A DNA stretch of 39,989 nt from Vulcanimicrobiota bacterium (GTDB lineage: Bacteria > Vulcanimicrobiota > Vulcanimicrobiia > Vulcanimicrobiales > Vulcanimicrobiaceae), in contig JAAXMC010000113.1 in assembly GCA_013036315.1 (NCBI GenBank), forward strand, positions 534-40,522. Reading direction: 5' to 3'. The translations under genes and the position numbers were made by a program. Numbering within the stretch: position 1 is the first letter of the stretch; each line of letters starts with the position of its first letter. The notes beneath the pieces were generated by a model. It saw only the letters and a list, made by a program, of their open reading frames with translations, did no database searches and was not told the origin of the DNA. Of this stretch, positions 1 through 39,989 are shown in pieces.

Positions 1-395
1 GCCAGACCGAATGAGAAGATGCCGCCGGCTTGGCCTAATACCGTAACCGGGTTGGCGACAGCCGGATTCACGTTTTGCGGCGCGCCGCTGATGTGGTTGG
101 TTCCGGCGTCGATACAACCCCCTCCACAGGCCGGAACGACGAATGCCGCCGGCCCGGTGATCGTGGGGGTGTTGACGAGCGTCGCCGTCAGCCCGTTGAG
201 CTGACGGAACGTCGAGACGGTGTTCAATCCGACCGTCCCCGTATTTCCGATATTTGCCGTTCCGACCGCGAACTGCAGTACGTTTGACTGCAGATTACTC
301 GGGACCGAAGTCGGCGGATTGGCGGTGCCGTTGGCGGAGCACCCTGCAAGGAGCGCCCCAACGACCACCGCCGCGATGAGTTTATACTGAGTCAC
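1..395 (-). CDS. Secreted lipoprotein, 3' end cut by window edge
   Basis: The frame reads from a GTG at 393-395, with GGAGCC at 399-404 as ribosome binding site, and stays open to the window edge (131 codons seen). The N-terminus is a typical lipoprotein signal: a short polar start, a hydrophobic stretch and the lipobox LLAGC, so the protein should be lipidated on the Cys near residue 19. The mature part is rich in Asn, Thr, Gly and Ala, and contains the Cys-rich patch PACGGGC; I recognise no family. It starts 9 nt after the stop of the TonB-dependent receptor and is surely co-transcribed with it, so a role beside that receptor at the outer membrane is reasonable but inferred. The C-terminal part is unseen. 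Confidence 0.75.
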   Translation of the reverse strand, partial: MTQYKLIAAVVVGALLAGCSANGTANPPTSVPSNLQSNVLQFAVGTANIGNTGTVGLNTVSTFRQLNGLTATLVNTPTITGPAAFVVPACGGGCIDAGTNHISGAPQNVNPAVANPVTVLGQAGGIFSFGL

Positions 396-404
396 GGTGG
401 CTCC

Positions 405-3400
405 TTACATCTTCACTTGGAAGTAGAATACGAAGCTCCGGATGCCGCTGGGCGTATCGATATACGCATTGGTGCCATGGCGTAACGGTCCGTAGTTTCC
501 TATCATGCCAAATTGCGGGAAGGCATATCCCGTGGCGTTTTGACCCGTCAGCGGTCCGCTGATGCCATTGGCGAGCGGCTGCCAGCGGCCGTTCAACGAC
601 GGTCCGCCATAGATCGCACCGAAGAGATTGAAGACCTCCACGCCGGCGCTCCAAGTCTTGGGTGCGTTGTATTCGACTGTCAGGTTGGTGGTTGAACTCG
701 GATTCGAGAGTTTGCCCCCGTTGGCCGCCTGCATCGGAATTCCGCGGTTGGCCGCGATGTTCGGATTAAAGACCGAACCGGGGTTCATCGGATCCACGTA
801 TTGGCCCGTGCCCGTTGTGGAGCAGCCCGGGCATGCGTTTGTAAAGGGCAGATTGACCGGTTGCCCGTTGACGAATGCCGAGGTGATGAAACCAGGACTG
901 ATCGGATACCCGATGTTCCATTGGGTTTGGGGCGAGATCCGCCAGCCGTTGTGCGTTTGGTACGAGAAGTCGAACGACGCTACGAACGGTGAGAGGAAGC
1001 CGACGCGGTAGACGTTGCCGAGCAGCACGGACTGGGCGGGAATCGAGGGATAGAAGTCTTCGCTGCTCGATCCGGGGATGACGCTCGAGAATTCGTTCTG
1101 ATACGTGAAGCTGACTTGGCCCGAGAAGCCGTAGGTCTGCTCCTTCGTGAACTGCGCCTCGACGCCGGTAACTTGGTTCTTGCCGAGGTTGTTCGCCACC
1201 GAGGGATTGAAGATGATCGCGCCGGTAATCGGGTTGAGCAACACGATGCCGCCGACGATCTTCGGCGTCGCTACGAGCGCTGTTTCGTCTTGCGCCTTGC
1301 GATAGAACGGCGTTACCTTGAACGAGACGCCGTTCATGAAGCCGCGCGTGAATTGGTGTTCCCACGAGAAGTCGGCGTTGACGAAGACCGTCGGACGCAC
1401 GGGCTGCAGCGGAACGCCGCCGGCAAAGTTCCGGGCGTTATCCCAGTACAATTGCTCGGCGTAGTTTGAACAGGTCGTATCGTTCAGCACTCCGCAAGCG
1501 GCTCCGCCGGCGAATCCGTTCGCGCCCAATGCGTAGCCCGGCAGGTTGAAGAACTGGCCGCTCGGACCGCCGTAGTAGTTCGGGTTGGCGGTGACGTCGA
1601 CCAATGCTAACGTCGGGAACTCAACCGACCGGCCCCACGAAGCGCGAAGTGAATCGTTGGCTCCCAGGCGGTAGGTAGCAGCCACGATCGGCTCGGGAAT
1701 AACCGGCCGGCGTGACTGATTGTTGAGTTGCGGGAAGGTCGCGACCGGGCACTGCCCCGCCGGAGCGGTTGTGACAACGCCGGTAACCGGGTTGCGATAC
1801 GTCACTTGCGGCGGCGTGAGCCCCGCTTTTTGCGTGCTCGGGAATGTCAGCAGATTGCCGTTGCTATCGGTTTGATAAGTGGGAAGATAGAGCGACGTGC
1901 AGGTTGCCGGATCGATGGCCGCGTTCGGGTAGTTGTAGTTGGCGCCGTCGACGCGCAATCCGCCTTCCAGTTTCAGTTTGTCGTTCGGCGACCAAGTGTC
2001 GTCGAGGTAGACCGCCCAATCGTGGCGTTCGACCGACGTGTTCTCGTACGCGTCCGGAATCGTCTGCGCAGTGGTTGGTGCAGTCGCTCCGCCGACGTAC
2101 GGCCCACTATAGATGTAGCCGCATCCGCCGGCTCCCACCGTTGCGCATTGCGCTGGTGTCGCGAAGTCGAACTGCTCTCCGTTCGAAAACATCGTGTTGA
2201 TGAATCCGTAGACGTTCGCCGGAGCATCGAAGACCGGGCGCAGGTACTTGAATTCGGCGCCGGCCTTGAAGAGGTTCTTATCGCTCATCTGTCGCGTGAA
2301 GTCCATTTTGTAACCGGCCGTCTTGCCGCCTTGCAACTGTTGACGGGCCGAGTTGAACGACGAGTAGCCGCCTGCCAGCGGCAGATCGAACGTGACGACC
2401 GCGTTCAAGCTGTAAGCCATGGCCTCAAGCACGCTCGAACTGTTGATGTTCCAGATATAGCCGAGTTTGAATGCGTAGTTCGGCTGGTAGTTCGTTTGCG
2501 GCCGCACGTTCGTCTGGCCCAATGATTCGTCGGCGAACGTCTGGCCCGGATACAGGTTCTCGAGGCTCTGAACGAATGTCACGCCCGCCGTCGGGTTGAC
2601 CGTGTAACCATTGCAGCTCAGCGCCGTTGGGCATGAGGCTGCGCTGAGGGCCGGAATCGGCAGCCCGGAGGCCGACAGCTCTTGCTGGAGCGTGAACATG
2701 TCGCACGTTGCGTAGCACAGGTTAGTGAAGCCGTTGAAGCCGCCGTAACCCGTGAAGAAGCTGTTGTTGGCAAGATCGGTGAAGAACTGAATGGCTTGGT
2801 TGTTGTTCTTGCCAAACTTGTAAACTGCGTTGCCGAGAAACTCGCGTTTGGTCTGATAGAGACGCGAGAAACACGTGCCTATGAGCAGGCAGTTCATCGA
2901 AGTCGTGTTGTAAGCGCTGTTTTGGTTGTTGTCCGACAACGCCATATATGCGGAGATGCGCCCGTTCGGCGAGGCAAAACCCCATTCGAGGTTTGTTTGG
3001 TGACGGAATGCAGGTGCGCCTACCGCAAATTGTCCCGTCGCAAAGCCCGGATATGCTCCACGCTTGGCAATCAGATTGAAGGTACCGGTTCCGTAGTTAT
3101 CTTGCGACGCGTTGCCCAGACCCGGCGTCAACTGCGCGCTCTGCAGGCCCAAGCCCGGAACGCTCAGCGAGTTGGTGAACTGGTTGGTGAATGCGTCGGT
3201 GTACGGAATGCCTTCGAATTCGAAGTTCTCTTCGTTCTCGCGGCCGCCCCGGATAACCGGATAGCCGCCCGTATCGAACGAGCCGCCCGGCAGCGACGTG
3301 ATGAGCGAAGATTCCGCGAGGTTCAGCGACGTACCCATGATCGTTTGGACTTGATGCTGGGTGACGCTGTACGTGTTCACCGTTTGATTCGGCTGAAAAG

Positions 3401-3812
3401 CCCCGCCTGCACTGCGTGAGGTCACGTGCGCGATCGTGCGCAGCGATTTCACCAGCGTCGTGCTGACGTTCGTCGATAAATCGGAGAAAACGTTTTGACC
3501 GGGAATAGAGACCGGCTCGTATCCCGTTAAGGTGAACGATACCGAGTATGTGTCGGGCGCAACGCCCGCTATGGAATAAAAGCCTTTACCATCGGTTGTT
3601 GCCGTGTAGCTGCCCGTCGGCGCTTTCGCGACGATTTGGACGCCCGCCAGTGGTGCCTGCGTTGCGGAATCCGTAGCGGTTCCGCTTAGGATCCCCGTGG
3701 TTCCCGCCAACGCCGGCGCGCAGGTTTGTACGAGCAACAGGCTCGTGATAAAAAGTGCTGCGAACAAATGTAAAATCGTCCGCGCACTTTGCTTGCCATG
3801 AAAAGAGCTCAT
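405..3812 (-). CDS. TonB-dependent receptor, Oar-like, with carboxypeptidase-regulatory-like domain
   Basis: This is an outer-membrane receptor of 1135 residues. Residues 1-36 are a signal peptide ending ALA. Residues about 39-115 form a carboxypeptidase-regulatory-like beta-sandwich (pattern GTATDSATQAPLAGVQI, then DGKGFYSIAGV). A plug region of about 130-250 follows (ESSLITSLPGG, GGYPVIRGGREN), and the rest is a long Asn/Tyr/Phe-rich beta-barrel ending in the aromatic strand FVFYFQ. This order (regulatory-like domain, plug, large barrel) is that of Oar/SusC-like receptors, which import bulky ligands using TonB-ExbBD energy; the ligand cannot be told. The ATG at 3810-3812 is preceded by AAGGGA at good spacing. 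The downstream lipoprotein gene begins 9 nt after the stop. No ExbB/ExbD genes are in the window. Confidence 0.92.
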   Translation of the reverse strand: MSSFHGKQSARTILHLFAALFITSLLLVQTCAPALAGTTGILSGTATDSATQAPLAGVQIVAKAPTGSYTATTDGKGFYSIAGVAPDTYSVSFTLTGYEPVSIPGQNVFSDLSTNVSTTLVKSLRTIAHVTSRSAGGAFQPNQTVNTYSVTQHQVQTIMGTSLNLAESSLITSLPGGSFDTGGYPVIRGGRENEENFEFEGIPYTDAFTNQFTNSLSVPGLGLQSAQLTPGLGNASQDNYGTGTFNLIAKRGAYPGFATGQFAVGAPAFRHQTNLEWGFASPNGRISAYMALSDNNQNSAYNTTSMNCLLIGTCFSRLYQTKREFLGNAVYKFGKNNNQAIQFFTDLANNSFFTGYGGFNGFTNLCYATCDMFTLQQELSASGLPIPALSAASCPTALSCNGYTVNPTAGVTFVQSLENLYPGQTFADESLGQTNVRPQTNYQPNYAFKLGYIWNINSSSVLEAMAYSLNAVVTFDLPLAGGYSSFNSARQQLQGGKTAGYKMDFTRQMSDKNLFKAGAEFKYLRPVFDAPANVYGFINTMFSNGEQFDFATPAQCATVGAGGCGYIYSGPYVGGATAPTTAQTIPDAYENTSVERHDWAVYLDDTWSPNDKLKLEGGLRVDGANYNYPNAAIDPATCTSLYLPTYQTDSNGNLLTFPSTQKAGLTPPQVTYRNPVTGVVTTAPAGQCPVATFPQLNNQSRRPVIPEPIVAATYRLGANDSLRASWGRSVEFPTLALVDVTANPNYYGGPSGQFFNLPGYALGANGFAGGAACGVLNDTTCSNYAEQLYWDNARNFAGGVPLQPVRPTVFVNADFSWEHQFTRGFMNGVSFKVTPFYRKAQDETALVATPKIVGGIVLLNPITGAIIFNPSVANNLGKNQVTGVEAQFTKEQTYGFSGQVSFTYQNEFSSVIPGSSSEDFYPSIPAQSVLLGNVYRVGFLSPFVASFDFSYQTHNGWRISPQTQWNIGYPISPGFITSAFVNGQPVNLPFTNACPGCSTTGTGQYVDPMNPGSVFNPNIAANRGIPMQAANGGKLSNPSSTTNLTVEYNAPKTWSAGVEVFNLFGAIYGGPSLNGRWQPLANGISGPLTGQNATGYAFPQFGMIGNYGPLRHGTNAYIDTPSGIRSFVFYFQVKM

Positions 3813-3854
3813 GAGCTTCCCTTTCAGATATGCAAAATAGCGCCGCTAAAATAG

Positions 3855-3874
3855 GTAGGCCGAGGCCTGCCTAC
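3855..3874 (-). other. Perfect 6-bp hairpin upstream of the TonB receptor
   Basis: GTAGGC (3855-3860) pairs with GCCTAC (3869-3874) around an 8-nt loop. It lies 43 nt upstream of the receptor ATG, inside its probable leader or at the distal end of the rpoB trailer. No T-tract follows on either strand, so I do not call it an intrinsic terminator. A leader structure is possible. Confidence 0.35.
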
Positions 3875-3898
3875 GTGGCGGATTCCCTCAGCCTACTC

Positions 3899-3950
3899 TA
3901 ATCCCTTTTTAAGGAATGGGTCTTTAGCCCCATTCGCCCTTGCTCAGGGC
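3899..3950 (-). terminator. Hairpin cluster just after rpoB stop
   Basis: Reading the minus strand after the rpoB stop there are two hairpins in a row: GCCCT/AGGGC (3936-3950, 5-nt loop) and AATGGG/CCCATT (3915-3934, 8-nt loop). Then comes a short AT-rich inverted repeat, CCTTAAAAAGGG. There is no strong U-run, so termination strength is uncertain. The position directly after rpoB and before the receptor leader makes a terminator or mRNA 3'-end structure the natural reading. The first hairpin also looks like a member of a short dispersed repeat (see findings). Confidence 0.4.
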
Positions 3951-3955
3951 AGGCT

Positions 3956-7864
<3,909 letters not shown>

Positions 7865-7906
7865 TCGTTTCTCTCTCTTCGGTGTTATATAAGGAAGGAA
7901 GCGGCT

Positions 7907-7959
7907 TGTGCCGAGCCGGGCACACTAAAAAGAACGAAGCCGACCACCCCGCTCGTGGT
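7907..7959 (-). promoter_or_regulatory. Structured leader of rpoB mRNA
   Basis: Between a candidate -10 at 7977-7982 and the rpoB ATG lies a leader of roughly 105 nt that holds two perfect short hairpins: ACCAC/GTGGT (7943-7959, 7-nt loop) and TGTGCC/GGCACA (7907-7924, 6-nt loop). Neither is followed by a U-run, so they are not obvious attenuators. Autogenous or ribosomal-protein-style control of rpoB is known in other bacteria through different leaders; here the role is unknown. Confidence 0.35.
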
Positions 7960-7976
7960 GACTCGCTCTTTCTTCT

Positions 7977-7982
7977 ATTATA
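7977..7982 (-). promoter_or_regulatory. Candidate -10 box for rpoB
   Basis: The minus strand reads a perfect TATAAT here, 112 nt upstream of the rpoB ATG. The expected -35 position (8000-8005) reads GTCTGT, which is a poor match, so the call rests on the -10 and its position. A second AT-rich block, TATATAAC, near 7886-7893 is an alternative. Confidence 0.4.
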
Positions 7983-8075
7983 TGCCTAGCGGCCAGGGCA
8001 CAGACGAATAGTATATCATCCGCCCAAAATCACGACAAGGGTAATCGTACATAGCCCGCCCAGGGCCCGGCCGGG

Positions 8076-8240
8076 TTACTCCGCGGGGCGGGTCAGCAGC
8101 AGGCGGGCCGGCTTGTGCGCGCGGCGGAGCCGATCGAACAACTTGTGCCCGAACATAAGGGTGAACAGCCAAGCGATTGGTAGCAAAGCTGCGAAAAACG
8201 AAATCTCTTCAACCACAAAGGGTTGGTGATGTCTCGACAT
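8076..8240 (-). CDS. Small membrane protein, 54 aa, hypothetical
   Basis: An ATG-started frame of 54 codons ends in TAA at 8076. The product has a short polar N-terminus (MSRHHQPFVVEE), one hydrophobic helix of about 18 residues (FFAALLPIAWLFTLMFG), and a strongly basic C-terminus (KLFDRLRRAHKPARLLLTRP). That is a believable single-pass protein with its basic end inside. There is no Shine-Dalgarno. Instead a promoter-like pair (TTGTCA, 18 nt, TAAACT) ends only 10 nt before the ATG, so the transcript would be nearly leaderless. It lies upstream of rpoB on the same strand and could be co-transcribed. An alternative start is GTG at 8216. No family is recognised, and chance coding is possible. 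Confidence 0.45.
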   Translation of the reverse strand: MSRHHQPFVVEEISFFAALLPIAWLFTLMFGHKLFDRLRRAHKPARLLLTRPAE

Positions 8241-8250
8241 GTTACGAGGC

Positions 8251-8280
8251 AGTTTATCACACGCTTGCCCGGCGTGACAA
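8251..8280 (-). promoter_or_regulatory. Candidate promoter for the 54-aa ORF (and perhaps rpoB)
   Basis: On the minus strand TTGTCA (8280-8275, one mismatch to TTGACA) is followed after 18 nt by TAAACT (8256-8251, four of six). The -10 ends 10 nt from the ATG at 8240, so the start site would fall about 4 nt before the ATG. Confidence 0.4.
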
Positions 8281-8295
8281 GCCTGGAAGTGTGGT

Positions 8296-8739
8296 ATGTA
8301 CGTTAAGGTGCAATGGTCGATCGACTCCGCGGATGCTTATTCTGTCGCCAGTGTCCGGCGACGCGTCATTGACGAAGTGCGCCGGCTGGAAGATGGCGCA
8401 GCAGATCTCTTTGCTTTGGAGATCGTGCTAGGCGAACTGTTGGCCGCCGAGATGGAGCGCGGGCATTGGTCGTTGGCCGTTTCGGTGGAACGCGATATTG
8501 CGGGGCCCACTATTCATGTGTACGCGCAAGGACCACCCGCGATCGGGATCGACAAGAACGAATTCCGGCGCGCCATTCTGCTCGGCACGCGCGTGCCGCT
8601 GACGATTGAGGCCAGCTCGCAAGGAACGCACATGGTGCTGCGGGTGCCGGCGGAAGCATCGGGCGAAGCGATGTTCCGTTCGCGAGCCTCACAAGCGTAT
8701 CAGCGCGCGCAGGAGATTAGCCGCCGCTACACCTACTAG
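8296..8739 (+). CDS. RsbW-type HATPase-fold protein, apparently degenerate
   Basis: This 147-residue protein has the layout of the small anti-sigma/serine-kinase ATPase family (HATPase_c_2). An opening strand (VKVQWSIDSADA) is followed by a helix of arginines and acids, then the helix LFALEIVLGELLAAEMERG, which aligns with the N-box helix that normally reads GELLxNAxxHG. The metal-binding Asn is absent, and the later DxGxG box reads AQGPPAIGID, so ATP binding is doubtful. The remaining strand GTHMVLRVP fits the end of the fold. The start is supported by GGAAG 6 nt upstream. The next gene starts 9 nt after the stop. It may act as a protein-binding regulator; the family call is by pattern only. 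Confidence 0.65.
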   Translation: MYVKVQWSIDSADAYSVASVRRRVIDEVRRLEDGAADLFALEIVLGELLAAEMERGHWSLAVSVERDIAGPTIHVYAQGPPAIGIDKNEFRRAILLGTRVPLTIEASSQGTHMVLRVPAEASGEAMFRSRASQAYQRAQEISRRYTY

Positions 8740-8748
8740 GCCCACGCG

Positions 8749-9444
8749 ATGATTCACGCGGCGATCCTGGCCGCAGCACTCACGCCGCTGCAACTGTTCT
8801 CATCCGCAGAAGATGCGTGGGAAGCTCGGACGCTGCCCGCCTATGTCGCTTTCGACACGCTGATAACCCATCGCGACGTTATTGGAAACATCACGCGCGG
8901 CAGCGAGCACGTCGTGTTGCGCACCTTCGACCATTGGTGCGCGACGGTCGAGATCGATCAAGGTTCCACGCAACCCAAGACGAGCCGCGGCCTGAACTGC
9001 CTAGGGCCCGCGTACTCTCCGCTGGGCTTTAATATTTCGTCGGTCTACCCGGCGAGCACGCAACCCGATCCGTTCGTAGCGTCGCCGCTGCCGGTTATCG
9101 CCAGCGTGCGCGCCATTCACTACGATGTGACGCTCGCCGGCGAAGAGCGGATCGACGAGGCGCCGGTTTATCACGTGATTCTGCGCCCGCTGAGCGCGCC
9201 CGAACACTACCCGCTGCGCGCGCTTTGGATCGACGAGAGCAGCTTTCAGGTTCGCAAGCTCACGTACTCGGAAAACCCGGGCGGCTGGAGCGCCTCAATC
9301 GATTACTCGTTCAAGCCGTACGGGCCGCAAGCAATTTGGTGGATATCGGAGATCGACGCCGTCTGGCAGCCCGCGCAACATTCAAAGGAGCCTGCCTTCT
9401 CGAGCACGCTCCTGCTGCAAAACGTCACGTTTCCTGCGCTGTAG
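8749..9444 (+). CDS. Secreted hypothetical protein, 231 aa, possibly LolA/LppX-like fold
   Basis: The N-terminus MIHAAILAAALTPLQLFSSA is signal-peptide-like. The body consists of alternating beta-strand-like segments with a pair of cysteines (HWCATVE, LNCLGPAY), strands such as YDVTLAGEERIDEAPVYHVILRPL and the segment LRALWIDESSFQVRKLTY. That segment resembles the part of LolA/LppX-type half-barrels where a substrate-bound strand is described as an outer-membrane-lipoprotein sorting or DUF domain. I cannot name a family firmly. It follows the ATPase-fold gene by 9 nt with no clear Shine-Dalgarno, which suggests coupling. The stop is 3 nt from the stop of the opposing small ORF. Confidence 0.75.
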   Translation: MIHAAILAAALTPLQLFSSAEDAWEARTLPAYVAFDTLITHRDVIGNITRGSEHVVLRTFDHWCATVEIDQGSTQPKTSRGLNCLGPAYSPLGFNISSVYPASTQPDPFVASPLPVIASVRAIHYDVTLAGEERIDEAPVYHVILRPLSAPEHYPLRALWIDESSFQVRKLTYSENPGGWSASIDYSFKPYGPQAIWWISEIDAVWQPAQHSKEPAFSSTLLLQNVTFPAL

Positions 9445-9447
9445 CCG

Positions 9448-9648
9448 CTACTGCCGGCTCCAAGACGTCGTCGTGCGGCGCGCGCTTCGCCCCGCGAAAG
9501 AACGGCTGAGCGGCGGATGACGTAGCGACGGAATATGGACCGTGACGCGCACGGCTTTAACCTGGCGGAAACGCGGCTCGCAGTCAAAGACCGAACGGGC
9601 TTTTTTGGAAGTCCGCCCCATCGATATCGGCTCGAGGAGCATGGTCAT
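9448..9648 (-). CDS. Small basic protein, 66 aa, hypothetical
   Basis: A 66-codon frame runs from ATG at 9648 to TAG at 9448. The product is Arg/Ser-rich with no recognisable domain. Three things argue that it is real: third codon positions are mostly G or C, a perfect TATAAT on the same strand ends 11 nt before the ATG, and its stop lies 3 nt from the stop of the opposing gene, matching every other convergent pair here. Against it are the absence of a Shine-Dalgarno and of any motif. If transcribed from that box the message is near-leaderless. Confidence 0.4.
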   Translation of the reverse strand: MTMLLEPISMGRTSKKARSVFDCEPRFRQVKAVRVTVHIPSLRHPPLSRSFAGRSARRTTTSWSRQ

Positions 9649-9659
9649 CGTGGACAGCT

Positions 9660-9665
9660 ATTATA
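9660..9665 (-). promoter_or_regulatory. TATAAT box directly upstream of the 66-aa ORF
   Basis: A perfect TATAAT on the minus strand, with no good -35 at 17 nt (GCCGCT). It lies 11 nt before the ATG at 9648 and 17 nt after the hairpin that closes the reductase gene. Confidence 0.45.
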
Positions 9666-9681
9666 GCAGAGCAGCCCAAGA

Positions 9682-9703
9682 GAGCGGCTCATGCAAGCCG
9701 CTC
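9682..9703 (-). terminator. 8-bp hairpin over the stop of the reductase gene
   Basis: GAGCGGCT (9682-9689) pairs perfectly with AGCCGCTC (9696-9703) around a 6-nt loop. The gene's TGA stop lies at the stem-loop junction. The run after it on the minus strand is only TCTTGGG, so if it terminates it does so without a proper U-tract. Confidence 0.5.
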
Positions 9704-10615
9704 ACGCCCGTGCGGCGCACCCAGGTCCAGCAGCGGCCCAATCGGCACGATCCGGGTCGGGTTTATCTCTTCGTGCGTCATATAATAGTGACGCTTGATG
9801 TGATCGAAGTTCACGGTTTCGGCGATGCCGTCTTGTTGATAGAGGTCACGCAGATAACCCCAAAGATTGGGGTAGTCGACGATGCGGCGCAGGTTGCATT
9901 TGAAATGACCATAGTAAACGGCGTCAAATCGAATCAACGTCACGAACAATCTCCAATCGGTTTCAACCGGATGCTCCGCGATCAAGTAGCGCCTTTTTTC
10001 GAGACGCGTTTCCAGTTCGTCGAGTGTTTCGAAAACGCGATAGGCCGCTTTTTCATAGGCGCGTTGCGACGTAGCGAATCCCGCGCGGTACACGCCGTTG
10101 TTCACGGTTTCATAAATCAGTTCGTTTAGCGCGTCGATCTCGGCGCGGTGCGGCGCCGGGTAGAGGTCGATGTGATTTTTCGCCAGCGGTTCGAAGCCGG
10201 TCTCGAACGCCCGCATGATGTCGTCGTCGGAGTTGTTGACGATGCGCTTGGCCTGTTTATCCCATAGCACCGGAACGGTCACGCGGCCGCGATAGTCCGG
10301 ATCGGTGGCTGTATAGGCCTCGCTCAAAAATTCGAAACCGTTGACCGGGTCGCGCGAATAACCCGGCCCGTCCCGGAATGCCCAGCCACGGTCGTCGCGT
10401 ACGGGGTCGACGGCACTCATCCCGATCGCGTCTTCGAGTCCTTTGAGTTTGCGCGCGATCGCCGTCCGCGAAGCCCACGGGCACGCCCATGAAATGTACA
10501 AATGATAACGGCCCGCTTCGGGAAGAATCGGTTCCCGAAACGCGTCGCCCTGGCGCTGAAAAGCTCCGTCACCGCTTTGCTCGTCGGGGAACTGTGGCTT
10601 GACCGGCGCGCTCAC
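9689..10615 (-). CDS. yqjG: Glutathionyl-hydroquinone reductase (xi-class GST)
   Basis: This enzyme of the YqjG/ECM4 family, 308 residues, reduces glutathionyl-hydroquinones to free hydroquinones using glutathione. The family signature is clear: the ISWACPWASR segment carries the catalytic Cys45 in the CPWA motif, VTVPVLWDKQAKRIVNNSDDDIMR is the thioredoxin-fold glutathione site, and the helical C-terminal domain has the conserved LIRFDAVYYGHFKCN and YPNLWGYLRDLYQ. The start is GTG at 10613-10615, 3 nt after the stop of the oxidase-ZIP gene, so the two are translationally coupled. Cytoplasmic; no signal. Family recognition is strong; its pairing with the oxidase suggests quinone or metal-oxidation stress. 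Confidence 0.93.
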   Translation of the reverse strand: MSAPVKPQFPDEQSGDGAFQRQGDAFREPILPEAGRYHLYISWACPWASRTAIARKLKGLEDAIGMSAVDPVRDDRGWAFRDGPGYSRDPVNGFEFLSEAYTATDPDYRGRVTVPVLWDKQAKRIVNNSDDDIMRAFETGFEPLAKNHIDLYPAPHRAEIDALNELIYETVNNGVYRAGFATSQRAYEKAAYRVFETLDELETRLEKRRYLIAEHPVETDWRLFVTLIRFDAVYYGHFKCNLRRIVDYPNLWGYLRDLYQQDGIAETVNFDHIKRHYYMTHEEINPTRIVPIGPLLDLGAPHGRERLA

Positions 10616-10618
10616 GCG

Positions 10619-12502
10619 TTAGCCGCCGTTGAGATCCACGACGATCTCAGTTGTTAAGGCGATCAGAAAACCGCAGGCGAGCATCGAGGTGACCAGCGGC
10701 GTGATGCCGACGTTTCTGCGCAAGACCGCCCAGATTTCACCGATCACGAAAACCAGCGCGCCGATCGCCGTTGCCAAAAACAGCACGGAGAGCACCGGGG
10801 ACTGAAACGAATAGCCGACGATCGTTCCAAGAAACGTCGGGCCGCCGGCGACGAGTCCCGCTAAGCCGAGCTGCGCCCACGATGGGATGACGCGCCCTGA
10901 CAGCGGCGCCGCGATTCCGAATCCCTCGGTGGCGTTGTGCAGCGCGAAACCGACGATCAGGCCGACCGCGATCGCCGTCGCGCCGCTAGCCGCCGAAGCG
11001 CCGATCGCCAAGCCTTCCGCAAAATTGTGCGCGCCGATGCCAACCGCGATGACTGCGGCAAGCACCAGCGGTTGCTGCACGCTCGAAGCCGCGCGGCTGC
11101 TCAAGCGATGAGCGAGGATCCCAAGCCCAACGAGTCCGACGAATAAGCCACCCACATACGCGCTTGCGAGCGTGACTATACTCCACGGCGCGCCGCCGCT
11201 GTGCCAAACCCGCGCAGCCGCAATGAGCGGCGTCGTCGCGCTTCCCGCAATCTCCACGACGAGATAAACCAGGATACCGATCGCGATCGCATTCAGCGCG
11301 GCGATGGTCGCAGGCGAAACATTGCGCATGCGCGCGACCGGCAGCCCCAGGAAGATCGTCAGGCCGGCAATTGCCCCAAGGAAGACCGTCCAGCCGAACG
11401 GCAAAGCGCCCAAGGACGCGCTTCCGAAGCTCGGCAGCATCGCGCGCATCGCTTTGTTCATCGCCGCGCCGGTGTAGGGCGTCCCTTCATAATGAATGGC
11501 CGTCACCAAGCCGTCGGGCATGCCCGTCGCGTCTTCTGTATGATCGATCACGTGACAGTGAACGATCCACGTGCCGGGAATTTGGTTGGCGTCGACGATC
11601 ACATCGACGCGCTGTCCGGGTCCGAGCAGGACGGTGTCTTCGATATCCCGATATGTGACGGGTTGCGCGTCGCGCGCCACGATCCGTTGATAGTGGCCGT
11701 GGGTATGCATCGTGTGCATGTTTTCGCCCGATATGTTGATCCAGCGAATCCGCACGCGCTGCCCTTTGCGCACTTCGATCGGCGCCGTGTACGGATACTC
11801 TTTTCCGTTGATCGTAAAATGATTTTCGCTCAGGCTTTGGATCGCCCAGGACGAGAGTACTTCCACGTAGTCACGATCGGATCGTTCGGCCGCCGAGGGA
11901 TGCGCCGGCAGCACGACGATCGCGCCGTACAAACCGCTGTTGACCATCTCTTCGTTGTCGTGCGAGTGGTAGATGAACGTGCCGGGAGTATCGGCCGGAA
12001 AAACGTAGCGGTACGACTGCCCGGGCATGACCAGCGGCTGCGAAATGCCGGCGACGCCGTCCATGTTTACCGGGATCTCGTGGATGCCATGCAAATGCAC
12101 GGTGTCCGGCGTGCTTTGCTCGTTGCGGTAATCGATTATCACGCGATCACCTTGACGAACGACCAGCGTCGGACCGGGAACGACGCCGTTGTAGGTTTTT
12201 GCCATGACGGTGAGGCCGGGTTGCAGCGTCCACGGCGCGTCGCGCTCGACAAGATGGAAAGTGCGCGTCCTTCCGCGGTTCACTGCAATCGCGCCGAACG
12301 TACCGTCTGCGCGCCGTACGAGCCGCGACTCGCCGGGCGCCGGTGTTGCGACGGGGATGCCGCCCCCCAACGGCTGCATGCCGACCGTGGCGGGATTAAC
12401 TCCGGCCGTAACCTCGTCCGTGCCGGCCAAACCGGGCGCGGCTGCGAGAGCCAGGAGCAAGCCCAAAGCGAGTAAGCCTCGCCTGACTAAGAAATTCGGC
12501 AC
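10619..12502 (-). CDS. Fusion of two-domain multicopper oxidase and ZIP-family metal transporter
   Basis: One uninterrupted frame of 627 residues. Residues 1-26 are a signal peptide. Residues about 90-200 form a first cupredoxin domain carrying trinuclear-copper ligands H136LHG and H179SH. Residues about 210-340 form a second, with the HTMHTHGH ligand set (263-270) and H315CH...H321, which supplies the type-1 copper Cys316; Met328 is a possible axial ligand. No Cys is present in the first domain, so type-1 copper sits only in domain 2, as in two-domain oxidases that work as trimers. From about 365 to the end there are about eight membrane helices with both ZIP metal-site motifs, H492NFAEG and H522NATEG. 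The oxidase should be periplasmic and tethered to the permease. The likely substrates, Fe(II), Mn(II), Cu(I) or phenols, cannot be told. Start GTG; the reductase gene follows 3 nt downstream. Confidence 0.9.
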   Translation of the reverse strand: MPNFLVRRGLLALGLLLALAAAPGLAGTDEVTAGVNPATVGMQPLGGGIPVATPAPGESRLVRRADGTFGAIAVNRGRTRTFHLVERDAPWTLQPGLTVMAKTYNGVVPGPTLVVRQGDRVIIDYRNEQSTPDTVHLHGIHEIPVNMDGVAGISQPLVMPGQSYRYVFPADTPGTFIYHSHDNEEMVNSGLYGAIVVLPAHPSAAERSDRDYVEVLSSWAIQSLSENHFTINGKEYPYTAPIEVRKGQRVRIRWINISGENMHTMHTHGHYQRIVARDAQPVTYRDIEDTVLLGPGQRVDVIVDANQIPGTWIVHCHVIDHTEDATGMPDGLVTAIHYEGTPYTGAAMNKAMRAMLPSFGSASLGALPFGWTVFLGAIAGLTIFLGLPVARMRNVSPATIAALNAIAIGILVYLVVEIAGSATTPLIAAARVWHSGGAPWSIVTLASAYVGGLFVGLVGLGILAHRLSSRAASSVQQPLVLAAVIAVGIGAHNFAEGLAIGASAASGATAIAVGLIVGFALHNATEGFGIAAPLSGRVIPSWAQLGLAGLVAGGPTFLGTIVGYSFQSPVLSVLFLATAIGALVFVIGEIWAVLRRNVGITPLVTSMLACGFLIALTTEIVVDLNGG

Positions 12503-12615
12503 GCCTAATTGCTTCTGGGAACCGGGCGTTGCCCCCTTACTTGATGTGCGGTGCGGCTAATGGTGCGCGGCGTTTGCCTCACTTGCGGCAGGTACCATAA
12601 GAGCTGCGAATTGCC

Positions 12616-12621
12616 TATAAA
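12616..12621 (+). promoter_or_regulatory. Candidate -10 box for the 61-aa membrane protein
   Basis: TATAAA lies 25 nt upstream of the ATG at 12647. No convincing -35 sits at 17 nt. The rest of the 12,503-12,646 gap holds the upstream side of the oxidase-ZIP gene; I see no strong promoter for the latter. Confidence 0.3.
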
Positions 12622-12646
12622 ATGGCCGACCTGCTATCGTGAGCCT

Positions 12647-12832
12647 ATGGGCTTACTTTTTTTTCTTGCGGTGTTGGGGATACCGTTGTTGCTCGTCGGA
12701 TTGATAACAAAGTGGCGCGGCGGCAGCTACCGGTATAACGACGAGTTTCAACCGCAGGTCGATAGAGCTCTCGGCACGACCGAAACCGGCCTTGCGGAGC
12801 TAGCAGACGAGAAGCGAGACGAACCGCTCTAA
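12647..12832 (+). CDS. Small membrane protein, 61 aa, hypothetical
   Basis: The product starts with a hydrophobic helix (MGLLFFLAVLGIPLLLVGLI) followed by a basic turn (TKWRGGSYRY) and a charged tail ending AELADEKRDEPL, a one-pass topology with the tail outside the helix. I chose the ATG at 12647 over an upstream ATG at 12551. The upstream part reads as Cys/Arg-rich noise, whereas the helix begins exactly at 12647 and a TATAAA box sits upstream. No family is recognised. Confidence 0.6.
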   Translation: MGLLFFLAVLGIPLLLVGLITKWRGGSYRYNDEFQPQVDRALGTTETGLAELADEKRDEPL

Positions 12833-12942
12833 GGCCATTTCCGGCGCTTTTGTGGCCAAAATCGAAGAGTTGGGGACTTTGCCCCTTATGCGGGTAGGTA
12901 CTATCTGCGACTGCTTCGATGGCAGAAAGATAGCCCTAGATT

Positions 12943-13167
12943 ATGATGATGAATCCGACGTTCGCGCTTTGGGACGAGATGAAAGCGTATGCGAAGACAT
13001 ATGCCGCCTCAGACCGGCCGATGCCCTTTGATTCCGAGTGCGAGCGGTTGCTCCAAGAAATGATTGGAAGAAACTTGCCCGACGTTCACTTTCGGCATAA
13101 GGCTTTCGAATTTTACGCAGTCGAAATGTGCCGGATGATCTCCGACCTGCGCAAGCCGGTCAGCTAG
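12943..13167 (+). CDS. Hypothetical protein, 74 aa
   Basis: A soluble small protein opening MMMNPTFALWDEMKAYAK and ending MCRMISDLRKPVS, probably all helical. The three consecutive ATGs leave the exact start open, and no good Shine-Dalgarno is seen. The stop abuts the stop of the opposing membrane-protein gene with no gap. No family is recognised. The 110-nt gap before it holds two weak hairpins (GGCCA/TGGCC near 12833-12857 and GGGG/CCCC at 12872-12885) without T-tracts. Confidence 0.55.
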   Translation: MMMNPTFALWDEMKAYAKTYAASDRPMPFDSECERLLQEMIGRNLPDVHFRHKAFEFYAVEMCRMISDLRKPVS

Positions 13168-13374
13168 TCACCAGAGGCTTCCTCCGCCGACCAAGATATA
13201 AAGAATAGGCCCGATTCCCCAGACGATCGAAAAAACTCCCCAGATGAACTTCTGCAGGGTCGTCAGGTCATTGCGGCCGGCCAGATTGATCAGCACCAAG
13301 ATCCATGCAACCGGATGCAGGATTATCGCGATTAAGATCTCGAGCAGCAACTTCATGCCGGTAGTGTATGCCAT
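13168..13374 (-). CDS. Small PLDc_N-like membrane protein, 68 aa
   Basis: There are two hydrophobic helices, around LLLEILIAIILHPVAWILVLINL and FIWGVFSIVWGIGPILYILVGG, with the linker AGRNDLTTLQK between them. This resembles the small phospholipase_D-nuclease N-terminal type of membrane protein (helix, short polar linker ending in K, then a helix with GPILY), which often stands alone and has no proven activity. The start at 13374 has AAGG 7 nt upstream; a second Met at 13356 is possible. Its start faces the efflux-pump gene across only 18 bp. Confidence 0.65.
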   Translation of the reverse strand: MAYTTGMKLLLEILIAIILHPVAWILVLINLAGRNDLTTLQKFIWGVFSIVWGIGPILYILVGGGSLW

Positions 13375-13392
13375 GCGGCGGCCTTCGCCCTA

Positions 13393-14889
13393 GTGTCCAA
13401 CCCGTTCCGGGCCCGCGCCAACGCGCCCGTCGCGCTGATCACCATCACGGTGATGCTGGGGCTCATCATGGCGATCATCGACGCCACGATCGTCAACGTC
13501 GCCCTGAACGATATCGCCGGCAACCTGGGAGCATCCATCGACGAAGTCGCGTGGGTTGCGACGGGCTACATTCTGGCAAGTGTGGTCGTCATGCCGCTCA
13601 ATGGCTGGCTGACCGCGTACCTCGGCCGCAAGAATTTCTACGCCGGCTGCCTGGCGATCTTCACGATCGCATCGCTGCTCTGCGGCACGGCGCACAGCAT
13701 TTGGCAGCTCGTATTCTATCGCGTCATCCAAGGGTTCGGCGGCGGCGCGCTGCAGCCGACCGCGCAGGCCATTCTGTTTGAAACGTATCCGCCGGCAAAA
13801 CGCGGCGTGGCGATGGCGATCTTCGGATTGGGCGCGATGGTGGGTCCCGCGGTTGGACCGACGCTGGGCGGGTACCTCATCGACAATTACACGTGGCCAC
13901 TGATCTTCTATATCAACATTCCGATCGGTATCGTCGCGTTCTTGATGACGCTCATGTTTATTCCCAACCCGCACTTCTTGGAAAAACCGAAAGGCGGAGT
14001 GGACTGGGTCGGGCTGGGATTGCTGACGGCCGGTCTTGCTTCGCTCCAATACGTCCTCGAGCGCGGACAACACGACGATTGGTTTCAGTCGAACACCATT
14101 TGGACGCTCTCGGCCGTTGCAGTCGTCGCGCTCGCGTGGTTCATCTACAAGACCTTGCGCGATCGGTACCCGCTCGTAGATATCGCTGTCTTTCGATTTC
14201 GAACGTTTACGATCGGCAACATCATCGGCGTCGTGTTGGGGTTCGGATTGTTCGGAACCAGTTTGATCTTGCCGCTGTTTTTTCAAACCGTGCTCGGATT
14301 CACCGCGTTTCAAACGGGCTTGGCGCTGCTGCCGGGCGCGATCGCGACGGCGATCAGCATGCTCATGGTGGGCGCGCTCATGCGCTACGTGGACTCGCGC
14401 GCGATGGTTATCTTCGGCATGCTGCTCTTTGGGCTCTCGACGTGGTGGATGGGCGGGCTGACGCAAGATGCAGGCTACTGGGATGTTTTCTGGCCGCGAG
14501 TCTGGCAGGGGCTGGCGCTGGGTTTCATGTTCGTGCCGCTGACCACGGTAACGCTCGGCGCGGTGCCGAAGGAAGAGCTGGCCGGCGCGACCGGCGTTTC
14601 CGCCCTGATCCGCCAGCTCGGCGGCAGTTTCGGCATCGCGATTCTCACAACGCTGCTCGCGCGCCAAGCCGCAATTGCCTGGAGCGAACTCGCGTCGGGT
14701 GTTACCAACGCGCACGGCTACTCCGTCGGAACGCTCACCGGCTTGGTTGCGCAGCAAGCCGCCGTCAACAGCTACGATTATCTCTTCAGGCTTTCGGCAA
14801 TCATCTTCTTCGTTTCCGCGCCGCTCGTGATCTTTATGCGCCCGTCGCGGCGCGCCGCGGCAGCAGCGGCGGCTTTGGCGGCCGAATAG
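13393..14889 (+). CDS. DHA2-family multidrug efflux MFS transporter (EmrB/QacA-like)
   Basis: This 498-residue transporter of the 14-helix DHA2 group is a proton-driven drug exporter of the inner membrane. Signatures are the TM1 motif with D and T (MAIIDATIVNVALNDIA), the A-motif GWLTAYLGRKNFY, the RVIQGFGGGALQPTAQAIL segment of TM4, and the C-motif GAMVGPAVGPTLGGYLID of TM5. The start is GTG at 13393, the only sensible start in frame. The divergent gene starts 18 bp away, so its promoter must lie inside that gene. The Ala-rich end (RRAAAAAAALAAE) is a cytoplasmic tail. No EmrA-type adaptor or outer-membrane factor is next to it. The next gene follows after 15 nt. Confidence 0.92.
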   Translation: MSNPFRARANAPVALITITVMLGLIMAIIDATIVNVALNDIAGNLGASIDEVAWVATGYILASVVVMPLNGWLTAYLGRKNFYAGCLAIFTIASLLCGTAHSIWQLVFYRVIQGFGGGALQPTAQAILFETYPPAKRGVAMAIFGLGAMVGPAVGPTLGGYLIDNYTWPLIFYINIPIGIVAFLMTLMFIPNPHFLEKPKGGVDWVGLGLLTAGLASLQYVLERGQHDDWFQSNTIWTLSAVAVVALAWFIYKTLRDRYPLVDIAVFRFRTFTIGNIIGVVLGFGLFGTSLILPLFFQTVLGFTAFQTGLALLPGAIATAISMLMVGALMRYVDSRAMVIFGMLLFGLSTWWMGGLTQDAGYWDVFWPRVWQGLALGFMFVPLTTVTLGAVPKEELAGATGVSALIRQLGGSFGIAILTTLLARQAAIAWSELASGVTNAHGYSVGTLTGLVAQQAAVNSYDYLFRLSAIIFFVSAPLVIFMRPSRRAAAAAAALAAE

Positions 14890-14904
14890 CCGAATAGACC
14901 AACC

Positions 14905-16674
14905 ATGAGAATCGCCGTTATTTTGCTGGCCGTTGCCGCTATAGCACTGGGCTGCTACGATATCGCGAATCCCTATCGCGCCGGGATGTTCGGCTTTGAT
15001 TATCAGACCCTCAACAACGGCGACGTAGCCGTCACGAGGATCTATCCGGGCTCGCCTGTCGAGCGGGCGGGGTTGCGCCGCGGCGACGTCATTCCCTGGA
15101 GCAAAGTATCGCCGCGCACGGCTTTTGACTCCTGGTACCGCCGGACCGGCGAAACGATAGCCTTCCCGGTCGCGCGCGGTGGAAAAGTTACGCAGATGCA
15201 GATCGCCTTTGCGGAATACACCAGCATCAAGCCCCTGGAAGAGGGGCCGCTCGCGCTCTTCGTGCTGATCATTTTTGCCGCGACCGGTGTTCTGGTCGCC
15301 GTGCGCGGCGCTGATCGTAAAACCGCGCACTGGCTCGCCCTGTTCCTCGCCGCCTACGCGCTGCAGATGGCTTTCTATTGGTTTTCGGATGTGGCGCTGA
15401 CGCCGGCGCTTGCGTTCGCCGGCAACCTGCTCGGCGCGGCCGCGAGCTGGGTGAATACGTATATGATCCTGCTTTTGGTCACACACTTTCCGCCGTTTCT
15501 CTCGGGTTTCCGCAGCGTTCTGCGCAGAATGGTGCTGCCGATCGTCGTGACGGCCGCCCTGGTGCAGCTGTGGATCTACCTCTCCCAAGCATATCCCGGC
15601 ACGCAGCTATTTGAAATCGCGGGATCGCCAAGTCCGAATTGGTTTCAGAACCTCGTGTGGGCGATCATCTCGCTGCTGACGCTTGTGGCCGCTATCGAAG
15701 GGCTGCTGCGCGTCGACGAAGAGCATCGCGCGCAGATGCGCTGGGTCGGAGGCGCGCTCATCCTCTCACAAACGAGCTGGCTGATCATCAACATTTCGTC
15801 CATGATCGATCCCAATCCGCAATCATGGTTCCCCTGGATGTCGCTCTTTCAGGACGTTCCGCTGCTCGCGATCGCGTACGCGATACTGCGCCACCGGCTC
15901 GTCGACATCAGTATCGTCTTCAGCCGCGCGGCGATCTTCGGTTTCGTTTCGATTGCGCTCGTCGGACTCTTCATCGCGGGCGAATGGATCGCGGCGCAGA
16001 TCGTGGAGCGCGGTCTCGGGGCGAACGCGGAAAACGGGTGGCTCGGCAAAGCCGTTCCGCTGGCGATCGCGCTCGCCGTTGGGTTGTCGGCGCGCCCGAT
16101 TCACGCGGCGGTCGAGAAAAGGCTCAACGTCCTGTTCTTTTCAAAGCGCGAAAAATCGCTCGCCGCGCTTCGGCGCTTGGCGCTCGAGGCGGACGTCGTC
16201 ACCGACAAGCGATCGCTGCTGGACCTTACCTTCGAATCGGTTCGCGACAACATCGAGGGACGCTATGCCGCGATCTACATCGAATCCGGCGGTGCGTACG
16301 AGCGCGCCAGACCCGCCGACGGCGCGCTCCCGCTGCGCCTTGACGTAAACGATCCGGCGATCGTGCGGCTGCGGCGCTGGAACGAGCCGTTCGAAAGCGA
16401 GCTCGGCGAACACCCGTTGAGCGAGGCACTCTTGCTGCCGATGACCGTCCGCGGCGCGCTGCTCGGAGCGCTCGTTTGCGGACCCAAGCGCGAGCGCACG
16501 CATTATCTGAGCGAAGAAGTCGACGCGCTCGCGCTCGTAGCTCATCGCGCAGGAACTGCTTACGAGCTGCTCGTGCGCGAAGGTCCGGAGGGCCCGAGCG
16601 CGGGCATCGACATCTCGATGCTGCGCGAGCTGATTCGCGCCGAGTTGCTGGCGCTGCGCGCGCAGCCCACCTAG
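14905..16674 (+). CDS. PDZ - multi-TM - GAF-like membrane sensor without kinase domain
   Basis: This 589-residue protein opens with an N-terminal anchor and a PDZ domain at about 25-105 (VTRIYPGSPVERAGLRRGDVI is the binding-loop region). About eight hydrophobic helices follow (110-375), including the segment ILRHRLVDISIVFSRAAIFG, a hallmark of ComP-like 7/8-TM histidine-kinase sensors. After helix 8 comes a linker (LNVLFFSKREKSLAALRRL) and a GAF-like domain (about 400-570; AAIYIESGGAYERARP, LLLPMTVRGALLGALVCGP, LSEEVDALALVAHRAGTA). In relatives this is followed by HisKA/HATPase domains; here the protein stops, so output must be non-enzymatic or via a partner. It is co-directional with the efflux gene (15 nt gap) and the aldolase (7 nt). 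Confidence 0.8.
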   Translation: MRIAVILLAVAAIALGCYDIANPYRAGMFGFDYQTLNNGDVAVTRIYPGSPVERAGLRRGDVIPWSKVSPRTAFDSWYRRTGETIAFPVARGGKVTQMQIAFAEYTSIKPLEEGPLALFVLIIFAATGVLVAVRGADRKTAHWLALFLAAYALQMAFYWFSDVALTPALAFAGNLLGAAASWVNTYMILLLVTHFPPFLSGFRSVLRRMVLPIVVTAALVQLWIYLSQAYPGTQLFEIAGSPSPNWFQNLVWAIISLLTLVAAIEGLLRVDEEHRAQMRWVGGALILSQTSWLIINISSMIDPNPQSWFPWMSLFQDVPLLAIAYAILRHRLVDISIVFSRAAIFGFVSIALVGLFIAGEWIAAQIVERGLGANAENGWLGKAVPLAIALAVGLSARPIHAAVEKRLNVLFFSKREKSLAALRRLALEADVVTDKRSLLDLTFESVRDNIEGRYAAIYIESGGAYERARPADGALPLRLDVNDPAIVRLRRWNEPFESELGEHPLSEALLLPMTVRGALLGALVCGPKRERTHYLSEEVDALALVAHRAGTAYELLVREGPEGPSAGIDISMLRELIRAELLALRAQPT

Positions 16675-16681
16675 CGCGGCG

Positions 16682-17716
16682 ATGCCGGTGCGCACGTTCG
16701 CCAGCGACAACAACGCGCCGATAGCGGCCGAGATACTGCAAGCTGTCGTTGCGGCAAATGACGGCGATGCGGTCGGCTACGGCCACGACCCCTACACCGA
16801 ACGCGCGCTGGAACGCTTGCGGGAAATCTTCGGTTCTTCGAGCGACGTCTATTTTACGTTCAACGGCACGGGCGCCAACGTCGTGGCACTGAGTTGTCTC
16901 ACCCAGCCCTATGAGGCCGTGATCTGTCCGGCCACCGCACATCTGCAAACCGACGAATGCGGAGCCTTCGAACGTTTCTCCGGCTGCAAGCTCTTGGCCG
17001 TACAATGCGAGAACGGGAAGCTTTCGCTCGAGAATCTCAAAACGTTCGCGCACACTTCCCGCGAAGAGCATCACGTGCAACCGCGCGTCGTTTCGCTCTC
17101 TCAATCGACCGAGTTCGGCACACTGTACGATCCGGTGGAATTGCGCGAGCTTTGCGCATACGCGCATGCCCAAGGCTGGTACGTGCACATGGACGGCGCC
17201 CGCATCTCAAACGCGGCCGCGGCGCAGGGCTTGGGTTTGCGCGAGGCGACGCGCGACCTCGGCATCGACGTCTTGAGTTTCGGCGGCACCAAAAACGGCT
17301 TGCTGGGCGGCGAAGCCGTCGTATTTTTCGACGGCAGCCTGCATCGCGGCGCGGCTCCGTTCGCGCGCAAGCAAGCGATGCAGCTCGCCTCGAAGATGCG
17401 GTTTATCGCGGCGCAGTTTTTGGCGCTGCTCGAAGACGACCGGTGGCGGACGTACGCCGCGCACGCCAACGCGATGGCCAAGCTCCTCGAAGGCCGCATC
17501 AGGAAAATCGCCGGCGTGCGCATTACTCGTCCCGTGCAATGTAATGCGATATTCGCGACGCTCGATCGCAAAGCGATCGAAACGATTCAGCAGCGGTTCT
17601 TTTTTTACGTATTTGACGAACATCTGCCCGAGGTGCGCTGGATGACACACCACGCGACGCGCGAAGAAGACGTCGCCGCATTTGCCGACGCGGTGGCCAG
17701 TAGCCTAGGAAACTAG
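16682..17716 (+). CDS. ltaE: Low-specificity L-threonine aldolase family PLP enzyme
   Basis: This 344-residue fold-type I PLP enzyme would cleave L-threonine or allo-threonine to glycine and acetaldehyde. Seen in sequence are FASDNNAPI at the start, the VYFTFNGTGANVVAL cofactor-cradle segment, the phosphate-side block (EFGTLYDPVELRELCAYAH), WYVHMDGARISNAAAAQG with the Asp that pairs with the pyridine nitrogen, and the Schiff-base lysine in SFGGTKNGLLGGEAVV. Length is normal for the family. The last twelve bases (CTAGGAAACTAG) are a palindrome-like sequence carrying the stop codons of both this gene and the opposing glycosyltransferase. Substrate specificity cannot be told from sequence. Confidence 0.9.
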   Translation: MPVRTFASDNNAPIAAEILQAVVAANDGDAVGYGHDPYTERALERLREIFGSSSDVYFTFNGTGANVVALSCLTQPYEAVICPATAHLQTDECGAFERFSGCKLLAVQCENGKLSLENLKTFAHTSREEHHVQPRVVSLSQSTEFGTLYDPVELRELCAYAHAQGWYVHMDGARISNAAAAQGLGLREATRDLGIDVLSFGGTKNGLLGGEAVVFFDGSLHRGAAPFARKQAMQLASKMRFIAAQFLALLEDDRWRTYAAHANAMAKLLEGRIRKIAGVRITRPVQCNAIFATLDRKAIETIQQRFFFYVFDEHLPEVRWMTHHATREEDVAAFADAVASSLGN

Positions 17717-18592
17717 CCGCCGCGCCAACGGGTTGAGCGCGCGCGAACGCCAGCGCTGCTCGTAGTTGAGTTTGATCAGCACGTTGCGTGCGCGGATAAG
17801 CGGCGGCTGCGCGGCACGCGCGAGCTCGGCCGCGCGAGCTAACTCTTGCGCGTACTCCCGCCTCAACTCCGCCAACACTGTTCGAGCCGCCGGAGGATGC
17901 TCGCCGCCGAAACGAAGGACGGCCGGCCAAGTCGCTCTGAAATAGTGGGCCGGATCGACATCGTCCAGTTTTTCTTCCGACACAATCTCCCCGGATTGCC
18001 CTAAGCCTGCATATTGGCGCCCTTTTTCGGCATGTCTGCGCGCGGGAAGCACGTGACCGTAGTGCGCATAGACATACGGCACCGCAAGCCGCGCCCCGGT
18101 GAGGCCGCGCAGCTGCTCGTGCACGCTTCCTTCCCAGCGCAGAGCCGCCTCGAACCGAAAAAATGCCATGCGGCGCTCGATCGACGTGTAGAGATCGAAA
18201 GACTGAAAAAAATGCCGCGTGTAAGCGTCGACGAAATCGTATCTCCCGGGAACTCGCTCGAGGTTTCGCGCGATATGCTTGACCTCTTCGCCGTGCACTT
18301 CGTCGGCGTCGACAAAAGCCACCCAAGGCCCGGCGCCGATTTGTTCGTGCAGGTTCAAACAATGATTGCGCGCGGTTGAAAAATCGACGAACGGCGAGCG
18401 ATCGATAAAAAGCCGCTCGTTGCGCCCGAACCAGCTCGCGCGCAACGCCGCTTCGTGCCGCGAAGGACCGATCGAGTTGTCATTGACGATCGCGGCGTCG
18501 GCAGCTCCGCTCAACGACTCAAGCATCGCCGCCAAGAACGGCTCCTCCCGCGAGCCGACGATGATGTGAGCCGCTACGCGCATCCGCGTCAT
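17705..18592 (-). CDS. Glycosyltransferase family 2 protein
   Basis: This 295-residue enzyme has a short GT-A domain: RVAAHIIVGSREEPFLAAMLESL opens the Rossmann-like fold, AIVNDNS follows, and AFVDADEV carries the DxD-type metal motif. HFFQSFDLYTSIERRMAFF then WEGSVHEQL is typical of small family 2 transferases that build surface glycans. I take the ATG at 18590-18592 as the start because it forms an ATGA overlap with the stop of the upstream gene; the frame stays open for another 78 codons, but those are Arg/Ala noise. The 3' end overlaps the opposing aldolase gene by 12 nt. The sugar donor is unknown. Confidence 0.85.
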   Translation of the reverse strand: MTRMRVAAHIIVGSREEPFLAAMLESLSGAADAAIVNDNSIGPSRHEAALRASWFGRNERLFIDRSPFVDFSTARNHCLNLHEQIGAGPWVAFVDADEVHGEEVKHIARNLERVPGRYDFVDAYTRHFFQSFDLYTSIERRMAFFRFEAALRWEGSVHEQLRGLTGARLAVPYVYAHYGHVLPARRHAEKGRQYAGLGQSGEIVSEEKLDDVDPAHYFRATWPAVLRFGGEHPPAARTVLAELRREYAQELARAAELARAAQPPLIRARNVLIKLNYEQRWRSRALNPLARRLVS

Positions 18593-19599
18593 GCGCCGCC
18601 CGCTAGGACGTCGAGCGTCGCTTGCGTCGTCCGGTCCCAGGAAAATTGCATAGCTTGCAGCGGGCCGAGCCGTGAGAGTTCTTGCCGGAGCTTTTCCGAC
18701 GATGCTATCGTATTTAATGCGAGCTCCCAGGCTTCGGTGCTGCCGGGTTCGTCGACATAATGGGCAGCGTCGCCGCAGACCTCCGGCAGCGATGCGGCGC
18801 GCGAGACGACCGCCGGAGTCCCGCACGACAGCGCCTCCAACGGCGGCAGTCCGAAACCTTCATAGAGACTTGGGAAGGCGAAACACAACGCGCCCCGATA
18901 CAGATCGCGAAATCGATCCGGAGTGACGTCGCGCAACGCAACGACGTCGCTAGGAACTTCATCGGCGCTGACGATCGCCAGCGCAATCCCGCGGGCGGCG
19001 AGCGAACGGCGCCAGGCGGCGATCAGCGTTTGCACGTTCTTGCGTCCTTCGAGCGTTCCGACGTACAAAATATAGCGCCGCCCGCGCAATTCATCCGGAA
19101 GCGCCTGCGGTTTTCCGGGGGAGAAGACCGCGCCGGCCGCCAGTGGCACGACGACCATGCGCTGCGGCTCGACGCGCAAATATTTTTCTATCTCTCCTTT
19201 TGTAAAGTGCGAATCCGCGATGATGCGATCCGCTGTCGCAGCGGACACTTCGAAGGGTTCTTGCTGCGATCGCCGTTTTTGCGCACCTGCGGCCGGAAAC
19301 GCAAATGGGACCGCGTCGTGCATCGTCACGACATTGCGCGCGGCTCCGCGAAAAAACGTTCCGTTCCACGGATGCCACACGACGCCGGCGTCCACAGGAA
19401 TGCGCGCCGACACGGAAAACGCGTCGGAACCTAACTGATCGGCGAGCGCGCGCTTTCGCAGGGTAGGAAGGAGCTGCCGGACGAGCAAAGTCAGCTCGCA
19501 GCGGTCATCTTTTAGCATGCGCGACAAGACGGCTCGCAGATAGACGGCGATGCCGCGCCGATCGGTAAGCAGATTGTGAGCATCTACGGCGACATGCAC
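18589..19599 (-). CDS. Glycosyltransferase family 4 (GT-B) protein
   Basis: 336 residues with a two-domain GT-B fold. The N-terminal part (MHVAVDAHNLLTDRRGIAVYLRAV) carries the GIAVYL start typical of mannosyl/WbaZ-like enzymes, VVTMHDAVPFAFP lies in the middle, and the C-terminal donor domain has YILYVGTLEGRKNVQTLI, the nucleotide-sugar segment FPSLYEGFGLPPLEALSCGTP and SRAASLPEVCGDAA. The start is GTG at 19597-19599. It overlaps the following GT2 gene by 4 nt (ATGA). A paralogous enzyme starts divergently 56 bp away, so both may share one regulatory region. Confidence 0.9.
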   Translation of the reverse strand: MHVAVDAHNLLTDRRGIAVYLRAVLSRMLKDDRCELTLLVRQLLPTLRKRALADQLGSDAFSVSARIPVDAGVVWHPWNGTFFRGAARNVVTMHDAVPFAFPAAGAQKRRSQQEPFEVSAATADRIIADSHFTKGEIEKYLRVEPQRMVVVPLAAGAVFSPGKPQALPDELRGRRYILYVGTLEGRKNVQTLIAAWRRSLAARGIALAIVSADEVPSDVVALRDVTPDRFRDLYRGALCFAFPSLYEGFGLPPLEALSCGTPAVVSRAASLPEVCGDAAHYVDEPGSTEAWELALNTIASSEKLRQELSRLGPLQAMQFSWDRTTQATLDVLAGGA

Positions 19600-19655
19600 G
19601 CACCTGGAGTATGCTGAATGGCCGCCCTCGCCCTGTGCCGCAAACGGATCGCTCG

Positions 19656-20699
19656 ATGCTGAGGGTTGGGCTGGATGCGTGGAATCTACCCGGAGACCAT
19701 CGGGGAATCGGCCGCTACTTGCGCGCCGTACTCCGCGAATGGAACAACTCGTTCTCGCAGCGTATCACGATCACACTGATCGTTCCCGAGTGGCATACAT
19801 GGACCGTCGCGAGGCGCTACCGCGCCGAAGTTGAGGGCGTTGGCTATGCCGTGCGTTCGCGGCACTACTGCCGCCGTTGCAACTTCGATGTGCTGTGGTT
19901 CCCTTTCAACGGACCCAGTTGGGATAGTTTTGACGTACCGGCGGTGGCGACGCTGCACGATGCCGTGGCGTTCGTGCGTCCCGAATACACGGAGGCCGAT
20001 CGCGCGCCGTTCCGGGCGGCAGCGCGACGATGCGAGCACATCATTACCGATTCCGACTTTTCAAAATCCGAGTTGGTGCGAGAGCTGCACCTCCCGGCGG
20101 CGCGCGTAAGCGTCATTCGGCTCGGAATCGGCGAGCCGCTTTCGAGCGAACCGGTCGAAATCGACACGGCCGCATTTGGGCGTTTCGCATTCTTCGTCGG
20201 CGCGAACGATCCGCATAAAGGCCTCGACACGCTGATCGAAGCGCTGACGAAGGTGCAGCACGACGGAATATCCATGCCGCTGGTCGTCGCAGGTTCCACG
20301 ACGGCGCAATCGCAGCGTACACTTCAGAATGGGCCATGCCGAGTGCACGCGCTCGGACACGTCGACGACTCGACGCTTGCCGCGCTGTACCGCGCGTGTA
20401 CGGTCTTTGTCTATCCTTCCCGTTACGAGGGTTTCGGTTTGCCGGTTTTGGAAGCGATGAGCTATGGAGCGCCCGTCATTGCATCGTCGGCAGGCGGGAT
20501 TCCCGAGGCCGCCGGCGACGCCGCGATGTACGTGCCGCCGGGCGACGCGGACGCGCTGGAGCAGGCACTCCGCCGCGTCGCGGGCGACCCCGAACTGCGC
20601 GCGCGAATGCGAGAACGCGGATACCGGCGAGCGCGCGAAATGTCTTGGCGAACGACGGCCGAACGCACGCTAGGGATTTTGGAGAGCGCGGCGCGATGA
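19656..20699 (+). CDS. Glycosyltransferase family 4 (GT-B) protein, divergent paralogue
   Basis: 347 residues, parallel in build to the divergent neighbour: MLRVGLDAWNLPGDHRGIGRYLRAV at the N-terminus, VPAVATLHDAVAFVRPEY, HIITDSDFSKSEL, FAFFVGANDPHKGLDTLIEAL, and the donor site YPSRYEGFGLPVLEAMSYGAP then SSAGGIPEAAGDAA. The EGFGLP glutamates are intact. The start is ATG 19656; an earlier ATG at 19611 has GGAG only 1 nt away and adds nothing conserved. The stop overlaps the Nudix gene start (ATGA). It probably decorates surface polysaccharide or lipid, with acceptor and donor unknown. Confidence 0.9.
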   Translation: MLRVGLDAWNLPGDHRGIGRYLRAVLREWNNSFSQRITITLIVPEWHTWTVARRYRAEVEGVGYAVRSRHYCRRCNFDVLWFPFNGPSWDSFDVPAVATLHDAVAFVRPEYTEADRAPFRAAARRCEHIITDSDFSKSELVRELHLPAARVSVIRLGIGEPLSSEPVEIDTAAFGRFAFFVGANDPHKGLDTLIEALTKVQHDGISMPLVVAGSTTAQSQRTLQNGPCRVHALGHVDDSTLAALYRACTVFVYPSRYEGFGLPVLEAMSYGAPVIASSAGGIPEAAGDAAMYVPPGDADALEQALRRVAGDPELRARMRERGYRRAREMSWRTTAERTLGILESAAR

Positions 20700-21151
20700 G
20701 CTCTATCCATCTGGCAACCGCGCTCGTGCGCCGCGGCGACGAAATCTTGCTCGTCGCCTCGAGCTATCCCAATCATATCCAGCCTTTGTGGAATCTGCCG
20801 GGCGGGCGCCAACTCCAAAACGAGCTGCTCTCCGAAGCCGCCGTGCGCGAGCTCTACGAAGAAACCGGGCTGCGCGGAACGGTGCGCGGACTCGCTTACG
20901 TCAGCGAATCGTACGACGGCGCAGCACACTTCACGAATTTCACATTCGCGGTCGACGCGACCGGCGATCCCGTAACGTCTAGGGCCCAAGACGATCACGT
21001 CGCGGCGGTGGAATTCGTCCCGATCGCAGCTTTGAAAGGCCGCATCGCCGTGGCGGTCGTGCGCGATCCGCTGATCGCATTCCTCGCGGGCAGCTCGCGC
21101 GGTTACGCGGGGTACGCCGAGGCCGGCATCTCCATCGTTTTTCCCGACTGA
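20696..21151 (+). CDS. Nudix hydrolase
   Basis: 151 residues with a perfect Nudix box: G-x5-E-x7-REL-x-EE-x-GL, realised from GGRQLQNELL through REL and EETGL. Such enzymes hydrolyse nucleoside diphosphates linked to another group. The box is preceded by a strand (LWNLPGGRQ) as usual. The ATG overlaps the glycosyltransferase stop (ATGA), so it is coupled to it; hydrolysing a sugar nucleotide or its by-product would fit but is inferred. The 3' end overlaps the opposing GNAT gene by 49 nt. Confidence 0.9.
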   Translation: MSSIHLATALVRRGDEILLVASSYPNHIQPLWNLPGGRQLQNELLSEAAVRELYEETGLRGTVRGLAYVSESYDGAAHFTNFTFAVDATGDPVTSRAQDDHVAAVEFVPIAALKGRIAVAVVRDPLIAFLAGSSRGYAGYAEAGISIVFPD

Positions 21152-21684
21152 ACCCAACTGCTGCGCTCGAGCCGGTGAATCAAAACGTTCACCGGACGCC
21201 CGCTCACGGTGGCGCCATGCGGAAGAACGCCGTCCGAACGAAAATTCAAGCGCTCGAGCAAACGGCGCGAAGCCAGGTTGTCCGGCACGCAGAAAGCTTG
21301 CACGCACGCGAGGCCGGCCGCTTCGAACGCTTCCCCCAGGAGCGCGCGAACGGCTTCGGTAGCAATGCCGCGCCCGCGATGCTCGCGCAGAATGCTGTAG
21401 CCGATTTCGCCGGCGTTTGCTTCCCGGTCGGCTATCCGCAACGACACCCAACCGAGCGCATCGCGCGATCGGGCGCGCTTCACCATCCATTCGAACCTGC
21501 CCATCCCTCCGGGCACGAGCTGCCGCGGACGCGAGCCCACGAGCTCGGCAAACGCATTGCGGCCGAGGTTGGGAAGGTCCTGATATGCGCGCAGATCGGG
21601 CTGCTGGAGCATCTCCCACAGTTGACCGGCATTCTCGGAGCTCACCGGAACCAATCGCAGCCGGACCGTTCGAATCACACGCAT
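21103..21684 (-). CDS. GNAT acetyltransferase, RimJ/RimL type
   Basis: This 193-residue acetyl-CoA-dependent N-acyltransferase has the ordered GNAT blocks: RTVRLRLVPVSSENAGQLWEML (start strand and helix), DALGWVSLRIADREANAGEIGYSIL (central strands), the pantetheine-phosphate loop REHRGRGIATEAVRALL with R-x-x-G-R-G-I/A, then ACVQAFCVPDNLASRRLLERLNF with the NxxSxRxLE signature. It resembles ribosomal-protein or small-molecule acetyltransferases of the RimJ/L group. The last 16 codons overlap the Nudix gene's 3' end on the other strand. The ATG start at 21684 is not backed by a strong Shine-Dalgarno. Confidence 0.88.
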   Translation of the reverse strand: MRVIRTVRLRLVPVSSENAGQLWEMLQQPDLRAYQDLPNLGRNAFAELVGSRPRQLVPGGMGRFEWMVKRARSRDALGWVSLRIADREANAGEIGYSILREHRGRGIATEAVRALLGEAFEAAGLACVQAFCVPDNLASRRLLERLNFRSDGVLPHGATVSGRPVNVLIHRLERSSWVQSGKTMEMPASAYPA

Positions 21685-21765
21685 CTATCCGAACGATTTT
21701 ACGAGTTTGCGTGCCCGGCCTGTTGAGGAAACGCTCGCTCGTCGTGATGGACGGACGGAGGCGCT

Positions 21766-22095
21766 ATGGACCTATTTTCTGCCTACGCTGCAACCACGCC
21801 GGCCGAAGTCACTTTCGACGGACGGGTCAGCAGCATGCCCCGGTACTTTTTTGGAACGCGCACCGGATGCGAGCACGAGACTTTCGGGGTCCAGACGGCG
21901 GCGGGGCCCGTGCAAATAGTGGACAACGTCGACATCGCGCCGCGGGTGGCGGTGCAACCCGGAGATCGCGTCGAGGTGCGCGGTGAAATGGTCCACGATC
22001 CGGGGCGAGCTCCGGTCGTTCACTGGACGCATCACGATCCGCAGGGGCGGCATACCGGCGGCTTCATTCAGCTCCGTGGGCGCGTGTACGCATAG
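21766..22095 (+). CDS. DUF3465 family protein
   Basis: A 109-residue small OB-like beta protein. The stretch QPGDRVEVRGEMVHDPG followed by PVVHWTHHDPQGRHTGGFI matches the DUF3465 pattern GD-hydrophobic-E-V-x-G-E...VIHWTHHDP...GGWI; function is unknown. There is a strong GGAGG 4 nt before the ATG. No signal peptide is visible. The 3' end overlaps the opposing deacetylase gene by 32 nt. Family recognition comes from memory of the motif and is fairly specific. Confidence 0.75.
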   Translation: MDLFSAYAATTPAEVTFDGRVSSMPRYFFGTRTGCEHETFGVQTAAGPVQIVDNVDIAPRVAVQPGDRVEVRGEMVHDPGRAPVVHWTHHDPQGRHTGGFIQLRGRVYA

Positions 22096-22843
22096 GCTTG
22101 CGATCTGAAATGAGCTCGGGAATCGTTACGAAGCGGTAGCCGCGCTTCTTCAATTCCTCGACGATTATCCGGGTCGCGGCGATATCCGCGTGCCGGTCGC
22201 AGACGTGCGCATTGAGGTGCGCTTGCCCGCACAACTGCCCGCGATTTCCGTCGTGTAGGACGATGATCGAACCGTCGCCGGCGGCTCTCAGCACGCGCTG
22301 CGCGATTTGCGCGGCGGAGGGATACTCCCAGTCGCGGGCCAGGGGCGCCGACCACATCACCACCGTGTAGCCCAAACGCTGCGCCGCGCGCATGACGATC
22401 CAGTCGCGCGATCCGAACGGCGGGCGAAGCAAACGCGTGTGAACCCGCGCCGCCGCGTAGATAGCCGCGTCCGTGCGCTGGATCGACTGCGCGACCTGGG
22501 AGGGAGGATAGACGATCAGGTGACTGTGATCCCAACTGTGATTGCCGATCGCGTCGCCGTCCTTCACTTCGCGGCGCACGAGCTCCGGATACGCCTGCAC
22601 CGCCCTCCCGACGACAAAAAACGTCGCATGCACGTGCTCGCGTTCCAGCACGTCCAGGATCAGGGCGGTGTACGGCGGGTTTGGGCCGTCGTCGTAGGTT
22701 AGCGCGATCACGCGTTCGTTGGCGGGGCCGTGCGTCAGCGTCCGCCCGAAGAGCTGGTTGGACGGCTGCTCGAACAGCTCGTAAGCAACGAATCCGGCCG
22801 CCGCGAGCGCCGCGGCGATGAGGCACAGACGCAGCGCTATCAA
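22064..22843 (-). CDS. Polysaccharide deacetylase (NodB homology domain), membrane-anchored
   Basis: 259 residues; an N-terminal hydrophobic anchor (LCLIAAALAAAGFVAYEL) puts the NodB domain outside the inner membrane. The catalytic motifs are complete: TYDDGP (Asp51 base and Asp52 metal ligand), NHSWDHSH with metal His102 and His106, RPPFGSRD, the WSAP strand and IIVLHDG with the catalytic His. Such enzymes remove N-acetyl groups from peptidoglycan, chitin-like or exopolysaccharide chains by a metal-dependent reaction. The start is TTG, overlapping the upstream stop (TTGA). It belongs to a three-gene unit with the RNase HI-like protein and the hypothetical. Confidence 0.9.
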   Translation of the reverse strand: MIALRLCLIAAALAAAGFVAYELFEQPSNQLFGRTLTHGPANERVIALTYDDGPNPPYTALILDVLEREHVHATFFVVGRAVQAYPELVRREVKDGDAIGNHSWDHSHLIVYPPSQVAQSIQRTDAAIYAAARVHTRLLRPPFGSRDWIVMRAAQRLGYTVVMWSAPLARDWEYPSAAQIAQRVLRAAGDGSIIVLHDGNRGQLCGQAHLNAHVCDRHADIAATRIIVEELKKRGYRFVTIPELISDRKPMRTRAHGAE

Positions 22844-23490
22844 TGCGCGTTGCGGACGAGTCGCTGTGCCTGCAAGATTTTTTGCCGGAACGAGGGCGGT
22901 CCGAACGCACGGAACGCGCGCACGATTTTTTCGAAGCGCGGATCGGCCAAGGCAGTGCTCTGCAGCTTCAGCAGATCCGGCGTGGGACTATTGGGGCTCA
23001 AATGAATCGCGTACTGCCGGCCGGCGGTGACCGCCCACCAGTGTGGATCGGTGAAGGTGATCGTGCGCGAACCTTGCCGCCGGTTGGCGATTTCGTGCAC
23101 GTAGAGCGTGTAGTGGACGTCGGTATTGCCGCGCGGCGGGCGGTTGGTCAGCAGCCATACGCCGTCCGCAACGACGTCTTCAAAGAAAAACGTCATGTCG
23201 TACCGTCGAGCGGGCGGCATGGTTATACTGACGACCTTGCCCGAATAGCCCGTGATCTTGTACTGCGCGGTCGAGAGGCCGTTGTTGTTGCGGATCAGGT
23301 ACTGTTCTTGGTAGATGGGCGGCTTGTCATAGGCGATGGTGAGCCGCAATTCCAGCACGGTCGGGGCCTGGAGCACCCTCGAGACTTCCGGTTTATTCTG
23401 AAAATCGGGCCACTTGATGAAAATCGTCCCGGCCACGAGAAAGACGATTGCGAAAATGAAAAGCGCGGTAGGCAGCCAGGGGCGCCGCAT
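22840..23490 (-). CDS. Membrane-anchored hypothetical protein, 216 aa
   Basis: The N-terminal helix (PTALFIFAIVFLVAGTIFI) anchors a soluble part of beta-strand-like segments (VLELRLTIAYDKPP, QYKITGYSGKVVSITMP, MTFFFEDVVADGVWLL, TLYVHEIANRRQGSRTITFTDP). A Pro/Ser patch and a helical end (FRQKILQAQRLVRNAH) follow. No known domain is recognised. It starts 9 nt after the upstream RNase HI-like gene and its stop overlaps the deacetylase start, so the three are coupled. A role beside the deacetylase in the envelope is plausible. Confidence 0.75.
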   Translation of the reverse strand: MRRPWLPTALFIFAIVFLVAGTIFIKWPDFQNKPEVSRVLQAPTVLELRLTIAYDKPPIYQEQYLIRNNNGLSTAQYKITGYSGKVVSITMPPARRYDMTFFFEDVVADGVWLLTNRPPRGNTDVHYTLYVHEIANRRQGSRTITFTDPHWWAVTAGRQYAIHLSPNSPTPDLLKLQSTALADPRFEKIVRAFRAFGPPSFRQKILQAQRLVRNAH

Positions 23491-23499
23491 GGTGCGAGG

Positions 23500-23943
23500 T
23501 TACGGACCGGGCTGCGAGGCCTCCTGGTCGAGAACGCGATTGACGACGGCGTCGGCCAGAGCGTTTTCTTTACGGCGGACGTGCTGAATGTCGACATGCG
23601 TAAATTTTCGCAGCAGGCTCTTCACGCGTTGGTGCAAGGGCTGCAAGTCAGGGTGCTTCACGCGGTACTCCCCTGAGATCTGCTTTACGACCAGCTCGCT
23701 GTCCATGCGCACTGCCAGGCTCGCGACACCGTGTTCCAGCGCCGCCTCCAATCCGAGCCGCAGCGCCGTCCACTCCGCGACATTATTCGTCGCAACGCCC
23801 AGAAAATGCCCGACTTCGTGCAAAATACGGCCGTCGGGCGCGACGAGCACGGCACCGGAAGCAGCCGGGCCCGGATTTCCGCGCGACCCGCCGTCGGCAA
23901 AGAGCGTCGCTTGAATCGCCGCCTGGCTAAAGAGAGGCTGCAT
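23500..23943 (-). CDS. Ribonuclease HI-like protein
   Basis: 147 residues with an RNase H fold. Catalytic positions are visible: Asp in ATLFADGGSRGNPG, Glu in NVAEWTALRLGLE, Asp in LAVRMDSELVVKQ, and the last Asp/Asn in NALADAVVNRVLD. It lacks the extra basic handle of Escherichia coli RnhA and so resembles the small RNase HI type often found as a second copy (YpdQ/Rv2228c-like). It would cut RNA in RNA-DNA hybrids. The start has no strong Shine-Dalgarno. The 121 nt up to TnpB hold the element's right end (see that entry). Confidence 0.9.
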   Translation of the reverse strand: MQPLFSQAAIQATLFADGGSRGNPGPAASGAVLVAPDGRILHEVGHFLGVATNNVAEWTALRLGLEAALEHGVASLAVRMDSELVVKQISGEYRVKHPDLQPLHQRVKSLLRKFTHVDIQHVRRKENALADAVVNRVLDQEASQPGP

Positions 23944-23989
23944 CGCTGTGCTGGTTCAATCGAGCGGACGGGTTAACATGCAGCCGAAC

Positions 23990-24064
23990 GCGGCCGGTAA
24001 ACCGGCGATCTCCTGACCGTTCCGATTTGCTCCCGCAAACCTTCCTGCTTCCGTGCGATCGGTT
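23990..24064 (-). other. Presumed right end and candidate omega-RNA region of the TnpB element
   Basis: Downstream of the tnpB stop the minus strand continues with short hairpins: TTTGC/GCAAA (24026-24039) and the near-perfect palindrome GCCGGT-AA-ACCGGC (23993-24006). In IS200/IS605 and IS607 elements the guide RNA (omega-RNA) is processed from the tnpB 3' end and right end, and its guide is the flanking DNA. The location and structure fit that model; the exact boundary is not determined. Confidence 0.4.
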
Positions 24065-25255
24065 TCACCCGGCCTTGACAGTCGAGCCAGAGCCATTCGC
24101 TCCACAGGCTGACACCGCGGAACTCGCGGCGTGAAAGAGATTTTGTGCGGCATTCTCATCCCGATCATGCTCGCTCTTGCATGCTGCGCAGGTCCACCGG
24201 CGGACACCAAACCGAAGATCCTTGTATCTGCTCGAGCACGACGAACAAATTCTCGAGGACGGAAACCAACGATCGGCCACGACGACTGCTCCTCCCTGCA
24301 TCTTGGCCTTGTAGAGTAACTGGCGCCTAAATTCTCCCCACCCCAAGTCGCTAATCGCTAAGGAGAGATGGCGATTTCTGAGCAAGCCCGCGACATTGAT
24401 ATCCTCTATACCAACGACGCGAAAACTCCGCACGAGCCGCGTTGTCAATTGATGCAAGGCGTCGGTGCGAATATCACCAATGCGGGCGTGCAATCGAGCA
24501 AGCTTGGTTTTCGCCTTGCGACGATTGCATGAGCCCTTGACTTTCCTTGAAAGCGACCTATTGAGGCGGCGAAGCCTACCTATTAGCCGACGAAGCGGCT
24601 TGGGCGCAAGTATCTTGGTGCAATTTTGGCCATCCGCCACGGTAGCAAAGGTCGTAATACCTAGGTCGCAACCGGCGATCGCGGTATCCGTACGGCACGG
24701 AACAATGTGGGCCACTTCGACCGCTACAGCGGCGTACCAACGATCGGCTTGCCGGGAAACCGTTATGGATAGGATCCGTCCGTCGAATCGGACGGCCTCG
24801 CGCATCCGAATCCACCCTACGCGCGGAAGCCTGATCCGGCGGCCCTCCGTTGGAACACCATTTGGGCGACTTCGTTCCGGACCACTGTCCGCGCGAAAGG
24901 AATCGCGCAGGCCTTTTCGCTTTAGCTTAGGTTTGCGGACACTTCGCCAGGGGAGTTTGCCGTCCTGAGCCATACGAATATCGGCAAAGTAATTGGAATA
25001 CGCTCGACCTAGGTTCTTAATCGCTTGCTGGGGAGCATTTTTCGTAACCTCTCGCATCCAAGGGTACTCCACATCCTTGATCGAGTTCAATCTCCGACGC
25101 AACGCAATTTCGGATCGAGGTTCGCCGGTTGCAAACGCGCTTTCCCATTCCACTAACGCCCAGTTATACGCAAATCGCGCCACACCGCAGGCGCGGCAAA
25201 AATACTGTTCTTGTCCGCGCGTTGGTTGAAGGCGGATTCGATGAGTTAGTACCAT
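24065..25255 (-). mobile_element. tnpB: TnpB (RNA-guided nuclease) of an IS200/IS605- or IS607-type element, no TnpA
   Basis: 396 residues, full length. The N-terminal helical region includes FCRACGVARFAYNWAL and MREVTKNAPQQAIKNLGRAYSNYFA. The RuvC-like nuclease carries AGCDLGITTFATVADG (Asp197), VGIEDINVAGLL (Glu284) and the C-terminal DRDENAAQN (Asp364/366). The zinc ribbon has Cys337, Cys340, Cys356 and Cys359. All catalytic positions are present, so a programmable single-guide nuclease could be active. No tnpA lies in the window. The region is less GC-rich than its surroundings, consistent with acquisition. Residues about 125-133 (GPERSRPNG) look like an inserted short-repeat peptide, because relatives run straight into the IRLPRVGWIRMRE strand. 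Start ATG at 25253-25255. Confidence 0.88.
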
Positions 25256-25280
25256 CCTGGTAACACTTTAATCGCTCTTT

Positions 25281-25298
25281 GTGCCATCTGTATGGCAC
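25281..25298. repeat. 7-bp perfect hairpin between TnpB and the TonB-C-like gene
   Basis: GTGCCAT (25281-25287) pairs with ATGGCAC (25292-25298) around CTGT. It lies 26 nt upstream of the tnpB ATG and 14 nt past the stop of the neighbouring gene. It could be the subterminal left-end hairpin of the IS or a terminator of the neighbour; no T-tract follows on either strand, which favours the IS reading slightly. Confidence 0.4.
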
Positions 25299-25312
25299 CG
25301 TGAGGCGCCGGC

Positions 25313-25969
25313 TTATCGATCGAAAGTGAAAATAAACACTTGCGTCGCCGTGACCGGCCGGCAGTCTCGCACCGCCGGTAAGTATGCGGAATCGGCGGCC
25401 ATTCCGCGCTCCAGCCCGTCGACTTGTTTCCATGCGCTGGAGCGCACCACGCGCGTGGCAATGGCGCTTCCGCTCGTATTTACCGTCACCGCAACCGGAA
25501 CATCGACGTTCGCATGGGGAAGCGGAATCATTGGGAACGCGGGTATTGCCCGCAGGACTCTGAGCACGGGATGGTTGCAAGGATCGGCGATGGCAGCGCT
25601 GCCTCCCCGAAGGCTCATTGTCAGCGTGCCCGGCACTGTCGCGCAATCGGAAGCCGCCGGGGTAAAGGTCGAGTTTAGCACCGCGTCACGCGTCACGCCG
25701 TCAAGAACGGGGTTGCCCATTGATTCGACAATTCGCACGCTTACCGGGCTGCCACGCTCATTCACGGATATCGAGACAATCGCGTAAGAGCGCTTGCTGC
25801 CACCCTGGTAGGCATTTTTCGGAAAGCGCATCGCCGCCAGTGACTTAACGAGCGCCGGGTGGCTGCAAGGCCCGTATGACCTGACGGACGTATCTGCTGG
25901 ATACGCCGGGGAAGCGGCTGAAGCGAATGCAAGCGCGACAACCGCGACCGGGGATCGAAGTAGACGCAA
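25313..25969 (-). CDS. Secreted protein with two tandem TonB-C-like repeats
   Basis: 218 residues. Residues 1-25 are a signal peptide (VALAFASAASPAYPA). Two repeats follow, about 34-125 and 130-218. Each opens with PCxHP and has a second Cys in a DC pair (Cys35/109; Cys131/203), which would allow one disulfide per repeat. The strand pattern YAIVSISVNERGSPVSVRIVES resembles the C-terminal domain of TonB. No membrane helix or Pro-rich linker is present, so it is not a canonical TonB. The start is TTG with GAGG upstream. It could be a soluble periplasmic partner in receptor energisation; function is unknown. Confidence 0.7.
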   Translation of the reverse strand: MRLLRSPVAVVALAFASAASPAYPADTSVRSYGPCSHPALVKSLAAMRFPKNAYQGGSKRSYAIVSISVNERGSPVSVRIVESMGNPVLDGVTRDAVLNSTFTPAASDCATVPGTLTMSLRGGSAAIADPCNHPVLRVLRAIPAFPMIPLPHANVDVPVAVTVNTSGSAIATRVVRSSAWKQVDGLERGMAADSAYLPAVRDCRPVTATQVFIFTFDR

Positions 25970-26005
25970 CTTTTTTACCTCGCCCGCCTACGAGGCTCTG
26001 GAATT

Positions 26006-26080
26006 TCGGGCTGAGGAGATTCGAACTCCTGATCTCCTGACCCCCAGTCAGGCGCGATAACCAAGCTTCGCTACAGCCCG
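26006..26080 (-). tRNA. tRNA-Pro (anticodon GGG)
   Basis: The minus strand folds as a full cloverleaf. The acceptor stem is CGGGCTG/CAGCCCG with discriminator A. The D-arm region contains AGCGAAGCTTGGTTATCGC. The anticodon stem CCTGA/TCAGG carries the 7-nt loop CTGGGGG, so positions 34-36 read GGG (proline, codons CCC/CCU). The T-loop is TTCGAAT in GGAGTTCGAATCTCC. The 3' CCA is not encoded and must be added. It lies 88 bp downstream of the HU gene, on the same strand. Confidence 0.95.
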
Positions 26081-26168
26081 ATGGCCGGAAAAGCAAACGG
26101 ACGAGCACCTTCGCGGCCGCGCGAAGAGTGCCCGCCCGCGAATTCCGCGGAACCCAGCGGGAAGATGC

Positions 26169-26486
26169 TTAGCGCCTACGCTTCTTGGTGGTCTTCTTGG
26201 AGCCACCGCGGACACCGCCCACCGCTTCCTTCAGTGCCTTACCGGCGACGAAGGCGGGTACTTTGCGCGCGGGGATCTTAATCTTGGCGCCCGTCTTGGG
26301 GTTGCGCCCTTCGCGCGCCTTGCGGGCGCGAACTTTGAATCGTCCGAACGGCGTGAGAGCGACTTCATCACCCTTTTTCAGCGCCGACATGATCTCGTCG
26401 AGAATCAAGTCGACAATTTCCGTCGCTTGGCGTTTCGAGAGTTCGGATTCGCTGGCAACGGAATCTACGATTTCGGCTTTCGTCAA
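26169..26486 (-). CDS. hup: HU family DNA-binding protein
   Basis: 105-residue nucleoid protein. The helical body (KAEIVDSVASESELSKRQATEIVDLI) is followed by the DNA-embracing beta arm FGRFKVRARKAREGRNPKTGAKIKIPARKVPAFVAGKALKEAV, which carries the HU/IHF signature (GRNPxTG). A short lysine/arginine tail (GGSKKTTKKRRR) of about 12 residues extends past the usual end, a feature seen in several HUs that bind DNA or RNA more widely. The start is TTG with AAGGAG 8 nt upstream; the only ATGs are internal. The tRNA-Pro gene follows. The 109 nt upstream (26,487-26,595) separate it from aroQ and hold a possible TATAAG near the middle. Confidence 0.93.
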   Translation of the reverse strand: MTKAEIVDSVASESELSKRQATEIVDLILDEIMSALKKGDEVALTPFGRFKVRARKAREGRNPKTGAKIKIPARKVPAFVAGKALKEAVGGVRGGSKKTTKKRRR

Positions 26487-26595
26487 CTGAAAATCTCCTT
26501 AGGCGGCACTAGTACGAATATGGGCCCGGCCGCCTGGGTCTTATACGCAGGTACTCTGCCGCTTCCTCCCCGGCATTCAACGAAAAACTCATATT

Positions 26596-27018
26596 TTATC
26601 GGGCCGCGGCGCGCAGCGCCAGCAGATAGGAATCGGCGCCGAAACCGCTGATCGTTCCGGCGCACACCGCCGAAACCACGCTGACGCGGCGAAAAGATTC
26701 GCGCGCAAAGATGTTCGAAAGGTGAACTTCAATCACTGGAATGCCGATCGCTTCGATGGCGTCGGCGATCGCATACGCGTAATGCGTGTACGCGCCGGGA
26801 TTGATGATAACCGCATCGTAAGCGCCGCGAGCCGCGTGCAGCTCGTCGACGATGGCGCCTTCCGAGTTGTGCTGCACGCTGCGCAGGTCGAGTTTTAACT
26901 CGCTTGCGACTTGCGCGATGCGCGCATCGACCTCCGCGAGCGTCTGCGTACCATAGACGTCGGGTTTGCGTTCGCCGAGCAAATTCAGATTCGGCCCGTG
27001 GATAACGAGGACTCGCAT
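26596..27018 (-). CDS. aroQ: 3-dehydroquinate dehydratase, type II
   Basis: 140 residues; removes water from 3-dehydroquinate in the shikimate pathway and usually forms a dodecamer. Seen in sequence are RVLVIHGPNLNLLGERKPDVYGTQTL with the catalytic Tyr and lid arginine, VQHNSEGAIVDELHAA, INPGAYTHYAYAIADAI with the substrate Asn, IEVHLSNIFARESFRR with the active His, and the final CAGTISGFGADSYLLAL. I set the start at the ATG at 27016-27018, where the family begins (the frame is open for 79 more codons that are noise). The gene is divergent from hslO across 58 bp. No other aro gene is nearby. Confidence 0.95.
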   Translation of the reverse strand: MRVLVIHGPNLNLLGERKPDVYGTQTLAEVDARIAQVASELKLDLRSVQHNSEGAIVDELHAARGAYDAVIINPGAYTHYAYAIADAIEAIGIPVIEVHLSNIFARESFRRVSVVSAVCAGTISGFGADSYLLALRAAAR

Positions 27019-27076
27019 GCGGCCGCTTTCGGGAAGGAAAGAAGGCGAACCTCGGGGCATTGCCGCGAACCGGATT

Positions 27077-27967
27077 ATGCGCGATGCGATCGTCAGCGCG
27101 TCAGCGACCGAAGACGGCTTTGCGGTAACCGCCGCGATCACGACCGATCTCGTGCGCGAAACGCAGCGGCGCCACGGTTTGAGCCCCACCGCGACGGCCA
27201 CCGCCGGCCGTTTGATTACCGGCGCCGCGCTCATGGGCGCGGGCCTAAAAGACACGCTGCGTATCTCGCTTCAGGTAGCGGGCGACGGCCCGTTGCAGCG
27301 CGTCGCCGCCGAAGCACGGCTGACCGGCGGCGGGCGCGTGGGCGCGCGCGCCTACGCAAAAGTGCCGCACGCAGATCTTCCCTTGAACGCGGCCGGAAAA
27401 TTCGACGTCGCCGGAGCCGTCGGCGCCGGCACGCTTCACGTCACCAAGGCATACGAGGAGGGACAACCCTACTCGGGCGTCGTGCCGCTGCACAGTGGTG
27501 AGATCGCCGAAGATCTCGCGGCCTATCTTTTGAAATCAGAACAGATTCCAAGCGTCGTCGCCCTCGGCGTTCTCGCCGGCCCGAACGGTGTTGTCGCGGC
27601 CGGCGGGGTCATCGCTCAAGTATTGCCGGATGCTGACGAGCGCGCGGTCGCGGCGCTCGAACGGCGCGCGCGCGAACTACCGCCGGTTACCACACTGATT
27701 GCAGACGGCGCAGACGCGCGCGCATTACTGGAAGCTTTCGCCGGAAGCGCAGCGTTGCGCTCGGTGCGTACGCTCGACGTGGGCTTTGCCTGCCGCTGCA
27801 CGCGCGAAAAAGTTGAAACGGCGCTGGCCGGTTTGGGCGCGGACGAGCTGCGGAAGATGGCGCGTGAAAACCCCGAAACCGAAGCGACGTGCGAATTCTG
27901 CAAGAGCGTCTATCTTTTCAGCTCCGCGGAACTCGCCGGACTCGTTACCCTTTTGAAAAAAGCGTAG
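27077..27967 (+). CDS. hslO: Redox-regulated chaperone Hsp33
   Basis: 296 residues; holds unfolding proteins under oxidative stress after its zinc cysteines are oxidised. The C-terminal redox switch is complete: FACRCTREKVE (CxC) and TCEFCKSVY (CxxC), with the spacing usual for four zinc ligands. The N-terminal body shows ATAGRLITGAALMGAGLKDTLRISLQVAGDGPL and the GVVPLHSGEIAEDLAAYLLKSEQIPS segment of the family. The start ATG is chosen at 27077 because the frame's upstream part is Arg-rich noise. The 3' end overlaps the opposing zinc-ribbon gene by 23 nt. Confidence 0.95.
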   Translation: MRDAIVSASATEDGFAVTAAITTDLVRETQRRHGLSPTATATAGRLITGAALMGAGLKDTLRISLQVAGDGPLQRVAAEARLTGGGRVGARAYAKVPHADLPLNAAGKFDVAGAVGAGTLHVTKAYEEGQPYSGVVPLHSGEIAEDLAAYLLKSEQIPSVVALGVLAGPNGVVAAGGVIAQVLPDADERAVAALERRARELPPVTTLIADGADARALLEAFAGSAALRSVRTLDVGFACRCTREKVETALAGLGADELRKMARENPETEATCEFCKSVYLFSSAELAGLVTLLKKA

Positions 27968-28136
27968 CCGGCGGCTCGCGGTAAGGATCGATCCGCTCCC
28001 AGAACGCTTCGCGGATTCTCCCCCGCACGTTTTCGTACCACCAGCCGCACTCGCACTTGATCGGCCCATCGCCCGGCTTCGGGTACGGGTATTCGCGCTT
28101 GCAGCGCTTGCAGACAAACCGTTTCACATCAGTCAT
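27945..28136 (-). CDS. Small zinc-ribbon protein, 63 aa
   Basis: The first half holds a knuckle-like set of cysteines, VCKRCKREYPYPKPGDGPIKCECGWW (CxxC and CxC), which should bind one zinc. The rest is basic and aromatic (VRGRIREAFWERIDPYREPP). It is the last gene of the long minus-strand unit, its start overlapping tyrS by 8 nt. Binding RNA or a protein partner is possible; function is unknown. Confidence 0.75.
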   Translation of the reverse strand: MTDVKRFVCKRCKREYPYPKPGDGPIKCECGWWYENVRGRIREAFWERIDPYREPPATLFSKG

Positions 28137-29319
28137 TCGGTAATACTTTCACGAATTTTCGCGCGCCGACCGAGAGGGTCGCGGGCGCGCTTGCCGGCCA
28201 GAGCGCTTTTGGATCTTCGACCAGTATTCCGTCGACGCGCACACCTTTACCCGCAACGAGCCGCTCGGCGGCCCTTTTGCTTTCGGCCAAGCCTGCAGCC
28301 ACCATGACGTCGATCACGCGACGCGCATCGCCCTGCCTGATTTCGGGCACGTTCTCGGTCGGCAACTCGCGCTGCTGCACCGTCCGTTCGAAGTATTCCC
28401 GCGCGCGCTGAGCTGCGGCGGCGCCATGATAGCGGGCGACGATCTCTTGCGCCACGCGTTTTTTCTCTTCCATTGGATGGGCCTTGCCGTCGCTCAGCGC
28501 CCGGGCCAAGCGCTCGCACTCCTCGCGCGAGCGAAAAGCGGCGAGCCGCGCGTAGCGGGCGATGAGCTCGTCCGGCATGCGCATCAACTTTCCGAACTGC
28601 TGCTCGGGCGCTTCCGTCAGCCCGACGTAATTGCCGGCGGACTTGGACATCTTCTTCTCGCCGTCGAGACCTTCGAGCAACGGAACGGTCATGCACACCT
28701 GCTGACGCTGGCCGGCGTCGCGCTGATACTGCCGTCCCATCAACAGGTTGAAGAGCTGATCGTTGCCGCCGAGTTCCACGTCGGCATGCAACGCGATGCT
28801 GTCGTATGCTTGCGCGATCGGATACAAGAACTCGTGCAGCGCTATGGGGGTACCGGCAGCGTAGCGCGCGCGGAAATCTTCCCGCTCGATCATCTGCGCG
28901 ACCGTCACTTGTGAAAGGAGCCGCAAGAGATCCGCCGAGGTCAGCCGGTCGAGCCACGTCGAGTTGTATTCGAGACGTACCCGGTCCATGTCGAGCACCT
29001 TGCCGGCTTGCTCGGCATAGGTTCGCATGTTCGAAGTGATCTCGGCCGTGCTCAGCGGCGGACGCAACTCGTTGCGCCCCGATGGATCGCCGATGCGAGC
29101 CGTAAACGATCCGATGACGAGCACGACTTTATGCTCCGCTTCGACGAATTGCTGCAGCTTGTGCAAGACGACGGCATGCCCCAAATGGAGATCCGGCGAC
29201 GTCGGATCCAACCCGAGCTTGACGGTAAGCGGCTTGCCCTCTGCGAGGCGCTCCTCAAACTCCCGCCGCGTTTCGACGTGATCGAAGCCGTCGAGTAAAA
29301 GTTCTAGGCGATCGTGCAT
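28129..29319 (-). CDS. tyrS: Tyrosyl-tRNA synthetase
   Basis: 396 residues; charges tRNA-Tyr. Class I signatures are visible: LGLDPTSPDLHLGHAVVL with HLGH at 45-48, and EKKMSKSAGNYVG with KMSKS at 223-227. GSFTARIGDPSGRN, TWLDRLTSADLLRLLSQVTVAQMIERE and ELGGNDQLFNLLMGR are family blocks of the TyrRS type with HLGH. A C-terminal S4-like RNA-binding region ends the protein (AERLVAGKGVRVDGILVEDP). The ATG lies 2 nt after the mutS2 stop, and its stop overlaps the zinc-ribbon gene's start. Confidence 0.96.
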   Translation of the reverse strand: MHDRLELLLDGFDHVETRREFEERLAEGKPLTVKLGLDPTSPDLHLGHAVVLHKLQQFVEAEHKVVLVIGSFTARIGDPSGRNELRPPLSTAEITSNMRTYAEQAGKVLDMDRVRLEYNSTWLDRLTSADLLRLLSQVTVAQMIEREDFRARYAAGTPIALHEFLYPIAQAYDSIALHADVELGGNDQLFNLLMGRQYQRDAGQRQQVCMTVPLLEGLDGEKKMSKSAGNYVGLTEAPEQQFGKLMRMPDELIARYARLAAFRSREECERLARALSDGKAHPMEEKKRVAQEIVARYHGAAAAQRAREYFERTVQQRELPTENVPEIRQGDARRVIDVMVAAGLAESKRAAERLVAGKGVRVDGILVEDPKALWPASAPATLSVGARKFVKVLPND

Positions 29320-29321
29320 CT

Positions 29322-31685
29322 TCAGCGCAATTCAAAAATTGTTACGCCGCCGCCTCCCTCGTTTTCGTCGCCGTAACGAACGTCCTTGACCTGCGGATGC
29401 GCTCGCAGAAACTCTTGCAGGCCGCGGCCGAGCATGCCGGTGCCTTTGCCGTGAATGAGCCGCAGCGGACTGATTCCCGCGAGTACCGCTTCGTCTATCC
29501 AGCGATCGACCAGCGGCTCGGCCTCCGCAAAGCGCTTTCCGCGCACGTCGAGCTCGGGTGCGGAGTTTGTAACGGCTTCGAGCTTCGTCTGCGCCGCCTG
29601 CGACCGGCTGCGCCCGGGAGCAGCCGCAATCGGGCGGAGATCGCTTCGCGGCACGACCGTCTTCATCGGACCGATCGCGACGAGAACGCTGTCGCCATTG
29701 TCGGCGACGACCACGCCATCTTGCGCGAGCGACAGAACGCGCACGGGTTCGCCTTCCACGATCTTGCGCGCGACCGCCGAACCTTCCGACGTACCCGCGG
29801 TCCCGGGCGCAGTCATGCCGAGGTCGCGATGCATCTCATCGAGCGTGCGCTGCAAGAGCTCGGCCTGTCCGCGCGTTACTTTCGGCTGCGCGTGCCCGCC
29901 GGCACGCGATACCGCCAAACTCGATGCGAAGTCGCGCAGCGTCGCCTGCAACCGTCGCTCGGCGTCTTGCGCAAAAGACCGGCGCTCGCGCTCCAACGCC
30001 TCCGCGCGCGCTCGCACGTTGGCTTGCAGCGTTTCAACGTGCGCCCGCTCCCGCGCCAGCGCGTCGCGTTCTTGTTGAAGGTGTGCGTTCAGGCCGGCCA
30101 GCTCGGTCAGCGCGCGTTCGTAATCCCGGTCGCGCGAGGTGAGCAATTCTTCGGCCCGCGCGATCATGTCGGCATCGAGCCCCAGCGATCGCGCCAAGGG
30201 AAAAGCCAGCGATTGCCCCGGCGTGCCGACGTCGAGATGAAACGTCGGCGCGAAGGTCTGCGGGTCGAAGCGCACGCTGGCATTGATGACGCCTTGCGTT
30301 TCATGCGCGAAGAGTTTGAGTTCCGTGCTGTGAGTCGTGACGAGCGCGCACGCACCGACGGTCAGCAGCCGCTCGAGCATCGCGATCGCCAGTGCAGCTC
30401 CGCTGGCGGGCTCGGTTCCGCCGCCGATCTCGTCCACGAGCACCAGCGACTGCGGTCCCGCCAGCCCAAATATGTCGCGCATGCGCGCCAGGTGCGCCGA
30501 AAACGTCGAAGTATTTGCCAGAATGGACTGCTCGTCGCCGATATCGGCGAAAATGCGCGAGAAGCGTCCGATGCGCGTTCCGTCCGCGGCCGGGACCTGC
30601 ATACCGGCGTAGGTCATCAACACGAACAGGCCGACCATTTTGAGTGCGACGGTTTTTCCGCCCATGTTCGGACCGCTGATGACCATGAGCCGGGTCGCTG
30701 CGTCCAAACTCAAGGATTGCGGAACGGCGCGCTCGGCCAGCAGCGGGTGCCGGCCGTTGCGCACGGTCACGCCGGCATCGTCGAACAGCTCGGGCTCGCG
30801 CGCGTCCATCGCCTGGGCGAGCCTGGCCTTTGCGACGAGCACGTCGAGCTGCGCGAGCATCTCGACATTTGCCTCGATCTGTCCGGCTTGCGCGCCTGTT
30901 TCCCGCGAGAGCTGAGCGAGGATCCGTTCGATCTCGCGCTGCTCGTCGATTTGCAGCGTGCGCACGCGGTTGTTCCAATCCAAGACTGCCAGCGGCTCCA
31001 CAAACAGCGTCGCCCCACTGGAGCTTGTGTCGTGCACGATGCCCGGCACGTCGGCGCTAAACTCCGTTTTCACCGGAACGACGAACCGCCCGTCTCGAAG
31101 CGTCACGACGGCATCCTGAATGGCGCGCGCATACTTCGGCGAGCGCAGCAGCGCGTTGACGCGGTCGCGGGCCTCGCGCTGCGCGTTCTGCAGATTCTTC
31201 CGAATGCGGCCGAGCGCCGGGGAGGCGCGGTCGAGAACGATGGCACGCTCGTCGATCGCATCGGTAATCGTGCGCTGCAATTCTTTCAGCGGCCGGTACG
31301 GAGCGGTTATCGTCTCCAAGGCCTCGCCGGCCTCGCGCGTTTTGTTATACGCTGCGGCCGCAGCTCCAATCGCATCGCTGACGGCGCGCAACTCCGCAGC
31401 CAAAAGCGGCGTGCCGATCGCAGCGCGCTCCGTGAGCTCCGCGGTTTCGATCGCCGGCAGTACGTGCAGATCCGCGGAAGCGACAAGGTCGCGCACGGCG
31501 GCAGTCGCCGCCTGCTCGCGCCGCACACGTTCGAAAGCATTGAACGGCTCCAGCGCTTGCGCGCGCCGCCGGCCGCGCCCGGTTACAGACTGCGCAACGA
31601 CCCGCTGCCGGACCGCCGCAAAATCGAGCGTTTCGAGGGTCCGATCGTCGGCGAGAGCTACGTCTTGCGTTTGTGGAGGATGAAT
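29322..31685 (-). CDS. mutS2: Endonuclease MutS2, probably with an AUU start
   Basis: MutS2 acts on branched DNA and collided ribosomes in other bacteria. The first canonical start in frame is GTG at 31526 (734 residues), but the 53 codons before it are clearly coding: the translation DDRTLETLDFAAVRQRV is the conserved MutS2 N-terminus. No ATG, GTG or TTG lies between the upstream stop and 31526. An ATT at 31683-31685 sits exactly 6 nt after GGAGGG, giving 787 residues, the normal family length. Walker A GPNMGGKT is near residue 338, a Walker B block (LVLVDEIGGGTEP) follows, a long coiled coil is present (heptad-like LEELL/ARER runs), and an Smr domain ends it (ELDVRGKRFAEAEPLVDRWI, LIHGKGTGMLGRGL). 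It overlaps the VOC gene. Confidence 0.85.
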   Translation of the reverse strand: MHPPQTQDVALADDRTLETLDFAAVRQRVVAQSVTGRGRRRAQALEPFNAFERVRREQAATAAVRDLVASADLHVLPAIETAELTERAAIGTPLLAAELRAVSDAIGAAAAAYNKTREAGEALETITAPYRPLKELQRTITDAIDERAIVLDRASPALGRIRKNLQNAQREARDRVNALLRSPKYARAIQDAVVTLRDGRFVVPVKTEFSADVPGIVHDTSSSGATLFVEPLAVLDWNNRVRTLQIDEQREIERILAQLSRETGAQAGQIEANVEMLAQLDVLVAKARLAQAMDAREPELFDDAGVTVRNGRHPLLAERAVPQSLSLDAATRLMVISGPNMGGKTVALKMVGLFVLMTYAGMQVPAADGTRIGRFSRIFADIGDEQSILANTSTFSAHLARMRDIFGLAGPQSLVLVDEIGGGTEPASGAALAIAMLERLLTVGACALVTTHSTELKLFAHETQGVINASVRFDPQTFAPTFHLDVGTPGQSLAFPLARSLGLDADMIARAEELLTSRDRDYERALTELAGLNAHLQQERDALARERAHVETLQANVRARAEALERERRSFAQDAERRLQATLRDFASSLAVSRAGGHAQPKVTRGQAELLQRTLDEMHRDLGMTAPGTAGTSEGSAVARKIVEGEPVRVLSLAQDGVVVADNGDSVLVAIGPMKTVVPRSDLRPIAAAPGRSRSQAAQTKLEAVTNSAPELDVRGKRFAEAEPLVDRWIDEAVLAGISPLRLIHGKGTGMLGRGLQEFLRAHPQVKDVRYGDENEGGGGVTIFELR

Positions 31686-32011
31686 TGATTGCCCTCCGGA
31701 TCGTAGGCGAACATCATCTCACACACGGGAGTGTCGGTCAGATCGTCGTCGCTATCGATCTTCGCGCCGGCTTCACGCGCGGTCCGCGCCGTCGCCTTCA
31801 CATCGTCGACCGCAAACATGATGCTGCCGCTGCGTCCGCCGGTCTTGCCGCCGGCATTGTAGATCCCGAACGTCGAACCGTCGGAGAAACTCCATTCGGC
31901 TAAGCGAGGCTGCTCGGTCTCCGGCTCGCCGAGAATCTTCTTATAAAAGTCGGTCATTTTCCCCAAGTCGACGACCGTATAATAGCTCGCGTCGATTCCC
32001 TTGACAGCCAT
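31658..32011 (-). CDS. VOC (glyoxalase/bleomycin-resistance) superfamily protein
   Basis: 117 residues with the paired beta-alpha-beta-beta-beta fold. ASYYTVVDLGKMTDFYKKILGEPE gives the first module. The second, GSIMFAVDDVKATARTAREAGAKI, ends MMFAYDPEGNQFILHKRK, with the DPEGN turn usual in the family. Metal ligands are not obvious. There is a strong GGAG 5 nt before the ATG. It starts 9 nt after gatB and overlaps the proposed mutS2 start by 28 nt. Substrate unknown. Confidence 0.88.
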   Translation of the reverse strand: MAVKGIDASYYTVVDLGKMTDFYKKILGEPETEQPRLAEWSFSDGSTFGIYNAGGKTGGRSGSIMFAVDDVKATARTAREAGAKIDSDDDLTDTPVCEMMFAYDPEGNQFILHKRKT

Positions 32012-32020
32012 GTTCGCTCC

Positions 32021-33484
32021 TTACTCCAGTTTTTTGCGCAAAAGCTCCTCGGCGAGCGCCGGGTTTGCTTTTCCTCGCGAGGCTTTCATCACTTGGCCGA
32101 TGAGAAAACCGAGGATGTTCGTCTTTCCGGCCTTGTAATCGGCAGCGGCTTTCTCGTTCGCCGCCAGCACTTCGGCGACGAATCGCTCGATTTCGCCGGC
32201 GTCGCTGGTCTGCGCGAGACCTTCTTTCTCAACGATCGCTTTGGGCGAGCCTTCGCCGGCCCACATGCGTTCCAACAGTTCCTTGGCGGTCTTCGAAGTA
32301 ATCGCTTTCGCTTCGACGAGCCCTATGAGCTCCGCTAGGCTTGCCGAAGTCACCGGCGACGCATAAACCGGCGTGCCCGTTTCGTTGGCAAGCCGCGAAA
32401 GGTCGCCCAATACAAAATTCGTACTGAGTTGCGCGTTGCCGCTGGCCGACACACAGGCGTCGAAGTATTCCGCCAGCGGCAGGTTGTCGACCAATTGCGT
32501 CGCTTGCTTTGGATCGAGTCCGTATTCGCGGTGGTAACGCACGAAACGGTCGTGCGGGAGCGCCGGAATCGTGGCTTTCAATCTTTCGACCAGCGCCGGA
32601 TCGATCTCCATCGGTACGAGATCCGGGTCGGGAAAATACCGGTAGTCGTGCGCTTCTTCTTTGCTGCGCATCGAATGCGTGACGCCTTGCGCTTCGTCCC
32701 AGCCGCGCGTCTCCTGCACGACGCGCCCGCCCGATTCCAGTACATCGATCTGCCGAGTGATTTCGCTTTCGATCGCGCGCAACACGGAGCGGAACGAATT
32801 CATGTTTTTGATCTCGGCCTTCGTTCCCAATTTCATGCTGCCGGCAGGCCGGATCGAAACGTTGGCATCGCAGCGCAGCGAGCCTTCCTCCATCTTCACG
32901 TCGCTGACCCCGAGCTGAACGAACGTGCGCTTGAGCGCTTCCAGATACCCCACGGCTTCTTGCGCGCTCGTCAGGTCCGGCTCCGAAACGCACTCCATCA
33001 GCGGCACGCCGGCCCGGTTGAAGTCGATGAGCGAATATGCGCTCCCGGCTATGCGTCCGTCCCCGCCGCCGGCGTGCATGGACTTTCCGGTATCTTCTTC
33101 CAGGTGGATGCGCGTGAGCCGGCATTCCTTGAGCGTGCCGTCCTCTAACCAGTAGCCGACCGACCCGCCCAGCGTCAGCGGCATATCGTACTGCGAAATC
33201 TGGTAATCCTTGGGCATGTCGGGATAAAAATAATTCTTGCGGTCGAATTTTGAAAAGGCCGGAATAGTTGCTCCGAACGCCAGGCCCGCGCGGATCATGT
33301 GTTCGATCGCTTCTTTGTTCGCGACCGGCAACGCACCGGGCAGCGCCAAACAGACCGGGCACACTTTTGTGTTGGGTTCTCCACCGAACTCGTTGGCGCA
33401 CCCGCAAAACATTTTGCTGCGCGTCTTCAATTCGACGTGACACTCGATGCCTATGACGGCCTCGTACTTGGTCTTCACCGTCAT
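32021..33484 (-). CDS. gatB: Aspartyl/glutamyl-tRNA amidotransferase subunit B
   Basis: 487-residue tRNA-binding and kinase-like subunit of GatCAB, which converts misacylated Glu-tRNA(Gln) or Asp-tRNA(Asn) into the right amide. Seen in sequence are YEAVIGIECHVELKTRSKMFCGC, the paired-Cys zinc block with TKVCPVCLALPGALPV, FDRKNYFYPDMPKDYQISQYD, MEEGSLRCDANVSIRP, HDYRYFPDPDL, and the C-terminal YqeY-like helical tail (KTAKELLERMWAGEGSP, YKAGKTNILGFLIGQVMKAS). The ATG overlaps the gatA stop (ATGA). Upstream 92 codons of open frame are noise. Confidence 0.96.
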   Translation of the reverse strand: MTVKTKYEAVIGIECHVELKTRSKMFCGCANEFGGEPNTKVCPVCLALPGALPVANKEAIEHMIRAGLAFGATIPAFSKFDRKNYFYPDMPKDYQISQYDMPLTLGGSVGYWLEDGTLKECRLTRIHLEEDTGKSMHAGGGDGRIAGSAYSLIDFNRAGVPLMECVSEPDLTSAQEAVGYLEALKRTFVQLGVSDVKMEEGSLRCDANVSIRPAGSMKLGTKAEIKNMNSFRSVLRAIESEITRQIDVLESGGRVVQETRGWDEAQGVTHSMRSKEEAHDYRYFPDPDLVPMEIDPALVERLKATIPALPHDRFVRYHREYGLDPKQATQLVDNLPLAEYFDACVSASGNAQLSTNFVLGDLSRLANETGTPVYASPVTSASLAELIGLVEAKAITSKTAKELLERMWAGEGSPKAIVEKEGLAQTSDAGEIERFVAEVLAANEKAAADYKAGKTNILGFLIGQVMKASRGKANPALAEELLRKKLE

Positions 33485-34941
33485 ACGGCGAGCGCAGCTT
33501 TCGAAGCATACTCCGTCGCGCGCTCGTATGCGTGCGCGGCGCCCAGCAGTTTGGCTTCCTCGAACAGCGGCGCGGCGAGCTGCAAGCCCATCGGCAGTTG
33601 CGGCGTTCCCGCGTAACCGCACGGCACCGAAAGCGCCGGCAGACCTGCCAGCGACATCGGAATCGTATAGTAATCCATCATGTACATGCTGTAGGGATCG
33701 CTTTTTGCGTTGAATTCGAAAGCCGGGCTGCTGGCTGCCGGCGCCGCGATTAGGTCGCAATGCTCGAACGCTCTGCGAAAATCTTGCGCGAACATCGTGC
33801 GCGCCTTCTGAGCTTTCACGTAGTACGCATCGTAATAGCCGCTTGAGAGCGCGTACGTCCCGATCAGGATGCGGCGTTTGACCTCGGGGCCGAAACCGGC
33901 GGCGCGGGTCCGTTCGTACATCTGCCCGACGTCGTCGCCTTCAACGCGCAAGCCATACCGCACGCCGTCAAAGCGCGCCAAGTTGCTGCTGCATTCGGCC
34001 GGCGCGATCAAATAATAGGTCGCCAATCCGTAGTCCGCGGTCGGCAGCGAAATGTCCACGACGTCCGCGCCAAGGTCTGCAAGCTCGCGGTAAGCCCGCT
34101 TGTACAGCGCATCGATCTCCGGACCGAGCTTCGCCGTCGCGAATTCCTTGACGACGCCGATCCGCAGACCTTTCAGATCTTCGCGCAAGGCGTTCGCGGC
34201 CGGCTCGACGGCCCGGTTGATGCTCGTAGAGTCGCTTGGATCGTGTCCGGCCATCACGTCATACGCGAGCGCGGCATCTTCCACGGTTCGAGTGAGCGGC
34301 CCAATCTGATCCAAACTCGATGCGAACGCGATGAGTCCATAGCGCGACACGCGGCCGTACGTCGGCTTGAACCCGACGACGTTGCAGAACGCGCCGGGCT
34401 CGCGAATCGATCCGCCCGTGTCGCTTCCCAGTCCGATTGCAGCTTGAAAGCTCGCGACGGCAGCCGCCGGTCCGCCCGAACTGCCGCCCGGAACGCGCGA
34501 GAGGTCGTACGGATTGCGAGTAACGCCCAGCGCGCTGTTTTCACACGAGCTGCCCATCGCGAACTCGTCGAGATTTGCCTTCCCGATCGGAATGCCGCCC
34601 GCGTCGAGAATTAGCTGCACCGCAGTCGCTGTGTACGGAGCGATCCAATTCTCCAGAATCTTCGATCCGGCGGTCGTGCGCGTTCCCCTTAGACACATGT
34701 TATCTTTGATCGCGATCGGCACACCGGCCAGCGGCAGCGTTTCGCCCGCCGCAATCCGGCGGTCCGCGCGCTGCGCGCAGTCGAGCGCGAGCTCGTTCAA
34801 GCGCGACAAATAACAGCCCAAGCGATCGTCGGTTTCGTCCACGCGCTGCAGGACGGCCGCGGTGATCTCGCGAGCCGAAACGCGCTTTCCGTTCACATCG
34901 CGCGCAATCTGCGCGGCCGAGCGCGTCACCAATTCGTTCAT
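33481..34941 (-). CDS. gatA: Aspartyl/glutamyl-tRNA amidotransferase subunit A
   Basis: 486-residue amidase subunit that releases ammonia from glutamine. The Ser-cisSer-Lys triad is clear: Lys in GVPIAIKDN, Ser in VPGGSSGGPAAAV, and the second Ser in GSDTGGSIREPGAFC. Family block GFKPTYGRVSRYGLIAFASSLDQIGP is present. The ATG overlaps the gatC stop (ATGA), and its own stop overlaps gatB. The 28 codons of open frame before it are not conserved. Confidence 0.96.
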   Translation of the reverse strand: MNELVTRSAAQIARDVNGKRVSAREITAAVLQRVDETDDRLGCYLSRLNELALDCAQRADRRIAAGETLPLAGVPIAIKDNMCLRGTRTTAGSKILENWIAPYTATAVQLILDAGGIPIGKANLDEFAMGSSCENSALGVTRNPYDLSRVPGGSSGGPAAAVASFQAAIGLGSDTGGSIREPGAFCNVVGFKPTYGRVSRYGLIAFASSLDQIGPLTRTVEDAALAYDVMAGHDPSDSTSINRAVEPAANALREDLKGLRIGVVKEFATAKLGPEIDALYKRAYRELADLGADVVDISLPTADYGLATYYLIAPAECSSNLARFDGVRYGLRVEGDDVGQMYERTRAAGFGPEVKRRILIGTYALSSGYYDAYYVKAQKARTMFAQDFRRAFEHCDLIAAPAASSPAFEFNAKSDPYSMYMMDYYTIPMSLAGLPALSVPCGYAGTPQLPMGLQLAAPLFEEAKLLGAAHAYERATEYASKAALAV

Positions 34942-35231
34942 GATTCGGCGATAATTTTCGGCACGCGGAAGAACGCGCCCTGACGCTGCGGCGCCATCGC
35001 AAGCACGGTTTCGCGATCGAGGCAAGGCGTCACGTCATCGCCTCGCTCGACGTTTCGCGATTCAACCACTTGCGCCGTCGCCGGCACGGAAGCCGTGTCC
35101 AATTCTGAAAGCACGTTGACGTGCTCGAGCAGATCGCCGAGCTGCTTGCCGAAGCGTACGGCTTCTTCTTCGCTCAGCGCAATTCGCGCGAGTTTGGCGA
35201 CATACCGGACGTCTATTTTTTCTGAAGCCAC
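34938..35231 (-). CDS. gatC: Aspartyl/glutamyl-tRNA amidotransferase subunit C
   Basis: 97 residues. The small helical clamp that stabilises GatA starts DVRYVAKLARIALSEEEAVRFGKQLGDLLEHVNVLSELD, a complete GatC signature; the tail VVESRNVERGDDVTPCLDRE and QRQGAFFRVPKIIAES is also typical. It starts 7 nt after the upstream methylase gene and overlaps gatA by 4 nt. The order C-A-B is the common one. Confidence 0.95.
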   Translation of the reverse strand: MASEKIDVRYVAKLARIALSEEEAVRFGKQLGDLLEHVNVLSELDTASVPATAQVVESRNVERGDDVTPCLDRETVLAMAPQRQGAFFRVPKIIAES

Positions 35232-35238
35232 GCGTTCC

Positions 35239-36582
35239 TCAAGAAGCTAAGAGCAATGCCAGCGACTCGACGTGCCCGGTTTGCGGAAACATGTCGAAAG
35301 GCTGAACTTCTTCGATGCGATACCCTTTGGCACCCAGAAACTTCAAATCCCGGGCGAGCGTTGCGGGATCGCACGACAAGTACCATACCGCGCGAGCCCG
35401 GCGCTCCGCTATCCTGGCGAGCACGCGTTCGTCGCAGCCTTTGCGCGGAGGGTCGAGAAAGATCGCGTCGGCGCCGGCGATTTCGGCTGCCACGTCCGGG
35501 CGCGCCAGGACGTCCGCGGCGGAGCCGTGCCGGAATCGCACCCGCGTCTGCAATCCGTTCAGCTCGGCATTTTCGCGCGCTTCGGCGACCGCCTGCGCGC
35601 TCTCTTCGATCCCCAGGACCGTCGCGCCGTGCTTTGCGAAGAACAACGCGAACGTGCCCGCGCCGCAGTACAGATCGAGCATCCGCAGCGGTTCTTTCAA
35701 CAGCGGTTCGAGGTGCTTGAAGATGCGCTCGACGATTTCGACGTTCACTTGGAAAAAGGAGCCGGCAGAAACCCGGTAGCGCAAGCCGGCAATCGACTCC
35801 TCGATCGTTGCCGAGCCCGCGAGTACGTGCTGTTTGCGCCCCAGGATAGCGTTGGCCCCCGAGAGATCGTAAGAATTCGTGAGGCCGGTCACTCCGGCGA
35901 GCCGCCGCATGAGCGCTGGCGCGCCATCTTTTAACGCGCTCTCCGGACGATCGCTCGTGAACGTCACGACGACGTTGCCGCTCGCCTTTGCAGTACGCGC
36001 CACGATATGCCGTACACGCGCGAATGCGGCCGCAGTCCCGGCGTCAGCTTTCGCGGCGTTGATCTTTGGTATCTGCTCGTCCAGGCCGGGCAGGACGATC
36101 GGGCAGGCGTCGATTTGTACGACGTAGTGCGATCGCTGTTTGTAAAATCCCACGCGCTCGCGCGCGCGATCGACGACCAGCGACATCTTGTTGCGGTAGG
36201 CGCGCGGCGAGTGCATGCCGATCGTTTCGCTGACGGCCACGCCGGAAAACCCGCCGATTCGCTCCAATGCATTGCGAACGACCTCGCGCTTCCACGCCAG
36301 CTGGGCAGCGTAATCAAAGTGCTGCAACTGGCAGCCGCCGCAGGTACCAAACACCGGACAAAAGGGCGCGACGCGGTCCGCTGAGCGTTCGACGACTTCG
36401 AGAAGCTCGGCAACCGCATATTTCGGCTTGAGGGCGGTAACGCGCACGCGGGCGCGCTCTTTGGGCAGCGGCCCGAAACAAAAGACGACGATGCCCTCAG
36501 CTCTGCCGACGGCCTGACCATTGGCAAGCAGGTCTGTGAAAGCGAGTTCGAGTTCGGTGCCGGGGCTAACGCTGGTCGTCAA
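35239..36582 (-). CDS. rlmD: 23S rRNA (uracil-5-)-methyltransferase, RlmD/RumA family
   Basis: 447 residues; N-terminal TRAM domain (ELAFTDLLANGQAVGRAEGIVVFC), a [4Fe-4S] cluster motif CPVFGTCGGC (Cys75, Cys81, Cys84, with Cys in DACPIVLPG as the fourth), the SAM-binding LDLYCGAGTFALFFA, the catalytic segment IFLDPPRKGCDE, and WYLSCDPATLARDL with the nucleophilic Cys. Transfers a methyl group to C5 of a uracil in rRNA or tRNA; RlmD or RlmCD activity cannot be separated by sight. The start is TTG at 36582, inside the 3' end of the preceding small gene (17-nt overlap). Confidence 0.88.
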   Translation of the reverse strand: MTTSVSPGTELELAFTDLLANGQAVGRAEGIVVFCFGPLPKERARVRVTALKPKYAVAELLEVVERSADRVAPFCPVFGTCGGCQLQHFDYAAQLAWKREVVRNALERIGGFSGVAVSETIGMHSPRAYRNKMSLVVDRARERVGFYKQRSHYVVQIDACPIVLPGLDEQIPKINAAKADAGTAAAFARVRHIVARTAKASGNVVVTFTSDRPESALKDGAPALMRRLAGVTGLTNSYDLSGANAILGRKQHVLAGSATIEESIAGLRYRVSAGSFFQVNVEIVERIFKHLEPLLKEPLRMLDLYCGAGTFALFFAKHGATVLGIEESAQAVAEARENAELNGLQTRVRFRHGSAADVLARPDVAAEIAGADAIFLDPPRKGCDERVLARIAERRARAVWYLSCDPATLARDLKFLGAKGYRIEEVQPFDMFPQTGHVESLALLLAS

Positions 36583-36820
36583 GCGTTTTGAGAAGTTGGT
36601 TAGCCTCGTCGATCAATTGTTGAATGCGCCGGCTCGTGGGATCCGCGGGACGGCGCGAGAGGGCTGCGCGAATCAGCGCGAACGCGAGCGCGGCCGAAAG
36701 GCCCGCAACACCGACCCATATCAGCGTTCGAGTGATGCTGCCGTCGCGTTTTCCCTGCGAACCGTCGCTTCCGTTCATATCGATCTCGTCTATAGGCTGC
36801 GCGTGCATCAAGTCGGCCAT
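36566..36820 (-). CDS. Small membrane protein, 84 aa, hypothetical
   Basis: A single helix (TLIWVGVAGLSAALAFALIRAAL) sits between a polar N-terminus rich in Asp/Gly/Ser and a basic-then-acidic tail (SRRPADPTSRRIQQLIDEANQLLKTLDDQR), the tail looking like an amphipathic coiled coil. The start is uncertain: ATG 36820 has AAGGGAG only 1 nt away, and the later Met (MNGSDGSQ) at 36778 has a weak GAG. First gene of the gat-containing unit. Unknown function. Confidence 0.6.
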   Translation of the reverse strand: MADLMHAQPIDEIDMNGSDGSQGKRDGSITRTLIWVGVAGLSAALAFALIRAALSRRPADPTSRRIQQLIDEANQLLKTLDDQR

Positions 36821-36886
36821 GCTCCCTTGGGTTGCTCTTCGTCGTCGTCGTGAGGAATGTCTTTTCGCGTCACGGAAGATCGGGGC

Positions 36887-37717
36887 GTGAAGTTGTCCGC
36901 CGTGCTCCTTGCCGCGACCGTTACGTTAATACCCAGTTCGTCGCCGGTGGTTTCGGTCGCCTACGCCGCCTCGCTCGTAGCCACGATGGAAGGGCCGGTC
37001 GCGCGCGCTCTTGCGCAACGCTCGGGACTGCGTTTCGTGGGCGAACCCAAGGGCAGTCGCGCGCTGGCGAACCTCATTCGCGCGGGCTTGCGCAATCCCG
37101 ACGTCTTCATTACCGCGGACCCCGCGTTGCTCAACGGTCTCGTAACGCAGTACACCATTTTCGGCTCCGCGCGAATGGTCGTGGCTTACTCCCCGAAATC
37201 CGCGCATGCCGGTCTTTTTGCGGATGCGGCCGGGGGGAGCATTTCGATAATCGCTGCGCTGAGCGCTCCCGGCGTGCGCGTGGGACGCACAGACCCCGCG
37301 ATCGATCCCAAAGGCGCGCGAACTGTGCGCACCGTGCAGCTCCTTGGGCAGCACTTTCACCAGCCGGGTTTCGCGCAGAATCTGCTCGCAAACGCACAGG
37401 AGTTTCCTGAGGAGGACCTGGCCGTGCGTGTCCAGACCGGCGAACTCGACGCAGGCTTCTTTTACTCGACCGAAACCGCCCCGATGGGCTTATCGACAAT
37501 CGAACTTCCGCCGGACACGAATCTTGCAAACGAGATTGCATTTGCTATCGCCATCATGCCGCATGCCGCCGACCGCCAAAACGCACAGACTTTCTTGAGC
37601 TTCATATTGTACGGTCAAGGGAAACGCATCTTGGAGGCGGCAGGGCTGCATTTTTTCAAACCCGTGCGGGTTGTCGTCCCTCCAGGTCCTCCGACTAAAG
37701 GAACACCTCGCATCTGA
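36887..37717 (+). CDS. Molybdate/tungstate-type substrate-binding protein (ModA/WtpA family)
   Basis: 276 residues. The signal peptide is KLSAVLLAATVTLIPSSSPVVSVAYA, and the mature protein starts with the family's AASL/AGSL segment (ASLVATMEGPVARALAQRSG), continues with GEPKGSRALANLIRAGLRNPDVFITADPALLNGL (the SxxLA pocket loop and ADPxL), and shows ARMVVAYSPKSA and DAGFFYSTETAP. Such periplasmic proteins bind MoO4/WO4 or similar oxyanions. No ABC permease or ATPase gene is near, so it is an orphan. I chose GTG 36887 (GGAAG 8 nt upstream) over ATG 36857, which has AGGA touching the codon. The stop overlaps the next gene's proposed start (CTGA). Confidence 0.8.
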   Translation: MKLSAVLLAATVTLIPSSSPVVSVAYAASLVATMEGPVARALAQRSGLRFVGEPKGSRALANLIRAGLRNPDVFITADPALLNGLVTQYTIFGSARMVVAYSPKSAHAGLFADAAGGSISIIAALSAPGVRVGRTDPAIDPKGARTVRTVQLLGQHFHQPGFAQNLLANAQEFPEEDLAVRVQTGELDAGFFYSTETAPMGLSTIELPPDTNLANEIAFAIAIMPHAADRQNAQTFLSFILYGQGKRILEAAGLHFFKPVRVVVPPGPPTKGTPRI

Positions 37718-38532
37718 GATTCAAACCACGGCGCGAACGCGCGCAGCGGCTGTTGTTTTGGGCCTTTGTTTTTTCGATTGCGTTTCATTTTATCGCGGGG
37801 CCGCTGATCGCATGGCTGCTAGGGCCGCGCTTCACGACCGGTACGCCGGCGCAACAGATCGTCGAAAAAATCTCGGTGATGTCGAGCGCAATTCGCCTCG
37901 AACGCCGGCCCCAGCCGCAGCGGCCCGCGCTCATCCAGCCGCCCGCACCGCAACCTGCACCGCGCATCGCGCAGCGTCCGCAACCGCAGCAAGCTCCGCG
38001 CCGGGAGCTCGCACGCATAAATCCGCGCGCGCAGATCAGCGTCCCGCGCGAAAGCACCCGTCACGGCCCGCAAACGCAAAGTTTCAGTCAGCAGCTCGCT
38101 ACGCAGCAAGAGCAGTTCAGTCAGACGATCGCGCGGCTGCGGCGGGAAAACAATCCGCTCGTCAGCGCGGCGCGGCCGGCGCCGAGTCCGGCTGCAGTAA
38201 AACGGTATACGTACAATTTTTCCGGTTCGCTCGGTTCGCCGAACATCGGCCAGGGAATTCTTATGCCGACGCGATCCTGGCAGGACGGCCCGTGGGATTA
38301 CTATTACGTCAATTATTGGGTGCTCTATCCGGATGGAACGACCGAGACGGGTTCGGTGCCGTGGCCGGTTCGTTTTCCGCAAAGCCAGGATCCGATCAAG
38401 CTGGGCTGGCGGCGCATGCCGCTTCCCGGCCCCTTGCCGGATTACGTCTTGCCCGCGGGAGCCGCTCTACACCCGCTCGCTGCGTTTTGCTACGAACATC
38501 ACTTCTCGTCGTGTCCGGTCGCACACGACTAG
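37714..38532 (+). CDS. TonB-like inner-membrane protein with a Pro/Gln-rich linker and a novel C-terminal domain
   Basis: The canonical start is TTG at 37753, but the frame upstream reads LRFKPRRERAQRLLFWAFVF, a basic cytoplasmic end before the helix, and it begins with a CTG that overlaps the upstream stop as CTGA. I therefore propose a CTG start giving 272 residues. The helix FWAFVFSIAFHFIAGPLIAWLL is followed by a Pro/Gln/Arg-rich linker (about 65-110), a helical part (QQLATQQEQFSQTIARLRRE), and a C-terminal domain with aromatics (WDYYYVNYWVLYPDGTTETGS) and two Cys. The layout (anchor, Pro-rich reach, periplasmic domain) is that of TonB, though the last domain is not a clear TonB-C. Stops abut the opposing gene. 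Confidence 0.65.
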   Translation: MRFKPRRERAQRLLFWAFVFSIAFHFIAGPLIAWLLGPRFTTGTPAQQIVEKISVMSSAIRLERRPQPQRPALIQPPAPQPAPRIAQRPQPQQAPRRELARINPRAQISVPRESTRHGPQTQSFSQQLATQQEQFSQTIARLRRENNPLVSAARPAPSPAAVKRYTYNFSGSLGSPNIGQGILMPTRSWQDGPWDYYYVNYWVLYPDGTTETGSVPWPVRFPQSQDPIKLGWRRMPLPGPLPDYVLPAGAALHPLAAFCYEHHFSSCPVAHD

Positions 38533-39989
38533 TTACTGGAAGTTGCGCGAGCGTACTCCGCCGACGACGTCGCTCGCATCGAAACTCCAGACCTTGCGCG
38601 CCAGCACGTCGATGCAGCCGCTCTCCTTCTGCAGCTGACCTTCCACGATAACGGTCATCGATTGCCGGATCGTGCGGCGATAGCGTTCGTACACGTCGGG
38701 CCGGACGATGACGTTCACCAAACCGGTTTCGTCCTCGAGCGTTAAAAAAACAAACCCTTTCGCCGTCCCGGGGCGCTGGCGCGTAATGACCATGCCGCCC
38801 ACTTTGCACATCAGATTGCGCGGCAGTTCGGCAAGCCGGGCCGCGGGAACGACGTTTTGCCGCTCGAGCTCCGCGCGCATATGCGCGATTGGTTGAACCT
38901 TGGGCGAGATTCCGGTCGACCATAGATCGAAAGCCGTCTCTTGACGCGGCGAGATGGTTGCGAAGCGCGCCGCCGGTTCTTCCACATCCATCAGCCGGCC
39001 GAGCTCGCCGCGCGTTTCGCGTTCGTCCAAGCCGCGCAACGCCCACATCGCCTCACGGCGCGAGCGAAACCACGGCGCAAATGCGCCCGCCACTGCCAGA
39101 TTTTCAATCGCTTCTTTTTCGAGCTGCGTGCGCTGCGCAAAGTTGTGCAGATCCGAGAACGGTCCTTGCGCGATCGCGGCCTGCAAACGGTCGCGCTGCG
39201 CTTCGCCCAATCCGCGAATAACATGAAAGCCTAAACGCAATGCACCCCCGCCATCCACAAAGCTCCAAAACTCGCTGGCGTTCACGGCCACAGGTTGGAC
39301 GGTGACGCCGTGCCGGCGCGCGTCGTTGACAAGCACTTCGGTGGAATAAAAACCCATCGGCTGCACGTTGAGGATCGCCGCCGCGAAGACCGCCGGATAA
39401 CGGCATTTGAGATATGCCGATTCGTAAGCCAATAGCGCGAAGCTCGCCGCATGCGATTCGGGGAAACCGTAGTCGGCAAACCCTTCAAGCATGTGAAAAA
39501 GCTGCTCGGCCGCCGCGCGGTCGATGCCGTTATCGACCATGCCTTCGACGAGTTTGGGATAGAGCTCGCGCATGCGTTCGTGCGAACGTTTATGCCCCAT
39601 CGCCCGGCGCAAGCGGTCGGCTTCGGCCGGCGAAAAGCCGGCGGCTTCGACCGCCATGCGCATGCCCTGTTCTTGAAAGAGCGGCACACCCAGCGTGCGC
39701 TCGAGCACCGCTTTGAGTTTCGGATGCGGATAACTCACGGGCTCCTGTCCCGAACGGCGGCGTAAAAAGGGATGGATCATCTGGCCTTGGATCGGTCCGG
39801 GCCGGATGATCGCCACCTGCATCACGATATCGTAGAAACAGGCCGGTTTCATGCGCGGCAGCATCGACTGCTGCGCGCGCGACTCGATTTGAAAAACGCC
39901 GATCGTGTCGGCCCGCTGGATCATCGCGTACGTCTCCGGATCGTCCGGCGGTATCGTATGAAGCTTTAGGCGCTCTCCCGACACGCGTA
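38533..39989 (-). CDS. dnaE2: Error-prone DNA polymerase DnaE2, C-terminal part (5' end outside window)
   Basis: The frame is open to the window edge and encodes at least 483 residues. FQIESRAQQSMLPRMKPACFYDIVMQVAIIRPGPIQG, LFQEQGMRMAVEAAGFSPAEADRLRRAMGHKR, and GFPESHAASFALLAYESAYLKCRYPAVFAAAILNVQPMGFYSTEVLVNDARRHGV are polymerase III alpha blocks; the last is the DnaE2 form. The tail has the OB-fold segment VGGMVITRQRPGTAKGFVFLTLEDETG and ends SRNFQ, as DnaE2s do. DnaE2 carries out mutagenic translesion synthesis with ImuA/ImuB, which would lie upstream outside the window. The stop abuts the TonB-like gene's stop with no gap. Confidence 0.92.
   Translation of the reverse strand, partial: RVSGERLKLHTIPPDDPETYAMIQRADTIGVFQIESRAQQSMLPRMKPACFYDIVMQVAIIRPGPIQGQMIHPFLRRRSGQEPVSYPHPKLKAVLERTLGVPLFQEQGMRMAVEAAGFSPAEADRLRRAMGHKRSHERMRELYPKLVEGMVDNGIDRAAAEQLFHMLEGFADYGFPESHAASFALLAYESAYLKCRYPAVFAAAILNVQPMGFYSTEVLVNDARRHGVTVQPVAVNASEFWSFVDGGGALRLGFHVIRGLGEAQRDRLQAAIAQGPFSDLHNFAQRTQLEKEAIENLAVAGAFAPWFRSRREAMWALRGLDERETRGELGRLMDVEEPAARFATISPRQETAFDLWSTGISPKVQPIAHMRAELERQNVVPAARLAELPRNLMCKVGGMVITRQRPGTAKGFVFLTLEDETGLVNVIVRPDVYERYRRTIRQSMTVIVEGQLQKESGCIDVLARKVWSFDASDVVGGVRSRNFQ

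Follow-up and report, generated by a model that had tools for sequence, protein, structure and literature searches.

The stretch of DNA analysed here (the window, 39,989 nucleotides from a Vulcanimicrobiota bacterium) encodes a single polypeptide, a divergent ZIP carrier whose N-terminus is covalently joined to a two-domain multicopper oxidase (MCO) of type B that is predicted to be extracytoplasmic. We tentatively propose that this protein is anchored in the membrane as an iron-repressed metal importer and that the oxidase tethered to it is probably a ferroxidase. The substrate of the oxidase and the coupling of oxidation to transport are inferred. The features of the gene and its product are collected in Table 1.

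Table 1. Features of the MCO-ZIP fusion gene and its immediate surroundings in the window; residue numbers are those of the fusion protein
Feature	Position	Strand	Remarks
Predicted operator TTAGGCGTGCCGAA	12495..12508	(-)	11/12 to TTAGGC-NN-GCCTAA; overlaps GTG start; DtxR/IdeR-type single-dimer box
MCO-ZIP fusion CDS	10619..12502	(-)	627 aa, GTG start
Signal peptide region, residues 1-26	12425..12502	(-)	From sequence; helix 4-19 at N-terminus of model
Cupredoxin domain 1, residues 80-200	11903..12265	(-)	T2/T3 ligands HLHG and HSH; without T1 Cys
Cupredoxin domain 2, residues 208-341	11480..11881	(-)	HTMHTHGH, HCHVIDH; T1 site H263/C316/H321
Linker, residues 345-368	11399..11470	(-)	Mostly low confidence; pLDDT 56-58 over residues 351-370
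ZIP domain, residues 369-624, 8 transmembrane helices	10631..11398	(-)	Pfam, profile, structure models
ZIP TM4 motif HNFAEG	11012..11029	(-)	Canonical Pro replaced
ZIP TM5 motif HNATEG	10922..10939	(-)	Canonical Pro replaced
GST-fold protein (GST_N_2, GST_C_2)	9689..10615	(-)	3 bp downstream of fusion

The first-pass annotation had read oxidase and carrier as one frame and had named two findings that would refute this reading, namely a missed stop or frameshift between the halves, or homologues in which the halves are always separate genes. Neither applies. The minus-strand ORF has no internal stop between its GTG start and its stop, many assemblies made independently of one another show an open frame, and a full-length fusion in one frame was found in 65 of the 149 genomes of the phylum that were searched (identity 45-86%), two of the 65 being flagged with one in-frame stop. 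An assembly artefact or a missed stop was therefore rejected as an explanation. A fusion restricted to the genus of the window was likewise rejected, since the fusion-carrying genomes belong to three families (f1, f2 and f3). In the ZIP tree the fused members group as a single clade (support 94/97), with standalone short ZIPs of Actinomycetes as its neighbours, and the simplest account is one fusion event in the ancestor of the class. In a search of 198 genomes of Actinomycetes no full-length fusion was present among the matches listed, oxidases and short ZIPs being matched separately, and none was found in the 15 genomes reached through the gene pairs described below. Within genus g37 the oxidase half occurs without a recognisable ZIP half in G118 (L200) and in one copy from G123, and the fusion frames of two drafts (G120 and G127) are broken in draft contigs. 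The oxidase-only copy of G123 (L203, G123:C430) has what looks like one membrane segment at its C-terminus.

The copper and ZIP motifs proposed from the window all lie at the residues claimed for them: H136LHG, H179SH, H263TMHTHGH, H315CHVIDH, H492NFAEG and H522NATEG. A Pfam search of the protein returned Cu-oxidase_3 at residues 92-199 (3e-32), Cu-oxidase_2 at 227-324 (2e-23) and Zip (PF02535) at 473-584 (2e-6, 27.8 bits, under the curated gathering score of 35.1). The two cupredoxin domains had been credited with a full copper set. The ligands are present, and the one correction is that the type 1 (T1) copper belongs to domain 2 only. In a ligand-pattern test eight trinuclear-cluster histidines are shared between the two domains, and the T1 site is confined to domain 2 (HSH/HTH in domain 1, HCHxxxH in domain 2). 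Since the pattern as a whole (HLH, HSH; HxxHxH, HCHxxxH) places the T1 copper in domain 2, the oxidase is, by its ligands, a type-B two-domain MCO. The two-domain MCOs 2zwn and 3g5w (33-34% identity) share the fold and the pattern of trinuclear ligands, but their T1 cysteine is in domain 1, whereas in the fusion it is in domain 2 and a membrane transporter is attached.

Judged from profile and predicted structure, the assignment of the C-terminal half as a ZIP is secure despite its sub-threshold Pfam score, because the subfamily profile matches BbZIP at 4e-10 and because BbZIP entries are the only significant PDB matches (E<0.001) of the AlphaFold model of this half (pLDDT 93.9; TM-score 0.61-0.69, normalised to query length). 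In the model of the entire protein (pLDDT 81.6, pTM 0.56) there are a hydrophobic helix at the N-terminus, two cupredoxin domains and eight membrane helices, in agreement with the original estimate of about eight, as well as a poorly resolved linker at ~350-368. The original placement of the oxidase outside the cell is also supported. The carrier resembles BbZIP/ZupT-type ZIPs in its 8-helix fold and in retaining H, N and E in the motifs of TM4 and TM5. It differs from them in bearing an oxidase at its N-terminus, in the loss of the HNxPEG proline, which is missing from both motifs in this ZIP subfamily, and in the M2 ligand E240 of BbZIP, which appears in the profile alignment to be Thr556. 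The loss of the motif prolines and, apparently, of the M2 Glu leaves room for an altered selectivity.

Alignment of the fused sequences indicates that the metal sites of both the oxidase and the ZIP are under strong constraint. Across 64 fused sequences the tested copper ligands are invariant, with one H315Q as the sole exception, and so are the H, N, E and G of both ZIP motifs; H263, H266 and H268 are likewise invariant in a 41-sequence alignment. Cys316 and His321 of the T1 site and the M1-type ZIP ligands H492, E496, H522 and E526 show no variation in the fused sequences, and all 41 aligned relatives match both oxidase families and Zip (Zip at E<=0.001). This conservation bears on the idea of a laccase whose substrates are phenols, hydroquinones or siderophores and for which the ZIP serves chiefly to hold it in the membrane or to supply metal. 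Such an enzyme would fit with two-domain laccases being the best structural matches of the oxidase half, with the g37 copies that retain the oxidase without the ZIP, and with the gene for a GST-fold protein just downstream in the genus of the window. However, the transport-site residues of the ZIP, which an anchor would not need, are as highly conserved as the oxidase ligands, and the same partner family is associated with the oxidases in several ways. We consider a laccase of this kind improbable.

The link between MCO and ZIP is backed independently by a reverse fusion and by adjacent genes in about ten phyla and in haloarchaea, all of which we count in favour of the proposed importer. A plasmid of Deinococcus sp. 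KNUC1210 carries a fusion of opposite order, ZIP first and oxidase second (L032:7923-9755), in which one trinuclear His of HCH is replaced by Gln (LQCH). In the ZIP tree and in the MCO tree alike, the half concerned groups next to its counterpart from the window family, with long branches, and both domain orders fit an N-out/C-out ZIP with the oxidase ending up outside. A search whose query was an alignment mostly of paired ZIPs gave 80 loci, and in 78/80 of these an oxidase gene lies upstream on the same strand, mostly abutting or overlapping, a figure that characterises this paired subfamily and not ZIPs generally because the first query sequence was itself a paired ZIP. The remaining two loci start at a contig end. 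The pairs come from Actinomycetota, Bacillota, Gemmatimonadota, Acidobacteriota, Chloroflexota, Armatimonadota, Planctomycetota, Methylomirabilota/NC10, Pseudomonadota and Poribacteria, and an MCO-ZIP gene pair is also found on haloarchaeal plasmids. The oxidases of the unfused pairs are of a different type, with the T1 Cys in domain 1, and branch apart in the MCO tree; the association therefore appears to have arisen, or to have been re-wired, more than once. The two-gene modules (L040-L119) are sometimes near Rieske, TatA, CDF or P-type ATPase genes.

Upstream sequences strongly indicate that transcription of the fusion is under a DtxR/IdeR-family repressor acting at a predicted TTAGG-N4-CCTAA operator on the start codon. 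By comparing upstream regions between loci we recognised the palindrome TTAGGC-NN-GCCTAA, which is present at at least 10/12 near the start (offset -82 to -6) in 50/53 fused loci, as against 1/966 control windows and 0.4% of shuffles, and which is partly fitted to the fused loci because it was first noticed in some of them. It holds in families whose flanking genes differ. In our reading, TTAGG-N4-CCTAA has the half-site spacing of one dimer in the 19-bp IdeR box TTAGGTTAGSCTAACCTAA (consensus from PMC10317159). Upstream of the window gene the 19-bp IdeR consensus proper did not score above shuffles. An exact-box scan of 15 genomes for a broad iron regulon gave only four occurrences, three of which adjoin the fused gene or the operon it belongs to, and no regulon emerged. 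The fusion family thus has in common with the actinobacterial IdeR/DtxR regulon a start-proximal TTAGG-N4-CCTAA with the dimer spacing of the 19-bp box, but here the palindrome is that of a single dimer and, in the scanned genomes, its exact form is found almost only at the fusion gene. In many genomes (the window, L003-L008, L013 and L142-L147) the operator includes the start codon (TTAGGC-RTG-CCxAA), so that the first codons (V/M-P-N/K) look constrained by it. A position over the start codon fits repression; start-overlapping DtxR sites and leaderless transcripts are reported in Corynebacterium glutamicum (PMC1382209), and repressive boxes at the start site suit uptake genes (PMC10317159). 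Related palindromes of at least 10/12 occur upstream of 16% of unfused pairs versus 0.3%, a weaker enrichment than at the fused loci. By eye, IdeR-like boxes also lie just upstream of standalone short ZIPs of Actinomycetes (L173, L175, L177, L178, L179 and L036), suggesting that these too are an iron-regulated ZIP family.

The genes next to the fusion point in the same direction. At most f3 loci the gene immediately upstream of the fusion encodes a DtxR-family protein, and as a rule the two genes overlap or nearly do; in one f1 genome (L139) such a gene lies directly downstream. The selectivity residues of these fusion-adjacent regulators are Met/Cys in 10/10, within the set Met/Cys/Glu/His that selects for Fe(II) (PMC10317159). 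A DtxR-family gene is also found within ~2.5 kb at 43/88 loci of the unfused type, among them the tight regulator-MCO-ZIP three-gene run of Rhodococcus sp. WAY2, and the residues of the 43 pair-adjacent regulators are Asp/Glu in 25, Asn/Glu in eight and Asp/Asp in six. Met10/Cys102 are the residues of iron sensors (PMC10317159), and Asp or Asn with Glu those of MntR (PMC10317159, PMC4805248). By these residues the regulators are split, iron-type beside the fusions and mostly manganese-type beside the unfused pairs, and the module is therefore not iron-specific everywhere. The Met10/Cys102-type regulator beside part of the fusion family is a further likeness to the actinobacterial IdeR/DtxR regulon. 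In the genus of the window DtxR proteins are encoded away from the fusion and have Glu for Met at the first selectivity position (Glu/Cys); none was found in the window genome (1.67 Mb in 134 contigs), which is 57%-complete. The first-pass annotation had allowed either uptake or denial of entry, and of these iron-repressed uptake is favoured because of the IdeR-like operator at the start and the adjacent iron-type DtxR regulators.

Efflux or detoxification, in which the ZIP would release metal and the oxidase would trap it outside in oxidised form, has a precedent in animals, where ceruloplasmin provides ferroxidase-assisted export for ferroportin, and exporters sometimes neighbour the paired modules. 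ZIPs generally move metal into the cytosol, however, and a start codon covered by an IdeR-type box is the layout of iron-repressed, not iron-induced, genes (PMC10317159), and we regard export as very improbable. In ammonia-oxidising archaea the two-gene MCO1-ZIP pair has been proposed to acquire copper (PMC7785015, PMC7819960), with the oxidase making Cu(II) from Cu(I) and the ZIP importing Cu(II). Copper limitation of Nitrososphaera viennensis gave a modest rise in MCO1 (log2 FC 0.81) and the adjacent permease (1.33) (PMC7785015). Compared by its published description, the archaeal system is alike in associating a two-domain MCO with a ZIP permease, but it consists of two genes and is discussed as copper uptake, whereas here there is one chain, with an operator and neighbouring regulators that speak for iron. 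Those regulators are DtxR/MntR-type and not copper regulators, the operator is IdeR-like and the archaeal model is itself a proposal, and copper uptake by the fusion seems to us most unlikely. In the open-access literature searched, we found no paper that describes the fusion, its reverse-order counterpart or a DtxR/MntR link. The earlier statement that no protein of this layout has been characterised agrees with this as far as the fusion is concerned, but the archaeal two-gene pair is already known; what is new here is the regulation of the fusion.

A different division of labour is that the ZIP imports Fe(II), Mn(II) or Zn(II) while the oxidase clears a competing or toxic reduced metal, for example Cu(I), at its mouth, for protection or selectivity. 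ZIPs carry M(II), the M1-type ligands are invariant, and the pairs accompany manganese-type regulators and sometimes CDF and P-type ATPase genes, as would suit a role in metal homeostasis at large. Yet in the neighbour tally no copper-responsive regulator is regularly associated, DtxR/MntR-type regulators being found instead, the fused gene has an IdeR-like box, and the need for a covalent linkage of oxidase and carrier is left unexplained. We consider this arrangement unlikely.

In the iron-repressed importer that we tentatively favour, a DtxR/IdeR-family repressor on the start-codon operator would lead to the protein being produced when iron is scarce. The oxidase may then serve as a ferroxidase where the carrier opens to the outside, Fe(II) being oxidised at the T1 copper and electrons passing to O2 at the trinuclear centre between neighbouring subunits, and the iron would be delivered to the ZIP pathway or enriched there. 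The fusion would thus do the job of yeast Fet3 and Ftr1 with a ZIP permease, and the covalent tether would set the oxidase:permease ratio at 1:1. The comparison with yeast is one of working: both have an extracellular MCO and a permease, but here the permease is a ZIP and not FTR1, there is a single chain, and the two-domain oxidase is obliged to oligomerise. Two-domain oxidases are trimers and ZIPs are usually reported as dimers, which poses a symmetry puzzle. ZIPs also normally carry divalent ions, so that a ferroxidase acting before transport is unexpected; it would either feed a modified ZIP with Fe(III) or serve another purpose, such as Cu(I) removal. It is possible but doubtful that the MCO oxidises iron and channels it straight into a ZIP that has been remodelled for the oxidised ion by the loss of both prolines and the M2 Glu.

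FeoB and FTR1 (PF03239) were not detected in 20 near-complete genomes of the class, and Nramp is present in all 20, a background that we count towards the importer reading. As five of the 20 have no fusion match, and these also are without FeoB and FTR1, the fusion is not the sole possible iron route. The GST-fold gene lies beside the fusion only in the genus of the window (the window and two other genomes), and by eye its product resembles glutathionyl-hydroquinone reductases. Elsewhere on the minus strand the window encodes a protein that resembles TonB-dependent receptors and has a CarboxypepD_reg domain at its N-terminus (405-3812), adjoining rpoB (3956-7864), and an OrfB/IS605-type (TnpB-like) protein with a Cas12f1-like TNB domain (24065-25255).

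The fusion, the opposite-order fusion and the conserved adjacency in many phyla amount to Rosetta-stone evidence that two-domain MCOs and a divergent ZIP subfamily cooperate. The split between iron-type and manganese-type regulators challenges the copper-uptake reading that comes from ammonia-oxidising archaea. If iron is indeed channelled in oxidised form, no ferric-type ZIP would have preceded this one, and the protein would be a one-polypeptide bacterial functional equivalent of Fet3-Ftr1. The fusion offers one protein in which the bacterial coupling of metal oxidation with membrane transport may be probed.
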